Program-made: the position numbers and the translations under genes
Shown here: one piece after another, positions 1 through 64,000 of the stretch
Position numbering within the stretch: position 1 is the stretch's first letter
Layout of the letters: each line of letters begins with the position of its first letter
The notes under the pieces: model-generated
The model's input: the letters and a program-made list of their open reading frames with translations, nothing else
Database searches by the model: none
Told to the model about the DNA's origin: nothing
Assembly: GCF_040218225.1 (NCBI RefSeq)
Contig: NZ_JAVJQO010000008.1
Span: forward strand, 744,001-808,000
Origin: Gracilimonas sp.
Lineage (GTDB): Bacteria > Bacteroidota > Rhodothermia > Balneolales > Balneolaceae
Reading direction: 5' to 3'
Length of the DNA: 64,000 bases

Positions 1-680
1 TCTCCGGGGCCTTTTACTTTGCCCAGGTATTTATTTCGGGTTTCTTTACAGTAAATTTGAATGTCTTCGTTGATGGCTCCGCTTTGTCGAGCCTCACATG
101 TTAGAATAATCTGGATACCAAACTCCGTGAATACCAGATCAACATCTTCACCTGCTTCTACCAAATAGGGTGTGCTAATCTCTGAATGTTGAATGGGTTG
201 TCCAGGATTCAGGGTTCGTCTTAAAGTCTTTCCATTCAGCTCTTCCAATTTGCGAACCGGGTTATCCCTTCCCATTCTTACAGGTACCCATCGCCAGCTT
301 AAATCTTTGGCTTCTATGGTTTCACCGCTGGTCATTCTATGATTGGGTACCGGTAATTTTTGTTCAGTTTCAACTTTTAGCTGGATTTGAACCTGCTCTG
401 GCTTATTTCCTTCAATGTAAAGCACTTCAAAATTCGTGTATTGCTCCACAACTCCACTCAGCCTGACAGACCGTACATTTTCGGGACTGGTTTTTAAAAG
501 ACTACCGGGAATCCACCGGGCAGAAAGAGTGAACCGATACTCCTTGGGATCATATTTCTCTTCTATTGATTCCTGTGCCCTCTCAATGATGAATTGCTTG
601 GTTTCATCATTCAAAACGGGGTACGCCGGTTCCGCTACAGAAAAGACACACGAAAGAAATATGAGGAGTATCGGTATCAC
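1..680 (-). CDS. flgA: FlgA, P-ring assembly chaperone (3' end outside window)
   Basis: My own translation of the minus strand from a GTG at 680 stays open to the window edge, so the C-terminus is missing. It begins with a short hydrophobic signal-like stretch (IPILLIFLSCVFSVA). It ends with an SAF-type region (VPNHRMTSGETIEAKDLSW, then LNGKTLRRTLNPGQPIQ) typical of FlgA, the periplasmic chaperone for FlgI P-ring assembly. It lies 24 bp after flgG, the usual flgF-flgG-flgA order, so flgH and flgI probably follow outside the window. No ATG fits: an in-frame stop lies just upstream and the only candidates are GTG at 680 or ATT at 683. The start is therefore uncertain; the family call is fairly firm. 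Confidence 0.82.
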   Translation of the reverse strand, partial: MIPILLIFLSCVFSVAEPAYPVLNDETKQFIIERAQESIEEKYDPKEYRFTLSARWIPGSLLKTSPENVRSVRLSGVVEQYTNFEVLYIEGNKPEQVQIQLKVETEQKLPVPNHRMTSGETIEAKDLSWRWVPVRMGRDNPVRKLEELNGKTLRRTLNPGQPIQHSEISTPYLVEAGEDVDLVFTEFGIQIILTCEARQSGAINEDIQIYCKETRNKYLGKVKGPG

Positions 681-704
681 AATGCTATAGATTGCTTATG
701 GGTC

Positions 705-1496
705 TTATCGTTTGATAGAATTGGTTACCGACATCATGTCTTCAGCGGTTTGAACCATTTTAGAATTGGTTTCATACGCACGCTGTGCTTCAATCAATCG
801 TACCATTTCGGTTACAATGTCTACGTTGGACTGCTCAAGGTATCCCTGGCGGACCACACCAAATCCTTCTGATCCCGGCTCACCGAAAAAGGGCATTCCT
901 GAAGACTCAGTCTCAGCAAATAAGTTATCACCCAGAGCTTCGAGTCCTCCCGCATTAGAGAATTTGGCCAGTTCAATTTGGCCGAGTTCAACCTGGGTGT
1001 TATCGCCTGCCATTAGAGCTGTTACCGTTCCGTTTTGAGAAACTTCAATAGCCACAGCATCGGTTGGGATTTCAATTTGGCTGGCCAGTGGCAAACCGGA
1101 ATTGTTTACAAGCATCCCGGTGGCATCACGACTAAAGTTACCGTCGCGGGTATAGCCAATGTTACCGTCAGGTAGTTCAACCTGAAAGAAGCCAGCTCCG
1201 CTGACGGCTAAATCCAGTGCATTTCCCGTTTCAGCTACAGAACCTTGCATAAAGTTTCTGATAGTGGCGACGGCTCGTGAACCATGACCAATCTGTAATG
1301 ACGGTCCACCTGAATTCTGATTTCCTGAATTACCAAGCTTGGAAGAGGCAATGTTTTCATAGAATAGATCCTGAAAAGCAATGGTGCTTCGCTTGAAACC
1401 GGTAGTTCCCACGTTAGCCAGGTTGTTGGCTATGTTATCTACCGATCGCTGTTGAGCACTCATTCCAAGTGCGGCTGTACTTAATGCTCTAAACAT
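705..1496 (-). CDS. flgG: FlgG, distal rod protein
   Basis: 263 residues, the normal length for FlgG, the distal rod subunit of the flagellar axle. The N-terminus (MFRALSTAALGMSAQQRSVDNIANNLANVGTTGFK, given here in part) is the rod/hook N-terminal helix with its Asn-rich motif. The middle holds the hook-basal-body segment (ALDLAVSGAGFFQVELPDG). The C-terminal helix VDIVTEMVRLIEAQRAYETN packs against the N-terminus in the polymer. It sits 30 bp downstream of flgF and is probably co-transcribed with it from the sigma-54-like site at 2355-2371. Confidence 0.96.
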   Translation of the reverse strand: MFRALSTAALGMSAQQRSVDNIANNLANVGTTGFKRSTIAFQDLFYENIASSKLGNSGNQNSGGPSLQIGHGSRAVATIRNFMQGSVAETGNALDLAVSGAGFFQVELPDGNIGYTRDGNFSRDATGMLVNNSGLPLASQIEIPTDAVAIEVSQNGTVTALMAGDNTQVELGQIELAKFSNAGGLEALGDNLFAETESSGMPFFGEPGSEGFGVVRQGYLEQSNVDIVTEMVRLIEAQRAYETNSKMVQTAEDMMSVTNSIKR

Positions 1497-1526
1497 AATG
1501 CTGTTGTTTATTCTGTTGTTTAATAA

Positions 1527-2267
1527 TTAAAACCTGCCCAGTCGGGTGGTTACCTGAGAAAGCATCTCATCTGTGGTTTTAAGTGCTCGCTGCTGGCTTT
1601 CAAAAGCCTGCATGTTTCTCATCATATCCACCATCTCCGTCAGGGGCTGTACATTTCCTTTTTCATAATATCCCTGCATCACCATGCCGGTACCATCTTC
1701 AGAAAGCAAGTCTTCATCCATTACGGTGAAGTATGCACTTCCTTTCCGGTTCAGCATGGCTGGGTCTACCACATTCATAATTCGAAGCTTGTCCTGCGCT
1801 TTGTTATTTAAGCGAATGGTTCCATCTTTGGATATTTCAAGCATAGTATTACCCCCATTTTCGCCGTTCGACTGCATATATTCTGCAAGCTGAACCGGGC
1901 CAGAATCTCCCATTACTTTAGCACCGGAACTGTTCACCAGATATCCATCAGGGTCAAGGTGAAAGCGGCCGTCACGGGTTAAAAACTGTTCTCCGTTATC
2001 TTCCACCACAAAAAAACCATTCCCGTTAATGCCCATATCAAACTCATTACCGGTGGGCTCCAAAACGCCTTGCTCCAGATTCACCTGTTGCATGGGTACA
2101 CTCTTTGAAATATTTTTCCCATTCACATTCTCCTGGAACATGCGGTAGAACACTTTAGTCCCTTTAAAACCCGGCGTGTTTATATTCGAAAGGTTGTCAG
2201 CCGTCATTTCCTGAGACCGGGACAAAACCTGCATCGCCTGCATTTGGGTATATAGTCTGTCAATCAT
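1527..2267 (-). CDS. flgF: FlgF, proximal rod protein
   Basis: Rod protein of the same fold as FlgG. The N-terminal helix carries MTADNLSNINTPGFKGTKVF and the C-terminal helix VQPLTEMVDMMRNMQAFESQ. An open frame begins at 2330, but FlgF proteins normally start right at the MIDRLYTQMQAMQV segment, so I place the start at 2267 (247 codons including stop). The extra 21 residues (MFSLVLDRFF...) resemble no rod protein, and the upstream ATG has its purine-rich stretch only one base away. Start choice is moderate; family assignment is firm. First gene of the flgF-flgG-flgA unit. Confidence 0.92.
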   Translation of the reverse strand: MIDRLYTQMQAMQVLSRSQEMTADNLSNINTPGFKGTKVFYRMFQENVNGKNISKSVPMQQVNLEQGVLEPTGNEFDMGINGNGFFVVEDNGEQFLTRDGRFHLDPDGYLVNSSGAKVMGDSGPVQLAEYMQSNGENGGNTMLEISKDGTIRLNNKAQDKLRIMNVVDPAMLNRKGSAYFTVMDEDLLSEDGTGMVMQGYYEKGNVQPLTEMVDMMRNMQAFESQQRALKTTDEMLSQVTTRLGRF

Positions 2268-2354
2268 TGGTAACTGTTTGTGATCATGATTTAAGCTTTC
2301 AAAAAATCTGTCGAGAACTAAGGAGAACATTTCCTTCGATCTTCACGAACTGGA

Positions 2355-2371
2355 TTACAAAATCTGTGCCA
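2355..2371 (-). promoter_or_regulatory. Sigma-54-type promoter for flgFGA
   Basis: Read on the minus strand the site is TGGCAC-AGATT-TTGTAA. The -24 element is perfect and the -12 element has GT in place of GC. The predicted start of transcription near 2344 lies just upstream of flgF. It resembles the perfect site before flgB (28162-28178), which supports a shared sigma-54 tier for rod and basal-body genes. Confidence 0.6.
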
Positions 2372-2643
2372 GTCGGTTTAATATCGATTTTTAGTTCACC
2401 CGAATACCTTTAAAAAATGGCTTTAGGACTATTCTGATACACTTTTAGAGGTCATTAAATATTTCTGAGGCAGCCCCGGCCTTAGTCTTACTACTTTTTC
2501 TGCATTACAGAAAGATTTTCCTGCAACGGGAAAAGTTGCACCCTCTCTTTGCTCTCCCCTTTTCTGGAAATGTTTTCCGTTTACTGGACTTTTTGTCCTT
2601 TCCCTGCCCCTTCAATCCTGTTAAATCAGCCTAATTATAAAGC

Positions 2644-2659
2644 TGGCACCCGTGGTACT
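2644..2659 (+). promoter_or_regulatory. Possible sigma-54 promoter for the flhB operon
   Basis: TGGCAC-CCGTG-GTACT: perfect -24 box, but the -12 box has AC where GC is expected. The implied start near 2670 is only about 10 bp before the flhB ATG. The 349-bp gap between flgF and flhB (2331-2679) otherwise shows only AT-rich sequence and the opposing flgF promoter; I see no sigma-28 site in it. Confidence 0.4.
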
Positions 2660-2679
2660 GTTTTTGATATTAATGGGAC

Positions 2680-3756
2680 ATGGCAGATAATAAATCAGAT
2701 CAGGAAAAAACGGAGGAACCCTCCCAGAAACGCCTCGATGATGCGAGGAAGGAAGGGAATGTAAGTGTCAGCAAGGAGGTGTCCTCCGTTGCACTGATGG
2801 TTACGGCTATTATATCGTTTGTATCTATGAGCGGTTTAATCGGAGATCGGCTTACCAAACTGTTTGAATCATTCTTTTCAAATGCAGGTACCGGTTTCGC
2901 CGACCAGGAAGAAGCAACCCGTTATCTTCAGGATGCACTTTGGGCAGGCATGGAAATGATCGCGCCGATGATGGTTGCACTTCTTGTTATGGCTGTCTTG
3001 GTTAATGTGGTGCAAACCGGCGGGGTCTTTTCCTTTGAAGCCTTGCAATTCAAAGGCAGTAAAATGAATCCGCTCAAAGGACTCAAGAATATTTTTTCCA
3101 CAAAAGGATTAGTTGAGCTTGTAAAAGGAATGCTAAAGCTGTTCATCATCCTTATCGTGGCTTACTTCACTATGCGAAGCGACGTCAACCACTTTGTTTC
3201 ATTCATCATCTCCCCTCTTGATTACAGTATGAGTCAGTCCGGTTCATTCATCCTTTTATTTGTAACCAGGATTATGGCGGCCCTGCTTATTCTTTCCATT
3301 GCTGATGCAGTTTATCAGCGATTCCAGCATAAAAAAGACCTTCGCATGACCAAGCAGGAAGTAAAAGACGAGTACAAACAGATGGAAGGAGATCCTCACG
3401 TGAAAGGTCAGCGTAGAAAATTCGGAATGAAGCTGCGCCAGCAAAAAAGAATGGATCATGCGGTACTTGCTTCCGATGTAGTCGTCACCAACCCAACCCA
3501 CTATGCGGTAGCCATTAAATACGATCCCGAAAAAAGTAATGCACCCATTGTAATGGTGAAGGGAAAACGACTTCGGGCTTTGAGAATTAAAGAGCTGGCC
3601 AAACAGTATGGCATACCAATTGTAGAGAATGTACCTGTAGCCCGTGCTCTTTATGCGACGGCAGAGGAAGACGAGTTCATTCCTGCAGACCTATATCGCG
3701 CCGTAGCAGAGATCCTGGCGTATGTTTATAAACTGAAAAACAAACACAAAGTATAA
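2680..3756 (+). CDS. flhB: FlhB, export-gate substrate-specificity switch
   Basis: 358 residues, standard for FlhB, the membrane component of the flagellar type III export gate that switches substrate class after hook completion. A charged N-terminus (DKSDQEKTEEPSQKRLDDARKEG-type FlhB signature) is followed by four hydrophobic segments (about 35-55, 90-112, 145-165, 185-210). The cytoplasmic domain has the autocleavage motif N271-P272-T273-H274 in VVVTNPTHYAVAIKYD. First gene of the plus-strand flhB-flhA-flhF-flhG-fliA unit; flhA follows after 5 bp. Confidence 0.98.
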   Translation: MADNKSDQEKTEEPSQKRLDDARKEGNVSVSKEVSSVALMVTAIISFVSMSGLIGDRLTKLFESFFSNAGTGFADQEEATRYLQDALWAGMEMIAPMMVALLVMAVLVNVVQTGGVFSFEALQFKGSKMNPLKGLKNIFSTKGLVELVKGMLKLFIILIVAYFTMRSDVNHFVSFIISPLDYSMSQSGSFILLFVTRIMAALLILSIADAVYQRFQHKKDLRMTKQEVKDEYKQMEGDPHVKGQRRKFGMKLRQQKRMDHAVLASDVVVTNPTHYAVAIKYDPEKSNAPIVMVKGKRLRALRIKELAKQYGIPIVENVPVARALYATAEEDEFIPADLYRAVAEILAYVYKLKNKHKV

Positions 3757-3761
3757 TTCAT

Positions 3762-5912
3762 ATGGCCTTTGGCGGAATCACAACCGAAAAGTTAAAAGGA
3801 ACATTTTTCCAGACGGACGTCTTAATTTCCTCCAGTATCATCATGATCCTGTTGATTATGATTATACCGTTCCCCACACAGTTGATGGATTTCTTCCTGG
3901 CGTTGAACATCTCCCTTTCCCTCATCGTGATGCTGGTGGCCTTCTATGCTTTGAAGCCTTTACAGTTTGCCGTTTTCCCCGGCATGCTTTTGATCCTCAC
4001 CCTTTTCCGGCTTTCGCTTAACGTGGGAACCACCCGACTGATTTTAAGTGAGGGATATGCCGGTTCTATTATTGAATCGTTTGGAGGATTTATTGTTCAG
4101 GGTAACTTTGTAATCGGGATTATCATTTTTGCAGTTTTGGTGATTATCAACTTTGTGGTAATTACCAAAGGTGCTACCCGTATTGCTGAAGTAGCAGCCC
4201 GATTTACCCTCGATGCCATGCCCGGTAAGCAGATGTCGATTGATGCCGACCTCGCCGCCGGATTACTCACAGACGAAGAAGCCAAAAAGAAACGAGAAGA
4301 AATTGCCCGTGAGGCTGACTTTTACGGTGCCATGGATGGTGCGAGTAAGTTTGTCCGTGGAGATGTAATTGCCGGTCTCCTCATCACCTTTATAAATATT
4401 ATAGGCGGTCTTATTATCGGAACCGTTCAGCTTGGGATGCCGATTGGAGCCGCAGCTGCAAAATATACCCTGATGACCATCGGTGACGGTCTGGTTTCTC
4501 AGATTCCCGGCCTTTTGATCTCAACGGCCGCAGGTATCATGGTATCTCGTGCTGCTTCAGAAGGAAACCTGGGTAATGAACTTAAATTCCAACTGCTGGG
4601 GAACCCTAAAACGGTAATCATAGGTGCCGTTTTTGTCTTTTTCATGGGAATGCTGCCCGGACTGCCGGTTATCCCATTCTGGAGTATAGCTGGTTTCTTC
4701 CTGTTTATGGGACTGAAAAACTTCCAGCGGGAAGAAGAAGAGCGAATCGAAGAGGAAGCAGCCGAAACAAAAGCATTATCTGGTAAAGCAGAAGATCCGG
4801 TAGAGAATTACTTATTGATGGATACTCTGGAACTGGAAATTGGCTACAGCCTGATTCCAATGGTAGAAGCCAATCAAGGGGGCGATTTACTGGATCGTAT
4901 GACTTCACTCCGAAAACAGCTTGCTTCAGAATTAGGAATTATTATCCCTTCAATTCGAATCCGGGATAACGTTCAGCTGGATGCCAATCACTATACTATT
5001 AAGATGAGAGGCATTATGCAGGGCGATGGTGAACTGCTGCCCGGCTATCACCTCACGTTGCTTCCCGCAGATTTCAAACCGGATATCCAGGGTATTGAGA
5101 CCAAAGACCCGACCTTTGGGATGGATGCCATTTGGGTGAGTGGAAAGAATAAATCACAGGCGGAAAAATATGGGCTTTCAGTAATTGAATCCGGAGCGGT
5201 GATCACCACCCACCTGATGGAAGTGCTGAAGAAAAATGCCCACAAGCTCGTTGACCGCCAGATGGTGAAAAAGCTTATTGATAACATCAAAGAGCAGCAC
5301 TCTGCCCTGGTTGAGGAGCTCATTCCGGACGGTATGAAAGTTGGTGAGATCCAGAAAGTATTGAAGAGATTACTGCGTGAACGCGTCCCCGTTAAAGATC
5401 TCGTTACCATATTGGAAACACTGGCTGATTACTGCCATCAAACCAACAACACCGATGTTCTTACCGAGTATTGCCGGGCGGCTTTGTCTGAAACAATCAC
5501 CCGTCAGTTTGCAAACGCAGAAAATGAAGTAACAGTAGTAATGATGGATTCAAATCTCGAATCTCATCTCATTTCACAAGCACAACAGGGAACTTTGAAT
5601 AGCAATACCCTTGGCTTAACCCCAGAAACTGTTGAAAAATTATATAAGAACGCTTCGGCAACTTTTGACAACATGATCCGGCAGGGTTTTGAACCAATTT
5701 TACTGACTTCGCCGGTTCTCCGCTTCACCCTTTTCGAATTTTTGGCACCAATTTTGCCAGATATAAATGTGCTGTCGTACAACGACATTAGTCAAGACGT
5801 ACAGTTTAAAACATTCGGCCGATTGAAGATTGAAGACAACGTAAAAATGAATCAATCAATGGCTAAAACAGAACAACCAGCGCAACAACCTGAAGAACAC
5901 GTACTGGCATGA
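3762..5912 (+). CDS. flhA: FlhA, flagellar export gate platform protein
   Basis: 716 residues. The N-terminal half has about eight membrane segments and the highly conserved FlhA signature (TLFRLSLNVGTTRLILSEG; later VITKGATRIAEVAARFTLDA and MPGKQMSID). The C-terminal cytoplasmic domain (from about residue 350) forms the nonameric docking ring for export chaperones. The gene overlaps flhF by 4 bp (ATGA), implying translational coupling. A perfect sigma-54-like motif lies within its 3' part (5743-5759). Confidence 0.98.
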   Translation: MAFGGITTEKLKGTFFQTDVLISSSIIMILLIMIIPFPTQLMDFFLALNISLSLIVMLVAFYALKPLQFAVFPGMLLILTLFRLSLNVGTTRLILSEGYAGSIIESFGGFIVQGNFVIGIIIFAVLVIINFVVITKGATRIAEVAARFTLDAMPGKQMSIDADLAAGLLTDEEAKKKREEIAREADFYGAMDGASKFVRGDVIAGLLITFINIIGGLIIGTVQLGMPIGAAAAKYTLMTIGDGLVSQIPGLLISTAAGIMVSRAASEGNLGNELKFQLLGNPKTVIIGAVFVFFMGMLPGLPVIPFWSIAGFFLFMGLKNFQREEEERIEEEAAETKALSGKAEDPVENYLLMDTLELEIGYSLIPMVEANQGGDLLDRMTSLRKQLASELGIIIPSIRIRDNVQLDANHYTIKMRGIMQGDGELLPGYHLTLLPADFKPDIQGIETKDPTFGMDAIWVSGKNKSQAEKYGLSVIESGAVITTHLMEVLKKNAHKLVDRQMVKKLIDNIKEQHSALVEELIPDGMKVGEIQKVLKRLLRERVPVKDLVTILETLADYCHQTNNTDVLTEYCRAALSETITRQFANAENEVTVVMMDSNLESHLISQAQQGTLNSNTLGLTPETVEKLYKNASATFDNMIRQGFEPILLTSPVLRFTLFEFLAPILPDINVLSYNDISQDVQFKTFGRLKIEDNVKMNQSMAKTEQPAQQPEEHVLA
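5743..5759 (+). promoter_or_regulatory. Sigma-54-type motif inside flhA, ahead of flhF
   Basis: TGGCAC-CAATT-TTGCCA matches the -24/-12 consensus at every strongly conserved position. It lies in the flhA codons for L-A-P-I-L-P, about 150 bp before the flhF start, on the same strand. It could give flhF-flhG-fliA a second promoter, or could be a coincidence of codon choice. Confidence 0.4.
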
Positions 5913-7423
5913 TATTGAAGAATATTTTTGGGAAAACAATAGAGGCGGCTAAGAAAAGTGCCCAGCAGATGTATGGGGATGATTTCCTGGTTATTGAGTC
6001 CTCTGAGGCCGAAGGAGCTGATGGAAAAGCCCGGATCACCATCTTCTCGGATGGAAAAAAAGAGGGCCAAACAAACGGGCATCAGAATAAAAAACCTGCC
6101 CAGGCTCAGCCTAAATCCGCTCCTCAAGAAGGCGTAAAATTTGAGCGATCTGATAATGCTCCTGCACCTCAGAACAGCGAAAGTGAAAGCTTTCGCACAA
6201 AGAAGGATACATTGGGTTCTCTTCGGAAATTTGCAGAGCAACAAATGGGTGCGGAACTAAACGGACACCAAAATGGAACAACCACTTTAGAGGAACCAAA
6301 TGATGACGGACCGGAAAAAACTTCCGATATGTTGTACAGCCGTTCCTTCATTCGTCCGGTAAAACCAGCCCGGGAAAAGAAAAAAGAAAATAATTTTAAA
6401 AAACCGGATTCAGCGTCGGAAAAACCTGAGACAGAGAAAAAGGAAGCTCCTGCTGAAAAAGGAAAAAGTAATGGCTTTATTACTCACTTCAAGCCATCAA
6501 AGCCACAAACTACTGTAGCACCTGAAGTTCAGGAAGTAGTTTCTACACGGCATAATGAACGAGAGATCAAAGCCCTGCACAAACGATTTGATAAGCTGGA
6601 GGCACTGCTTGATTCAGCGCTTATTTCAGCGAACCTGGATTATGCTTCCCATCCTGCTTTCCAGCAGTTGGTTCATACCGGAATTAACACCAGTGTAATT
6701 GCGGGCTGGTTCAGCGAAATTATTAAAGAAGGAATCGATCCTTATGATCAGGGCGAGCTATTTATGTCGAAGCTGGCGAGAATTATCCGAACGGCTTTGG
6801 GAAAACCAGCTGACGAAGAACCACAGAAATTTATGCTGTTTGCAGGGCCATCGGGTGCGGGTAAAACTCAACTGATTATGAAGCTGACTCAGCATCCTGA
6901 TTTCATGATTGATAAGAAGCTGGCGGTAATTTCTGTCTATCCACAAACTGAACAGGAAGCACCTTATTACACGATCCTGGAGCCGTTCTGTGCGCAGTAT
7001 GAAATTCCTTACTTCAAAGTTCAAAGCGGACTTGATGTAACGAAACTAGTAGAAGAGCTAACCGAATTTGACCATGTATTTATCGATACGCCGTCTTTAA
7101 GTACTGAACAGGATAACTCGTTCCGTGAGTTTTGGAAAATCCGGCAACTGCTTTCACCTTTGGCTCCATTAGAAGTCCATTACGTGGTAAATGCAGCTTT
7201 GAGCCGATTTTACTTCCAGAACTCATCAGCTAAACACCACCCACTTCAGCCCGATTATGTGGCAATAACTCATCTTGATGAAATCTCGCAGTGGGGTCCG
7301 GTGATTCCATTCCTCCAAAAAATGGGATGCAGCGCCCGGTATATCAGTACCGGCAACAAGTTGAATAACTTGAATGAGTTTAACCCTCAGTGGTTTGCTC
7401 AAAAGGTATTACAGGAAAATTAG
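5909..7423 (+). CDS. flhF: FlhF, SRP-type GTPase for flagellar placement
   Basis: 504 residues. The N-terminal basic B-domain begins MILKNIFGKTIEAAKKSAQQM, typical of FlhF. A long, low-complexity charged/Gln-rich linker (about 45-200) follows, then the N and G domains. G1 is GPSGAGKT (313-320), the G3-like segment is FIDTPSLS and the G4-like segment THLDE. The G3 and G4 motifs differ slightly from the common DTAG and TKLD, so the GTP cycle may be altered, though such drift is known in FlhF. FlhF sets flagellar position and number with FlhG, encoded next. Confidence 0.93.
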   Translation: MILKNIFGKTIEAAKKSAQQMYGDDFLVIESSEAEGADGKARITIFSDGKKEGQTNGHQNKKPAQAQPKSAPQEGVKFERSDNAPAPQNSESESFRTKKDTLGSLRKFAEQQMGAELNGHQNGTTTLEEPNDDGPEKTSDMLYSRSFIRPVKPAREKKKENNFKKPDSASEKPETEKKEAPAEKGKSNGFITHFKPSKPQTTVAPEVQEVVSTRHNEREIKALHKRFDKLEALLDSALISANLDYASHPAFQQLVHTGINTSVIAGWFSEIIKEGIDPYDQGELFMSKLARIIRTALGKPADEEPQKFMLFAGPSGAGKTQLIMKLTQHPDFMIDKKLAVISVYPQTEQEAPYYTILEPFCAQYEIPYFKVQSGLDVTKLVEELTEFDHVFIDTPSLSTEQDNSFREFWKIRQLLSPLAPLEVHYVVNAALSRFYFQNSSAKHHPLQPDYVAITHLDEISQWGPVIPFLQKMGCSARYISTGNKLNNLNEFNPQWFAQKVLQEN

Positions 7424-7427
7424 AACT

Positions 7428-8225
7428 ATGAAACAGTCCATCGAATTAGAACAACCATTTGTATTTACGGTCATTAGCGGAAAAGGCGGCGTTGGAAAAA
7501 GTATGACCAGCGTCAATACGGCTACCATGCTGAGCAAACTTGGTTATAAAGTCGCATTGCTGGATGCTGATTTGGGTTTGGCCAATTGTGCAACCCTGCT
7601 AAATGAACCCGTTAGCGCCACTGTAAGTACCTGGATAGAAGGTAAGTGTGGAATTGAAGACCTGCTTTATTATACCTCAGGAATCACGCTGGTAACCGGG
7701 GCAAATGAACCCGGCGAAAATAAATTTAAACCAGACCTGTTCATGGACGCCCTTGACCAGGTAACTCTTTATTTGAAGCAAGACCATGACTTTGTCATCA
7801 TTGATACCCCGGCCGGAGCTGGAGAAATGTCGCTTTGGGCACTGGATATTTCACAGGTTGGTATCCTGGTTTTGGTAGATGAACCTACGGCTATTTCCGA
7901 TGTTTACCGTCTTTGTAAGTATGTATTCAATATAGACCCGGAATACCATTTTGCAAGTATTGTAAACTATGCGGAAAGTGAAGAAACCGCACAGAGTACC
8001 TATCAGCGGTTCAACACTATTCTGAACTATTTCCTGAATAAACAGACACAGTATTTCGGATTTATTCCTGCAAGTGATCTGGTAAGGCAATCGGTTCAAA
8101 GACAAAAACCCCTGCTGCAAATGGAAGGACCAAACTCCATACTTAAGGAATTTGAGTTTATTGCAGAAAACGTGTTGGCATATGCTAAAAACAGGGAAAA
8201 AACACTTTTAAAGACTGTACACTAA
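7428..8225 (+). CDS. flhG: FlhG (FleN/MinD-like) ATPase
   Basis: 265 residues from the ATG at 7428. An upstream in-frame ATG at 7374 lies inside flhF and is less likely, because AGGAAA stands about 10 bp before 7428. Deviant Walker A SGKGGVGKS (17-25), switch segments LLDADLGLAN and IIDTPAGAGEMS, and a C-terminal amphipathic region are typical of ParA/MinD ATPases. FlhG limits flagellar number by antagonising FlhF and, in some bacteria, the sigma-54 activator. It starts 4 bp after the flhF stop. Confidence 0.93.
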   Translation: MKQSIELEQPFVFTVISGKGGVGKSMTSVNTATMLSKLGYKVALLDADLGLANCATLLNEPVSATVSTWIEGKCGIEDLLYYTSGITLVTGANEPGENKFKPDLFMDALDQVTLYLKQDHDFVIIDTPAGAGEMSLWALDISQVGILVLVDEPTAISDVYRLCKYVFNIDPEYHFASIVNYAESEETAQSTYQRFNTILNYFLNKQTQYFGFIPASDLVRQSVQRQKPLLQMEGPNSILKEFEFIAENVLAYAKNREKTLLKTVH

Positions 8226-8240
8226 AGGAAGGAGAAAACC

Positions 8241-8471
8241 ATGTTAATACGACTTATTACTGTTATATCGCTGATTCTTTTCATGCTTTTGATGATTTCC
8301 GGGGTGAACATTGAAGTAGCCCTCTACCGCAGTATGCTGGCTTTTATGATTCTGTTTGCCGTGGTTTATATCTCCATCTTTTTGTTGAATGTGCTTCGGG
8401 AAGATCAGGATTCAGATGGTCTATCAATGCCAAACAGCGGAAATACTTCAAAAGCTAACGGAGAAGGCTAA
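8241..8471 (+). CDS. Small two-helix membrane protein, unknown
   Basis: 76 residues with two hydrophobic helices (about 4-22 and 32-50) and a polar, acidic C-terminal tail of about 25 residues. A strong ribosome site (AGGAAGGAGA) stands 6-7 bp before the ATG, and the stop lies 2 bp before fliA, so it is a real member of the operon. I do not recognise a family. Its position between flhG and fliA suggests a small membrane factor of flagellar placement or regulation, but nothing in the sequence fixes a function. Confidence 0.75.
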   Translation: MLIRLITVISLILFMLLMISGVNIEVALYRSMLAFMILFAVVYISIFLLNVLREDQDSDGLSMPNSGNTSKANGEG

Positions 8472-8473
8472 TC

Positions 8474-9244
8474 ATGGGAAATAAATCACTACAGGAACTG
8501 GTTGAAATATATTGCAAAAATCCTGCAGATGGTCTCAGAAACTGCATTATCAGTAAATCCACGCCGTTAATTCGAAGTATCATCGGAAAGATTAACCGGC
8601 CTGATCAGCCTCTCGCCCACCGCGAAGATCTGGAAAGTGCGGGTATTATAGGGCTGCTACAGGCTTTAGATTCTTACGATTGTGAACGCAATATTCAGTT
8701 CAATACTTTTGCTTATTACCGCATTCGCGGAAGCATCGTTGATTACCTGAGAAGCATTGACCAACTTCCCCGCAAACAACGCAAAAACTATGGACAGGTT
8801 CAGGAAGTTACTCAACGCCTCAGCCAAGTTTTAGGACGACAGCCCTCCGATGAAGAAATTGCCAATGAGCTGGAAATGCCTATGGATGACTATTATAAGT
8901 TACTTTCCAATGTGCAGCAGCGAAATGTACTTTCCCTGGACACCCCGGCTTATGATGAGGACTCCGGATCTTTCTACGACTTTCATGAAGACCCAAACTC
9001 GGAAACACCGGATACTAATTTAGAGAAGAAAGAACGTACGGAAGCCCTGCAAAAGAAAATCGGTCAGCTAAAAGAAAGAGACCGTCTCATCCTGATGCTG
9101 TACTATTACGAAGATATGACGATGAGTGAAATTGCCCTGCTTCTGGAGCTTACCGAAGCCCGGATTTCACAGATTGTAGGTAAACTGTTGATCCAGCTCA
9201 AACATGATCTTGGAAAAGGGCAGGTAGTTTATGCGGATGGTTAG
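8474..9244 (+). CDS. fliA: Sigma-28 (FliA/WhiG family)
   Basis: 256 residues with region 2 (DLESAGIIGLLQALDSYD; FNTFAYYRIRGSIVDYLRS), region 3 (RQPSDEEIANELEM) and region 4 (LILMLYYYEDMTMSEIALLL, TEARISQI) in the order and length of FliA. It directs the late flagellar and chemotaxis genes; nine candidate target promoters (TTAA-N15/16-NCCGATAA) are visible in this window. Last gene of the flhB operon. No FlgM-like anti-sigma factor is obvious next to it, though the 86-aa gene at 9552 is placed where one might be. Confidence 0.96.
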   Translation: MGNKSLQELVEIYCKNPADGLRNCIISKSTPLIRSIIGKINRPDQPLAHREDLESAGIIGLLQALDSYDCERNIQFNTFAYYRIRGSIVDYLRSIDQLPRKQRKNYGQVQEVTQRLSQVLGRQPSDEEIANELEMPMDDYYKLLSNVQQRNVLSLDTPAYDEDSGSFYDFHEDPNSETPDTNLEKKERTEALQKKIGQLKERDRLILMLYYYEDMTMSEIALLLELTEARISQIVGKLLIQLKHDLGKGQVVYADG

Positions 9245-9285
9245 TTAAGCAAAAACTCACCAAGCCCCCCGAACATTATAAAATA

Positions 9286-9388
9286 GAACGCAGATGACAG
9301 GGATGAGGTGAATTAGCGCGGAATTTTTTATGATTTGCAGATAATTATTGATCCGTGATTATCCACAAGATCGGTGTTATCCGCGTTC
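9286..9388. repeat. Imperfect inverted repeat, dispersed intergenic element type
   Basis: The left arm begins GAACGCAGATGACAGGGAT (9286-about 9322). The right arm, read in reverse, begins GAACGCGGATAACACCGAT (9388-about 9350). The arms are imperfect copies facing each other around an AT-rich loop. The wording (ATCCGTG...TTATCCGCGTTCCA) resembles intergenic repeats I know from Chlorobi/Bacteroidota-type genomes. It fills most of the 307-bp gap after fliA. Confidence 0.6.
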
Positions 9389-9490
9389 CAATTCGATGTC
9401 AGCCAAGAATCTATCTATGCCACTAATTGCTTACTAAACCTATACCATACCTTAGGTGCTCTTTTCCTGACGTCGACTTGCAATTCTAAT

Positions 9491-9518
9491 TTAATTTCTC
9501 CTCTTTTTGATCCGATAA
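9491..9518 (+). promoter_or_regulatory. Sigma-28 promoter for the 86-aa gene
   Basis: TTAA, 16 bp, then TCCGATAA, ending 33 bp before the ATG at 9552. It matches the motif seen before motA, cheW and the chemoreceptors. Confidence 0.7.
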
Positions 9519-9551
9519 AGAAATAACGAATAAACTTTTCGGTATTTCAAA

Positions 9552-9812
9552 ATGTCACTTGTACCAAAAATAACGCGCTTTACTAAACTTCCGGAGCTCC
9601 TGAAGCACAAACAGGAAGCGGAAGAGAAGCAAAAAAAAGGCCGGCAAGACCGACAGGATGAAAAAGACCGCCCTCCTTTCGTAATCGAAGATGAAGTAGC
9701 ATTGAGTCGCGAATCCCTATCCGAATTTAAAGTAAAAGCTCAATCAAGGGAACCCCAGAAGCCTAAGTCTAAAGACGAAAACATCGGCGGACATATTGAC
9801 CTGCAGGTTTGA
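9552..9812 (+). CDS. Small charged protein of the sigma-28 regulon, unknown
   Basis: 86 residues, strongly charged, rich in Lys, Glu, Gln and Arg (residues 18-42 are almost all polar and probably helical), then IEDEVALSRESLSEFK, and ending GGHIDLQV. No membrane segment or signal. It follows its own sigma-28 promoter and sits between fliA and the end of the fliR operon. The DEVALSRES segment is faintly like the D-x-V-x-[IL]-S-x-x-A stretch of some FlgM proteins, but this is too weak to call it an anti-sigma factor. Its C-terminal I-D-x-x-[IV] end is shared with the 77-aa gene at 27028. Confidence 0.7.
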   Translation: MSLVPKITRFTKLPELLKHKQEAEEKQKKGRQDRQDEKDRPPFVIEDEVALSRESLSEFKVKAQSREPQKPKSKDENIGGHIDLQV

Positions 9813-9894
9813 TGCTTTTTGCTCAAAGCTGAATCCCTTCCCTTCCTTATCACCCCATAACAGATTATAGCAGTTTCTCTGGCTTCTCTCCAAA

Positions 9895-9924
9895 GTCATT
9901 CTGAGCAGAGCGAAGAACCTGAGT
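9895..9924. repeat. Short dispersed-repeat fragment
   Basis: GTCATTCTGAGCAGAGCGAA followed by GAACCTGAGTC. This wording resembles a repeat often found between genes in Bacteroidota/Chlorobi-type genomes. One copy only in this window. Confidence 0.4.
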
Positions 9925-10003
9925 CATAAGTTGCCTGCCAAATGTTTCTGGAAAGAACTTTCGGAATATCCCCAGGATGATTCTAAAGAAACGTTTGTGC
10001 TGC

Positions 10004-10792
10004 CTAAAACGGCTGTGGTGAGATCACACCCATTACTTCTACCAGGAAGTCATAGAGATGCTGAAACATCATATCAAAGGCAGTGGGAAGATATGGAATA
10101 GCCAACATCAGCAGCGCAATACCGACCCCAAATTTTATAGGAAGGGCGATAAACATCATATTGGCCTGCGGCATAATCCGGGCAAAGATAGCCAGAGACA
10201 CGTCGAGCAAAAACAGCACAATGATAAATGGGGAAGCAATTTGCACACCAATGGTGAAAAGATAGGTTGCTATTTCAAGCATATAGGGTCCGGCCAGATG
10301 GATCTGGGCTTCATTAACCGGAATGACTTCGAAGCTTCTTGCCAACGCACTGATATAGATTTTATCTCCATCAATCGACAGAAAGACCAACACGGCAATC
10401 ATACTGAAAAGATTACTCAGCACAGCACTTTGCTGTTGAGTTGAACTGTCAATCATATTGGCAAAGCTGAGTCCGGTATTTAAACTGATGAGCATGCCTG
10501 CCATTTCCAGGCCTGCAAAAACCAGCTGCCCCACCAGTCCCAATGCCATGCCTACCAGAACTTCGAGTATTATGGCCTGGAAAATAAATAACGTACCGTC
10601 ACTGGCAGATACAAAAGCACCCTCAGCAGGTATAGCGAAAAAAAGCAAAATCGTGGTAGCCATAGCGAAGTAAAGCTTGATTTGCTTTGGAAAAGCTGCC
10701 GAACTGAAAAAAGGTCCGGTCATAATAAGCGCTGCTACTCTGGTAAAAACAAGGAAGACCGATAAAATCATATCTATCGTCAGTGATTCCAT
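10004..10792 (-). CDS. fliR: FliR, flagellar export gate membrane protein
   Basis: 262 residues with about six hydrophobic segments and the FliR features VFTRVAALIMTGPFFSS near the N-terminus and GMLISLNTGLSFANMIDS in the centre. FliR forms the export gate with FliP and FliQ. It is the last gene of the long minus-strand flagellar block. No convincing terminator follows it. Confidence 0.96.
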   Translation of the reverse strand: MESLTIDMILSVFLVFTRVAALIMTGPFFSSAAFPKQIKLYFAMATTILLFFAIPAEGAFVSASDGTLFIFQAIILEVLVGMALGLVGQLVFAGLEMAGMLISLNTGLSFANMIDSSTQQQSAVLSNLFSMIAVLVFLSIDGDKIYISALARSFEVIPVNEAQIHLAGPYMLEIATYLFTIGVQIASPFIIVLFLLDVSLAIFARIMPQANMMFIALPIKFGVGIALLMLAIPYLPTAFDMMFQHLYDFLVEVMGVISPQPF

Positions 10793-10837
10793 ACCCTATC
10801 CCTGTTTTTTGATGAGTGTTAGCTTCATCAGATATGA

Positions 10838-11107
10838 TTATTGCGTAATCTGTGGAATGAAATCGAAGATGCGGTGCATAAAATCGACCGCAAACTGCAA
10901 CATAAAACCAAAGGAAAAGAACAGTACAACTACAACTACAACCATCTTTGGAATGTAACTCAATGTCATTTCCTGGATCGAAGTCGCTGCCTGAAAAATA
11001 GCAACGGCCAAACCTACGGCTAGTGCCCCCACCATAGCCGGAGAACATAATACAACAACGGCTGTGAGCATTTCCTGTAACCAATAAAGTGCGGTATCTA
11101 TATTCAT
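10838..11107 (-). CDS. fliQ: FliQ, flagellar export gate protein
   Basis: 89 residues, two transmembrane helices (about 15-38 and 50-72), matching FliQ in length and motif (AIFQAATSIQEMTLSYIPK). It packs with FliP and FliR in the export gate. It lies 6 bp after fliP and 45 bp before fliR. Confidence 0.96.
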   Translation of the reverse strand: MNIDTALYWLQEMLTAVVVLCSPAMVGALAVGLAVAIFQAATSIQEMTLSYIPKMVVVVVVLFFSFGFMLQFAVDFMHRIFDFIPQITQ

Positions 11108-11113
11108 TTTTCC

Positions 11114-11938
11114 CTAATTAAAACTTTGAACCAGCGATTGTACCAGCAGATACCATCCATCCGTAAGTACAAAAACAAGGATTTTGAAAGGCAACGAAAC
11201 CATTACCGGAGGCAGGAACATAATACCCATAGCCAACAGAATGGAAGCTACCACCAGATCAATCACCATAAAAGGCAGGTAAATCATAAAACCGATCTGG
11301 AATGCAATACGAAGCTCACTTAACACGTAGGCAGGCACAGCTACATAAAGTGGAAGCGTCTCCACATTATCTACGCTTTGGATCTCAGCCATATCCATAA
11401 AGTACAGCAGATCCTGATCGGAGGTCTGTCGAATCATAAATTCTTTTAAAGGTACAGAAGCCGCACTCAACGCCTCCATCTGTGTCATTTCTTCGTTGAT
11501 ATACGGTTGAATGGCCTGCTCATTCATTTTATCGAAAGTCGGCTTCATGATGAAAATGGTAAGAAATAAAGCCAAGCCAACCAGCACCTGATTTGGTGGA
11601 GATTGCTGGGTACCCAAACCCATTCGCAGAAAGAAAAACACCACGATGATGCGTGTAAAACTGGTCATCATAGTGATGAATGCCGATCCAAATGAAAGCA
11701 CCGTAATCAGTATCAGAGCTTGAATAGGCAGTGTAAAATCTTCATCCTGAGCTGTTGCCCCATTACTGCCTATCGACAAATCAATTTGTGGGAGAGCCTG
11801 AATGAACATCGGGCTGGTCACAGAAGCAACATTGATTGGCGTTGCCTCAGAATCAGCTGGTGTTAAGACAAACAAACCAGCCAGCACCAGGAAAATCCTG
11901 ATAAGAATTCTACTCTTGAGTTTAAACTTAGACATCAT
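11114..11938 (-). CDS. fliP: FliP, flagellar export gate protein
   Basis: 274 residues: a basic, hydrophobic N-terminus resembling a signal peptide, then four membrane segments. The FliP core is clear (TMMTSFTRIIVVFFFLRMGLG and the C-terminal PFMVIDLVVASILLAMGIMF). Pentameric core of the export gate. It starts 1 bp after the fliO stop. Confidence 0.97.
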   Translation of the reverse strand: MMSKFKLKSRILIRIFLVLAGLFVLTPADSEATPINVASVTSPMFIQALPQIDLSIGSNGATAQDEDFTLPIQALILITVLSFGSAFITMMTSFTRIIVVFFFLRMGLGTQQSPPNQVLVGLALFLTIFIMKPTFDKMNEQAIQPYINEEMTQMEALSAASVPLKEFMIRQTSDQDLLYFMDMAEIQSVDNVETLPLYVAVPAYVLSELRIAFQIGFMIYLPFMVIDLVVASILLAMGIMFLPPVMVSLPFKILVFVLTDGWYLLVQSLVQSFN

Positions 11939-11939
11939 C

Positions 11940-12521
11940 CTAATTTCTGAACATTTTATAAAGTGATTTAAAATCAGCGGAACCGTTTTTGACCTCAGCT
12001 ATTTCTTCCAGTCCTTCGTTTTCATTCCATTCCGATTTAGGGATACGGTGTAATAGATTCAGCGAACCTGCGGTCATTCCCATAACCCAAACCTCATTGT
12101 TTATTTCTACAAATTTGAGCTGAACACCCTGCCCCAAAATATGCTCGCCTAGATCTCGGCCATCTTTTTTTGTTTGGGGGGAACCGGATTTCTTTCTGGA
12201 CCAAAACCACACCAGGCCAAGCATTCCCATCATTACCAGGAAAGTAGTGAAGGCATTTTGGAAAGCGTCGTCCGTTTCGGCTTCTGCCTTTTCCGGTGAA
12301 ACCTCCTGAACCTCAGTTTTTTCCTTATTAAGGCTCGATTTTAACCCCTCGGTACGTTCAATAACTTCCGGGTTTGAAGTAGCTCTTTCCGTTGCTGAGA
12401 ACTCCATTCGGGAAACCAGGAACATCCAGATGACCAATAAAGCCGCCGCAAAAGCCAATACTATTTTAAGTACGTTCTGCGGCTTTTTCTCAGACTGCGA
12501 AAGGATTTTGGTAAAGTCCAT
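11940..12521 (-). CDS. fliO: FliO-like export gate assembly factor
   Basis: 193 residues, with two membrane segments (about 19-37 and 93-108) enclosing an acidic loop, and a cytoplasmic C-terminal domain (LGEHILGQGVQLKFVEINNEVW) like FliO. FliO helps FliP-FliR assembly. The ATG overlaps the fliN stop as TAATG. Sequence support is moderate because FliO is poorly conserved; position between fliN and fliP strengthens it. Confidence 0.8.
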   Translation of the reverse strand: MDFTKILSQSEKKPQNVLKIVLAFAAALLVIWMFLVSRMEFSATERATSNPEVIERTEGLKSSLNKEKTEVQEVSPEKAEAETDDAFQNAFTTFLVMMGMLGLVWFWSRKKSGSPQTKKDGRDLGEHILGQGVQLKFVEINNEVWVMGMTAGSLNLLHRIPKSEWNENEGLEEIAEVKNGSADFKSLYKMFRN

Positions 12522-13462
12522 TACGAGAGCTTGGCTAAACGTTGACGGGTGGTAATCAGGTTGGAAATACGAACACCAAAATGCTCGTCAATAACCACCA
12601 CTTCCCCATGAGCAATACGTTGTCCGTTTACCAGAATATCAACCGGTTCACCGGCCAGTTTCTCCAGTTCAATTACAGACCCTTTTGCTAGCTGAAGTAC
12701 TTTACCAAGCGGTAACTCAATACGTCCCAACTCAACGGAAACATCCATTTCTACGTCTTTGAGCAGATCCATGCTGTTTCCATCTCCGTTCTTGATAGCG
12801 GGCGTAGTTTCCTCAAAATCTTCAAATTCTATGTAACGGCCGGAAATCACTTCTTCGGGAGCCCTCATTTTTTCGAGGTCTTCAGAATGTGATGGGTTGA
12901 AGTCGTCGTCTTTAGCTTCCACTTCTTCCTGAACTTCCTTTTCCGGCTCCTCTTCCACGATTTGAGCTTCCGGATTTCCGAATAAAGCCGCAGCTTTGAT
13001 CTTATCATCCGCCAATCCCTCTACTTCCATGCTTCCATAGAAATACTCTGTGTGGCCCAGTTTGTCTTCCAATTGCTTAAGAGTAAGTACTTCTAATTCC
13101 TGAAGATCAAACTCCAGACCATCTTCTTTTAGTTTTTTGGAAAGAGTAACAGACAGCTCAGAAGAAAATTTCTTCAGCAGGTCTTTGGTGACCTCATTGA
13201 ATGAGCTCTCATCCACACCCAGCATAATGCTTGATAGGATAGCAAACCAGGCTTTATCCAAAATACAGATCAGATCCATCTGCGTATTTTCATCCCGCGT
13301 ATGGATGAAGATGTCTTCCTTGACCATTTTTTCCAGGAAGGCTTCGGATGACACAGCTTCAAAAGAAGTGATCTCAATGTTTGTTTCTTCAAGCAGAACA
13401 GAGGTTAAATATTTCTCTATTTCCGGAAGGTAGTTTTGCAGTTGTTCTTGATAGTAATTCAT
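12521..13462 (-). CDS. fliN: FliN/FliY-type motor switch protein with CheC/X-like N-terminal domain
   Basis: 313 residues. The last 80 or so (from about 231) are a FliN SpoA domain: LLKDVEMDVSVELGRIELPL, then ILVNGQRIAHGEVVVIDEHF. An N-terminal domain of about 150 residues resembles the CheC-like part of FliM/FliY, joined by an acidic linker (EEEPEKEVQEEVEAKDDD). A plain FliN is about 100-150 residues, so this is a FliY-like form. I do not see a complete CheC active site in the N-terminal part. Part of the C-ring with FliM and FliG. Confidence 0.9.
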   Translation of the reverse strand: MNYYQEQLQNYLPEIEKYLTSVLLEETNIEITSFEAVSSEAFLEKMVKEDIFIHTRDENTQMDLICILDKAWFAILSSIMLGVDESSFNEVTKDLLKKFSSELSVTLSKKLKEDGLEFDLQELEVLTLKQLEDKLGHTEYFYGSMEVEGLADDKIKAAALFGNPEAQIVEEEPEKEVQEEVEAKDDDFNPSHSEDLEKMRAPEEVISGRYIEFEDFEETTPAIKNGDGNSMDLLKDVEMDVSVELGRIELPLGKVLQLAKGSVIELEKLAGEPVDILVNGQRIAHGEVVVIDEHFGVRISNLITTRQRLAKLS

Positions 13463-13464
13463 AG

Positions 13465-14400
13465 TTATACCAGTTCCTGTTCGTTAATTTCTTCGAGGAG
13501 TTCAAAAATTTTGACGGCTCTATGCCCCTGAATAACACCGGGATATGCTGTCATTTTCTTAACACCATTTACCCGTACTTCCAGCGGCTTATCAGACTTT
13601 TGCCTCAGCGGGATGGTGTCGCCTTCTTTAAGGTTCATGATTTCATCTAGTGTGAGGCGGGTTGTTCCCAGCAATGACTGGATACGTATGTTAGCTTTTT
13701 TGAGTGTTCGCTTATACGATTCCATTTCTTCATCGGAAAGTCGTTCTTTGCGGGAATTCATCCCTTTTTTCATGATGGTATCATTCATTGCCTTTTTGAG
13801 CAGGCTGTAGGAGTAAGAGATACCGATCTCAATTTTTTGACCACCAAGATCAACCTCAAACTTCACTACAATGTTGGGGTCAACAGTAGCAAGGTGAAGG
13901 TTTTCTGGCTTGCTTTCATACTTTACGCGGTCAACTTTGAAGTCCATGTACGGCTCCCAGGCCAATACAATTTCATTACTGATGCTTCCCATTACCCGCG
14001 ACATGATTTTCTCTTCAATAACGGTGAGAATTCGCCGTTCACTCAACTGTTTTTCAGCCCCCCCACTCTGTCTTTCAATAAGATGAATACAGAACTCAGG
14101 TGGGAGTACGACAATTACTTCACCGCCCAGCTCATCTACCGAAAGCAAGTATATTGTACTCGGGCTTTTTATTTCCCGGGCAAACTCCGTTGAGGAAAGC
14201 TGATCTACCTTTTGCAGATACGCATCTACTTTATAGCGAAGTGAAGAGCTGAATATGCGGCTAAGATTTCGGGAAAAAACTTCATGAATAGCCTGCAGCG
14301 TCCTCATGATTTCCTTACTAAATAGCTTAGGATGTTTGAAATCGTAGGATTCTACATATTTAACATTTCCCAATGTACGCCTGGGCAGCTTCGATTCCAT
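13465..14400 (-). CDS. fliM: FliM, motor switch protein
   Basis: 311 residues: CheC-like middle domain and C-terminal SpoA domain (ANIRIQSLLGTTRLTLDEIMNL, KPLEVRVNGVKKMTAYPGV). FliM binds CheY-P and FliG in the C-ring. The N-terminus does not show an obvious LSQxEID CheY-binding peptide; the protein starts MESKLPRRTLGNVKYVESYD, so CheY may dock differently. It lies 2 bp before fliN. Confidence 0.94.
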   Translation of the reverse strand: MESKLPRRTLGNVKYVESYDFKHPKLFSKEIMRTLQAIHEVFSRNLSRIFSSSLRYKVDAYLQKVDQLSSTEFAREIKSPSTIYLLSVDELGGEVIVVLPPEFCIHLIERQSGGAEKQLSERRILTVIEEKIMSRVMGSISNEIVLAWEPYMDFKVDRVKYESKPENLHLATVDPNIVVKFEVDLGGQKIEIGISYSYSLLKKAMNDTIMKKGMNSRKERLSDEEMESYKRTLKKANIRIQSLLGTTRLTLDEIMNLKEGDTIPLRQKSDKPLEVRVNGVKKMTAYPGVIQGHRAVKIFELLEEINEQELV

Positions 14401-14425
14401 AAGAGTTTCCGTTCTTGGTTTACGA

Positions 14426-14929
14426 TCATTGCATTACATATTTAGTGAAATACAAATTGCGTACCGAACGGACCCCAATGGATGAATTAATTAGTCCGGA
14501 AAGTTCTCTCCGTAATTCTTCCCGCCCCGACACCTTGGTAAGCTGGTCTACAGATCGTGAAGAAAGGGCATCAATAATCTCTTGTTTTAGCTTCATCATG
14601 TTTTCGTCAAGAAGTGAAACATGGTCTTTATCGTCTAATTCGAGGCTTATTTCCACCATCAGGTATCTTTTTCCATAGGTATTGGCAGGATTCACTACCA
14701 TCTCTTCCATCTGATACGTACCATAATCAGCCGGACTTTTCTCGTTTATTTTTGCAAAAACGGTAGGATAATATTTATCCACAATGGTATAAGCGAGGAA
14801 TCCCTGCCCAACCAATATGAGTAAAAGCAGGAAATATTTTCCGAGCTTAAGAAATTTTGGCCCGCCTTTGCGCTTCTTGGCTTTTACTTCCTTCTTATCT
14901 TTTTGGTCGTTTTTATTCTCTGTGGCCAT
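14426..14929 (-). CDS. fliL: FliL, basal-body/stator associated membrane protein
   Basis: 167 residues: a Lys-rich cytoplasmic N-terminus, one membrane helix (about 30-50) and a periplasmic domain with YLMVEISLEL and VSGREELRRELSGLINS typical of FliL. FliL surrounds the stator. It lies between motB and fliM. Confidence 0.92.
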   Translation of the reverse strand: MATENKNDQKDKKEVKAKKRKGGPKFLKLGKYFLLLLILVGQGFLAYTIVDKYYPTVFAKINEKSPADYGTYQMEEMVVNPANTYGKRYLMVEISLELDDKDHVSLLDENMMKLKQEIIDALSSRSVDQLTKVSGREELRRELSGLINSSIGVRSVRNLYFTKYVMQ

Positions 14930-14940
14930 AATGGTTAATG

Positions 14941-15696
14941 TTAAATTGTTGCTGGATTATTGACCGGAATGGGCTCATCGAATGGCAGAACAGCTTCAAG
15001 AGCTCCCCTGGCTACCAAATCTCTCAGATATATCTCCACACGCCTGTTCTTGCGTCTTCCATCTATGGTTTCATTTTCGGATACAGGGCGATATTCCCCA
15101 AAACTACTTGCCTTAAAATGAGAAGGGTCCATATCTGCCTGACTTTGTAAATACTGAACCACTGATACTGAGCGTGCAGCTCCGAGATGCCAGTTTGATT
15201 GATATATCATATTACTTATAGGGACATTATCGGTATGGCCCTGAACCTCAATATCTAACACCCGGTCGCCCAAAACTTCTGCTACCTGCTCTAGAACAAC
15301 TTTAGCAACCGGTAACAATTCAGAAGAACCACTTTCAAAAGTCAGAGAATCACTAAGGGTAATTTTCACCCCATCCTGAAGCAGCTGAATATCCACCTCT
15401 GAGGATAAATCCTGCTTGTGAAGGAAATCAGCAAAGGCTTCCCAGCGCTCCATTTGCTCTTCCATCATTTGTTCAAGCTGCTCGGGTTCTATTTTGTTTT
15501 CTATACTCTCTACGGCTGCCTGAGATTCCGGCAGAAATCCCGCATTCTTCTGGAAGTATTGTATAAAACTGTTAAACGATGTTTTCTCAACGCCGGAAGT
15601 CATGGTATATAGCAACACAAAGAACGTGAGAATCAACGTCACAAGGTCACTATAGGTCACTAACCAGCCTTGAGAATCTCCTTTAGATTTTCCCAT
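14941..15696 (-). CDS. motB: MotB, peptidoglycan-anchored stator
   Basis: 251 residues. A single N-terminal helix carries the proton/sodium-binding aspartate (D17 in YSDLVTLILTFFVLL). A plug-like segment and an OmpA-type domain follow (FESGSSELLPVAKVVLEQVA, VQGHTDNVP, GRRKNRRVEIYL). The start overlaps the motA end by 37 bp, an unusually long overlap that suggests translational coupling. Confidence 0.96.
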   Translation of the reverse strand: MGKSKGDSQGWLVTYSDLVTLILTFFVLLYTMTSGVEKTSFNSFIQYFQKNAGFLPESQAAVESIENKIEPEQLEQMMEEQMERWEAFADFLHKQDLSSEVDIQLLQDGVKITLSDSLTFESGSSELLPVAKVVLEQVAEVLGDRVLDIEVQGHTDNVPISNMIYQSNWHLGAARSVSVVQYLQSQADMDPSHFKASSFGEYRPVSENETIDGRRKNRRVEIYLRDLVARGALEAVLPFDEPIPVNNPATI

Positions 15697-16538
15697 TCTT
15701 TATCCTGTTGTTCGATCCAAAGTTTGTAAAACTTCTCGTCTCGTTGTTTGATAATCTTTAGTTCTTCATGGTGTTTGACATACTCGGCCCGGCTGTGCGG
15801 ATCTATATGAATCAGCATTTTCTTTTCCATGATGCGTGGATTTTCACCGGCTACAATGGACAAAATACCCACCCGGAACATCCGTTTTCGGTTCAAATCA
15901 ATTTCACTCAAATACTCTAATTTAGCTGCCAACGGACCTACGATCATATTGGCGAACATACTTCCATATAGTGTTGTCAAAAGAGCTACCGCCATACCGG
16001 CCCCAAGCGCTTCCGGATCCGAAATATTCTGAAGCATCAACACCAAACCTACAATGGTTCCTATCATTCCGAAGGCAGGTCCATAGGTAGCCAGTGAATT
16101 CATAACACCGGCAGCAAGTTCTAAATCCCGCTCTGCTCCTTTAATTTCATCTGCCAGAATGCTATCCAGACTTTCTTCTTTGAAACCGTCAACCGCCAGC
16201 TGAAGACCGTTCTTCAGATAGTCATCTTTTAAATGTTTGATATCATTATCCAGAATCAACAATCCCCCGGTTCTAACACGCCGGGCAAACATACTGAGCA
16301 GCTCCATATCTGTTCGGAGGTCGATGGAGGTTACTTTCATTAATCCCATAAAGGTCTTAAAACTCGTTTTGATGTCATCGACGCTGAAGCTGATCATGGT
16401 TGATGCCATCGCCCCACCAACCACAATAAAAAGAGAAGACAAACTCAGGAATATGAGAATACTTCCTTCCATCATGATGGAACCGATGATCAGGGTGAAC
16501 CCAATAACTAATCCTATGATTGTTGAACGATCTAACAT
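15660..16538 (-). CDS. motA: MotA, flagellar stator
   Basis: 292 residues with four membrane helices, the MotA signature GPAFGMIGTIVGLVLML in the third helix region, and the cytoplasmic charged loop. The start is fixed by family (MLDRSTIIGLVIGF). A sigma-28 site ends only 7 bp before this ATG, so its mRNA would be leaderless or nearly so. First gene after the flgE terminator; motB overlaps its end. Confidence 0.96.
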   Translation of the reverse strand: MLDRSTIIGLVIGFTLIIGSIMMEGSILIFLSLSSLFIVVGGAMASTMISFSVDDIKTSFKTFMGLMKVTSIDLRTDMELLSMFARRVRTGGLLILDNDIKHLKDDYLKNGLQLAVDGFKEESLDSILADEIKGAERDLELAAGVMNSLATYGPAFGMIGTIVGLVLMLQNISDPEALGAGMAVALLTTLYGSMFANMIVGPLAAKLEYLSEIDLNRKRMFRVGILSIVAGENPRIMEKKMLIHIDPHSRAEYVKHHEELKIIKQRDEKFYKLWIEQQDKEWENLKEILKAG

Positions 16539-16545
16539 ATTTCCT

Positions 16546-16572
16546 TTATCGGTGTATGGATAAAAATCTTAA
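16546..16572 (-). promoter_or_regulatory. Sigma-28 promoter immediately before motA
   Basis: Minus-strand TTAA (16572-16569), 15 bp, ACCGATAA (16553-16546), then AGGAAAT and the motA ATG. With the usual 6-7 bp from -10 to the start of transcription, the message would begin at or beside the ATG. The AAGGAAA stretch looks like a ribosome site but would not be transcribed. Confidence 0.75.
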
Positions 16573-16731
16573 GAGGATATCCCCTGTTTTTCTAAAACCG
16601 TACAGAGAAACTTTCTGCAGGTACATTGGATGGGTATCGGCATTTTTTAAAAGTTCATAAGCATAAAAAAGCTCCACCCCTTGAATTAATCCAAAGACCA
16701 ATTCCAGAGAGCAGAGCTCAACCTTAACTAT

Positions 16732-16755
16732 AAAAAATTAGCTACGTTAGGCTAA
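16732..16755 (-). terminator. Rho-independent terminator after flgE
   Basis: Right after the flgE stop, read on the minus strand: TTAGC, an 8-nt loop, GCTAA, then TTTTTT. The short 5-bp stem suggests partial rather than complete termination. The rest of the gap to motA (about 160 bp) shows no gene. Confidence 0.65.
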
Positions 16756-18378
16756 TTATCTTTTCAGATTTACCGCTTCTGTCAACATTTCGTCAGAGGT
16801 TGTAATCACACGAGCGTTTGACTGATAGGCTCGCTGTGATGTAATCATATTTGTGAATTCTTTGGCCAGGTCAACATTTGATCCTTCCAGAGAACCGGAG
16901 TTAATAGCTGTTCCCGCAAAGCTATCAGCAGTATTTACGAACATTTCACCAGCTGCTGAAGTAGCTCTGAACAAGCCGCTTCCAACCATTTCAAGTCCAT
17001 TTTGGTTTTGAACCTGCGCTAGAGCGAGCTGAGCCAAAACCGTGCTGTTTCCGTTGTCATAGATTCCCTGAACCTGTCCGGCACCGTCGATGGCAACATC
17101 AATGAGCTGTCCCTGAGTATAGCCGTCCTGGCTTATCACTTTAGCGGAGTTTGATCCTGCATATTGGGTGAATCGGGTTCCCGTTTGTGAATCACCGAGG
17201 TTTACAGCAAAACTTGAAGTGCTTGCTCCACGTCCAGGCTCAAATGTCATATTCAGCATGTCGCCTGAAGAAAGCTGACCGAGCTCATCAAAACTCACAG
17301 TTCCGGTAGCGCCGCTGGTAATGGTTTCGCCATCAAGGAAACGGGCGTCGTATTGCCATTCGTTGGTTCCAACCTGGGTAAATTCAAGCATTAGTGAGTG
17401 CGCCTGACCAAGGTCATCATACACTGTGGTACTCATCGTCTGGGTGTTGGTTTGGCCTTCCTGAATAGTTTGTAAGCCCGGGAAGTTGATATCACCAGCG
17501 CCGGTTACCGATACGTTAGAAATATCGAGAGCACTGTCCCCCATGGTGGCAGAACGCAGGTTCAGCATGCCATCGATCAGTGTTAGCTGACCCTCAGTAT
17601 TTGTTAAACCGGTATTGAAGCTATCCATCATATCGCCAATAGTATCTCCTGCAGCGTATGTATGAGAGATCGTAGTTGCAGTTCCATCATTTAATGTGAC
17701 ATCAAATGAGATTACGTCGCCAGCACTGAGATCAGTCAGGGTTTGGCTTAAATCATTAATTGGAGTTGTTGCTGTTGCATTGTCTCCAGCTGAAGTAGTG
17801 AAACCACTTTGTGCCTGAAGTACTTTACTTATACTGGTTCCTGCATTCAGGTTACCCGCCAGTGTTACGTTGTCTGTTTTCTTTGGAGGCAATACGTTTT
17901 CAAAGTCGATGCGAACATCTTCAGCTGCGCCACCACCAAGAATATTTCCGGCACTGTCAGCGATGTATCCCTGAACCGAACGGCCAGCCTGATCAACCAG
18001 CATTCCATCTTTATTAAATACAAAGTTACCGGCACGGGTCATCAGGTTTTCGCCACCATCAGAAACCATAAAGAATCCTTCTCCTTCAATAGCTAAATCG
18101 GTGGATCGGCCTGTGCTTTGCATCGCACCCTGGCTAAAATCACGACTGATGGAAGATACACGCACTCCCAAGCCTACCTGGTTACTAAGCTGTGGTGAAG
18201 AATCTCCACCTCCGCCGGCACGGCCCAAACGCTCACTCATCATCTCAGCAAAAGTAACTGATGATGATTTGTAGCCCGCCGTTTCTACGTTTGCAATGTT
18301 ATTACCTATAACATCCATTTTGGTTTGAAATGCTCTCAAACCACTAACACCTGAATTTAAAGATTTGACTAATGACAT
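16756..18378 (-). CDS. flgE: FlgE, flagellar hook protein
   Basis: 540 residues. N-terminal hook/rod helix (SLNSGVSGLRAFQTKMDVIG, NNIANVETAGYKSS), central hook domains and the C-terminal helix VDLAKEFTNMITSQRAYQSN typical of FlgE. Long insert domains rich in Thr, Asp and Gly (about 190-340) make it larger than the 400-residue enteric form. A strong ribosome site (AGGAGA) precedes the ATG. About 90 bp separate it from flgD. Confidence 0.96.
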   Translation of the reverse strand: MSLVKSLNSGVSGLRAFQTKMDVIGNNIANVETAGYKSSSVTFAEMMSERLGRAGGGGDSSPQLSNQVGLGVRVSSISRDFSQGAMQSTGRSTDLAIEGEGFFMVSDGGENLMTRAGNFVFNKDGMLVDQAGRSVQGYIADSAGNILGGGAAEDVRIDFENVLPPKKTDNVTLAGNLNAGTSISKVLQAQSGFTTSAGDNATATTPINDLSQTLTDLSAGDVISFDVTLNDGTATTISHTYAAGDTIGDMMDSFNTGLTNTEGQLTLIDGMLNLRSATMGDSALDISNVSVTGAGDINFPGLQTIQEGQTNTQTMSTTVYDDLGQAHSLMLEFTQVGTNEWQYDARFLDGETITSGATGTVSFDELGQLSSGDMLNMTFEPGRGASTSSFAVNLGDSQTGTRFTQYAGSNSAKVISQDGYTQGQLIDVAIDGAGQVQGIYDNGNSTVLAQLALAQVQNQNGLEMVGSGLFRATSAAGEMFVNTADSFAGTAINSGSLEGSNVDLAKEFTNMITSQRAYQSNARVITTSDEMLTEAVNLKR

Positions 18379-18468
18379 AAGTTATCTCCTGTCTTTTGAA
18401 ATTGCAGCCTTTAATACTGCCGGGCGATGCTACTCAATGCCCCTTTTGTTTTTTTGATTAATTACTTT

Positions 18469-19149
18469 TTAAAAAATTCCTGTACCTACTTCTTCTACAT
18501 CACCAATAGGTATTTCTACATCATTCACCGAGAGGAATACCCCTTCCGATGTATAACGTACTCTGTCGGCTATACCCTCAATAAAGACCAGCGAACCCAC
18601 CGGATTATCTCCGTTTGCAGCCTTCACTTCGATAGTATATTCTCCTTCTCCCATGCGATCGCCGGCGTTATTCAGGCCATCCCATGTCCAGTCATGATCT
18701 CCTGTTGACAATCCGTTCATCATTTCCCGGCGAATTTCTGATCCACTCGCATCACGGATGATAATCTCAACCGAGTCGGCTGAGTTATTCAATTCAAATT
18801 GAATGTCAGTATTACCTTCAGCACCAAGATGAACCTGATTGCTAAGCGCTTTCACTTGTTTTCCGGTCAATGAAGCAGCCATCGAGTTTGTAAGACTTGC
18901 ACTCATCATATCCTGACTGCTTTGCAATGTCTTCAGGCCATTATTGACGCTGATCAATTGTTCAACCGAGTTAAACTGAGCAAGCTGCGAGGCAAATTCA
19001 GCACCATCCATCGGGTTGATGGGATCCTGGTTTCGCATCTGTGCTACCAGCAAGTGCAAAAATTCCTGTTGCCCCAGCTGACTTTTCTTAGTCTGACCTT
19101 GTTGAGCAAAAGCTCCTGAAGCTTGTGAAGTGATACTATTTACATCCAT
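18469..19149 (-). CDS. flgD: FlgD, hook-capping scaffold protein
   Basis: 226 residues. The conserved N-terminal FlgD motif is present (QEFLHLLVAQMRNQDPINPM, DGAEFASQLAQFNSVEQL), followed by the FlgD Tudor/Ig-like domain (DHDWTWDGLNNAGDRMGEGEY). It caps the growing hook. Located between the hook-length protein and flgE, as expected. Confidence 0.96.
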   Translation of the reverse strand: MDVNSITSQASGAFAQQGQTKKSQLGQQEFLHLLVAQMRNQDPINPMDGAEFASQLAQFNSVEQLISVNNGLKTLQSSQDMMSASLTNSMAASLTGKQVKALSNQVHLGAEGNTDIQFELNNSADSVEIIIRDASGSEIRREMMNGLSTGDHDWTWDGLNNAGDRMGEGEYTIEVKAANGDNPVGSLVFIEGIADRVRYTSEGVFLSVNDVEIPIGDVEEVGTGIF

Positions 19150-19161
19150 AATTCGGTTCCT

Positions 19162-20940
19162 TTAAGCCGTCCATTCCATTTGGTTGTAGCCAAACCGTCG
19201 GACGGATTGTTGTAAGTTTTTATCTGTACTGGTTGATGAGGTCTGTTCTGCTCCTGCACCATTACTTCGCATTGATGATGAGTTCTTTGATGATGAAGAG
19301 TTGCCAAAAAAGTTCGGCATTTCCTGCCCCTGTTCACCGCCATCAAACTGAAGGTTTACATCCAGTTGACATTCCTGCTCCAGGTGCTGTTTAATTTCCT
19401 GTTCGTACTGTTGCATCAAGCGACTTAGTTCCACACTTGTGGTGGCCAGCTTGACCTGCAGCACGCCATCTACCTGTCGGGTAGAAAGCTGAATACTGTT
19501 TCCATCCTCCAGTTCAAAACTGTGCTTTTGCCAGGTTTCAGGAGTTGCCTTCCCGGCCGATATGGTCTTCTGAACAGCCTGAGTCAATGATGGCATGACG
19601 GTTCGCCGGATCAACATATTTGAAACCGGTATTTCACCCAGTCTTGCAAACATTGAACTTGAAACATCCTTCTTTTCAGTAACCTCCAGCGACTCTTTCA
19701 AATGTTCCTTCAGCATCAACTCCTGCTCAGTAGTCATCGTTGTAACAGAGTTTGTATTTGCTTGATTTTGAAGGAGCTGAACCGGAGCCTCAAACTGAGA
19801 TAAGAATGAAACAGCAGCTTTAGAATCTCTGCTTTGTGTTATAATTTCTAACCGTTCTGAGTTCAATTCGTGTCTTCCTGAGAAGGAGTAATTCTCCCGG
19901 TATCTCTTTTCACGTACTTCCTCTATTTTTTGGCTTTGAATACCCTGAGTTACTTCCGGAGCACCTGCAGCCGTTTTTTCTGTAGCCATCCGAACTGCAT
20001 GCTCAGTAGTTACTTTTTCAGGTTCAGCTTCAGACTCTGCATCCTTTGCTTCCATATTTTCCGCAACCTGTTTTGATTGCGTTGCTTGCTGAGATACATG
20101 ATCAACAACTTTCTGTGATACTTTTGTGGAAATACTGCTATTACCATCAGCATTCACAGAAGATGCTGTTCCATCACCGCCAGAAGACCTGCTTCCGATT
20201 TCTGCTTCGTTATCATGAAGCAAAGTTTTTTCTTCTGATTTTAGACTTTCTGGTTCAACAGAAACTCCCTTTTTAGTGCTCTCAGCATCTGATTTAACAG
20301 TCTCTGAGCTTTCTTCCATAAAGGGGCCAATCTTGGTTGTATTGGTATCATCGGAGTCTGCCTCATAGGATATTTTCTGTTCTGTTGATTCCGCCACCTC
20401 TCCTTCTTGATCTATAGCCTGTGCAGTACCGCCGACCTCTTTTTCGGTATTTGTTACTTTCGATGTTTTTGTTGCTTCCTGAACGTTGGAATCTGCCTGG
20501 TCTGCTATTTGCCTGCCTTTTAGCGCCACTTCTCCGTTTGTCTCATTTGCTTCTTCATTAACATCTGCAGACTCTGAGTCACCCTGAGTCAACCCTTCAG
20601 CCTCTGTTTTCTTCTGTTCCTGGATTGCAGCCTGTACTACTTTTTCGGCACCGGTTATTACCTGCTCACTTTTTTCAGTTTTGGCCTTCTCCGTATCGAG
20701 AGAAGCTGTTTTGCTTACAGAATGCTCTTCACATGTCGCTGTTTCATCGGTCTGCTTACTCTCTTCCTTCGCTGTATTTTGAGATTCTTCCTGTTGTCCA
20801 AAACCCTGTACGGTTTTCAGGATTGAACTGAATAACCCCTGGGTTCCACTCCCAGCCGTATCATTTGCAGATTTTGTGACGTTGGTAGCCAATCCGGCTT
20901 CTTTATTATTGCCGGCCGATGATAATAACTGCTTTATCAT
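19162..20940 (-). CDS. fliK: FliK-like hook-length control protein
   Basis: 592 residues. A long low-complexity N-terminal region (about 1-400; rich in Glu, Thr, Ser, Gln, Ala) acts as the ruler. The C-terminal domain has the Flg_hook core (ISAGKATPETWQKHSFELED, LQVKLATTSVELSRLMQQYE). The last 40 residues are Ser/Asn-rich. Its position between the MotE-like gene and flgD is normal. The start overlaps the MotE-like gene by 4 bp. Confidence 0.87.
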   Translation of the reverse strand: MIKQLLSSAGNNKEAGLATNVTKSANDTAGSGTQGLFSSILKTVQGFGQQEESQNTAKEESKQTDETATCEEHSVSKTASLDTEKAKTEKSEQVITGAEKVVQAAIQEQKKTEAEGLTQGDSESADVNEEANETNGEVALKGRQIADQADSNVQEATKTSKVTNTEKEVGGTAQAIDQEGEVAESTEQKISYEADSDDTNTTKIGPFMEESSETVKSDAESTKKGVSVEPESLKSEEKTLLHDNEAEIGSRSSGGDGTASSVNADGNSSISTKVSQKVVDHVSQQATQSKQVAENMEAKDAESEAEPEKVTTEHAVRMATEKTAAGAPEVTQGIQSQKIEEVREKRYRENYSFSGRHELNSERLEIITQSRDSKAAVSFLSQFEAPVQLLQNQANTNSVTTMTTEQELMLKEHLKESLEVTEKKDVSSSMFARLGEIPVSNMLIRRTVMPSLTQAVQKTISAGKATPETWQKHSFELEDGNSIQLSTRQVDGVLQVKLATTSVELSRLMQQYEQEIKQHLEQECQLDVNLQFDGGEQGQEMPNFFGNSSSSKNSSSMRSNGAGAEQTSSTSTDKNLQQSVRRFGYNQMEWTA

Positions 20941-21515
20941 AGCATAATCTCCGTCATAAGTTTAGCGGCTTTATCTGAATTCAGGGAGCGTAAAATCTTT
21001 TCCCGTTGAATGGTCCCTCCTCCGTTATACAAGCGCACCAGCTGTTCGTTGGTCATTCTTTCCAGGATTGGAGCAAGATCATCTTCTTCAAGGTTCAGCA
21101 AGCTTTTAACACGTTGTGCAAACTCTTCTTTACTTAGTTCCTGAATATTTTCATTGGTAATCTCTTTCGGTTGGTTAGCTTTCAAAAGCTTTATTTCAGC
21201 TACTAATGAGTCAACTACTTTTGTGAGGTGGGTATTTTCATCCAGTGCAAGTTTCAGCTCATCGGTAACCAGAGTATCCACTGCTACAGAATCCATAACC
21301 TGCGCTGTATCAGACAGGATAGCAATTACCGAATCTTCCTGAGCAGGCAGGCCCAGTGCTTCAAATTCAGCATCCAGTTTTTCTTCCTGCGCCTGCACCA
21401 ATTCCTGATAGTCCTCTTTATTGATATAGGGATACAGGAAATACATGGCGACAATCATCACCAGCAGAGGTACAGTAATTAAACCTGCAATTTTAATTAT
21501 TACTGATTTATTCAT
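20937..21515 (-). CDS. MotE/YlxF-like periplasmic flagellar protein
   Basis: 192 residues with one N-terminal membrane helix (8-28), a helical/coiled central part and a C-terminal MgtE-N-like fold (LAPILERMTNEQLVRLYNGG, DKAAKLMTEIM). Proteins of this shape between FliJ and FliK (MotE, YlxF, FlbB) help stators or basal-body assembly. No MotC gene is visible, so the exact role is unknown. It ends in a 4-bp overlap with fliK. Confidence 0.75.
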   Translation of the reverse strand: MNKSVIIKIAGLITVPLLVMIVAMYFLYPYINKEDYQELVQAQEEKLDAEFEALGLPAQEDSVIAILSDTAQVMDSVAVDTLVTDELKLALDENTHLTKVVDSLVAEIKLLKANQPKEITNENIQELSKEEFAQRVKSLLNLEEDDLAPILERMTNEQLVRLYNGGGTIQREKILRSLNSDKAAKLMTEIML

Positions 21516-21517
21516 GA

Positions 21518-21946
21518 TTAACGGCTAAATGATTGAGTTGCAATTTCATCCATAAATTTTTGTTCGTCTTTTGCCATTTGTTCTGAAAAAAGACTTTGTT
21601 CAAATTCCCTCACCTTCTCAAGGATGTGAAGGTTCTTATGAGCAGCGGCTAACTTTTCCCGTTCTTTGGTAACCCGAACTTCAGCCTGATCCAACTCCCG
21701 GCTCAGCTTATCCATTTTTTGATGTACCTGTTGAAGATGGGCAGACCGTCTTCTGATCATATGGATATTCTCAACAGTGTTGTCTTCTGAGTGCTCCAGA
21801 AATGTTTTCAATTTCCCTTGTACATCATCACGCACCTCACTTATTTTCTGCTTTTTGGAAACCTGCTCCGCCAGCTTTTGCTTTTGAAGCTTTTCCTGGT
21901 GTTTGCGAACTTTAAGAACCGGTGCAAGAGAGAATTTGAATTTCAT
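21518..21946 (-). CDS. fliJ: FliJ, export chaperone stalk
   Basis: 142 residues, almost entirely coiled coil (VLKVRKHQEKLQKQKLAEQV...; LDQAEVRVTKEREKL), the expected length for FliJ, which connects the FliI ATPase ring to FlhA. It lies 18 bp after fliI. Confidence 0.9.
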   Translation of the reverse strand: MKFKFSLAPVLKVRKHQEKLQKQKLAEQVSKKQKISEVRDDVQGKLKTFLEHSEDNTVENIHMIRRRSAHLQQVHQKMDKLSRELDQAEVRVTKEREKLAAAHKNLHILEKVREFEQSLFSEQMAKDEQKFMDEIATQSFSR

Positions 21947-21964
21947 AAATGCTGCTCGTGATTT

Positions 21965-23305
21965 TTATTCAAGAATTTTCTTTAGCGTTTCCCAGAGATC
22001 ATCACTGAAATCTGTTTCGTTTAAATCCTGTATCAAAAATGATTCCAAACCCGGATGTTTTTTTATCGATTCATCAATTTTTGGGTTTGAGCCTTTTACA
22101 TAGGCTCCAATATTTATGAGATCCTCTGCCTCCCGGTAAGTCGCCAGAAGCTCCCTTGCTTTCATCGCAATTTGTCGTTGTTCAGGTGTTACAATCTTGG
22201 TCATAACCCGCGAAATACTTTCGAGGATATCAATGGCCGGATAATGATTTTTATGCGCCAAACGTCGGGAAAGCACGATATGGCCATCTAAAATGGACCG
22301 TACTGCATCGGCTATGGGTTCATTCATATCGTCATTATCAACCAATACGGTGTACAATCCGGTGATGCTTCCTTTGTGTGTTTTACCCGGTCTTTCCAGC
22401 AATTTTGGAAGGATCGTAAACACACTTGGAGTGTATCCTTTGGTTGTTGGCGGCTCACCTGAAGCGAGACCAATTTCTCTTTGGGCCATGGCAACCCGGG
22501 TCACAGAATCCATCATCAAGAGGACATTTTTTCCTTGGTCGCGGAAATATTCTGCAATCGCTGTTGCTGTAAATGCTCCTTTTACCCGACTCATGGCCGC
22601 GCTATCTGATGTTGCAGCTACTACAACCGAGCGGGAAAGTCCTTCTTCACCCAGCGTGTCATGAATAAATTCCTGCACTTCCCGGCCACGCTCACCAATC
22701 AGGGCAATTACATTGATATCTGCCGAAGAATGCTTAGCAATCATTCCCATTAAAACGGATTTACCCACACCCGAACCAGCAAAAAGTCCGATTCGCTGTC
22801 CGGTTCCGACTGTATTCAATGCATCGAGTGCCCGGATTCCGGTAAACATAATATCATCGATAGGAGCACGATCGAGCGGTGCCGGCGGGTCGTTGTGCAC
22901 CGGCATCTGTCCTGATACACGAATCTGTCCTTTACCATCAATAGGCTCGGCATTGGTATCCACCACCCGACCTAACAGCTCAAAACCAACTGGCACGTTC
23001 AGCGATTGCCCCATGCTTTCAACTTTACAGCCAGCTTTCATTCCAACTACCCGATCGTAAGGCATCAAGAGTGTTTTTCCTTCTTTCAAACCAACCACTT
23101 CAGCTGGCACTATCGTGTCCATGACGGTATGAATACCATACACTTCTCCAACAGAGGCTTCCAGTCCGGTACATTCTATAATAGTTCCGATAATGGAAGA
23201 AACTTTTCCATAGCGCTTAACCTGATTTAGCTCTCCGCTGATTTTAACACGAATGGCATTGAAGTGCTTTTGCAATGATGTTGATGACTTTTCGGCTACT
23301 TCCAT
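21965..23305 (-). CDS. fliI: FliI, flagellar export ATPase
   Basis: 446 residues. Walker A GSGVGKS (177-183), the DELSEED-equivalent region and the typical segment SVFTILPKLLERPGKTHKGS; also ALIGERGREVQEFI. It powers the export apparatus with FliH and FliJ. Overlaps the fliH end by 10 bp. Confidence 0.98.
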   Translation of the reverse strand: MEVAEKSSTSLQKHFNAIRVKISGELNQVKRYGKVSSIIGTIIECTGLEASVGEVYGIHTVMDTIVPAEVVGLKEGKTLLMPYDRVVGMKAGCKVESMGQSLNVPVGFELLGRVVDTNAEPIDGKGQIRVSGQMPVHNDPPAPLDRAPIDDIMFTGIRALDALNTVGTGQRIGLFAGSGVGKSVLMGMIAKHSSADINVIALIGERGREVQEFIHDTLGEEGLSRSVVVAATSDSAAMSRVKGAFTATAIAEYFRDQGKNVLLMMDSVTRVAMAQREIGLASGEPPTTKGYTPSVFTILPKLLERPGKTHKGSITGLYTVLVDNDDMNEPIADAVRSILDGHIVLSRRLAHKNHYPAIDILESISRVMTKIVTPEQRQIAMKARELLATYREAEDLINIGAYVKGSNPKIDESIKKHPGLESFLIQDLNETDFSDDLWETLKKILE

Positions 23306-23982
23306 GATGGCAGCATTAATGTCTTTTTAAACTCTTGCAGCATTTCCCTGAAATTGTGTACTACCGTTTCTTCATTTGTTTCAAGCTTGAACTCGCCGGG
23401 ATTACATTCTTCTGAAGTCTGGATATTCAATACCATACTTTTTGAAAAGTCATCTTTCAGCGACTTAGTAAATTCCAGATCTTCTTCTGCAACCCAGAGA
23501 ATTGGTTTGGATTGCTCATTTACTTTCTGAAGCAACGGGGTCAATTTTTCTTCTATGGATTCTCTGATAGCCGGATTTTCCACCGGTATTCCAAGAATAG
23601 ACTCACTGATCTCAAATACCATATCCAACAGACCTGGCTCCAGCATTTCCTGTCGGGCTTTCCATTCTTCGTGAGCCTTATCAAGTGCCTGTCGGATGAC
23701 GGCTAGCTTCTGATCTATTTCGGACCGGGCGGTATTTAAGCCTTCAGTTTGGCCTGCATTAAATCCTTGAGTGTAAGCTTCAGCGCGAACCTGTTCCAGC
23801 TTTCTTTTCCATCTGGCATCTCTTTCATCAAGTAACTGATTAATATCTGTCGATTCTTCGGTGTATTCATCTTCTTCGTTTTTAACCTCACTTTCATTAA
23901 AAATCATCTGGTAATTCAGGCGTTTGCTACCTTCATTAAACCAGCTTATTTGATTCTTTTGTAAGACTTTCTGATTTCTCAT
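23296..23982 (-). CDS. fliH: FliH, negative regulator of FliI ATPase
   Basis: 228 residues: an acidic N-terminus, a coiled-coil middle with GxxxG-like spacing (AYTQGFNAGQTEGLNTARSE), and a C-terminal domain (CNPGEFKLETNEETVVHNF) typical of FliH. A second Met at residue 26 (MIFNESEV) is an alternative start. Confidence 0.9.
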   Translation of the reverse strand: MRNQKVLQKNQISWFNEGSKRLNYQMIFNESEVKNEEDEYTEESTDINQLLDERDARWKRKLEQVRAEAYTQGFNAGQTEGLNTARSEIDQKLAVIRQALDKAHEEWKARQEMLEPGLLDMVFEISESILGIPVENPAIRESIEEKLTPLLQKVNEQSKPILWVAEEDLEFTKSLKDDFSKSMVLNIQTSEECNPGEFKLETNEETVVHNFREMLQEFKKTLMLPSWK

Positions 23983-23987
23983 CTTAC

Positions 23988-25034
23988 TTACTCAACAATC
24001 TCTTCTTCATCCATCTTACGGGTAGAAATCTGGCCGTCTTCTTCCAGTTCTTTAATCTTCTTGATAATGCGCTGCTGTGCTTCTTTTACATCTTTCAGTG
24101 CTACCGGACCAAGAGCATCCATATCTTCACGCAGCATATCGGCTGCACGATTCGACATGTTCTTGAGGAATTTGTTTGCAAGTGCTTCTTCCACCCCCTT
24201 GAGTCCCATAACCATATCGGCTTTTTCCATCTCGTTGATGATAAGCTGTACCGTACGGTCGTCGAAGTGAATGATATCCTCGAACAAGAACATCTGTTCC
24301 TTAATATCGCTGGCCATTTGTTCATCTCTATCTTTGATAGAATCCAGTACATGGCGTTCAACCGTGATATCAGAACCGTTAAGAATCTGAGCCACAATGT
24401 TGGTTCCGCTTTTCACGCGGTCACCGAGTGTATCCATACCGCCCATATGCTCTTTAATTACCTCTTCGATTTCCTCAATTACTTCCATCGAAATCTTATC
24501 CATACTGGCAAGCCGATAAACTATATCTGCTTGTAATTCCTTATCGAGATACCCCAGAATTTCGGCTGATTTCTCAACCTGAAGCTGGGAGAAAATGAGA
24601 GCCGCCACCTGTGGGTGTTCATTTTGAATGAAAGAGGCAATTTGTGTGATCTTAGTCTGCTGAAATTCATCAAATACAGTACTGCCTGATTGTGCTTTTA
24701 GTCGCTTCAGCATCTTCTCGGAATTAGCGCTGTCTCCAAGTTGTGCAAGCAGGTCTTCAGCTGCATCAACCCCTCCCTTCAGCATATACTCCTTAACTTC
24801 CATCAGGGTATAAAATTCCTGAAGAACCTCGTCCACGATTTCAGCTTTTACGTCTTTAATCTTGGCAAGCTCAAGTGTAATCTTCTCAATCTCATGCTCT
24901 TTAAGCGTTTTCATCATAGTTGCAGCAGTTCGGGTACCAATACTCATAATGAGTACTGCCGCCTTTTGAGTGCCACTTAAATCAGATATATCGGTAAAAA
25001 CGCCTGATTTTTTTGTACTAATTGCTGTAGACAT
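23988..25034 (-). CDS. fliG: FliG, motor switch protein
   Basis: 348 residues, the normal length. N-terminal FliF-binding domain (LSGTQKAAVLIMSIGTRTAA), the EHPQ motif (IQNEHPQVAALIFSQL) and the C-terminal torque helix (DDRTVQLIINEMEKADMVMG). Generates torque against MotA. It lies 10 bp after fliF. Confidence 0.98.
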   Translation of the reverse strand: MSTAISTKKSGVFTDISDLSGTQKAAVLIMSIGTRTAATMMKTLKEHEIEKITLELAKIKDVKAEIVDEVLQEFYTLMEVKEYMLKGGVDAAEDLLAQLGDSANSEKMLKRLKAQSGSTVFDEFQQTKITQIASFIQNEHPQVAALIFSQLQVEKSAEILGYLDKELQADIVYRLASMDKISMEVIEEIEEVIKEHMGGMDTLGDRVKSGTNIVAQILNGSDITVERHVLDSIKDRDEQMASDIKEQMFLFEDIIHFDDRTVQLIINEMEKADMVMGLKGVEEALANKFLKNMSNRAADMLREDMDALGPVALKDVKEAQQRIIKKIKELEEDGQISTRKMDEEEIVE

Positions 25035-25044
25035 ATTTCCTCTA

Positions 25045-26676
25045 TTAATTTTCTTCAGATGCCATCATTGCTCTCATCACCTGGGCAGCTTCCGCAGGTT
25101 TCAACTCAACAAAATTCACAATTTCATCTTTGTTGTATTTCTTCTCAGGCAACTTCTTGGTCTGGCTTTCACCTGATTCACCTTCTGCTCCTTCCAGCTG
25201 GTTCGTACCAGAGCTTTCCCCTGTTAAAGAGTTTTGCTTCTCTGCTCCCTCCAGCTGATCGCCCGCCTCGAAGTTGCTTACAAACTTGAGCTCATCAACA
25301 CCTGATTTCTTCTTAATGCTGTTAATCAGCAGAATGATGACAACAAATGTGATCCCTATGAGAGACCAGCGTAAAATGTTGTTTGTAAACGTAGGCTGGC
25401 CGGTGAAGAAATCACCATTATCGATCGGGTGCTTGTCAAAAAACTCTACCTGTTTTACTGTCAATTGATCACCCCGATCATCCTGAATTCCCAATGCTAC
25501 CTTTACTACTTCCTTAAATTCTTCTACTTCTTGTTCAGAATACGGCTCACTTACCAGTGTTTGTTCTCCTTCGGTTCCCTCTTCAAAACGCTGTTTATAA
25601 TTCAGCAGTACAGAGGCCGATACCATCTTTAATTCACCTTGTGTTTTTTCAAATACTTCACGGGTTCGGTTCACTTCATAATTTCTGGTTTGAACCGTTG
25701 AACCGTTATTGTTACTGGCAACCACAACTGAGCCCGCCTGATTATTATTAGTGATGTTTCCTGGAACCGGCTCCATCACCTCATCGTTATTGGTCTGCTC
25801 TCTTTTCTCTTCAGAAATAACGGTTCGGCTATCGGGATCGATTAAATCCGATTCCCTGACAACCCGATCAAAATCGTGCTCCACCGAAACCCTTAGAATA
25901 CTGTTACCGGCACCCAAAACTCTATCCAGCATAGATTGGCCGCGTTCCGTCAGATATGCTTCCGTTTTTTGGCGAAGCTGCATCTGGGTTGAACCGAAAG
26001 CAAGATCTGAGTCATAGTCAATTTCATCAGTCAGCCTGTTCCCAGACTGATCGAGCACGGTTACGTTTGCTGATTCCAACCCTTCAACACTACCAGCAAT
26101 GAGCGATGTAATACCTTCAATCTGCTCTTTTTTGAGGGATTGTCCCTTCTTCAGATTCAAAATCACTGATGCCGAAGCCTCAATTGACGTTTCTTCAAAA
26201 GGAGAACGCTCAGGTAAAACCAGGTGTATCCTGGAAAACTCAACCTGTTCCAGACTGTTAATAGAACGAGCAAGTTCACCTTCAAGGGCTCGCTTTTTGT
26301 TAACCTGTTGCATAAAGTCTGTCATGCCCAATGCATTGGTATCAAAAAGCTCATAGCCTTTCACATCCGAAAAACTACCTCCCATTGGAGCTAATTCCAG
26401 ACGTAACTCGTGAACTTTATCGCTTGCTACATATATAGCACGTCCACTTTCCTGAAGCTCGTAGCTAATTCCCCGGTTATTAAGTTCAGTTACTATTTCC
26501 TGGGCTACTTCTGGCTGAAGAGATCCAAATAAAAGAACATTCTCTTCTTGTTGAGACCAGTAAAATACACCTCCAATTATGGTGAGCACAACCAGCATCA
26601 GTACCACAAACATGGCGCGCTGTGCATTACTCAGCGGACCAAAAAACTCCTGAAAACTTTCTAAATAATTGTTCAT
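25045..26676 (-). CDS. fliF: FliF, MS-ring protein
   Basis: 543 residues with two membrane helices (about 20-42 and 430-450) enclosing the periplasmic ring domains (KVHELRLELAPMGGSFSDVK; SINSLEQVEFSRIHLVLPE). The short C-terminus AAQVMRAMMASEEN binds FliG. MS-ring foundation of the basal body. Confidence 0.97.
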   Translation of the reverse strand: MNNYLESFQEFFGPLSNAQRAMFVVLMLVVLTIIGGVFYWSQQEENVLLFGSLQPEVAQEIVTELNNRGISYELQESGRAIYVASDKVHELRLELAPMGGSFSDVKGYELFDTNALGMTDFMQQVNKKRALEGELARSINSLEQVEFSRIHLVLPERSPFEETSIEASASVILNLKKGQSLKKEQIEGITSLIAGSVEGLESANVTVLDQSGNRLTDEIDYDSDLAFGSTQMQLRQKTEAYLTERGQSMLDRVLGAGNSILRVSVEHDFDRVVRESDLIDPDSRTVISEEKREQTNNDEVMEPVPGNITNNNQAGSVVVASNNNGSTVQTRNYEVNRTREVFEKTQGELKMVSASVLLNYKQRFEEGTEGEQTLVSEPYSEQEVEEFKEVVKVALGIQDDRGDQLTVKQVEFFDKHPIDNGDFFTGQPTFTNNILRWSLIGITFVVIILLINSIKKKSGVDELKFVSNFEAGDQLEGAEKQNSLTGESSGTNQLEGAEGESGESQTKKLPEKKYNKDEIVNFVELKPAEAAQVMRAMMASEEN

Positions 26677-26688
26677 TTAAGGATGTCC

Positions 26689-27003
26689 TTATATTTGCAT
26701 TCTGCTTATTTCGTTATAGGTCTCGATCGCTTTATTTCGAATCTCGACCATCATCTGAAAACTGAGCTGAGCCCGCTGCATCGAAATCATTACATCGGCA
26801 ACATTGTCGGTATTACCCGCAACGTAATCCTGCATCTTCATTTCTGAAGTCTTCATAGTCGTATCTACCCCATCTATGGCTTTCGAAAGCATATCGGCGA
26901 AGGAATCTTTTTCGATTTCATCAACCCCGATATCATAATGCCTGGGACTGATTTCAAAATCCTGTGGTAACTGTAATCCGTTAAGTTCAACTGGGCTCGG
27001 CAT
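26689..27003 (-). CDS. fliE: FliE, MS-ring/rod junction protein
   Basis: 104 residues ending in the FliE helix (DVMISMQRAQLSFQMMVEIR, NKAIETYNEISRMQI). Standard length and position, 12 bp before fliF. Confidence 0.95.
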   Translation of the reverse strand: MPSPVELNGLQLPQDFEISPRHYDIGVDEIEKDSFADMLSKAIDGVDTTMKTSEMKMQDYVAGNTDNVADVMISMQRAQLSFQMMVEIRNKAIETYNEISRMQI

Positions 27004-27027
27004 GATTATTCCTATTAATAGCTTCTG

Positions 27028-27261
27028 TTAAATTCTGGTATCAATGTTTCTTCCGCGTGATAACTCATGTTGATTCATTTTGCCATCAACCGAGTAAAGA
27101 CTCATTGCCTTTTCATTTTCAGCGGTAAACTTCTGATTGATCAGAGAAGATTCATCCTGAGTCAGTTTCGGTAAATCTTGTGAACCGGCAGCGCTTCTTA
27201 AAGCAGTATTTCTGTTTATTTGTCCGGCTTGTTGTGTGTAAATAGAATTAATGCTGTTCAT
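27028..27261 (-). CDS. Small protein between flgC and fliE, unknown
   Basis: 77 residues, polar, no membrane segment (MNSINSIYTQQAGQINRNTA start; end HELSRGRNIDTRI). It starts 4 bp after flgC, so it is surely translated with the rod genes. I do not recognise a family. The final N-I-D-x-R-I resembles the H-I-D-L-Q-V end of the 86-aa sigma-28 protein at 9552. A rod- or export-associated factor is plausible but unproven. Confidence 0.7.
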   Translation of the reverse strand: MNSINSIYTQQAGQINRNTALRSAAGSQDLPKLTQDESSLINQKFTAENEKAMSLYSVDGKMNQHELSRGRNIDTRI

Positions 27262-27265
27262 CGTA

Positions 27266-27766
27266 TCAGATCTCCAATGATCGTTTAATAATTTCTTTTT
27301 CAGCTTCGATGCTGCTTAGATTGGCCTCATAAAGGCGGTTGGCGCTAACCATTTCAGTCATTTCTCTTACCATGTCGATATCCGGATATTTCACCATTCC
27401 GTTTTCATCTGCATCGGGGTGATTCGGATCGTACTCGTAACGAAACTTATTCTGCTCACTAACATGAAACTCGGGTCCCAACCCGGTTGCTTTATCTCCA
27501 TTCGGAAGGTTTCCAACACCCGTAGCCATATGCTTTGGATTAGTCCTGGTCAGAGAAGAAACACTTTCGGAAAGAACCTGCAGAAATTTTTGCTGATCGG
27601 GAGCTAAAGATTGCACACGCTTTGGCCGATAAACATTTTCGGAGCCTGCGGGTGCAGAAGTTTGAGCATTAGCAATGTTTTGCGATGCCACTGAAATCCG
27701 CTCGCGTTGTAAGGCAAGGCCCTGGGCGGCTGTTTGAAATGTTGAGGATAATCTATCTGGGAGCAT
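27266..27766 (-). CDS. flgC: FlgC, proximal rod protein
   Basis: 166 residues. The N-terminal rod helix (RISVASQNIANAQTSAPAGS) and the C-terminal helix IDMVREMTEMVSANRLYEAN are typical of FlgC, slightly longer than the 134-residue enteric form. Eleven bp after flgB. Confidence 0.95.
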   Translation of the reverse strand: MLPDRLSSTFQTAAQGLALQRERISVASQNIANAQTSAPAGSENVYRPKRVQSLAPDQQKFLQVLSESVSSLTRTNPKHMATGVGNLPNGDKATGLGPEFHVSEQNKFRYEYDPNHPDADENGMVKYPDIDMVREMTEMVSANRLYEANLSSIEAEKEIIKRSLEI

Positions 27767-27777
27767 CTGAGTTAGGT

Positions 27778-28122
27778 TTATCGGTTAATACCTGTAATTC
27801 CGGACCTGAGAAGGCTAAAGTGATGCCGAAGTGACCGGGTTACCATTTGTACCCGAATCTGAGTATCGGCCATCTCAATCATCTCATCTTCCAGTGTGAC
27901 ACTTTCTTCAGTTTGTACTATCGAAGGTGATACGCCTTTCATACCGCGAACTCCTTCATCCAGCTGCGCCTGCTGAAGTTCTTCTTCAAAGAGTACTTCA
28001 TGCCTTTTGTAGTTAGGGGTATCGGCATTGGCAATATTTGAAGCCGTCACTTTTTGGCGAAGTGAATAGGAATCCATGGCCCGGGCTAACATTTGACTAT
28101 GATTACTGTCGATAAAGTTCAT
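27778..28122 (-). CDS. flgB: FlgB, proximal rod protein
   Basis: 114 residues from the ATG at 28122. The typical FlgB N-terminus is present (MLARAMDSYSLRQKVTASNI, ANADTPNYKRHE). An open frame extends to 28263, but the extra 47 residues are unlike FlgB. The perfect sigma-54 site at 28162-28178 lies inside that extension, so transcription should begin near 28152 and the shorter start is right. First gene of the long flagellar operon. Confidence 0.95.
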   Translation of the reverse strand: MNFIDSNHSQMLARAMDSYSLRQKVTASNIANADTPNYKRHEVLFEEELQQAQLDEGVRGMKGVSPSIVQTEESVTLEDEMIEMADTQIRVQMVTRSLRHHFSLLRSGITGINR

Positions 28123-28161
28123 TGAAAATTTTCTTTGGTTGTGAATCACTCGCACGGATGA

Positions 28162-28178
28162 ATGCAATTGCTGTGCCA
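28162..28178 (-). promoter_or_regulatory. Perfect sigma-54 promoter of the flgB operon
   Basis: Minus-strand TGGCAC-AGCAA-TTGCAT has every strongly conserved -24/-12 base with GG-N10-GC spacing. The predicted start near 28152 gives a leader of about 30 nt to the flgB ATG. A bacterial enhancer-binding activator would be required; none is encoded in this window. Confidence 0.85.
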
Positions 28179-28293
28179 GCCCATCAAATCTGCTTCTAAA
28201 TAACCTCATATTCTTTTTTTGAGGAACAATCTGAAAACACGGGAGTAGAATTGACCGCTTCATGGCAAATTTTTCCGTCTTTCCGCTTTTATT

Positions 28294-28320
28294 TTAAGAT
28301 GTAAAGGGGATTGCTGATAA
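28294..28320 (+). promoter_or_regulatory. Sigma-28 promoter for the soluble histidine kinase gene
   Basis: TTAA, 15 bp, GCTGATAA; one base off NCCGATAA. It ends 39 bp before the ATG at 28360 and runs opposite to the flgB promoter in the same gap. Confidence 0.6.
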
Positions 28321-28359
28321 CCAGCCAAACAAATAGAATAGAATCAAAGCAGAACTATA

Positions 28360-29394
28360 ATGACTACTTTGCGGCAAGAACTTTACACAACAAATGCTGT
28401 AACCCACGTTAATGCATTTAACAAAATTGATGGTTACTATTACGAAACTTCGGAGCACAAATTGATGAAAATCATAAAAGACCTTTTTAAAGGGTATCCT
28501 CATCCTATTATGGTTTTACATCATGATAACCGGGAAATATGTTTCACTAACCTACCTGCTTCTTCAGAAGAGAAACTAATCGGACAAAGGTTTGATGATA
28601 CCGTTGAACTGGTTGAAGAAGAAATATCCAGAGAACCGGTAGCATACTTCAATAAACAATGGTTCTGTGTAGAAGAGCGCCCCTTTCAGTCTGATGAGGA
28701 AAATTATATCCTTATCATTTTTAGTAACAGGCAAGAAGTTCCAGACGAGGAAACGTTGGCATCATGGAAAAATATGATCGCCGTTATGCTTCACCGGTTT
28801 CGATCACCTCTTACAGGAATTGCAGGCTACGTCGACATGCTGGCGGAATATGATGAAAACCCGGATAAGGACAAGTATTTCACTCTTATTAATAAAGGAA
28901 TAAACCATCTCTACGATATGATGGATGAGTTGGAAATACTTTATAATATTGAGCCCGGATATTTGGAAGACGAGACCGCTTCGATAGAGGCTGGCAAACT
29001 ATTCCACAACTTATTACTGGATTATCCGGCTGACATACGGGAGCAAATAAATCTTAAATCCATTAAGCCCGGCGTCAAATTTCATACAAATCCATCTGAC
29101 CTAAAACACATTCTGAATATTTTAATCCAAAATGGATTAGAGCATAACCCGGATGGGGATTTGTCTGTTTCTGTTCCTTCTGAACATTTAATTCAGATAT
29201 CCAATAAAGGTCAAACCATTCCTGATCACATAGCCCAAAATATATTTAGTCCTTTTATTACGGATAAGGCTAATGGGCTTGGAATCGGTTTAACCATTGC
29301 TTTGCTTTATATCAACCAACTGGGTGGAACAATTTTCTTATCTAAAAATAATGCTGCGGAAGGAGTTACTTTCAGTATCTGTCTCCCCAAATAG
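28360..29394 (+). CDS. Soluble PAS-type histidine kinase
   Basis: 344 residues, no membrane segment. A PAS-like domain (about 36-125) precedes a HisKA region with phosphoacceptor H145 in MLHRFRSPLTGIAGY. The HATPase domain has an N box (LIQNGLEHNP) and G boxes (ANGLGIGLTIALLY). The acidic residue that usually follows the histidine is Arg (H-R), which may change phosphatase or transfer activity. No adjacent response regulator is encoded on this strand. It lies under a sigma-28 promoter, so it is probably made with late flagellar genes. Confidence 0.82.
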   Translation: MTTLRQELYTTNAVTHVNAFNKIDGYYYETSEHKLMKIIKDLFKGYPHPIMVLHHDNREICFTNLPASSEEKLIGQRFDDTVELVEEEISREPVAYFNKQWFCVEERPFQSDEENYILIIFSNRQEVPDEETLASWKNMIAVMLHRFRSPLTGIAGYVDMLAEYDENPDKDKYFTLINKGINHLYDMMDELEILYNIEPGYLEDETASIEAGKLFHNLLLDYPADIREQINLKSIKPGVKFHTNPSDLKHILNILIQNGLEHNPDGDLSVSVPSEHLIQISNKGQTIPDHIAQNIFSPFITDKANGLGIGLTIALLYINQLGGTIFLSKNNAAEGVTFSICLPK

Positions 29395-29476
29395 TTGCCC
29401 GCCATCCTGTAAGCCAGAGCATGAATTTCTCTGGCTATGATGAATCAGAATACGTTTTCACTTTATTCCCTGAAAA

Positions 29477-29504
29477 TTAATGTTTTGTCGTATTCAACCG
29501 ATAA
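29477..29504 (+). promoter_or_regulatory. Sigma-28 promoter for the Aer-like PAS gene
   Basis: TTAA, 16 bp, ACCGATAA, ending 66 bp before the ATG at 29571. Confidence 0.7.
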
Positions 29505-29570
29505 AATATTTGAATAAGTATGTATGTGCCGGGCTCGTCCAATCCCCTGAAAACAAATTAAGCTAACACT

Positions 29571-30965
29571 ATGTTAACTGAAGAATTACCAAACACAAAG
29601 ATTAAGGACCTCAAAAAGCCGGTTCCTGTAAATCAGGAAAGTCCGTTTTCGTTTGAGGAACTATTCATTTCTGTTACCGATTCCAAGTCCAATATTACTT
29701 ATGCAAATGATGTATTTGTTCGTATTAGTAAATATGACCACGAGGAGGTAATTGGCCAGCTTCATAAGTTAGTTCGGCATCCCGATATGCCACGAGCCGT
29801 TTTCAATATTTTTTGGGATTACCTTAACTCAGACAAGCCCGTAGCTGCTTATGTGAAAAACCTGGCAAAAGATGGGTCTTATTACTGGGTAATGGCTCTG
29901 GCTTTTCCTTGCAATGGAGGGTATCTGTCAATCAGATTAAAACCAGGAAGTGATCTTTTTAAGACGATCAAAGGGTTATATGCTAAAACGCTCCAATTTG
30001 AAAAACAGAAAGAGCAGCAATTGGATAACAAAAAACAAGCACTTGAGGAATCTCAGTCCTACTTGTTGAATCTCCTTAAAGCCGAAGGTTTTGCAGACTA
30101 CGAAGAGTTTATGTGGAATGCCCTTCAAAAAGAAATGGCCCATCGAGAAAATAACCTCAGCACAACCATTTTGGCGGAGAAGAAAAATACGGACAAGAAT
30201 ATTGTGCCTCCCGTTTTGGTAAAGGCTGAAAGCATTCTAAGCGAATTGGTTTTGGAGTTAAAGAACCTGAAAAAAATTCATGGTGCCTTGATTGGACATT
30301 CCGATTACATCCTTAAGCTGGCACGTTCTATTCTTCTGCTTTCATTAAATGCCCAAATAGGTTCTTCAAAGCTTGACCAGGAAGATATGTCTCTTTCTGT
30401 GGTAGCTGAGAAGATGGGTGAGCAATCCGTTGATGGTGAAAAAAGGCTGATTAACATGAAAGAGAACATTCATCATTTAAGCGAACTGATTGCGGAACTT
30501 AATTTTAATATTATCTCGGCCAAGCTTCAGGTTGAAATGACCATCGAGTTTCTGAAAGAGCTGGAGCATAAAAAGTTTAATGATGACATTTCCTTAATCG
30601 AGTCTGACAAAGTTATCACCCTCTTGTATGATGCCTTTATGCCACGGTTAGGTCTAATTGCCAGTGGAATTGGAAAAGTTCCTGCTTACCTCCGGGATCT
30701 CATGAATGGAGTAAAAGATATTGAGCGATTCTTGTTGGTATTGCGATTTATCCACATCACAGGAAAGGTAGAAATTGCACGAATGAATGATAATGCAAAA
30801 TCATTTTCTACAACTTTTCAGGATCTTGTACACGAAATCGAAACTGCTGATTCACATCTTCGGGAACTTAATGAAGTTGTAAACGATAACAAGAAAAGCG
30901 GACTAATTTATACGGTTTATAAAGAGCGTTTGACAAATTTAATTGCAAACATTGACCGCAGATAA
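29571..30965 (+). CDS. Aer-like PAS protein with degenerate receptor helices
   Basis: 464 residues, no membrane segment. The PAS domain (about 25-130) is of the Aer aerotaxis type: ITYANDVFVRISKYDHEEVI, HKLVRHPDMPRAVF, KDGSYYWVMALAFP. A long helical part follows. Its segment ILLLSLNAQIGSSKLDQEDM, then SVVAEKMGEQS, aligns with the chemoreceptor signalling tip ([15 protein letters not shown]...[12 protein letters not shown]) but the tip is largely rewritten. This looks like a receptor that keeps the PAS sensor and has lost standard CheA/CheW contacts. It has a sigma-28 promoter and a terminator of its own. Confidence 0.75.
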   Translation: MLTEELPNTKIKDLKKPVPVNQESPFSFEELFISVTDSKSNITYANDVFVRISKYDHEEVIGQLHKLVRHPDMPRAVFNIFWDYLNSDKPVAAYVKNLAKDGSYYWVMALAFPCNGGYLSIRLKPGSDLFKTIKGLYAKTLQFEKQKEQQLDNKKQALEESQSYLLNLLKAEGFADYEEFMWNALQKEMAHRENNLSTTILAEKKNTDKNIVPPVLVKAESILSELVLELKNLKKIHGALIGHSDYILKLARSILLLSLNAQIGSSKLDQEDMSLSVVAEKMGEQSVDGEKRLINMKENIHHLSELIAELNFNIISAKLQVEMTIEFLKELEHKKFNDDISLIESDKVITLLYDAFMPRLGLIASGIGKVPAYLRDLMNGVKDIERFLLVLRFIHITGKVEIARMNDNAKSFSTTFQDLVHEIETADSHLRELNEVVNDNKKSGLIYTVYKERLTNLIANIDRR

Positions 30966-31000
30966 GCAGTTTCGGTCATTACTGTTAGGGTAACACCCAG

Positions 31001-31032
31001 AAAAGAGGAGCCTTTGGTTCCTCTTTTTATTT
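31001..31032. terminator. Bidirectional terminator
   Basis: Stem AAAAGAGGAGCC / GGTTCCTCTTTT with one G-U pair, a TTT loop and flanking T/A tracts on both strands. It ends the plus-strand Aer-like gene and the facing minus-strand kinase gene. Confidence 0.85.
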
Positions 31033-31060
31033 ATGCACTCCAGAGATAGAAACTTTTCTT

Positions 31061-32398
31061 TCAGCTAAAATTTGCGCTGGCTGATCCTTTGATATCTTCT
31101 TTAGTGAAGAACAGAGTAAAGGTAGTTCCTCCTTCATCAGAAATATACTGATAAGAACCGTTGAGTTGTTTAACCAGGGTTTTGAGTAAGGTATTTCCCA
31201 AAGTTTTATCTTTGTCAACATTAAAATCTTCCGGAAGTCCGGAACCGTTATCGGCTATAGACATGAAAACTTCATTACCTCTGGTGTAAAGCTGGATACG
31301 AATTTTACCGGATTCAGCTTTGGTAAACGCGTGCTTATAGGCATTGGTAATAACCTCGTTCATAATCAAGGAACAAGGATGAGCCTGATTGATATTAAGC
31401 TGAACTGATTCCACATCCATTTTCACATCAATCTTTTGTGTGAGTTCATAATACATTTTAGAAATGGAGGTGACTATTTTCCTGAGGTTTTGCCCAAATT
31501 CAAGCTTACAAAAGCTCCCTGATTCGTACAAAAGCTCATGCATAGACGCCATTGCCTGCACCCGGCCTACACTTGAATAGAGCTTTGACTGTACGCTCAA
31601 ATCACCTTCCGTAAAAGCCTGCAACTGCATTAAACCGGAAATAATGGCCAGGTTATTCTTTACACGATGATGCAATTCAGATAATAAAACTGTTTTCTCT
31701 TCAACAGCCATTTTCAGCTGCTTCTCAGTCTCCCTGAAAGGAGTTATATCTTGTCCAACGACGATAAAATTGGTAATAAAATCATATTCATTCCGGACAG
31801 GAGTAAGTGTGGCAGAAAACACAAAAGTGCCTCCATTCTTTTTACTATTTACCAACTCGCCTTTCCATTCCTCTCCTCTTAGAATAGCCCTTCTTAATTC
31901 TGAATATTGATGCTGATAAACCAAACTTGCTTTAAACATTTCAAGTCCGTTGCCCAAAATTTCTTCTTCTTTGTACTGTGAGAGCTTTAAAAAACTTGGA
32001 TTTGCATATTCAATAAATCCCTGCCTGTCTGCAATGAGGATGAGCGCCGGGCTCAATTCCGCCACTTTACTAAACTTGTAATACGGATTTTTAGCTACTC
32101 CCAGGTTTGAGGGGTTACCAAAAGAAGGTTGAAACATTTCAGCAGAATGATCCCGGATGAGCTTAATTATATTGTTTTGGTTTGGCAACGAAGGTGCTTC
32201 TTCCGGCTGTTCCTGAACCTTATTATTTACTCTCCAGAGATGTTTTTCTTTTATATCGATTTCTTTCGAATCTTCTTCCTTTGTTTCAGAAGATTTTATA
32301 TCCAGATAATTAAGCCGACAACTAGTCTCTTCCAGGCCCAACTCAGAATCTGAGTTCAACTTTTTTAAGAGCTTCTTCTTGGGTGAAGAATTATTCAT
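31061..32398 (-). CDS. PAS histidine kinase, HisKA_2 family
   Basis: 445 residues, cytoplasmic. A charged N-terminal part (1-100) is followed by one PAS domain (about 110-230; ILIADRQGFIEYANPSFLKL). Next comes a HisKA_2 motif (LLSELHHRVKNNLAIISGLM) and an HATPase domain (NEVITNAYKHAF, DNGSGLPEDF). HisKA_2 kinases commonly sense light, oxygen or stress. The gene follows a CheY-like receiver on the same strand (gap about 75 bp), its likely partner. Confidence 0.88.
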   Translation of the reverse strand: MNNSSPKKKLLKKLNSDSELGLEETSCRLNYLDIKSSETKEEDSKEIDIKEKHLWRVNNKVQEQPEEAPSLPNQNNIIKLIRDHSAEMFQPSFGNPSNLGVAKNPYYKFSKVAELSPALILIADRQGFIEYANPSFLKLSQYKEEEILGNGLEMFKASLVYQHQYSELRRAILRGEEWKGELVNSKKNGGTFVFSATLTPVRNEYDFITNFIVVGQDITPFRETEKQLKMAVEEKTVLLSELHHRVKNNLAIISGLMQLQAFTEGDLSVQSKLYSSVGRVQAMASMHELLYESGSFCKLEFGQNLRKIVTSISKMYYELTQKIDVKMDVESVQLNINQAHPCSLIMNEVITNAYKHAFTKAESGKIRIQLYTRGNEVFMSIADNGSGLPEDFNVDKDKTLGNTLLKTLVKQLNGSYQYISDEGGTTFTLFFTKEDIKGSASANFS

Positions 32399-32473
32399 AA
32401 TACATCTCCTTTTTTTTTGTGTTCGTCATCGACATCAACAAAACTTTTTAAAAGTGTGCCATCAGCTGGAAGA

Positions 32474-32875
32474 TTACCGGGTTTCTTCTTGCTTATTCGC
32501 CTTTATCATTTCACTTATTTTGTCCTTCAAAAGAAGATGGGTTAGCGGCTTGTGTACAAAACCAAGCCCTTGCCGCAAAATGGCATCAATGCGGTCTTCG
32601 TTATTCTCCGAAGAAACTACAATAGCCGGAATATTTGAGAAGTCAGGATGATCACGTGCATAATCCAGCATTTCCAGTCCATCCATAACCGGCATATAAA
32701 TATCTACCAGCATCATGTCTATCTTTTCTTTTGCAAGTACTTCAAGACCTTCTTTACCATTTTCGGCTTCAAAAATCTCTGCTACTTCCACATCTAAATC
32801 TGCTGAAAGTACCGTGCTTCTTAACAAGACCCTCATTGCAGGGTCATCTTCAACAATCAGTATATTTATCTTCAT
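32474..32875 (-). CDS. Stand-alone CheY-like receiver
   Basis: Single receiver domain: acidic pair EDD, phospho-Asp in LVDIYMPVMDG, switch Ser in VVSSENNED and Lys in VHKPLTH. The start is placed at Met 6 of the open frame (32875), because GGGAGAAG stands 6 bp before it. Encoded between a tail-anchored protein and a PAS kinase, its probable phosphodonor. Confidence 0.87.
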   Translation of the reverse strand: MKINILIVEDDPAMRVLLRSTVLSADLDVEVAEIFEAENGKEGLEVLAKEKIDMMLVDIYMPVMDGLEMLDYARDHPDFSNIPAIVVSSENNEDRIDAILRQGLGFVHKPLTHLLLKDKISEMIKANKQEETR

Positions 32876-32929
32876 CTCAACTTCTCCCAATTATTGGATT
32901 TATAACCGTCTGTAATTTTAAATCCTGGC

Positions 32930-33334
32930 TCAAAGAACCAGCGCAAGTACAACAGCTACGACCGACAGCATTACCGCAACTGCTGATGTAGTTATAAAAA
33001 TAGTAGTCCGCTTTTTTTCCGAGTTTAGATCGGCCAGTACTGCCGAAACCAATGGATAATTGACACTTAACCCTTCAAACTTTTCAGACATAAAAAAAGT
33101 GGTTGTGTCACCATTCTCATCCTTATAGCTATACTTTTTGTTGAAGTGATAGTATAAACGACCAAAAATCATATCCTCTTCTACACCACAAGCCTCAGCA
33201 ATTTCCTTAATATCTACCGGTACTCGTATTCGTGCAATCCGATCCGGTTCATCCTTAGCATATTTCTTGTACTCATCATAGTATCGATAATAAATATCCT
33301 CAATGATCTCTAAGTCGGTAGGTAAATGATCCAT
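32930..33334 (-). CDS. Tail-anchored protein with HTH-like region, unknown
   Basis: 134 residues. The soluble N-terminal part contains IKEIAEACGVEEDMIFGRLY, resembling a helix-turn-helix, and acidic N-terminal helices. One hydrophobic helix closes the C-terminus (about 111-134). Good ribosome site (AGAGAGG). I do not recognise a family. It precedes a receiver and a kinase on the same strand and may be part of that signalling unit. Confidence 0.7.
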   Translation of the reverse strand: MDHLPTDLEIIEDIYYRYYDEYKKYAKDEPDRIARIRVPVDIKEIAEACGVEEDMIFGRLYYHFNKKYSYKDENGDTTTFFMSEKFEGLSVNYPLVSAVLADLNSEKKRTTIFITTSAVAVMLSVVAVVLALVL

Positions 33335-33363
33335 TGTAAACCTCTCTGTTTATTTATACTTGA

Positions 33364-33393
33364 ATAGAGGATCTGCTATAACAGATCCTCTAT
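33364..33393 (-). terminator. Perfect 12-bp hairpin after chemoreceptor 1
   Basis: ATAGAGGATCTG, loop CTATAA, CAGATCCTCTAT. No T-tract follows on the minus strand, so it may be a weak terminator or an mRNA-stabilising hairpin between the receptor and the 134-aa gene. Confidence 0.55.
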
Positions 33394-33426
33394 GACAAGT
33401 GTGTATTCATTTATTTAGTAGCTCGG

Positions 33427-35178
33427 TTAGAAATCACTGAAGTCATCATCCTCAAAAGGAATCAGCTCATGTGCTTCTACTCTTTTGGATGCACCATTAC
33501 CATTGGCGTGTGCTTTTGCATGGCTTCCATTATGACCGTTTCCATTGTGGTGGTGTTGGCCTTTCCCGTTACTATGTCCGTTGTGGCCATTTCCATTTAC
33601 ATAACCATTTTTAATAGCTGGCTGATGCTCGTATCGCTGGATGAAAGTTCCATTTCCGATACTTGCAGTACTACCACCTCCAACAAGACCGACCAACTCT
33701 CCGATAATGTTATTGAGTTCACTGGCTTGAGAAGAAAGCTCCTCTGCAGCACTGGCTGATTCTTCAGATGAAGAAGCATTTTCCTGAACAACATTATCCA
33801 TTTCAGACATAACGGAAGTCATTTGTTCAATACCTACTGCCTGTTCTTTGGAAGCTGCCGAAATTTCTACAACAAGCGTACTTACACTTGCAATACTTTG
33901 CTCGATAGCCTTCAGGTTTTCAGACACTTCTTCCGCTACGCTTGAACCTCTGTCAGAACTCGCTTGTGATTTCTGAATAAGTTCTGATGTATTTTGCGCT
34001 GCTTCAGCACTACGCTGAGCCAGGTTTCGCACTTCCTCAGCTACTACGGCAAATCCCTTTCCAGCTTCTCCGGCACGGGCTGCTTCTACCGCTGCATTTA
34101 AAGCCAACAGGTTAGTTTGGAAAGCAATATCATCAATGGTGTTTATAATCTTGGATGTTTCCTGAGCAGAGTTTTTAATCTCATTCATTGCCTGAATCAT
34201 TCGCTGCATAGCTTTAACACCATTTTCCACCAGTGGCTTCGATTCATTCATCGCCAGTTCAGCCTGACTTGAATTATCATCCGTTTGCTTAATCTGGGAA
34301 GACATCTCTTCGAGTGAAGAAGTAGTCTCCTGGAGACTAGCGGCCTGTTCGCTGGCACTTTCAGCCAATTGCTGACTTGCACTTGAAAGCTGTTCAGAAG
34401 AAGCGCTAACCTGATCCGAACCGCTCTTCAGCCTTTCAATAATACTCTGAAGTGTGGCATTGATAGATCTCCCAACAAAGAATCCGAATGCTAAAGCACC
34501 TAAAACCGATAACACGGCAACTACGCTTATGATCCATACGTAGTTACTTACAATAGCTTGTGTATCATCAGCCAGTAACCTTGCTCCATCTTCTGCAGCC
34601 TGATTAATAGCAACCGAACGATCCAGTAGTTCCTGATAATTTACAGCAGCGTTTCTCTCTGCTTCAAATAAGGTATTACTTACCTTTGTAAGCTCAGAAG
34701 GATCCGTGTTATTCTCTAACGCTAAAGTTGCATCAAGGTACGCTTGAAGATTACTTTCGTAATTTTCAATTACCTCTTTAAGCCCATCCATTTTTTCTTC
34801 CAGAACCGGCAGATCATATGCTTCTACATAACCTTCAAATTCTCCATATTCACCATAGATTTTTTCAAACCTGGAAAGTGCATTTTCCATATAAGAAACA
34901 TCATTGGTATTTGTAAACTGCAGATGCTCGTAGCCTGCTTTCCGAACAGCTGTTTCAAAGGCTGCAGCTGTTCCCCATTCATTGAAAGAGATCTCGGACA
35001 GAGATGTTGTATTGTCCTGAATTCTATTCAGAGAAAACAGTGCTATGGCGCCAAGAATCAGGGTTACTACAGCAGCGGATCCGGTTAAAAAGGATATCCT
35101 TTTCCCTATCGTCCAACTACTTTCTCCGGCATTCCCTCCTTGCGTAATGTTGTTTATGTATTTATTAATCGATGACAT
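33427..35178 (-). CDS. Methyl-accepting chemotaxis protein (MCP 1)
   Basis: 583 residues: N-terminal membrane helix (30-50), periplasmic four-helix sensor region, second helix (about 210-232), HAMP-like linker and a signalling domain with the tip [20 protein letters not shown]. After about residue 510 a long flexible tail rich in Asn, Gly and His ([20 protein letters not shown]) ends in DDDFSDF. Ribosome site GAGG precedes the ATG. It follows cheW by 30 bp and is probably transcribed with it from 35816-35842. Confidence 0.95.
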
Positions 35179-35208
35179 TTTTACCTCATTTTTACTGTTT
35201 GAATTTAT

Positions 35209-35724
35209 CTATTTAGCTGCAGGCTCGTTTGCGTCCAAAACTTCTTCAGGCACATCAAATAGCACTTTATGGATATCAACGATCATTTTTACAGACTCTT
35301 TAACTTTACCAATACCAGCCAGGTATTCGCTGTTTCCTTTCACACCGAATGATGGTACTTCTTCAATTTGATTGTCTTTGATGTCGGCCACCTCAGATAC
35401 CTTATCGACCAGTACACCCATCAGGTAATCATCTTCCTGAACTACAATTACGCAGGTCTCATCAGTGTCTTCAACCGCAGGCAATTCAAAGCGCAGGCGC
35501 AGGTTCATAACCGGCACAATTTTACCACGCAGGTTTAATACTCCGCGAATATACTTTGGCATTTTGGGAACAGGGGTGATAGGCATCAGGCCAATAATTT
35601 CCTGTACTTTCAAGATCTCAATTGCGTATTCCTCTTTCCCTAAAAAGAAGCTGAGAAATTTTCCGCCAGCTATCAGGTGGCCGTTTTCTACGGCCTCTTT
35701 TTCTTTAACCAGTGTTTCTTCCAT
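35209..35724 (-). CDS. cheW: CheW, chemotaxis coupling protein
   Basis: 171 residues from the ATG at 35724. The CheW fold is clear: FFLGKEEYAIEILKVQEIIG, YIRGVLNLRGKIVPVMNLRL and VDKVSEVADI. The open frame extends to 35826, but a sigma-28 -10 box (35816-35823) covers that start, so it cannot lie within the message. Residues before MEETLVKEKEA are also atypical. CheW links receptors to CheA. Cotranscribed with MCP 1. Confidence 0.93.
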   Translation of the reverse strand: MEETLVKEKEAVENGHLIAGGKFLSFFLGKEEYAIEILKVQEIIGLMPITPVPKMPKYIRGVLNLRGKIVPVMNLRLRFELPAVEDTDETCVIVVQEDDYLMGVLVDKVSEVADIKDNQIEEVPSFGVKGNSEYLAGIGKVKESVKMIVDIHKVLFDVPEEVLDANEPAAK

Positions 35725-35815
35725 GTTGTTAGTGTTTTGCTTCTTTCCGGCTTTGCAGGATTCATTAGCTGAGTTCCTCTCACCAAAAAGCATAATTAGT
35801 GGTTTGTTAATGGGT

Positions 35816-35842
35816 TTATCGGACACGGTGAGATTTTCTTAA
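35816..35842 (-). promoter_or_regulatory. Sigma-28 promoter of cheW
   Basis: TTAA (35842-35839), 15 bp, TCCGATAA (35823-35816) on the minus strand. It overlaps the longest cheW frame and fixes a downstream start. The 303-bp gap beyond it (35827-36129) holds this site, the inverted repeat at 35881-35980 and the terminator at 36055. Confidence 0.7.
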
Positions 35843-35880
35843 ATGATTTTAATGTCCGGGACCAACTATTTTTGAAGGGA

Positions 35881-35980
35881 GCAACCTTGCAGCGTCCGCA
35901 GGTCCTTCAAGCGTTGAGGGGGAACCGATCCTTATTACATTGCGAACGCTCCAAGGTCTTATGAGACGCTTGGAGGTTCT
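35881..35980. repeat. Large imperfect inverted repeat
   Basis: Two 36-bp copies face each other around a 28-bp spacer (35881-35916 and 35945-35980). Reading both in the same direction gives AACGCTTGAAGGACCTGCGG and AACGCTCCAAGGTCTTATGA, then ACGCTGCAAGGTT and ACGCTTGGAGGTT. Each copy is itself partly palindromic. No protein. A REP-like element type is likely. Confidence 0.65.
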
Positions 35981-36054
35981 TCTATTCACACGCTAATTTA
36001 ATAATAGATCGGAGTAGAGGTAGTTTTCCATCCGGGAAGAGGTAATTCAAGTCC

Positions 36055-36086
36055 AAAAAAAGCATTACCCTGGTCAGGGTAATGCT
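36055..36086 (-). terminator. Terminator of the TonB-domain gene
   Basis: AGCATTACCCTG, loop AC, CAGGGTAATGCT and a T6 tract on the minus strand: a 12-bp perfect stem, about 44 bp after the gene's stop. Also a short T run on the plus strand. Confidence 0.85.
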
Positions 36087-36129
36087 TTTAGTCAATTATT
36101 GGGGATGTTATGTCTTAGTCAAAAGTTCT

Positions 36130-36561
36130 TTAGCTTTCAATCTTGAAGCTTATCGGCAAAGTGTAATAAACCTTTACAGCTTTCCCCTGAAGTTGACCAG
36201 GAGTAAACTTCACTTTTTTAATACCTTCTAATGCTGCATCACCGCATCCGGCTCCAATATCTTTAATAACCTCCGCATCTTTAACATCTCCATTTTCATC
36301 AACCACAAATTTAACGAAAACGCGTCCTTCAACACGACCGGAAATTGCCGCTCTCGGGTAATCAATATTCTTGTAAACCTCTTTAATTCCACCCTTGATC
36401 TTGGGCATCTGGTCTACCACATCATAAATTTTTGTCGAGTCTTCAGCAGTAATTGCAAAAACCCCCTCTGCTAATAATCCGGATGATGCTTTAGCAGGTA
36501 GAGTCGTTATCGCCAAAAAGGCTGCCATAAAAGAAAAAAGTAGTATTGATTTTTTAACCAT
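36130..36561 (-). CDS. Secreted/periplasmic TonB C-terminal-domain protein
   Basis: 143 residues: signal peptide (1-25; SFMAAFLAITTLPAKA), then a short linker and a TonB C-terminal domain (IDYPRAAISGRVEGRVFVKF, VVDENGDVKDAEVIKDIGAG, YYTLPISFKIE). No membrane anchor beyond the signal and no Pro-rich spacer, so it is not a standard TonB. It has its own sigma-28 promoter (36629-36655) and terminator. Role unknown; periplasmic protein interaction is likely. Confidence 0.8.
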   Translation of the reverse strand: MVKKSILLFSFMAAFLAITTLPAKASSGLLAEGVFAITAEDSTKIYDVVDQMPKIKGGIKEVYKNIDYPRAAISGRVEGRVFVKFVVDENGDVKDAEVIKDIGAGCGDAALEGIKKVKFTPGQLQGKAVKVYYTLPISFKIES

Positions 36562-36628
36562 GAAAATTACCTCAATTTTTTAGTCTTTTTGTAGAAACAG
36601 ATTTCAGGTATTAGCATTTATAAACCCT

Positions 36629-36655
36629 TTATCGGCGTACTAACTTTTTTCTTAA
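36629..36655 (-). promoter_or_regulatory. Sigma-28 promoter of the TonB-domain gene
   Basis: TTAA, 15 bp, GCCGATAA (36636-36629), a full match to the general sigma-28 -10 consensus, 67 bp before the ATG at 36561. Confidence 0.75.
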
Positions 36656-36732
36656 GCCTATTTCTAATTTTTTTAATAAGCGGCTATTCTATTTCATCTC
36701 TAATAAAAACAAGGATCAAAAAATCATTTAAC

Positions 36733-36765
36733 CAAAAAAGCAGTGAGAGTATCCTTCCCACTGCT
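36733..36765 (-). terminator. Terminator of chemoreceptor 2
   Basis: AGCAGTG, 13-nt loop, CACTGCT, then TTTTTT on the minus strand, starting 22 bp after the stop of the receptor gene. Confidence 0.75.
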
Positions 36766-36786
36766 CTTATAATTATTTAGTCATCG

Positions 36787-38502
36787 TTAAAAGTCACTGA
36801 AGTCATCATGATCGAAACCATTTAGCACGGGTTCTTTGTGATACCCGTTTTTTACTAAACCTGGTTTTGGTTTTTCACCATGTTGATCTGAACCATTTAG
36901 TCCATATCCGTTAACAGGTTTAGGACTTTTTGGTTTTTGCCCTAACGGAATGTTGCTGGTAAAGCGTTGAAGGATGCTTTCCTGCGTCTGTACTATTTGG
37001 CCTCCGCTTCCCCCTACCATTTCCATCAGTTCACTTACGATAAACTTGAGCTCCGACGCCTGGGAAGAAAGTTCTTCCGCTGCACTGGCTGATTCTTCAG
37101 ATGAAGAAGCATTGCTCTGAACCACATTATCCATTTCGGTCATAACAGAGCTCATCTGCTGGATGCCTACTGCCTGCTCTTTAGAAGCGGCAGAGATCTC
37201 CACAATCAGCGTGCTCACATTGTTGATGCTTTCCTCTATTCTCTGAAGGTTTTCAGATACTTCTTTTGAGACCCCATTACCCCGGTCAGAACTAGACTGA
37301 GAACGCTGGATTAACTCTGACGTATTTTGAGCTGCTTCAGCACTGCGCTGGGCCAGTTTTCGAACCTCCTCTGCTACTACGGCAAATCCCTTTCCAGCTT
37401 CTCCGGCACGGGCTGCTTCAACAGCCGCATTCAGTGCCAGTAAGTTAGTTTGGAAGGCAATGTCATCGATCGTTTTGATAATCTTGGACGTCTCTTTTGA
37501 AGAATCACTGATCTCTTTCATGGCCTGAGTCATACGTTTCATCGCCTCTACACCATTTTCAACCAGTGGCTTTGACTCTTTCATCGCCACTTCTACTTCG
37601 GCTGAGTTTTCAGCATTTAGTTTTATCTGTGAAGACATTTCTTCCAGAGAAGAAGTGGTTTCCTGAACACTTGCTGCCTGCTCACTTGCACTTTCTGCCA
37701 ATTCCTGGCTGGCACCGGAAAGTTGTACCGAAGAAGCATTTACTTGCTCTGAACCACTGCTCAGTCGCTCAATAATAGATCTGAGCGCATTGTTTACAGA
37801 ACGAGTGATAAAGAAGCCCAATAACCCAGCTAAAGCTACTCCGAAGATTAAACCTGTTATAGTTACCGTACCTATTACATTATTTTGTGCAATTGCAGTT
37901 TTAACCTCGGAGTCTGCAATTACTTTATTGAGATCTACCAATCCCTGTAATTGTTCTTTGGCTACACGGTAAGATTCCATGTTATAGTTCATAAACTGAT
38001 CCCTTAATCGAGACAAGATATTTGCAGCTTTTTCAGAATCATTTGAAATCTGAAGATACTCACTCGAAATTTCCATGAATTTATTCTGATGATTTCCCCA
38101 GGTTTGATAAGAAGTACTAAATGCTTTCCAATTAATCGCTTCCTGCTGTGTTTGTGGCAAAGATTCATATATATCTTTCGCATCTCTTAGCTGTTTCCAA
38201 TATCCATTTACACTTTCAATAGCTTCCCTTCGGTTTTTATCAGATAGCGCTACATTCTGTAAGGCTTCTTCCTTGCTTCTGATCTCAGCCATAGCCAGAT
38301 TCATGTCCTGTAGTGCTTGAATACTTGGAAGTCTTGCTTCTCCAATTACCTCAATCACTTTTTTATTGGTCAGGGCTCCATATTCACCTATCCCCCCAAG
38401 TATCAGGGTTATGAGAGTTATTCCAGTAAAAGCTGCCGTTAGCTTCTTCCCTATCGTCCATTTTTCTTTTCCATTATTTGGAATATGATTCGCTGTTTTC
38501 AT
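36787..38502 (-). CDS. Methyl-accepting chemotaxis protein (MCP 2)
   Basis: 571 residues from the ATG at 38502 ([20 protein letters not shown]), which matches the layout of its paralogues; the frame continues to 38661 without MCP features. Two membrane helices, a periplasmic helical sensor, HAMP-like linker and the signalling tip [20 protein letters not shown]. The tail is rich in Asn, Gly, Lys and Pro and ends DHDDFSDF. The leader from its sigma-28 promoter would be about 180 nt and contains an 11-bp hairpin. Confidence 0.94.
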
Positions 38503-38628
38503 AATCTTAAATTTTAATGTTGTCTCGACGTAGATTTTTTTGGTGTTCTGTATTTTGTTAGCTCGACACTCAATCTTTGATCGCTGACAATTTTGGTTTA
38601 ATGTAATCCCAGGCAAACCTAATATTGA

Positions 38629-38654
38629 ATAATCTAATAGTCTTATTAGATTAT
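38629..38654 (-). promoter_or_regulatory. Hairpin in the leader of chemoreceptor 2
   Basis: ATAATCTAATA, loop 4 nt, TATTAGATTAT: perfect 11-bp inverted repeat, AT-rich, about 130 nt before the start codon. A protein-binding palindrome or an mRNA hairpin are both possible. Confidence 0.55.
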
Positions 38655-38659
38655 AGACC

Positions 38660-38692
38660 AAAAAAATAACCTGCTCGGGCAGAACAGGTTAT
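38660..38692 (-). terminator. Terminator of chemoreceptor 3, overlapping a promoter
   Basis: Minus strand: ATAACCTG, loop 11 nt, CAGGTTAT, then TTTTTT. It lies 105 bp after the stop of the MCP 3 gene. Its first arm shares TAA with the -10 box of the next promoter (38689-38715). Confidence 0.75.
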
Positions 38693-38715
38693 CGGTAGAA
38701 AGAAAAAAATATTAA
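38689..38715 (-). promoter_or_regulatory. Sigma-28 promoter of chemoreceptor 2
   Basis: TTAA (38715-38712), 15 bp, ACCGATAA (38696-38689). Transcription would start near 38682, inside the terminator stem of the preceding gene, so the new message carries only part of that hairpin. Confidence 0.7.
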
Positions 38716-38796
38716 ATACTTTTGTCACTAAAATTTAATAAAAACAATTACTTATACTTCATTAAATCTTCATATTTTGAGTTTAAGGGTATCGTA

Positions 38797-40521
38797 TTAG
38801 AATCCATTCAGGTCTTTATCAGAAAAGTGAAAGCCATTGGTGATTGATCCCTTTTTATACCCATGCTTTTTATGGTTTGCATTCTGCTTTAGTGCATGAG
38901 CTTTCCCATTAGTATTTCCTATTGGTTTCTTATTTGGATACGCAACAGGAGCAAGTCCGCTTAGCTGGTTTTTTCTAATTTCAACAGAAGTAGTGTTATT
39001 CTCGTCACTTCCCACCATTACCTTCAGATCCCGAATAATATACTTCAATTCCTCGGCCTGGGATGAAAGCTCCTCTGCTGCGCTGGCCGATTCTTCCGAT
39101 GTTGAGGCATTTTCCTGAACAACATGATCCATTTCTGTCATAGCTGTTTGTATTTGCTGAATTCCAACCGATTGTTCTTTAGAGGCAGCTGAAATTTCCA
39201 CAACAAGGGTACTCACACTATTGATACTATCTTCAATCTTTTTCAAGTTTTCTGATACTTCAGACGATACGTTGTTTCCACGATCTGAACTTGCCTGTGA
39301 GCGCTGTATAAGCTCGGAGGTATTCTTAGCTGCTTCTGCACTTCGTTGCGCTAAAGTTCTTACTTCTTCAGCTACCACAGCAAATCCTTTGCCTGCTTCA
39401 CCAGCCCGGGCTGCCTCTACGGCTGCATTCAATGCCAGCAGGTTGGTCTGGAAAGCAATATCATCAATCGTTTTGATAATTTTGGAGGTTTCTTTGGATG
39501 ATTCACTGATTTCTTTCATAGCCTGAGTCATGCGTTTCATCGCTTCCACACCATCATTCACCAATGGCTTGGAATCTTCCATTGCACGTTCAGCCTCTGC
39601 GGAGTTTTCAGCATTCATTTTGGTTTGGCTGGACATTTCTTCCAGAGAAGACGTGGTTTCCTGAACACTGGCTGCCTGTTCACTGGTGCTTTGCGCCAGT
39701 TGCTGGCTAGAATCAGAGAACTGCTCAGCCGCCCCTGATAAGTTTTGTGCATTATTACCCAGCTGTTCTATAATTCGTTGGATGGGTTTCATCACATTAA
39801 AGCGAACTACCCAGAATGAAATCACAGCTAATACTGCAATGGCGGGTACTGCGAAAAGGCTTAGCATAAAGAGAAAATCTCTTCGGGCAATTACAGCTTC
39901 TACTTCTTCCTTTGTCCGGCTTTCCAGCATTTTTTCAAACTCGGCAATCGGTTTCATAATAGTAGCCTTATCAGAATGGTACTTATCATCGAACATGATT
40001 CGGCTGGCGAGTTCGAGGTTTGGCTCGCCTTTTCTGGTATAACTACCCCTTCCGTCATCAAACAGCCCTTTTACTGCATTCATTGCTATTGTTTCGGTGG
40101 TGACCAATCCATTAGACTTTTTCTCTGCTTCATCAAGCTTGGCAAACTCAGCTTTTGTAAAACCCGCCTCCTTCATCAAGTCTTTCAGGGCTATTGTACG
40201 TCCATCAGGTCTTGGTTTATTTCCATTCCTCACATCAAGTATATGCCAGTACTCATCCTCATATTTTGGATTTTGCGTTAGCACATAGGTTCTGGCCAAA
40301 CGAGTCAACTCGTCAGAACTGAAGGTCAGCTCTGCAGCAAGCTGGCTCGAAATGTATCGCTTGTCGTTTACTTCCTTAAGTTCGCTTTGCACATTGTATG
40401 TTACAATGGATAGCACTGATATAATGATTGCCACAATCAGGTAGGCAACGTTGATAGTGGTTAGTTTTTTACCAACGGTCCAGTTTTTATTATTGAGAAT
40501 GGTATTGTTAATGTCACTCAT
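38797..40521 (-). CDS. Methyl-accepting chemotaxis protein (MCP 3)
   Basis: 574 residues. Membrane helix at 20-43, periplasmic sensor region with a helical-bundle look ([20 protein letters not shown]), second helix (about 215-235), and the tip [21 protein letters not shown]-terminal tail rich in Asn/Lys/His ending DKDLNGF. It has its own sigma-28 promoter about 200 nt upstream (40721-40747). Confidence 0.94.
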
Positions 40522-40720
40522 TTTTAATGCTCTTTGAGTTTATTTTTTGAACCGTATCAATATTCACGATTCTTTTTTTTGGGGGTAATGATGAGCACAG
40601 GTTACTGTGTAATTTATTCTGCCGGAGTACTTATTCCTTAAAGCTAAGACTGGCTAATTGATCTTTAGATCAAGACTTTTATAAGAACAACCGGAAACCA
40701 ACTGCATCCGGTACAACGGC

Positions 40721-40747
40721 TTATCGGCTAAACACGTAAAATGTTAA
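40721..40747 (-). promoter_or_regulatory. Sigma-28 promoter of chemoreceptor 3
   Basis: TTAA, 15 bp, GCCGATAA (40728-40721): full -10 match. The leader to the ATG at 40521 would be about 190 nt and includes the palindrome TTGATCTTTAGATCAA at 40658-40673. The 299-bp gap 40522-40820 otherwise shows no gene. Confidence 0.72.
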
Positions 40748-40820
40748 GATTCTCTATTGAAAATATTTCACGGCTCTCCCCCGACTCATTAAGTTCACAA
40801 AGAATCAACTCTGATTATAT

Positions 40821-41201
40821 TTAGTGCATTACCCCTAAAACAGAAAGAATTTTCTCCCTCAGAATCTCTGGTGTAAATGGTTTATGAACAAACCCGGCAT
40901 ATTGCTCATCGATAATTTTAATTCGCTCGCTGTTACTTTCTGTGGAAACGATGAGCACCGGCATATCCATCGTGATTGGGTTTTTACGAATTTGCTCCAG
41001 CATTTCTATTCCATCCATAATGGGCATGTTTACATCAATAAAGAGCAAATCAAGCCAGTTATTTTCTACGATCTCCAGACCTTCTGCACCATTTCCTGCC
41101 TGGTGGATTTCTCCTACTTCAACGCCGGTATTTTTTATTGTTTTAATGATCATGCTTCTCATTACCGCACTGTCATCAACAACAAGAATATTAATAGCCA
41201 T
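40821..41201 (-). CDS. CheY-like receiver (last gene of the che operon)
   Basis: 126 residues: receiver domain with phospho-Asp in LFIDVNMPIMDG, switch Ser in LIVSTESNS and Lys in VHKPFTP. Follows cheB by 16 bp. One of five stand-alone receivers in this region. Confidence 0.88.
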   Translation of the reverse strand: MAINILVVDDSAVMRSMIIKTIKNTGVEVGEIHQAGNGAEGLEIVENNWLDLLFIDVNMPIMDGIEMLEQIRKNPITMDMPVLIVSTESNSERIKIIDEQYAGFVHKPFTPEILREKILSVLGVMH

Positions 41202-41217
41202 CTTAATCTCCAGTTTG

Positions 41218-42291
41218 TTACGCTATAAGTTCTAATTTCTTTGTTTCTAAATGCTTCAGGATTGCTTCAGATATTCCTTCAAGCGGCAAGACTTCTGAAG
41301 CCGCACCAATTTTCGCAGCTTCCTTTGGCATGCCGTATACCACGGAACTACTCTCATCCTGCGCAATGGTATAACAACCTTTTGCTTTCATCTGAAGAAG
41401 TCCTTTTGCTCCATCAGCTCCCATTCCAGTAAGTATTATACCTATTGCCTTATTTCCAGCCACTCTCGCAACTGAATCAAACAACACATCCACACTTGGA
41501 CGATGGTGATTAACCCTGCCGGAATCTATGATCTTAATCTCAAAACCATCTGTCGAGTCTTCGATGATCATATGTCTATCGCCAGGCGCAATAAACACTT
41601 TCCCGGAATGCACCTTGTCTCCATCTTTGGCCTCAACAACTTCAACCCTGCACAAAGTATTTAAACGGCTTGCAAACTGGTTAGTGAAAACAGGGGGCAT
41701 ATGTTGTACTATAACTACACCCGGTATATTCTCTGGTAATTGCTGCAACAGATATTCAAGGGTACGAGGACCTCCGGTAGATACTCCTATGGCAATCAAC
41801 TTTTCTTTTGAATTTCCAATCACTTCTCTTACATGCAATTCTCCTCTGGCGGCACTGCCAACCGGACTATTTAAAATACCCCGGATATTTTGAGATTTAA
41901 CATTAGCCACAGAGGCTGTCTGTATGGCCCTAACTAAATCGTATTCCATTTCTTCGACGCCATAATCGGCTTTTGGTTTTGAAATGACTTCAATGGCGCC
42001 CGCTGCCAGGGCACGAAGAGCTCTTTTACTATTTGCCGGGGTAACGGAGCTTACTACAACCACAGGCAAGGGAAGGTGTTTCATTAGTTTCTTCAGGAAG
42101 GTCAGGCCGTCCATACGAGGCATTAACATATCAAGGGTAATGACATCTGGCTGGAGCTCGGCAATAAGCTGACGAGCTTCATAGGGGTCTTCGGCTGTTC
42201 CCACAACTTCAATACCTTCCTGTTTATTCAATAAAAAAGAAATCAGTTTTCTATCGAATAGAGAATCGTCAACTACAAGGACTTTAATCAT
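41218..42291 (-). CDS. cheB: CheB, receptor methylesterase (copy 1)
   Basis: 357 residues: an N-terminal receiver (VDDSLFDRKLISFL; DMLMPRMDG) and the C-terminal methylesterase with catalytic Ser in GVSTGG, His in VQHMPP and Asp in LTGMGADGAKG. It removes methyl groups from receptor Glu residues. A paralogue lies just upstream. Confidence 0.95.
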   Translation of the reverse strand: MIKVLVVDDSLFDRKLISFLLNKQEGIEVVGTAEDPYEARQLIAELQPDVITLDMLMPRMDGLTFLKKLMKHLPLPVVVVSSVTPANSKRALRALAAGAIEVISKPKADYGVEEMEYDLVRAIQTASVANVKSQNIRGILNSPVGSAARGELHVREVIGNSKEKLIAIGVSTGGPRTLEYLLQQLPENIPGVVIVQHMPPVFTNQFASRLNTLCRVEVVEAKDGDKVHSGKVFIAPGDRHMIIEDSTDGFEIKIIDSGRVNHHRPSVDVLFDSVARVAGNKAIGIILTGMGADGAKGLLQMKAKGCYTIAQDESSSVVYGMPKEAAKIGAASEVLPLEGISEAILKHLETKKLELIA

Positions 42292-42312
42292 GCCTTACCT
42301 CCTTTTTCGGTA

Positions 42313-43380
42313 TTAAGAAACAGGTTCTGCCATTTTCTTAGCCATCTGCTTTATTATGGCATCAGGTATGGATTGTAAAGGTAAAATCTCTTCAGCTGCC
42401 CCCAGTTTTGCAGCCTCTCTAGGCATTCCATATACTACCGAGGTAGCCTCATCCTGGGCAATTGTATAAGCGCCTTTTTCCTTCATGTTTAGCAGTCCCT
42501 GGGCACCATCGGCTCCCATCCCGGTTAAGATCACGCCCATGGCATTCAAACCTGCGGCCTGTGCAACTGAATTAAACATCACATCCACACTTGGCCGCTG
42601 ATGATGAACCGGAGGGCCTGACTTAATTCGGGTGTAATATTTGGCTCCGCTTTTTTCAACAAGCATGTGGAAGTTTCCCGGTGCAATCAAAGCCTGACCG
42701 GATTTAATTAAATCTCCATCTTCAGCTTCTTTAACTTTAAGCCGGCAAATCGTATTCAGCCGTTCTGCAAAACTTTTGGTGAATACAGGTGGCATATGCT
42801 GAGTAATGACAATACCGGGCAGATTTTCAGGGAGCTCTGTAAGTACGGCTTCCAGTGCGCGGGTTCCTCCGGTAGAAGCACCAATTGCAATAAGTTTATT
42901 TGTGGTATGCAGCAGGCCTTCCGAATGCTTTAAGCCCGTCGTTTTCTGTTTGGCTTGAACCGATTTAATCATCTCCATATGTTTATCGAAACGAGCAATA
43001 GATGCGATTCGGACGGCCTTTACAATATCCTGAGAGATGTTCTGAGTAGAATAAGCTGAGCCGGGTTTGCAGATTACATCTACTGCTCCAAGACGAAGTG
43101 CATTAAGAGCATTAGCACTGTTCTTGGGTGTTAACGAACTAACCACGACAACTGGCATGGGAAAATGCTTCATCAGTTTTGCCAAAAATGAAAGACCCTC
43201 CATGCGAGGCATTTCAAGGTCTAATGTGAGCACATCGGGTTTGAGCTGTACAATTTTTTCTCTTGCTATGTAAGGATCCATAGCTGTTCCAACAACCTCT
43301 ATATCCTGCTGCTTATTTAATTCTTCGGTAAGCAGTTTTCTTACTACAGCTGAATCATCTACAATCAGAACTTTAATCAT
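42313..43380 (-). CDS. cheB: CheB, receptor methylesterase (copy 2)
   Basis: 355 residues with intact catalytic residues (GASTGG, TQHMPP, LTGMGADGAQG) and an intact receiver (DLEMPRMEG). It lies next to the other cheB, so the two probably arose by tandem duplication and have diverged. Overlaps the cheX-like gene by 4 bp. Confidence 0.95.
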   Translation of the reverse strand: MIKVLIVDDSAVVRKLLTEELNKQQDIEVVGTAMDPYIAREKIVQLKPDVLTLDLEMPRMEGLSFLAKLMKHFPMPVVVVSSLTPKNSANALNALRLGAVDVICKPGSAYSTQNISQDIVKAVRIASIARFDKHMEMIKSVQAKQKTTGLKHSEGLLHTTNKLIAIGASTGGTRALEAVLTELPENLPGIVITQHMPPVFTKSFAERLNTICRLKVKEAEDGDLIKSGQALIAPGNFHMLVEKSGAKYYTRIKSGPPVHHQRPSVDVMFNSVAQAAGLNAMGVILTGMGADGAQGLLNMKEKGAYTIAQDEATSVVYGMPREAAKLGAAEEILPLQSIPDAIIKQMAKKMAEPVS

Positions 43381-43853
43381 GCCGGGTCCTCTGAGCTGTA
43401 ATAGATTGAAATATCAGCAACACCTTCATCCAGAAGCACCTGCAGTTTTTCCTGACACATATCTTTGAATACAATGTCCAGATCTTCATCTGGCTTTGCG
43501 ATCCTGGGCGGACGGATGTAGCAAATGTTTTCATCTTTTGCGAAAAGAGGCACTGTGTTTCCACAAATAATATTGGCGATTTCACAAAGAGCTCCTTCCT
43601 TTTCTTCCTGAGTAGCCGATTCCACTCCCAGCATGTTTGCTGCAATGGCATCTAAGAGATTACCGGAAGCATCGATTACCATTCCACCTTTGGCGGCACC
43701 ATCAAAATGTACAACCGAGCGTGAAGTTCCATCTGGTTTTTCCAACAGATCTGCATCCTCCATTTCCCATTCCTCTAGTGGAAACATGTAGCAGGTTATT
43801 TCAAATGTATTTACAGCGATATCGTGGATTTTATCCGTGTAAGTAGTACTCAT
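43377..43853 (-). CDS. CheX-like CheY-P phosphatase (copy 2)
   Basis: 158 residues from the ATG at 43853; a longer frame to 43898 is possible but less likely. A CheX fold with the E-x-x-N catalytic motif (ALCEIANIICGNTVP) and FDGAAKGGMVIDASG. It removes phosphate from CheY. Overlaps the previous receiver gene by 23 bp. Confidence 0.82.
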   Translation of the reverse strand: MSTTYTDKIHDIAVNTFEITCYMFPLEEWEMEDADLLEKPDGTSRSVVHFDGAAKGGMVIDASGNLLDAIAANMLGVESATQEEKEGALCEIANIICGNTVPLFAKDENICYIRPPRIAKPDEDLDIVFKDMCQEKLQVLLDEGVADISIYYSSEDPA

Positions 43854-44241
43854 TTTTAATCCCATAAAATTTTGATAATTGTAGTTCCAGAAGCTCAAGA
43901 TCTAGCGGCTTACGGATATAACCATGTCCCCAAAAAGCCAACATATTTAAAAGCTGCTCATCCCTTTCAGTGGTAACAGCAACTGTTGGTATATCTCTGA
44001 ACTGATGATGATTATGTATGATGTTCAGAAATTCCATACCGTTCATTACAGGCATATTAATGTCAGTCAAGATGAGGTCTATCCTGTTTCGGCTGAGCAT
44101 ATCAATGGCATCAATACCATTGGCTGCTTCATAAATATAGCCGACATTAAAACTGCTTTTCCGGAGCAGCACCTGCTGATGAATCCGAATTGCCGGTTCA
44201 TCATCCACGATGAGTACGTTATTTATTGATCCTGATTTCAT
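43831..44241 (-). CDS. CheY-like receiver
   Basis: 136 residues: receiver with phospho-Asp in ILTDINMPVMNG, VTTERDEQ and RKPLDL. Part of the che operon; partner unknown. Confidence 0.86.
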   Translation of the reverse strand: MKSGSINNVLIVDDEPAIRIHQQVLLRKSSFNVGYIYEAANGIDAIDMLSRNRIDLILTDINMPVMNGMEFLNIIHNHHQFRDIPTVAVTTERDEQLLNMLAFWGHGYIRKPLDLELLELQLSKFYGIKNEYYLHG

Positions 44242-44267
44242 CTTTGTATTCCCATAACTGTTTCGGT

Positions 44268-44690
44268 TTATATTTCACCGTTAAGCAAAAGACCGGGTTC
44301 TTTTCTTGTTATCGAATCTTTATTCAACAACTTTAGCATTTTATCTCTGAGTGCTTCTGGTGCAAATGGCTTATGAAGAAATTCGGTACCAAGCTCTGTG
44401 ACGATTTCTACTTTTATGTCATTGCTTTCTGCAGAAACCGTAAGAACCGGGATTCTACAAGCTCTGGGATCTAACTTAATGTGAGCCAACATTTCTGCCC
44501 CACCCATTACCGGCATATTTAAGTCAGCTATAATAAACCCGAACTCTTTTTCTCTAATCCAATCCAGGCCTTCCTTTCCATTTTCAGCTTCTATGATTTC
44601 GTTTATCTCAAAACCACATAGTTCAAGAGTCCTCCGGATAACCGTCCGCATCACCTGGCAATCATCCACTATCAAAACATTTAATCCCAT
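44268..44690 (-). CDS. CheY-like receiver
   Basis: 140 residues: receiver with phospho-Asp in FIIADLNMPVMGG, TVSAESND and HKPFAPE. Located after cheD. Confidence 0.86.
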   Translation of the reverse strand: MGLNVLIVDDCQVMRTVIRRTLELCGFEINEIIEAENGKEGLDWIREKEFGFIIADLNMPVMGGAEMLAHIKLDPRACRIPVLTVSAESNDIKVEIVTELGTEFLHKPFAPEALRDKMLKLLNKDSITRKEPGLLLNGEI

Positions 44691-44701
44691 GAGTGCCTCC
44701 T

Positions 44702-45241
44702 TTAAACTGTTACTTGTTGGTTATAAACTGAGCCTGCCGAAATGCCGGAAGGACGATTTGAACTATTAATAGCTTGTTTATTGATGGTTACAATTCCATC
44801 TCCAATCGATAGTGTCATGGTTCTGGAAATGCTTCCTCCTACATCTTGTTTGGAAATCATGAATCCATTCTTCCAAAGTAGTTTTCTCAGAACCGTGAAA
44901 TTGCGCTTGCCAATTTTGAAGTAATCGTCATCTTCATTCTTCTTCATACTGGCACCACCAGCCACTATTATTTCAAGGTTCTTTTTCTGAGCTCCCAGTT
45001 CATAAACCTCATTCAGGAGAGCCCCAAAGCCGGTATCTACATACATCGCTGGTTTTGTTTTGGCTTTTTCAGGATCAGCTTTTGATAACGGAAGCATCAC
45101 ATGTACCAACCCACCTACTTTAGCAACAGGGTCGTAAACGGTAATGCCAAGACAACTGCCGAGTGCATGAGTTATGATTTCTTCTTGCACATTGGCGGAT
45201 ACTTTTAAATCGCTAACACCAACTACTTTTCTCATTTGCAC
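44702..45241 (-). CDS. cheD: CheD, receptor deamidase
   Basis: 179 residues. CheD motif with catalytic Cys (ALGSCLGITVYD) and His in GGLVHVMLP; also FKIGKRNFTVL. CheD deamidates receptor Gln residues and partners with CheC/CheX-type proteins. Follows cheR by 6 bp. Confidence 0.93.
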   Translation of the reverse strand: MQMRKVVGVSDLKVSANVQEEIITHALGSCLGITVYDPVAKVGGLVHVMLPLSKADPEKAKTKPAMYVDTGFGALLNEVYELGAQKKNLEIIVAGGASMKKNEDDDYFKIGKRNFTVLRKLLWKNGFMISKQDVGGSISRTMTLSIGDGIVTINKQAINSSNRPSGISAGSVYNQQVTV

Positions 45242-45247
45242 ACTCTG

Positions 45248-46081
45248 TTATACTTTTTGATATACAGCAGGAGCCATGTTTTTGAATCCTTTATTGTTTG
45301 ATGAAACACTTTCGGAATGTCCCAGAAAAAGAAACCCTCCGGGTGCAAGCTGCTCATAAAACTTATTTACTACTTCCTGTTGGGTTTGTCTGTTGAAATA
45401 AATCATCACATTGCGACACATGATTACATGAAAATTACCCTTCAAAGGCCACCTTTCCATCAGATTCAATCTACCGTAGGTAATCATATTCTGCACATCG
45501 GCAGATACTTTAAATTGATCATTTTCAAGCCTATTGAAGTACTTCCGCTGTATAGATTCAGGAACTTCCATCATTCGGGAAGATGGGTAAACACCGTTTT
45601 TCGCAACATTCAAAACCTCTCTTGATATGTCTGTCGCTAAAATTTTTACTGACGACCACGGAGTCGTTTTCTGTGCTTCTTTCAGAGTTATGGCGCATGT
45701 GATGGGCTCTTCGCCCGTTGAACACCCGGCTGACCACCATTTAACACTTCGTCCACCCATCGTTGGGATGATGTGCTTTTTAATAAATTCAAAGTGCTGA
45801 ACTTCCCTGAAAAAATTCGTTTTATTGGTAGTCAGAACATCTACAAAAGAAAGAAATTCTCCACCTGACGCTGGTTGCTCTATAAAATCCAGGTACTCTG
45901 AAAAGCTCCCTATACCTAGCTTACGCATCCTTTTCATCAGCCGGCTTTGCACCAATGCCTCTTTTCCTTCCTGCAGAAAAATTCCACAGTAACTATAGAG
46001 AATGTCTTTAACACGCTGGAAATCATCCGGCCCTAATTTTGGAGATGAAATCGAAGGCGCTGTGTTCATGAAGGTATTCAT
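45248..46081 (-). CDS. cheR: CheR, receptor methyltransferase
   Basis: 277 residues. N-terminal helical part, then a SAM-binding domain with WSAGCSTGEEPITCAI and MCRNVMIYFNR. No extra TPR domain. It follows cheA by 14 bp. It may recognise the receptor tails ending F-x-x-F. Confidence 0.95.
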   Translation of the reverse strand: MNTFMNTAPSISSPKLGPDDFQRVKDILYSYCGIFLQEGKEALVQSRLMKRMRKLGIGSFSEYLDFIEQPASGGEFLSFVDVLTTNKTNFFREVQHFEFIKKHIIPTMGGRSVKWWSAGCSTGEEPITCAITLKEAQKTTPWSSVKILATDISREVLNVAKNGVYPSSRMMEVPESIQRKYFNRLENDQFKVSADVQNMITYGRLNLMERWPLKGNFHVIMCRNVMIYFNRQTQQEVVNKFYEQLAPGGFLFLGHSESVSSNNKGFKNMAPAVYQKV

Positions 46082-46095
46082 TATAATTTCCTTAC

Positions 46096-48630
46096 TTATG
46101 CAGCTGAGTCCATTAGGGCGGCTGTGTCCAGGATCAGACCAACACGTCCATCTCCAAGAATAGCACCACCTGATATATGCGACATTTTAGTGAGCATATG
46201 TATAGACTTACCCACCAGTTGTTGTTGGCCAATTACTTCATCAACTAAAAGTGCATACCGGCGATTGTTATTTTTGATAATCAACAATGTGCCTTCCAGC
46301 AGGCTTTCTTTAGCTCCATTGATTTCGAATTGCTCATGTAACCTGATTACCGGAACAGAATGCCCACGGAAATTCACCTGCTCCGAATTACCCATCATCG
46401 TAAACATATCCTTTTCTTTTGCACGGAAAGTCATGTCTATATTGATAGTCGGAACGATGAATCTCTGAGTTCCAACCCTCACTAACATTCCATCCGTAAT
46501 CGCCAGTGTAAATGGAAGCTCAATCGTTATGGTTGTACCTTCTCCTAATTCGGAAGTCACATCTACTTTTCCTTGCAGCTGTTCGATGGAGCGACGAACC
46601 ACATCCATTCCTACGCCACGTCCCGATAGGTCGGTTACTTTTTCTGCAGATGAAAACCCGGGCAAAAAGATCAGGTTATAAATTTCTTTCTCCGTGAGCT
46701 TCTTCTCCGGATCAACCAATCCTTTTTCAATCGCTTTCTTGAGGATTTTGTCCTTGTTAATACCACGACCATCATCTTTAATTTCGATAACTACCTTGCC
46801 TCCTTCCTGCGAAGCAGATAAGGAAATCTCAGCATTAGCCTCTTTGCCGCTCTTTAGTCGTTCTTCAGGCTCTTCAATGCCATGGTCTAACGAGTTTCGA
46901 AGCATGTGAATAAGCGGCTCATTGATCACATCAACCATATTTCGGTCGATCTCGGTATCCTCACCAAAAGTTGAGAACTTGACCTGCTTTCCAGCTTTTC
47001 TGGACAGATCACGCACCAGGCGATTCATCTTGTGGAAGGTCGCTTTCAACGGAACCATTCGCAGGGTCAAACTGGTATCCTGAAGCTCACGCAGGATTTT
47101 GGTCGTGTGATTCACTTTCTTTTGAAGATCAGAATCATTCGGAATAGCTTTATCCTGAGCCACCACAGAATGGGCAATCACCAACTCGCCAACCATATCA
47201 ATCAGACGATCGAGCCTGCTTACACTTACCCTGACCGAGGATTCTGAATCAGACTTGCTGCTAATTTTGTCGGCCACAGCACTCTCTTCTTCCGAAGATC
47301 CTGAATTTGTAATAATATCTTTGACAGGATTTGTCTTTGGACCTGCTTCTTTTTTGCCCCGAATTTTTTCGAGTGCTTTGGCAGGTTCTTTACCTTCTTC
47401 AGAAATAGCATGAAGTACTTTAATCATGCTATCATACTGAGCTGGTTTGTGGAGTGGATCTCCGCCTTCAGCTTCTTCCACTACTCTAAGCATCTGATTC
47501 AGAATATCTATCGATTCAAAGTTAATATCGGCACATGCGCGATCAAATGGCAAATCACCTTCACGAACCATACTTAACAGTGTCTCGACAAAGTGGGTAA
47601 ACTCGGAAATAGGATCGAGTCCCATAAAAGCAGAGGTACCTTTAATGGTATGAAAAGCCCGGAATACCGTGTTGATAAGCTCTTCATTATTCGGAGCCTC
47701 TTCCAGGTCAAGAAGTGCACTTTCTGCCATTTCAATCAGTTCAGAACACTCTGTAATAAACTCTCCAACCAGTGCAATTTCGATATCTTCTGGAATATAG
47801 AAAGTCTCTGAAGAAACCACCTGCTCTTCCTCACCTTCAAATGGTTCCGCCGCTTCTTTGGCATCTTCAGCCGTAACAGCCTTTTCTTCTGCTGACTGTT
47901 CTGAGACTGTACCTTCTTCTTCGTCTATGGAGTTATCCCATTCTTCCTGAGCTTCAATCTCTATAGCCTGTTCTGTTTTATCAGAAACAATTTTAAGCCA
48001 GCCCTTGGCTCCTCCACTGGCTTCCACTTCAGCCATAGCCTCTTTTAATGGTGCAGCAACTGTTTCATCAGAGTGCTTTACAATAAAAGATACAATTTCA
48101 TCCAGCTTCTGCAGGTCTTCACCTTTAACTGAGCTTTCATCTATTGAGATCAGGAAACCAGCAAGATCATTCAGCGTGTAATCTTTTTGAGAGTCCTCTT
48201 TCTTATCATCTTTTTTTGACTCTCCTTTACTTTTAATCTCTTCTACCTTTTCCTCATCCAATTCTATGACTGAATCAGCTGATTCAGAACCGCCTTTCAA
48301 AGACTTTTCCAACTCATCATAGGCTTTTTCAAAATCTTCCACTTTGATATCGCCTTCCTCAATCACATACTCTCGAACGGTGTTTATAGCCTGCATTGTA
48401 GCGGCTTTTACCATCATGAAATAGTCATCTTTTTCGTAGAGGTGCTTAATCCCTTGCCATGATAAGTCAATCAGCTTTTGAAACTGTCCAAAGTTGTTCT
48501 CAACATTGTTGGTTACCTCTTCAAACCTGGCACCGGCAACCGCTACATTTTCACGGTCAGCAGGCCATACATCAGCAAGTAACCGAATAATGGTTTCAAG
48601 GTCTTTGATAAGTTGGTCTTTGTTACTCAT
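46096..48630 (-). CDS. cheA: CheA, chemotaxis histidine kinase with long N-terminal extension
   Basis: 844 residues. The phosphotransfer His is H327 in TVFRAFHTIKGTSAFMGL, far later than in ordinary CheA where it is near residue 45. Dimerisation (SVRVSVSRLDRLIDMVGELV), kinase (HMLRNSLDHGIEEPEER, GRGVGMDVVRRSIEQL) and CheW-like P5 domains follow. Only a short linker stands between HPt and the dimer domain, so the usual P2 (CheY-docking) domain seems absent. Residues 1-280 are helical, with two acidic low-complexity linkers (about 115-150 and 230-275). Confidence 0.94.
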   Translation of the reverse strand: MSNKDQLIKDLETIIRLLADVWPADRENVAVAGARFEEVTNNVENNFGQFQKLIDLSWQGIKHLYEKDDYFMMVKAATMQAINTVREYVIEEGDIKVEDFEKAYDELEKSLKGGSESADSVIELDEEKVEEIKSKGESKKDDKKEDSQKDYTLNDLAGFLISIDESSVKGEDLQKLDEIVSFIVKHSDETVAAPLKEAMAEVEASGGAKGWLKIVSDKTEQAIEIEAQEEWDNSIDEEEGTVSEQSAEEKAVTAEDAKEAAEPFEGEEEQVVSSETFYIPEDIEIALVGEFITECSELIEMAESALLDLEEAPNNEELINTVFRAFHTIKGTSAFMGLDPISEFTHFVETLLSMVREGDLPFDRACADINFESIDILNQMLRVVEEAEGGDPLHKPAQYDSMIKVLHAISEEGKEPAKALEKIRGKKEAGPKTNPVKDIITNSGSSEEESAVADKISSKSDSESSVRVSVSRLDRLIDMVGELVIAHSVVAQDKAIPNDSDLQKKVNHTTKILRELQDTSLTLRMVPLKATFHKMNRLVRDLSRKAGKQVKFSTFGEDTEIDRNMVDVINEPLIHMLRNSLDHGIEEPEERLKSGKEANAEISLSASQEGGKVVIEIKDDGRGINKDKILKKAIEKGLVDPEKKLTEKEIYNLIFLPGFSSAEKVTDLSGRGVGMDVVRRSIEQLQGKVDVTSELGEGTTITIELPFTLAITDGMLVRVGTQRFIVPTINIDMTFRAKEKDMFTMMGNSEQVNFRGHSVPVIRLHEQFEINGAKESLLEGTLLIIKNNNRRYALLVDEVIGQQQLVGKSIHMLTKMSHISGGAILGDGRVGLILDTAALMDSAA

Positions 48631-48641
48631 TGCTTTTTAGT

Positions 48642-49151
48642 TTATCTGGATTCACTCAGTGCCATATTCAGCATAAAATCGCCGCAGTCACTGGAAAATT
48701 TCATTTTCGCTGATGGGGGTTTATTGGGCATAAAGAGAGTTAGGTCGCTTCCGCGGGTTGCTGTTGGAAGAGAAGACTGCCCCCTGAAACCAACCTTTTC
48801 GATATTAGCCGCTACTTCGCCGGCAAGGATATTTGCTATCTCAGCAATTAAGTCGCCCATATCATGGCTTTCAAAAGGAAGCTCCATGCCCAAAAATGCA
48901 TCTGAAATTTTTAAGGCAGTTGCTTTAGGAATCGCTATCATAAGCGAAAAAGTGTGATCGGCGTTGAAGACCGCTATATTTCCAATTATACCATTAAGCG
49001 GGCCGCTTTCATCTTCCTGTTGCACGCACTCGGGAGTGCCACCACAAATAGATGTAAATGTGTTTATGACAGACTCCTGTACAATCTCAACTATTTCGCC
49101 TGGTATTTTGTCTACTTTGCTTAGTTTTTCTGCAATCATCATTCTTCCCAT
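48642..49151 (-). CDS. CheX-like CheY-P phosphatase (copy 1)
   Basis: 169 residues with the CheX E-x-x-N helix (DMGDLIAEIANILAGEVAAN). Between cheY and cheA, the usual place. It overlaps the cheY stop by 1 bp. Confidence 0.83.
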   Translation of the reverse strand: MGRMMIAEKLSKVDKIPGEIVEIVQESVINTFTSICGGTPECVQQEDESGPLNGIIGNIAVFNADHTFSLMIAIPKATALKISDAFLGMELPFESHDMGDLIAEIANILAGEVAANIEKVGFRGQSSLPTATRGSDLTLFMPNKPPSAKMKFSSDCGDFMLNMALSESR

Positions 49152-49597
49152 TAAGCATTTAAGATGCTGCTGAAAAAGCTCTTCTTCTCTTCCTCGGCTT
49201 CTTGTTTGATGATATTGCCCTCGTCATCGATGTAACGACTGATTGCTTTAGACATCTTGTCGGCCGTAAATGGCTTGGTGATATACTCATTTGCACCACC
49301 TTCGTTCAGGGCCTTATCCACTTTACCCATCGACTTTTCTGCAGTAACCATAATTATGGGAATATCGGCATAGCCTTTATCCCGAATAGCCCGGGCAAGT
49401 TCAACGCCAGTCATTTTTGGCATGTTCCAGTCTACAAACAACATCTGAATATCATCGTTGAACTTCTCAAGCGCATCCTCACCATCCATTGCTTCTTCAA
49501 ATTCAAAATCAGCAATCAATAGTTGGTCGAGAGCCCGCTTAACCTGACTCCTCATAATTTTAGAATCGTCAACAACAAGTGCTTTTATCTTACTCAT
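49151..49597 (-). CDS. cheY: CheY, chemotaxis response regulator (probable main motor regulator)
   Basis: 148 residues: VDDSKIMRSQVKRAL, the phospho-Asp segment LFVDWNMPKMTG (very close to classical CheY), MVTAEKSMG and KPFTADKM. A C-terminal extension (EAEEEKKSFFSS) follows. First gene of the operon; the sigma-28 site at 49717-49743 precedes it by 120 bp. Confidence 0.93.
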   Translation of the reverse strand: MSKIKALVVDDSKIMRSQVKRALDQLLIADFEFEEAMDGEDALEKFNDDIQMLFVDWNMPKMTGVELARAIRDKGYADIPIIMVTAEKSMGKVDKALNEGGANEYITKPFTADKMSKAISRYIDDEGNIIKQEAEEEKKSFFSSILNA

Positions 49598-49716
49598 TAC
49601 TTACTCCTGTATATTGGTAAGGCAGAATTAGGCTTACCGTTTTACCTCTTATTTAAGTCTAGCATTAAAGCGGTTGTGATCAGGCATCGCTGAACTAACA
49701 ATTTCCGCCCCTCCTG

Positions 49717-49743
49717 TTATCGGGTCTTTTGAAAATTCCTTAA
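49717..49743 (-). promoter_or_regulatory. Sigma-28 promoter of the che operon
   Basis: TTAA, 15 bp, CCCGATAA on the minus strand, leader about 110 nt before cheY. The remaining 332-bp gap (49598-49929) shows no gene. Confidence 0.72.
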
Positions 49744-49929
49744 GAGATCAAAAAGGATTTTTTGCAGAATGATGAGAAATACCTTAATCCTTTACCTTTG
49801 ATACAGAGATGAAAAGCCAGCAGTAAACCCCGATTTTATTAATGGATTCTAATAAGCAATAATGCCAAGGCTTAGTTACCATTATTTAGTTTGTTCAAAG
49901 GGTATTTTTAGGTTTACAGGTTACACATA

Positions 49930-50307
49930 ATGGGTATAAACGGCACATTTCAGTCATTTGTGCATTCTGAAGTCAAAACCAACAGAGGATTTCGGCTTGT
50001 AGAAGCATATCTGACATACAAAAATTTGGCGGGGCGTACATCGGATGATTTTTCTGAATATGAAGTTATTGAGGAGAAGAAAGAAAAGCCCCACACTAAT
50101 GCAACTTCTTTTACAGCAGAACCAGACTTCACATTTAATACAAGCTTCGAAGAAATGCCTGATACCTGGATAAATATGAAACCTCACGATGTATCCCAAC
50201 ATTTGGTGGCTTCTGGTCTAGATCCCTTGAACCGCAAAAGGATACATGCCTACCAAGCCCTTTCCAGATTTACCCCAAAAGGTCAAACCCTGGATTACAA
50301 ATTCTAA
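49930..50307 (+). CDS. Small protein opposite the che operon, unknown
   Basis: 125 residues, no signal or membrane segment. I do not recognise a family. The central part is acidic, and the C-terminal third (KPHDVSQHLVASGLDPLNRK, RIHAYQALSRF) may form helices. It diverges from the che operon and has no sigma-28 site. Codon use looks normal, so I think it is real, but with only moderate certainty. Confidence 0.6.
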   Translation: MGINGTFQSFVHSEVKTNRGFRLVEAYLTYKNLAGRTSDDFSEYEVIEEKKEKPHTNATSFTAEPDFTFNTSFEEMPDTWINMKPHDVSQHLVASGLDPLNRKRIHAYQALSRFTPKGQTLDYKF

Positions 50308-50331
50308 TCCTGCCTGCTTTTGTCAGACCTA

Positions 50332-51168
50332 TTAGTTATCGGAATATGAAAGAGGAATACTAAGGTTCAGGACCGCTATATTCTCATTTTCAGATTCCAG
50401 GCTAATGCTCCCATCTATCTGAGAGATTAACTTCCGGCTTTGAGTTAAACCTTCATTAAATGAGTTTTTTGCAAGATCATCATTATTGTCCTCATTCTCT
50501 CTATCCGACATAATCTCGATAAGCTCATTTTTCTTTTTCTCAGAAACATTAAATGCCAATGAAAATATAGCTCTGTTATCTGCTTTGAGCGTATTCATTT
50601 TAGTAACCGCATCTTTACCAGAACATTTTATAGCAAAACTAATCAGGTTAAAGATAATGAGTTTTGCCACGAACAAATCTGTACGCACGTGCAGTGGATT
50701 TTTGCTTCTGGTAAATTCGATATTTGGTCCCGCACAATGCATTTGCTCACACACCTCACTAACAACCCAATTCAGATCTACATCTAATAAGTCTTCTTGC
50801 CCGGAAACCGCACTTTCTGACTCATCATTATAAATCTCCATCAGCTGTTCAAGAATTACATTTACCTGATTTATACCTGCTTCAATCTGCTTCCGGTAAT
50901 GCTCAATTTGTTTAACATCCGGATTACTCGATAAGGAAATATTGATCAGCTCCAGGTAACCAGATATAGCACTAATAGGCGACATAGCATTGTGCATATT
51001 TTGCTTTACAATACTCTTCTGCAATTGATGTACATCCCGAAGTTTATGGAATCGACTCTTATCAGGTTCATCTTCTTTTGTCAGTACCTCTGTAACAAAA
51101 GTTCGCAGTTCAGTTTTTACTTTTTTTTCCTTCCGAATTACATCTTCGAAGCTTTCAGCTAAATTCAT
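50332..51168 (-). CDS. Histidine-kinase-like protein with weak ATP-binding motifs
   Basis: 278 residues, cytoplasmic. HisKA-like region with His in QNMHNAMSPISAISGYLELI. The C-terminal part looks like a HATPase fold (FNLISFAIKCSGKDAV; LTQSRKLISQIDGSISLESE) but I do not see D-x-G-x-G or a clear second G box, so it may be a degenerate kinase or phosphotransfer/phosphatase protein. No partner next to it. Confidence 0.7.
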   Translation of the reverse strand: MNLAESFEDVIRKEKKVKTELRTFVTEVLTKEDEPDKSRFHKLRDVHQLQKSIVKQNMHNAMSPISAISGYLELINISLSSNPDVKQIEHYRKQIEAGINQVNVILEQLMEIYNDESESAVSGQEDLLDVDLNWVVSEVCEQMHCAGPNIEFTRSKNPLHVRTDLFVAKLIIFNLISFAIKCSGKDAVTKMNTLKADNRAIFSLAFNVSEKKKNELIEIMSDRENEDNNDDLAKNSFNEGLTQSRKLISQIDGSISLESENENIAVLNLSIPLSYSDN

Positions 51169-51360
51169 ACGACTAAGACTTGTATGGTTAATGACATATT
51201 CTAACTGAGCTATTTGTACCGGATTTGTTATAAAATATCCATCCCCATGGCCAACATCATCCCTAAACAGCTTGAGTAAAAAATCAGTTTTTATTAAGAT
51301 TTTTTAATCTTTTTAATTTTAATCAATTCCTTTTATTAAAAAAAATTAATGTTATGTGAA

Positions 51361-51455
51361 TAGCCGGCTAAATCCAATCGATTGCACAATCGTAAAATAT
51401 TTTTTTTCAACTACTTAAGATTACACACTTTTTTATGTGGAAAAAGTGTGGATAA
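51361..51455. other. Palindromes and DnaA-box pair in AT-rich gap
   Basis: In the 447-bp gap 51169-51615, which has no gene, I see two perfect palindromes (TAGCCGGCTA at 51361-51370; CGATTGCACAATCG at 51379-51392). Two minus-strand 9-mers matching the DnaA box TTWTNCACA follow, TTTTCCACA (51444-51436) and TTATCCACA (51455-51447), starting 11 bp apart. An AT-rich run flanks them on the left (51295-51350). Possible DnaA-controlled promoter or replication-related site. Confidence 0.4.
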
Positions 51456-51615
51456 CTTATTTATGAGTCCTTACAATTTTTGTGCGAGATGAAAGATTCT
51501 AAGCATTTCCCAATATGAGTATTGTCTAATGCGGTACCTTTTTTTTTGATTCTTTGTTATTTATCGCACCATTTATTTTGTTAGGGAAAGATCTAACTCG
51601 TGCAGTTAATATTAT

Positions 51616-53607
51616 ATGAAAGACTTCATTTCGGTTTTATTTATTGAGGATTCTGAGCATTCAAATCAAGAGATCAAAAAAAGATTGGAGCAATCAGATT
51701 ATTCTGTCATCCCCTTTTCTCAGAATGACACTAAAGACCTCGATGTTTTACTAAAAGCACATAAATGGGATCTTGTCTTTATTGACTATGATAAAGAAGA
51801 ACTTAACCTGAGCCACATCCTTGATATTATAGATCAACAATTTTTCATTACCCCTTTAATATTGGTTGGGACAAATATACCAAACGATCTTCTTTATCAG
51901 GCCATGACCTCCGGGGTTCAGGATTTTGTATCAAAAGATAAACTGGACAGCCTTATTCCTGTTGTTGCTAAGGAAATCAGAAACCTCCGCAAACAAAGAA
52001 AACTCACTCAAACTGCGACGAAGAATCAAATTCTTGACCAAATTCTGAGGAAGAGTACCAACGAAGTTTTCCTTATGGATCCGATGAGTCTCAAGATGGT
52101 ATATGCCAATGAAACTCTTCTAAACAACCTGGGTTATACCGAAGATGAATTGGCAGCATTGCCAGCAAAGAGTGTTATAGCAGATTATGATGTTCGTAAG
52201 GTATTTGACAAGGTAAAGCCCCTATATCGCGGTGAAGAAAGTTCTACTACCTTTCAATTCGATCGTAAAAGAAAAGACGGCTCAACCTACCCGGTCGAAA
52301 TTCATGTTGAAGTCACCCAGGAAGAAACACGCCAGCTGCTGATGGGTATCAGTTTTGATATTACCCGGCAGGTAAAAGACGCGAAAATCATTGAAAAGCA
52401 AAAAAAGAAAACAAAAGAACTCGAACTGAACAGTAAGTACAAGTCGCAATTTTTTGCCAATTTAAGTCATGAAATGCGAACCATTCTTAATTCTACCCTT
52501 TTGCTTACTAAGATTCTCAAAGAGAATCGTACTGAGAATCTTTATGGAGATCAGCTGGAATATTTGCAGACTATTTATCAATCAAATAACAGTGTTCTGG
52601 AGTTGCTGAATGAAGTACTCGACCTTTCAAAAATAGAATCCGGAAAGATTGACATCACTCTTGAACGTGTAGAGATAAGTGATATAGGAAACCGTGCTGA
52701 ACGTCTATTCAAACCTATTGCCCGAGAGAAAGGTCTTTCTTTTGAATACACCTCAAATGGAATTGGAAAAGATAGCATAAAGACTGATCGTCTCCGGCTA
52801 GACCAGGTTCTGAACAATCTAATTTCCAATGCTATAAAATTTACGGAGCAAGGGCATGTTCATCTGGAAATTTCTGAGGCAACTAATGATGACGCAAACA
52901 TGATCGCTTTTCGTGTGGAAGACACAGGGATCGGGATACCTAAAAAAAAGCAAAAGAGAATATTTAAAAGTTATGTGCAGGCCGAAGGATCATCAACCGA
53001 GAAAAGGTTTGGCGGTACTGGATTAGGATTGGCAATTTCAAGGGAAATAGCACAAATCCTGGGCGGAAAAATTACGCTGGAAAGCACCCCCGGAGTTGGA
53101 AGTTCTTTCACTCTTTTGCTCCCATCCGACAGCAGCAATATTCTTCAGCGACAGGCAGAAAAAGGTAAAATCAAAATCACTACAGAGTCTCTACCTGCTG
53201 ATCAGCCCTCAGATGTTGAAACAGAGCTGAGTAATGGAAAGCCAAAGGGCTCTGTATTACTTATTGATGATAGCAGCATTCATAATATGGCACTTAAAGA
53301 ATTTTTGAGCTTCAGCATAGAAGTGTGCCATACAGCAGAATCTGCACAGGAAGCCTACGAAATACTTGACAGGGAAACAGTCGATTGTATTATTTTGGAC
53401 ATGTACCTACCTGATGCTGATGGAAAAGAGGTACTGGATGTTCTTAAATCAACTAAGAAATACAAGGATATCCCCGTCATCATTTATTCAGGCAAAAGCC
53501 TTACCCGTTCAGAAGAAGAGAAGTTGCTTAAAAAAGCTGCCGTAGTTCAGAAAAATGCCAATAGCTATAAAATATTGCTGGAGAAAGTAATGGAAAGAGT
53601 TAAATAA
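51616..53607 (+). CDS. Hybrid sensor kinase REC-PAS-HisKA-HATPase-REC
   Basis: 663 residues, soluble. An N-terminal receiver-like domain (1-125; FIEDSEHSN, phospho-Asp region DLVFIDYD) is followed by a PAS domain (about 140-260; VYANETLLNNLGYTEDELAA) and HisKA with FFANLSHEMRTILNSTLLL. The HATPase domain has an N box (LNNLISNAIKFTEQG) and G boxes (DTGIGIPKK; FGGTGLGLAIS). The C-terminal receiver has a phospho-Asp in IILDMYLPDADG. No output domain; probably relays to another protein. The REC-first arrangement suggests it is itself controlled by phosphorylation. Confidence 0.9.
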   Translation: MKDFISVLFIEDSEHSNQEIKKRLEQSDYSVIPFSQNDTKDLDVLLKAHKWDLVFIDYDKEELNLSHILDIIDQQFFITPLILVGTNIPNDLLYQAMTSGVQDFVSKDKLDSLIPVVAKEIRNLRKQRKLTQTATKNQILDQILRKSTNEVFLMDPMSLKMVYANETLLNNLGYTEDELAALPAKSVIADYDVRKVFDKVKPLYRGEESSTTFQFDRKRKDGSTYPVEIHVEVTQEETRQLLMGISFDITRQVKDAKIIEKQKKKTKELELNSKYKSQFFANLSHEMRTILNSTLLLTKILKENRTENLYGDQLEYLQTIYQSNNSVLELLNEVLDLSKIESGKIDITLERVEISDIGNRAERLFKPIAREKGLSFEYTSNGIGKDSIKTDRLRLDQVLNNLISNAIKFTEQGHVHLEISEATNDDANMIAFRVEDTGIGIPKKKQKRIFKSYVQAEGSSTEKRFGGTGLGLAISREIAQILGGKITLESTPGVGSSFTLLLPSDSSNILQRQAEKGKIKITTESLPADQPSDVETELSNGKPKGSVLLIDDSSIHNMALKEFLSFSIEVCHTAESAQEAYEILDRETVDCIILDMYLPDADGKEVLDVLKSTKKYKDIPVIIYSGKSLTRSEEEKLLKKAAVVQKNANSYKILLEKVMERVK

Positions 53608-53627
53608 ATTAATTCTCTTTCATCACT

Positions 53628-54620
53628 CTAATAAACAATCTCACACGCCAGCTCAGTTAACACCGGGCGTTCATCTCCATCTGTAGATTCTATTTCTGCT
53701 AATAACTGCTTTATAGCCCTGTTGCCTAAGGAGGTTGTTGGCTGGTCTATACAAATGAACGGTGAAATGAGGTATTCATTGAAATCACTTTTGCCGAAAC
53801 TCAATATCTTAATTTTTGTAGGGTCCATATCATGCTCTCTCATATATTTGAGTGCACCCAAGCCTACGGGATAGCTAACCGTAAAAATAGCTTTAGGCAC
53901 ACCATAGCTATTAATCAATTTTTCGAAGCTTTTATATCCATCTTCTTCACTATAGCCACCCTCAACGATCATTTCAGGATTCACTTCGAGCCCTGCCTGC
54001 TGAAGTGCATCTTCATACCCCAACCTTCGATTACGGCTAATATCCAAAGAACTATATCCGGCAAGATGTGCAATCTCCGTATATCCTTGCTCAATAAGAT
54101 GAGTTACCCCTATTCGGGCACTATTTCTTTCTTCTGATTTTATGTAGCTAAACCCGGAGTCTTTAAAGCCGCGGTCAAAAAATACAAGGTCAATCCCCAT
54201 AGCTTTAACTTCTTCAAACCGCTTAATGTCTGTTGTGTTTTCCGTAACAGAGACTAACAGACCATCAACTCTCATCTGCATCATTGTTTCCAGGTGAGTT
54301 TTCTCAAGCTCTTCATCTTCCAGTGAAACCCCAATAATTACTTCATATCCATTTTCAAAAGCTGTTTTATAGATTGCTTCTACTACAGAAGCAAAAAAGA
54401 AGTGAGCGATTTTTGGGATGATTAGCCCGATGGTTTTGGATTGGGAAGATGTCAGGGAACGAGCAACAAGATTTGGACGATAACCCAGCTCCTTAGCAAG
54501 CTTTTTTACCTTCTTCCTCGTATTCGTTGAAATATCGGGATGATCTCGCAAGGCTTTGGAGATACTAACCTTTGTTAACCCTAATTCATCTGCAATGTCC
54601 TGGAGCGTTATGTTCTTCAT
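53628..54620 (-). CDS. LacI-family transcriptional regulator
   Basis: 330 residues. N-terminal helix-turn-helix (ITLQDIADELGLTKVSISKA, LRDHPDISTNTR) and hinge, followed by a periplasmic-binding-type sensor domain (IGLIIPKIAHFFFASVVEAI). It faces the hybrid kinase gene and lies beside a uronate/polysaccharide locus. Its probable operators are the three TAACCGRTWA sites at 59693, 59727 and 62435. Confidence 0.92.
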   Translation of the reverse strand: MKNITLQDIADELGLTKVSISKALRDHPDISTNTRKKVKKLAKELGYRPNLVARSLTSSQSKTIGLIIPKIAHFFFASVVEAIYKTAFENGYEVIIGVSLEDEELEKTHLETMMQMRVDGLLVSVTENTTDIKRFEEVKAMGIDLVFFDRGFKDSGFSYIKSEERNSARIGVTHLIEQGYTEIAHLAGYSSLDISRNRRLGYEDALQQAGLEVNPEMIVEGGYSEEDGYKSFEKLINSYGVPKAIFTVSYPVGLGALKYMREHDMDPTKIKILSFGKSDFNEYLISPFICIDQPTTSLGNRAIKQLLAEIESTDGDERPVLTELACEIVY

Positions 54621-54796
54621 CTTATTTGTTTGTTATCAGTATTCGTATCAAAAACCACGAAAATACATTTACAAATTTACAGCATTCAAAGGCATATTCT
54701 GATTTACCTGAGCCAACGACTGCCATGATTTTTCTTAGCAATATTCTTTTACTAAAAGTTTCAATAGTATACGGAATCAATGTTTTGAGATAAAAT

Positions 54797-54828
54797 CAAA
54801 AAAAGCCCCAAACATTAGTCTGAGGCTT
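54797..54828 (-). terminator. Terminator of the beta-helix gene
   Basis: AAGCC stem with short interruption, GGCTT, then a T7 tract on the minus strand, about 30 bp after the stop. Confidence 0.7.
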
Positions 54829-54859
54829 AATTTTTGATTTGGTCACAAAAAGCAAGCTG

Positions 54860-56575
54860 TTACTTGATAAGCGTCATACGCTTAATCTGGGTAACGTTAT
54901 TAGCTTTAAGGGAATAAAAATATACACCACTGCTCAGGTTAGCCGCATTAAAAGTAACATTATGCGTGCCGGCCTGATGGTAATTACCATTTACCAATGT
55001 AGCAACTTTTTGTCCAAGTATGTCAAATACTTCTACCTGTACACTTGCACCCATAGCCAACTCAAACTGGATATTAGTTGTTGGGTTAAATGGATTAGGG
55101 TAGTTTTGCTTCAGAGAAATTTGTCTTGGCAAGTCTCCACCAATTTCTTCTGAAGAAGTGGATAGCCACTCTTCTTTCTTGGCAGGGAACCAGTTCAAAT
55201 CACCCGCTGGCAATCCGTTTTCACCACCTGTATAGGCATCCGAACTAGTGGAATAAGAAGCATCAAAATCATTCACATAATAAGTGATTGGTCTGCGATC
55301 CATGTCATGAACAGCAGGATCCCATACATCATTTGGTGTATCTTTCGTTTTTCCCGCTACATCAACATAATAATCCATCAGACCTACCATAAGATCAGGC
55401 ACATCAGTCATAGAAGGATCATCAACCATGGTGAAGGCTGCATCAGCATTGTCCCCTAGTTGCTCTCGCAGGAAGTTGGATAAAGGCTGCCCTACTGTAA
55501 TCTCATCATGCTTATCTAACCAGGTTTGTCCGGCAGAAGTTACTGAGTAAAAGTTGTTGCTTATCACATACTCTACGTTTGCATTCGGAGCCCCAAACAC
55601 CCAGGACATCTTATTGTTACTGTTTGCATATTGCTCACCAACATTACCCCATTCCGCACTTCGGGTTTCGTCGGTTGAATCTTCACCTGCAGCGAAAGCA
55701 TCTACAAATAGGTTATTCGTTATAATCATTTTCTCTCCCATATTACCGAGAGAAAGAACTCCGTGAAAGCCCATTCCATTTACAAAAGTATTGTGAGAAA
55801 TCTCACCATAAACGATATCACCAGTACCCTCGGTTGGGTTACCAAAGTTATAGTGCCGAATAGGCCGATCCTGGTAATTAACAAATGTATTATTCACAAG
55901 AATAAGTGAGTCTATTACTGATTCACGAAGATCTATTCCTTTTCCCGCTCCAAAATTAGAAGTAGAAAGTGCTCCAAGATTGGCAAATACATTATCTTCA
56001 ACATGTAAAACATTTGCGTCTGCATTTACCCGAAGAACCTGTCCTGCTACATTCGAAAAAATATTATTCTTCAGAGTAAGGTTGGCTCCTTCGCTATCAT
56101 TTCTGAATAAACCACCCTGAACGGTATACAGCTGATCATATTCAGTTTCATCATCTTCAAAACCCGGTTCGTAATACCCTGTTATTGCGAGACCTTCTAC
56201 AATAAGATGTCCATCAAATACTCTGGCCACGTGTCCTGGCGGGTTCTGAGGATTATCTCCAGCACCGGTTGGAAATTGATAGAGAATTGCTTTCTCGGCA
56301 GGGTCACTAGCTCTCAAATGAAGAACAGATCCTCCGCGTAATTGTATCTCTGCATCGTTAAGGTAAATTTCTCCGGATTGAAGTTCATAGATTCTTCCTT
56401 CCGGTATTAACCCACCAGCTAATGTATCAGCAAAAACCTGATCTGCCAAAGATTGTTGATTTGCAGAATAGGGCTCTAAAACCAGAACGTTGTCCTGAGC
56501 ATAAGCCTGACCTGCAAATATAAAGCATGCCAGAAACAACATACTAACATACCTTTTGTATCTTATGGATATCAT
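54860..56575 (-). CDS. Secreted parallel beta-helix protein with T9SS-type sorting domain
   Basis: 571 residues. Signal peptide (1-25; MLFLACFIFAGQAYA), then a right-handed beta-helix region with repeated hydrophobic/Asn turns (ANLTLKNNIFSNVAGQVLRV, LILVNNTFVNYQ, HNTFVNGMGF, EKMIITNNLFVDAF). The last 80 residues are the C-terminal secretion/sorting domain (LKQNYPNPFNPTTNIQFELA; KVATLVNG; GVYFYSLKAN). Function by context: binding or cleaving pectin- or uronate-type polysaccharide; I cannot assign a lyase family. Confidence 0.78.
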   Translation of the reverse strand: MISIRYKRYVSMLFLACFIFAGQAYAQDNVLVLEPYSANQQSLADQVFADTLAGGLIPEGRIYELQSGEIYLNDAEIQLRGGSVLHLRASDPAEKAILYQFPTGAGDNPQNPPGHVARVFDGHLIVEGLAITGYYEPGFEDDETEYDQLYTVQGGLFRNDSEGANLTLKNNIFSNVAGQVLRVNADANVLHVEDNVFANLGALSTSNFGAGKGIDLRESVIDSLILVNNTFVNYQDRPIRHYNFGNPTEGTGDIVYGEISHNTFVNGMGFHGVLSLGNMGEKMIITNNLFVDAFAAGEDSTDETRSAEWGNVGEQYANSNNKMSWVFGAPNANVEYVISNNFYSVTSAGQTWLDKHDEITVGQPLSNFLREQLGDNADAAFTMVDDPSMTDVPDLMVGLMDYYVDVAGKTKDTPNDVWDPAVHDMDRRPITYYVNDFDASYSTSSDAYTGGENGLPAGDLNWFPAKKEEWLSTSSEEIGGDLPRQISLKQNYPNPFNPTTNIQFELAMGASVQVEVFDILGQKVATLVNGNYHQAGTHNVTFNAANLSSGVYFYSLKANNVTQIKRMTLIK

Positions 56576-56641
56576 AATGATACCTCCTTTTATTGTTTGT
56601 TTTTGTTAACCTTAGATTTTTTCTAAGGGAAAAAGTTATAT

Positions 56642-59626
56642 CTACAGATCAATTCTGACACCTAAGTCAAATGTCATTCCGTATTGCTCTGAAGAAGTTG
56701 GTATTGTATATCCTGCCCGACGGTTATGACGGAAATCATCCTCTCTGATGCTTGTGACATTATTCAGATTGGCCATCACTGTCAGGTAATTTGAAAACTT
56801 ATAATTCAGCGCTATATCCACTTTGGTATATGCTCCGGAAATGGGGTCATTCGTCCTTCTCGGAGAAAACGACCGGTAATACTCTGCCTGATGGAAAACC
56901 GAGACTCTTCCTGAAAAGCCACCTATATCATAGCCCAGAGAAATATTCCCAAACAATTCCGGCTGATCCTCCATCTCCTGGCTATACATAATGGGCACCA
57001 CATTGTATCTCGGTAGTGGACCAAGAATAGGATCCTGAACATAAGTAGTATCTGTGCGCTGGCCTCTCAATGTGGTCTTTGAGTCCACGAAAGAGACGTT
57101 ATAATTAAGCACCATATTCTTTAACAGACCGGGAAGCCAGCTGAAGTTAATCTGGTGGTCAATCTCAATTCCCTGCACATAAGACGGATCCGGTGAATTA
57201 TAAGGAACGAACAATCTGTAACCTGCGCTGTGCGGTGAACTGTATTCTAGACCTAGTTCCTCGATCAGTACATCTCCCCTGGTCGAAATACCATTAAGCA
57301 TATGATACATATCATCAATCTGCTTGTAGAAGGCCGAAATAGTGAAGAGCCCGACCTTATTTCCGTGAAAAGCTGTACTTACTTCAAAATTCCAGGCCTT
57401 AGCTGTTTTCAGAATTGGATTTCCTATTACAAAAATACGGTCACCACCTGTAGAAGCTTCTCTCCATGCAAAAAATGAGAGAAGCCGCATATTATAATCG
57501 GGACGGGCCAGTGCCCGGTAAGCAGCAAGCCTCACATTCATAAAATCGGTAGTTTTTACATTCACATGTAAATGAGGAAGTAAAATTGTTTCCGAGTATG
57601 TTGAAGAGGTATCTCTGGTCGTGCCTTCAGGAATCGGGAATCCCCCGATTTGTCGCGGTGAGTAGGTATTCTGGTACTCATGATTTTCCTGTTCGATACG
57701 AGCACCGGCAATGGCTGTAACCCTCTGACCAAAATTAAAGGTATTCATCAGATAAGCAGCACTTACTGTTTCCTTAATATCGTAAGTATTGGCCCTTGCA
57801 GAAGGATCGTCGTAGTATTCAAATCCTGTTCCGTTTTGGTTAACACCATTGATATTCAAATTGTACCATTGGCGAAACCGGTCTCTGCTCACTAAGGGAT
57901 TCATATTGAAGTCACCCAAAATGACTTTTGACCTGGGGTTAGGATTCAAAAAGCTACTAAATGAAATCTGCCTGAAAGCAGAATTTTCCTGAAAGCTTTG
58001 ATAAAAATCTTCGAAGTATGAGCCTTCAAAATTCTTTTCAGCTATCGTACCATCTTCATGTAATTCATAGGCTCTCCAATAACCAAGGTAATAAGGAGAA
58101 TAAGATCTAAAATTTTGGTTCTCACGGTCTTGAGACCTGAATTTAACACCTCCTTTCAACGTTCCAGAGATCTTACTATTGATGTTGTATTTCCTGCTCA
58201 AATCTGCATAAAGTGATAACTCTCCCTGATTGTTTTCTTGCTCGTAATAGAAACCTTCATCGATGGAGGCTGCCTGGAAATTGTTATATGCATAATCAAT
58301 CAACTGCCCGGCATTGCTTTCAATCCGTGGAGTATTAGCCATCCCCCCCGGCTCTTTGAATGTTAGCTCATAATCAAAAGGGGTTCCTGAACTGGAAAAA
58401 GAATACGATGCACCCCAAGCTGTTTCAAAGCCAAGAAAATAATTTTCTCCGGTTATTGAATTCGTGAATAGATCTATTTCCTGTTCAGTGTTTCGATATG
58501 AATAGAAAACATCCCGTTCAGAACCAGGATAGTTCCTCGAGTGTGTGATATAATCTCTTTTTGTAAAGCTATAAGACGAGGATAATTTAATATTTCCTTC
58601 ATCAGGAGTATTTACATCAAAAATAGCACCAACTCCTTCACGCGTTCGGATTTCGTCAGTAAAACGAAGATTTAGTCCACTAATAAAGTATAAGTCTTCA
58701 TTTCCTGTATCCGTTGAATAGGAAACAGAACTACGCTCATTGCTCCTGATCTTACGCTCCAAATTCCCATTGACCTGAACTCCCAACACATTATTAAAAA
58801 AGCGCTCCCCATACTTTAAACTAAAATCATATTGTTGGGCCGAATTCATGATTTCATTGTAACTGCCTCTTGACATAAAACGGAACATTCTATCCTCAGG
58901 AGCTTTCCTGGTCACAAGATTGATGGATCCCGCAATAGCATCTCCATCTTTGTCGGGTGTTACAGATTTAAAAAGCTCAATTCCTGCCAGAGAGCTTTGT
59001 GAAATGGTACTTAAGTCAATTCCACGGGCCAAAGCATCAGTTGTTGGCAACCGCACGCCATCAACAGTTACTGTCAGGTATTTATCGCTTAATCCTCGAA
59101 GCATCACTTTATTCGCCTCGCCACCTGATCGCTGAACAGAAACCCCTGATAATCTTCCGATAGACTCAGCTGCATTTGCATCTGGTAGTTCCTGTATTTT
59201 TTCTTCAGAAACCACATTCATGATCACATCAGAAGCGCGTTGTTGATTTATTGCAGCTATTTGTCCCCTTGCTTGTGCTGTAATACTAATTTCTTCTCCC
59301 TCATATGCTGCAGCTACAAGGTTAACATCCAGAGTTATGGTGGTATCTTCAGTCATTGTGATATCAAAAACCTGGAACTGATACCCGATATAGGAGATAC
59401 GAACCTGAATATTTCCAGCAGGAACATTTCTGATAATATAATCTCCGTCTAAACCGGAAGCGGTTCCAAGTGAAGTGCCAACAATAATTACGCTGGCACC
59501 CACCAAAGTTTCTCCATCAACCTGATCGGTTATAACCCCTTTTATGGTACTCTGCGCATGTAATTGAGCAAATTGAATTGATAAAGAAAAGCAAACTAGT
59601 AGAAGGTATTTCAGAACAGGCTGCAT
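56642..59626 (-). CDS. TonB-dependent outer-membrane receptor
   Basis: 994 residues. Signal peptide (1-24), a carboxypeptidase-regulatory-like domain (about 28-110; IKGVITDQVDGETLVGASVI), a plug domain (about 130-235; IQELPDANAAESIGRLSGVS, VMLRGLSDKYLTVTVDGVRL) and a C-terminal beta-barrel ending in FDLGVRIDL. No SusD partner lies next to it, so it is a solitary receptor rather than a SusCD pair. Two probable LacI operators lie 67-111 bp upstream. Confidence 0.93.
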   Translation of the reverse strand: MQPVLKYLLLVCFSLSIQFAQLHAQSTIKGVITDQVDGETLVGASVIIVGTSLGTASGLDGDYIIRNVPAGNIQVRISYIGYQFQVFDITMTEDTTITLDVNLVAAAYEGEEISITAQARGQIAAINQQRASDVIMNVVSEEKIQELPDANAAESIGRLSGVSVQRSGGEANKVMLRGLSDKYLTVTVDGVRLPTTDALARGIDLSTISQSSLAGIELFKSVTPDKDGDAIAGSINLVTRKAPEDRMFRFMSRGSYNEIMNSAQQYDFSLKYGERFFNNVLGVQVNGNLERKIRSNERSSVSYSTDTGNEDLYFISGLNLRFTDEIRTREGVGAIFDVNTPDEGNIKLSSSYSFTKRDYITHSRNYPGSERDVFYSYRNTEQEIDLFTNSITGENYFLGFETAWGASYSFSSSGTPFDYELTFKEPGGMANTPRIESNAGQLIDYAYNNFQAASIDEGFYYEQENNQGELSLYADLSRKYNINSKISGTLKGGVKFRSQDRENQNFRSYSPYYLGYWRAYELHEDGTIAEKNFEGSYFEDFYQSFQENSAFRQISFSSFLNPNPRSKVILGDFNMNPLVSRDRFRQWYNLNINGVNQNGTGFEYYDDPSARANTYDIKETVSAAYLMNTFNFGQRVTAIAGARIEQENHEYQNTYSPRQIGGFPIPEGTTRDTSSTYSETILLPHLHVNVKTTDFMNVRLAAYRALARPDYNMRLLSFFAWREASTGGDRIFVIGNPILKTAKAWNFEVSTAFHGNKVGLFTISAFYKQIDDMYHMLNGISTRGDVLIEELGLEYSSPHSAGYRLFVPYNSPDPSYVQGIEIDHQINFSWLPGLLKNMVLNYNVSFVDSKTTLRGQRTDTTYVQDPILGPLPRYNVVPIMYSQEMEDQPELFGNISLGYDIGGFSGRVSVFHQAEYYRSFSPRRTNDPISGAYTKVDIALNYKFSNYLTVMANLNNVTSIREDDFRHNRRAGYTIPTSSEQYGMTFDLGVRIDL

Positions 59627-59691
59627 AGAAAACTCACATTAGCTATAAACACTTATATTTATATGTGTTATTTAGAATTATAAGTTAATAC

Positions 59692-59737
59692 TTAATCGGT
59701 TACTCTAACTTAGATTCCATTTTACTTAACCGATAAC
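59692..59737. promoter_or_regulatory. Pair of probable LacI operators before the TonB receptor
   Basis: TAATCGGTTA (59693-59702; reverse TAACCGATTA) and TAACCGATAA (59727-59736), 34 bp apart centre to centre and in opposite orientation. Both fit TAACCGRTWA and recur before the SDR gene. The wider gap 59627-60118 (492 bp) is otherwise AT-rich with no gene visible. Confidence 0.6.
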
Positions 59738-60118
59738 TTATATTGGGTAAAATAACTTTATGAGTCAAGAGAAATTTTTAATCGCTTTATTTTTCAGAGA
59801 ATGAGAGATTATATATCGCGAAAAATAAATGCAGATCATTTTCTCATTATTTTCTCCAAATATAGATAATATAGCCTGAACATGATTCAAGGCATATTTT
59901 CACCTTTTTTCACTTAACTCAGAAGTTAAATACTGATGCTTTTTTATAAAGCATTTTGTACCAAAAAAAGAGGCTTAATATTCTAAAGAAAAGAACTTTA
60001 AAAACCCGAAAAATTATAAATCAGAACAACATTTGTGCTTAAATAAAGAGAATATTCTTTTAATTATTTCTCTTCTACATGGGTATTTGTCATGAAGTTA
60101 GCCACATAAATTTGATGC

Positions 60119-61528
60119 TTAGAATCCAAAGAATGATGCCGCATTGTTATAGGAAATATCCTGTACCATACTTCCCACCAACTCAAGATCATCTGGGATC
60201 AGGCCATTCTCGACATCATCACCCAAGATATTGCACAGCACGCGTCGGTAGTATTCGTGGCGTGGGAATGAAAGAAAACTGCGTGAATCTGTAGTCATCC
60301 CGATCAATTGGCTCAGAACTCCCATGTTCGAAAGTGAAGTGATATGTGCCTCAATACCATCCTTCTGATCCAGAAACCACCATGGTGGTCCGTGCTGCAG
60401 TTTTCCTGAAACCGTTCCATCCTGGAAATTCCCAATCATTGTCGACATCAACTCATTGTCTCTTGGGTTGCTGTTATACAGAATAACTTTGGGTAGCTGA
60501 TCTTCAGAATCCAACCTGTTTAGAAGATGAGCTAAAGGTTGGGCAAGATCAAAATCACCAATAGAATCAAAGCCAGTGTCGCGACCCAATTCTTTCATCA
60601 TCCTTGAGTTATTATTACGAATCGCTCCAACGTGAAGCTGATATACCCACCCTTTTTCTGCATCCATAATGCCGCAATGATACAGGAAAGCAGATTTAAA
60701 TTTCCGAGTCTCTTCGTTAGATGGAGATTTACCGGACAATACTTTTAGAAATATATTTTCTATTTCTTCATTCTTGAAATCATCCGAGTATGGCCGGTCA
60801 GTACCATGATCTGAAGCCCGGCACCCCATTTCGTCAAAGAAATCATGCCGCTGTTTCAGTGCCTTCAAAAAATCACTAAAGGATGAAATATTTACTCCAG
60901 AAACACCAGCCAACTTTTCAACCCAGCCTCTCCATTCATCACCATTTTCAATTTCCATGCCACGGTCTGGGCGGAAAGTGGGTACCATCTTAAAAGCATC
61001 TTCGTCTTCACTATTGAACTGGGTATGAAATTCCAGTTTATCAGTCGGGTCATCGGTTGTAGCTACAACTTTGACATTGTTCTGCTTCAATAAACCACGG
61101 GTTGAAAATTCAGGAGATTGCAACATCTCATTACATTTGTCCCAAATTTTTTCTGCAGAATCTCCATTCAATAACTGCTCAGTTATTCCGAATGGATTCT
61201 TCAACTCCATATGGGTCCAATGATAGAGTGGGTTTTTCAATGTTTTTGGAACCGTTTTAGCCCAGGCTAAAAACTTTTCTTTATCTGAAGCAGAGCCTGT
61301 GATAAACTTCTCGTCCACGCCACATGTACGCATGGCCCTCCATTTATAGTGATCTCCGTCTAACCAGATCTTAGTAATATTCTTGAAATTTTTATCCTCT
61401 GCGATCTCCTGGGGAGGCAAGTGGCAGTGATAATCGATAATAGGCTGGTCGGCAGAATAATTATGGTAAAGCTTCTTAGCTGCTTCCGATTGAAGCAAAA
61501 AATCCTGGTGTATAAATGGTTTTTTCAT
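60119..61528 (-). CDS. uxaC: Glucuronate/galacturonate isomerase (UxaC)
   Basis: 469 residues, standard length. Metal-binding motif YHCHLPPQEIAEDKNF, TVPKTLKNPLYHWTHMELK, and STMIGNFQDG typical of UxaC. Converts D-glucuronate to D-fructuronate or D-galacturonate to D-tagaturonate. Probably co-transcribed with the SDR gene upstream (98 bp gap). Confidence 0.95.
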   Translation of the reverse strand: MKKPFIHQDFLLQSEAAKKLYHNYSADQPIIDYHCHLPPQEIAEDKNFKNITKIWLDGDHYKWRAMRTCGVDEKFITGSASDKEKFLAWAKTVPKTLKNPLYHWTHMELKNPFGITEQLLNGDSAEKIWDKCNEMLQSPEFSTRGLLKQNNVKVVATTDDPTDKLEFHTQFNSEDEDAFKMVPTFRPDRGMEIENGDEWRGWVEKLAGVSGVNISSFSDFLKALKQRHDFFDEMGCRASDHGTDRPYSDDFKNEEIENIFLKVLSGKSPSNEETRKFKSAFLYHCGIMDAEKGWVYQLHVGAIRNNNSRMMKELGRDTGFDSIGDFDLAQPLAHLLNRLDSEDQLPKVILYNSNPRDNELMSTMIGNFQDGTVSGKLQHGPPWWFLDQKDGIEAHITSLSNMGVLSQLIGMTTDSRSFLSFPRHEYYRRVLCNILGDDVENGLIPDDLELVGSMVQDISYNNAASFFGF

Positions 61529-61625
61529 TGGTCAGTCTGTTCTTTAGCTGCTTAAACTTCTCGAAGTTGGATGTCAATTATGGTTTACTCCAGATCGCTC
61601 TTTAATGCTCAACAATCCAATTCGC

Positions 61626-62408
61626 CTAAATTGTTGTAGCGGTAAAACCGCCATCTACTGTAACCATAGATCCGGTCACAAAAGAGGATGCCTTCTGTGA
61701 GGCCAGCCAAACTACCGCACCCGATAATTCATCGGCTTCCCCAAACCGGTTCATAGGTGTATGGTTAAAAATTGAATTCGTGCGTTCCTCTGTAAGTATA
61801 TCCCTATTCTGTTCTGCGGGGAAAAAACCTGGTTTAATCGCATTTACCCTAATATTGTGGGGAGCCCATTCACGGGCCAGAAAGCGGGTCATATTATTCA
61901 TACCTGCTTTGGAGATACTGTATGTAAACACCTTGGAAAGTGGAATATCAGACGAAGCCGATGATATATTGATGATACTGCCACCTTCTCCCTGTTCTAT
62001 CATAATTTCACCAATAATACGGCTTGCCAGAAATACCCCTTTCAAATTGATATCCAGGATTTTATTCCATTCTTCTTCTGTAATATCCATGACAGGGGTC
62101 GTTGAATTAATACCCGGAGCATTAACAAGAATATCTATTCGACCCCATTTATCTTTAACAGTTGAAATAGCCTTTTTTAAAGAATCTTCACTTCGGGCAT
62201 CAGCCTGACAAATCATGGCATCCCCTCCGCCATCTTCAATTCGTTTGGCTTGCTCTTCGGCACCTTCTTTATTTCCACTGTAAAAAACAGCTGTTTTAGC
62301 ACCTGCCTGTGATAAAGCGTATGACATTTCACCCCCGAGTACGCCACTTCCCCCAATAACAATGGCAACTTTTCCTTGCAATGAGAATAATTCTTCTAAA
62401 TAGCTCAT
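61626..62408 (-). CDS. SDR oxidoreductase, probable D-mannonate oxidoreductase (fructuronate reductase)
   Basis: 260 residues. NAD-binding G-x-x-x-G-x-G (IGGSGVLGGEM), NAPG, catalytic Ser in INISSASS and Y-x-x-x-K in YSISKAG. Next to uxaC, reduction of fructuronate to mannonate is the likely reaction; related SDRs such as KduD are alternatives. One probable LacI operator at 62434-62445. Confidence 0.83.
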   Translation of the reverse strand: MSYLEELFSLQGKVAIVIGGSGVLGGEMSYALSQAGAKTAVFYSGNKEGAEEQAKRIEDGGGDAMICQADARSEDSLKKAISTVKDKWGRIDILVNAPGINSTTPVMDITEEEWNKILDINLKGVFLASRIIGEIMIEQGEGGSIINISSASSDIPLSKVFTYSISKAGMNNMTRFLAREWAPHNIRVNAIKPGFFPAEQNRDILTEERTNSIFNHTPMNRFGEADELSGAVVWLASQKASSFVTGSMVTVDGGFTATTI

Positions 62409-62433
62409 GTATATGATTCGTCGTTTAAAATAA

Positions 62434-62445
62434 TTTACCGGTTAA
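62434..62445. promoter_or_regulatory. Probable LacI operator before the SDR-uxaC pair
   Basis: TTTACCGGTTAA, near-perfect palindrome, starting 26 bp before the ATG at 62408. Its core reversed (TAACCGGTAA) fits the same TAACCGRTWA consensus as the pair at 59692-59737. Confidence 0.6.
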
Positions 62446-62508
62446 GGCTGCCTAATGTACAAAAGAAGGCAAGTAATTGAAAAAATAATTGTGCTTCTAA
62501 CACGCCTC

Positions 62509-64000
62509 TTAAAAGGTCTTATCATAGATTTCTTCGTCCGAAGGACGTCCATCTTTTCCAGGCTCACCATCTGTTGAGCCATAACCTGTTAAGTACGGAG
62601 GAACTCGTCCATCTAATCCTGACCGAGCTTCTTCTAGCATTAAAAGTGCCAGGGGATCAGGAATGTCAAACCTTACATATTTGTGTTTTTCTGAAGCAAT
62701 GAAATATCCTTCGTGGAATTTATCCTTTAGAATATTATTTCCAATTTTTTCAGCCAAACATAAGTATTTTTCATTTTTTGTTGCCTTATGTATTTCCAGC
62801 ACAGCTACCAACATCCCCGGATCACTTATTTGAGTCTGATAATTCAATTCTGGATCAGTTTTCAAATCTTCGCCAAGCTCTCCTAGCTTTTCAGCCTTAA
62901 ACATAGATCGCATCACTTCCCATAGCTCAGGACTTCCCTCACTCAGATTAACTGCTTTTGCTAATGCAAGCATCATTTCTCCTGTAGGTTTTACTGGTTT
63001 AAATGGAGTCCCTTTTTTGCCGTAATAACCTGTTCTTGGCATAACCTGCCCTGTCAGATCAACCCCATTCGTCCACATAGGTTTAAAGTGATTTTGCTCA
63101 GGCGAATATGCATACTTTACATAGGCCTTAAGTCCGCTTAGCGTCCAATTTAAAAGTTTCTCACCAGCCTCAGAACCCTTCAGTTGCTCTGCAAGATGAA
63201 GCATCATTACCGGACTCTTTCCATATAGCGTATGCATTCGACTTCCCCATAGTACATTCCCTTCAAGTGCAATATCGCCATACTTGTCTGCAAATTGATT
63301 TTTTGCCCGATCTCCATATCGGGAGAAGGTTAGCTCTTCTTCAAGCGGTCCGGTTTTAGGTGGAATTTCGGTTCGTTTGGGTTGGCTGTATTGATAGACA
63401 CCAAGACCGGTATCAGGATGTCTTGCTCTTACATACTGATGATAAAGCCTGACTCCCCAGGTTTTAGCTTCCTCATCTTTTCCCAAAGCATATAATGCCA
63501 TTGCAGCTTGAATCATGTCTGTTCCGGCATTGATAAACGTAAGCCCTTCACCTTCAAAGAATGGCTGCGGTTGTTCGAACTCATGTTTCCACAGTTTATT
63601 CAATTGTAAATCATATTCACCATGTCGGTTTAAGTCCAAAACACTCCAGTCTAATATATGTGCATTCCACATGGCACGTAACATGTTTCTGGTACTAACA
63701 GAATCTACTTCCCACATAAATTCATAGAATGGATAGTTATTTTTCAGTTCATGAGGACGTCCTTTAAACTGATTCTCCATATTCTCTAAATCTACAAACT
63801 GGTGCCCTCCCCAGTACAATAATCCTGCTGAATCGGTTTGGAAATCGTACATATACCTAACTGCTTCTGCTGCGGCATCCCTGTACTTTTCATCTCCTGT
63901 GATTTCACTTAATCCAACCAAAACATGCATTAGGTTTTGCTGGCTGCCAAAGTTTGATATAATCCACGGCTGCTGACCATTTTCCCATCTTACGGGTTCA
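62509..64000 (-). CDS. Probable alpha-barrel polysaccharide lyase (5' end outside window)
   Basis: Frame is open to the window edge: 23 codons upstream of the ATG at 63930 read EPVRWENGQQPWIISNFGSQ and so on, so the N-terminus is outside. At least 496 residues, mostly helical, with GLLYWGGHQFVDLENMENQF, MRAMWNAHILDWSVLDLNRH-like helices and GEMMLALAKAVNLS. Helical-barrel lyases such as PL2 pectate lyases look like this, and the uronate context fits pectin, but I cannot fix the family. Confidence 0.5.
   Translation of the reverse strand, partial: EPVRWENGQQPWIISNFGSQQNLMHVLVGLSEITGDEKYRDAAAEAVRYMYDFQTDSAGLLYWGGHQFVDLENMENQFKGRPHELKNNYPFYEFMWEVDSVSTRNMLRAMWNAHILDWSVLDLNRHGEYDLQLNKLWKHEFEQPQPFFEGEGLTFINAGTDMIQAAMALYALGKDEEAKTWGVRLYHQYVRARHPDTGLGVYQYSQPKRTEIPPKTGPLEEELTFSRYGDRAKNQFADKYGDIALEGNVLWGSRMHTLYGKSPVMMLHLAEQLKGSEAGEKLLNWTLSGLKAYVKYAYSPEQNHFKPMWTNGVDLTGQVMPRTGYYGKKGTPFKPVKPTGEMMLALAKAVNLSEGSPELWEVMRSMFKAEKLGELGEDLKTDPELNYQTQISDPGMLVAVLEIHKATKNEKYLCLAEKIGNNILKDKFHEGYFIASEKHKYVRFDIPDPLALLMLEEARSGLDGRVPPYLTGYGSTDGEPGKDGRPSDEEIYDKTF

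Follow-up and report, generated by a model that had tools for sequence, protein, structure and literature searches.

A conserved C-terminal tip on Balneolales chemoreceptors as a probable tether for adaptation enzymes

All three MCP signalling domains of a 3.54-Mb Balneolaceae genome (genus Gracilimonas or a close one) lie within the window, by which we mean the whole 64-kb stretch of DNA analysed here, and each of the three receptors ends in a short tip on a long arm. Which protein would read this tip? The locus offers a small and clean system for the question, with three receptors, all tipped, one CheR and two CheBs. The tips here are conserved, yet the accepted sequence rule predicts the CheR found alongside them to be non-binding. 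Identifying the reader would decide between a second tether site on CheR and tips that serve CheB, and would also correct surveys that count only ends of the form xZxxZ (Z = F/W/Y). The cluster contains the three MCPs, a single CheR, CheA, CheD, two CheBs, two CheX-like proteins, several CheYs and CheW; the identities of CheA, CheY and CheW were assigned by eye from the translations. The receptors and their C-terminal parts are as follows.

33427..35178, minus strand: MCP of 583 aa (translation), with a signalling domain that is class-34H-like by resemblance
33430..33468, minus strand: C-terminal tip of MCP 33427-35178, bipartite (IPF + acidic + FxxF; translation; kept by relatives)
33469..33678, minus strand: N/G/H/K-rich flexible arm of MCP 33427-35178, about 70 residues (translation)
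36787..38502, minus strand: MCP of 571 aa counted from the ATG, with a 4HB_MCP_1 sensor and an arm of about 65 residues
36790..36813, minus strand: C-terminal tip DHDDFSDF of MCP 36787-38502 (translation; comparison with relatives)
38797..40521, minus strand: MCP of 574 aa, with an arm of about 63 residues
38800..38820, minus strand: C-terminal tip DKDLNGF of MCP 38797-40521, L-x-x-F without IPF (translation)

The translations of all three receptors confirm the F/L-x-x-F C-terminus that an earlier note on this DNA had described. In each receptor the coiled bundle ends in ..VGG or ..VGS and is followed by 63-70 residues of low complexity and then by the tip, which bears out the same note's reading of the long N/G/H/K-rich tails as flexible arms; a linker was defined as at least 10 residues past the signalling domain, and those of the three MCPs measure 63-70. 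The arms align poorly with one another, and the signalling domains of the three paralogues are near-identical. The strict xZxxZ pattern fits the receptors at 33427 and 36787, both of which end in DFSDF. The receptor at 38797, whose last residues are SDKDLNGF, has L at the first Z (DLNGF) and fits the relaxed pattern only; its tip resembles the FNGF tips of Fodinibius receptors. In a search of the genome for tips on non-MCP proteins, the tip DNA pattern, with one mismatch allowed, matched two MCP ends only. The sensor of MCP 33427-35178 gave a weak 4HB_MCP_1 match below the cut-off, and the domain search recognised no sensor domain in MCP 38797-40521. The mechanical ORF of MCP 36787-38502 begins at a TTG at 38661, upstream of the ATG. 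Pfam HAMP gave no match in any of the three MCPs (33427-40521), and only a short piece seems to separate the second membrane helix from the signalling helices.

We sorted 96 MCP ends from the order Balneolales into 47 with a window-like signalling domain and 49 others. A hydrophobic-x-x-F ending occurs in 39/47 window-class MCPs versus 7/49 of the other classes, the strict xZxxZ ending in 24/47 versus 2/49, and the upstream IP[FLM] in 30/47 versus 3/49; tipped receptors are found mainly in the MCP class closest to that of the window, the 34H assignment being made by resemblance. Not every receptor needs the tip, given its absence from eight of the 47 same-class receptors in relatives. Altered or absent tips of same-class MCPs include the ends PEEFFFN and NDFFMSKN (L036 of G003 and L009 of G004, respectively). 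Among ends of the order with a terminal F, position -4 is F in 23, L in 12 and V, I, A, Y and M in one end each, position -3 is mostly S and position -2 is mostly D. Most tips extend upstream to [VIL]IP[FL] and an acidic run, and position -4 may be L, I, V or M, residues not covered by the xZxxZ pattern used in surveys. Four orthologues of the 33427 receptor share the tip ending [DE]DDDFSDF, and pairwise comparison over 19 codons gave 3-10 synonymous and 0 non-synonymous differences. Because only synonymous differences separate these orthologues, the tip is under purifying selection, i.e. it is selected as protein.

Related tips are also present outside the Balneolales, in a set of CheR-bearing loci and genomes selected by CheR similarity rather than compiled as a census. 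A hydrophobic-x-x-F ending was found in 19/48 MCP ends of this set versus 26/1240 of the remaining ORFs at these loci; for [VIL][IVLM]P[FLM] with a terminal F after it, the counts were 12/48 versus 0/1240. The tips include EEVIPFDDDEFSDF and NEIIPLDDDDFKDF in Desulfobacteraceae, the former nearly identical to the window tip, KVIPLDDKDHDILQNF in Smithella, GLIPFDESDPAMFGEF in Acidobacteria, WVIPLDDDGPMRDF in Polyangium, DVIPFDDDTDIFAEF in Gemmatimonadaceae and EEIIPFDDYNDDDNAILNSF in KSB1, and related tips adjoin cheR in other phyla.

The tip is largely of a known kind. Class-34H receptors carry a C-terminal xF/YxxF/Y pentapeptide beside matching CheRs (Tran et al., 2008; PMC2577667), and the abundance of C-terminal pentapeptides in Balneolaeota was already reported from counts in 2020 (Ortega & Krell, 2020; PMC7390727). 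Like the class-34H EFEKF of Geobacter (PMC2577667), the window tips place a terminal acidic F-x-x-F on an MCP with cheR in the cluster, although the class-34H likeness of the window MCPs was judged by resemblance of the signalling domain and not by heptad count. Nevertheless, the window lineage differs from class 34H in that position -4 may also be L, I, V, M or Y, in its upstream IP[FL] half and long arm, and in a CheR without the residues that were used for predicting pentapeptide binding (PMC2577667). With the NWETF of Tar and Tsr from E. coli and Salmonella, the tips share their place at the very C-terminus, a flexible arm, a four-helix sensor, which is the type most often joined to pentapeptides, a hydrophobic or aromatic residue at position 2 and F at position 5. 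In contrast to NWETF, they have no Trp, their arms of 63-70 residues are about twice the roughly 35 residues of Tar and Tsr (PMC7390727), and they occur with a CheR whose β-loop is short and whose contact residues are missing. The GWEEF of P. aeruginosa McpB, which works with CheR2/CheB2, is likewise recognised at the C-terminus and determines which adaptation enzymes serve a receptor, but CheR2 has a long loop, whereas the window CheR matches the loop length of the non-binding CheR1. The additions to the known picture are the upstream [VIL]IP[FL] and acidic half in several phyla, the relaxed position -4 and the single short-loop CheR.

We propose that each receptor's long disordered arm would end in a short linear docking motif, either [VIL]IP[FL]-acidic-hydrophobic-x-x-F or its last half alone. 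Like NWETF in E. coli, the motif would keep the adaptation enzymes close to the methylation sites in the receptor cluster and could thereby affect adaptation. That the tip tethers adaptation enzymes in the manner described for 34H receptors is very probable. The tip would not be read by the CheR β-subdomain loop that reads NWETF; the main candidate readers are another face of CheR and, in phosphorylated CheB copy 2 (42313), the linker/helix 5. We put the probability of this reading, with arm and tip as a 34H-type docking tether for one of these two partners, at roughly two in three. It is supported by the presence of the tip on all three MCPs beside one CheR, by class-restricted retention and purifying selection, and by the published precedents (PMC2577667; PMC7390727), the four-helix sensors and the related tips beside cheR elsewhere. 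The possible partners in the window considered below are the following.

41218..42291, minus strand: CheB copy 1; its segment IQTASVANVKSQ is without the modelled Salmonella pentapeptide-site residues R128, R134, hydrophobic 135 and H138
42313..43380, minus strand: CheB copy 2; its helix-5/linker segment VRIASIARFDKH retains R128, R134, hydrophobic 135 and H138
44702..45241, minus strand: CheD (receptor deamidase), a possible alternative tip partner
45248..46081, minus strand: CheR, the sole copy in the genome, with a short β-loop

In Salmonella CheB, the pentapeptide site has been modelled with basic residues at 128, 132 and 134, a hydrophobic residue at 135 and a large residue at 138, and activated CheB uses the pentapeptide as a selective tether (PMC8609364). 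It is conceivable, if doubtful, that the tip recruits phosphorylated CheB copy 42313 only and that CheR is untethered; the window CheR is of the untethered type, and in the helix-5/linker alignment with Salmonella CheB (VRTAARARIAAH) copy 2 matches at 128, 134, 135 and 138, whereas copy 1 does not. However, position 132, basic in Salmonella, is I in copy 2, position 134 varies among relatives (R/K/S/N), and the CheB of P. atrosepticum binds no pentapeptide although receptors there have them (PMC7698151). The motif VR.AS.A[RKS]F is kept in the copy-2-type CheBs of many relatives, and a similar segment (VR.A..A[RK]-hydrophobic) is found in CheBs of many phyla. Because the segment is conserved generally in the CheB subfamily, these residues are not decisive for tip docking, and copy 2 is compatible with, not proof of, a docking site for the tip.

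Docking of another protein of the cluster (CheD, CheX, a CheY, CheW/CheA) or of a localisation factor is unlikely. CheD, the two CheX-like proteins and several CheYs are at hand in the cluster, and the chemoreceptor-tether literature consulted here does not describe the IP[FL] half, but neither did we find a precedent for such proteins docking at an FxxF tip.

For CheR, the known determinants of NWETF binding are a long β-loop and, in Salmonella, residues Q182, R187, G188, G190, G194 and R197 (PMC2577667; PMC3062574; PMC5907407). We took the loop rule from these three papers and the residue list from PMC2577667, and measured loop length as the interval from the YF anchor to the NL anchor, with lengths checked by hand. 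The interval of the window CheR is 23 residues, short of the 26 residues of Salmonella and equal to that of the pentapeptide-independent P. aeruginosa CheR1. At the Salmonella positions it has R for Q182, R for R187, L for G188, no Gly for G190 or G194 and K for R197, so that at most two of the six contact residues are kept. The AlphaFold model of CheR (mean pLDDT 85) has, at the position expected for the loop, two short strands connected by a turn of 3 residues. Owing to the short loop and the few contacts kept, NWETF-style CheR binding is not supported at the level of sequence. The earlier note had taken the tips for a variant of NWETF that tethers CheR; the likeness to a published C-terminal tether variant stands (PMC2577667; PMC7390727), but the tip as a handle for CheR 45248 does not, given a loop three residues shorter than that of Salmonella and the missing contacts.

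Strand addition, with the tip as the fourth strand of the CheR β-subdomain in the loop pocket defined in Salmonella, is accordingly quite improbable. Two of the three receptor tips fit xZxxZ and are acidic like the general pentapeptide consensus (PMC7390727), and the residues at 187 and 197 are basic, but their equivalents vary freely among relatives that carry the tip. The tip-associated CheRs of the Balneolales fall into a single clade (100/100), where 27/27 have intervals of 22-25, whereas 24/25 CheRs of the tree set outside this clade have intervals of at least 26, the remaining one having 25. Each of two Balneolales genomes outside the CheR clade, G034 and G041, combines a Salmonella-like loop of 26 residues (KG or RG, then VK.K) with a single tipped MCP, the ends being ...VIPMDDDFEDF and ...DDDDFEDFK; in the latter (L011) the terminal residue is not the final Phe. 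The non-Balneolales CheRs that adjoin tipped MCPs have intervals of at least 26, yet no glycines at the Salmonella positions. With intervals from 22 upwards across tipped lineages, the tip thus persists whatever the CheR loop. Within Balneolales, the comparison of tip type (IPF/IPL; F/L at -4) with CheR loop length comprises only two independent tree contrasts and has no power. CheR docking in the preferred reading, by another face, rests on analogy, since this CheR is without the known determinants, and CheR is perhaps not the reader, since the CheRs found with this tip have various loop lengths.

That the tips are without function, resembling one another by chance or through recent duplication of receptors that are paralogues with near-identical signalling domains, is barely credible and was ruled out, because the tip shows synonymous but no amino-acid change, is retained by class in relatives, far exceeds background ORF rates and is conserved across families and phyla.

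More tentatively, the bipartite motif of the tether reading may be an old 34H-like tether of several phyla that is read outside the NWETF pocket; if so, the loop-length rule for tethered and untethered CheR would fail for the 34H-like class.

Several further features of these loci were observed. In one relative, a CheR-like gene (G010:C5:3232-3830) is interrupted by an in-frame TAG. The tandem CheBs at 41218-43380 (minus strand) have a similar adjacent pair in the same-genus relatives G001 and G007. Near the chemotaxis genes, 29571-30965 (plus strand) encodes a 464-aa protein that has no MCP signalling match; apart from an Aer-like PAS domain, it is a long helical stretch. Between two of the receptor genes, 36130-36561 (minus strand) encodes a small protein that by eye resembles a TonB C-terminal domain.
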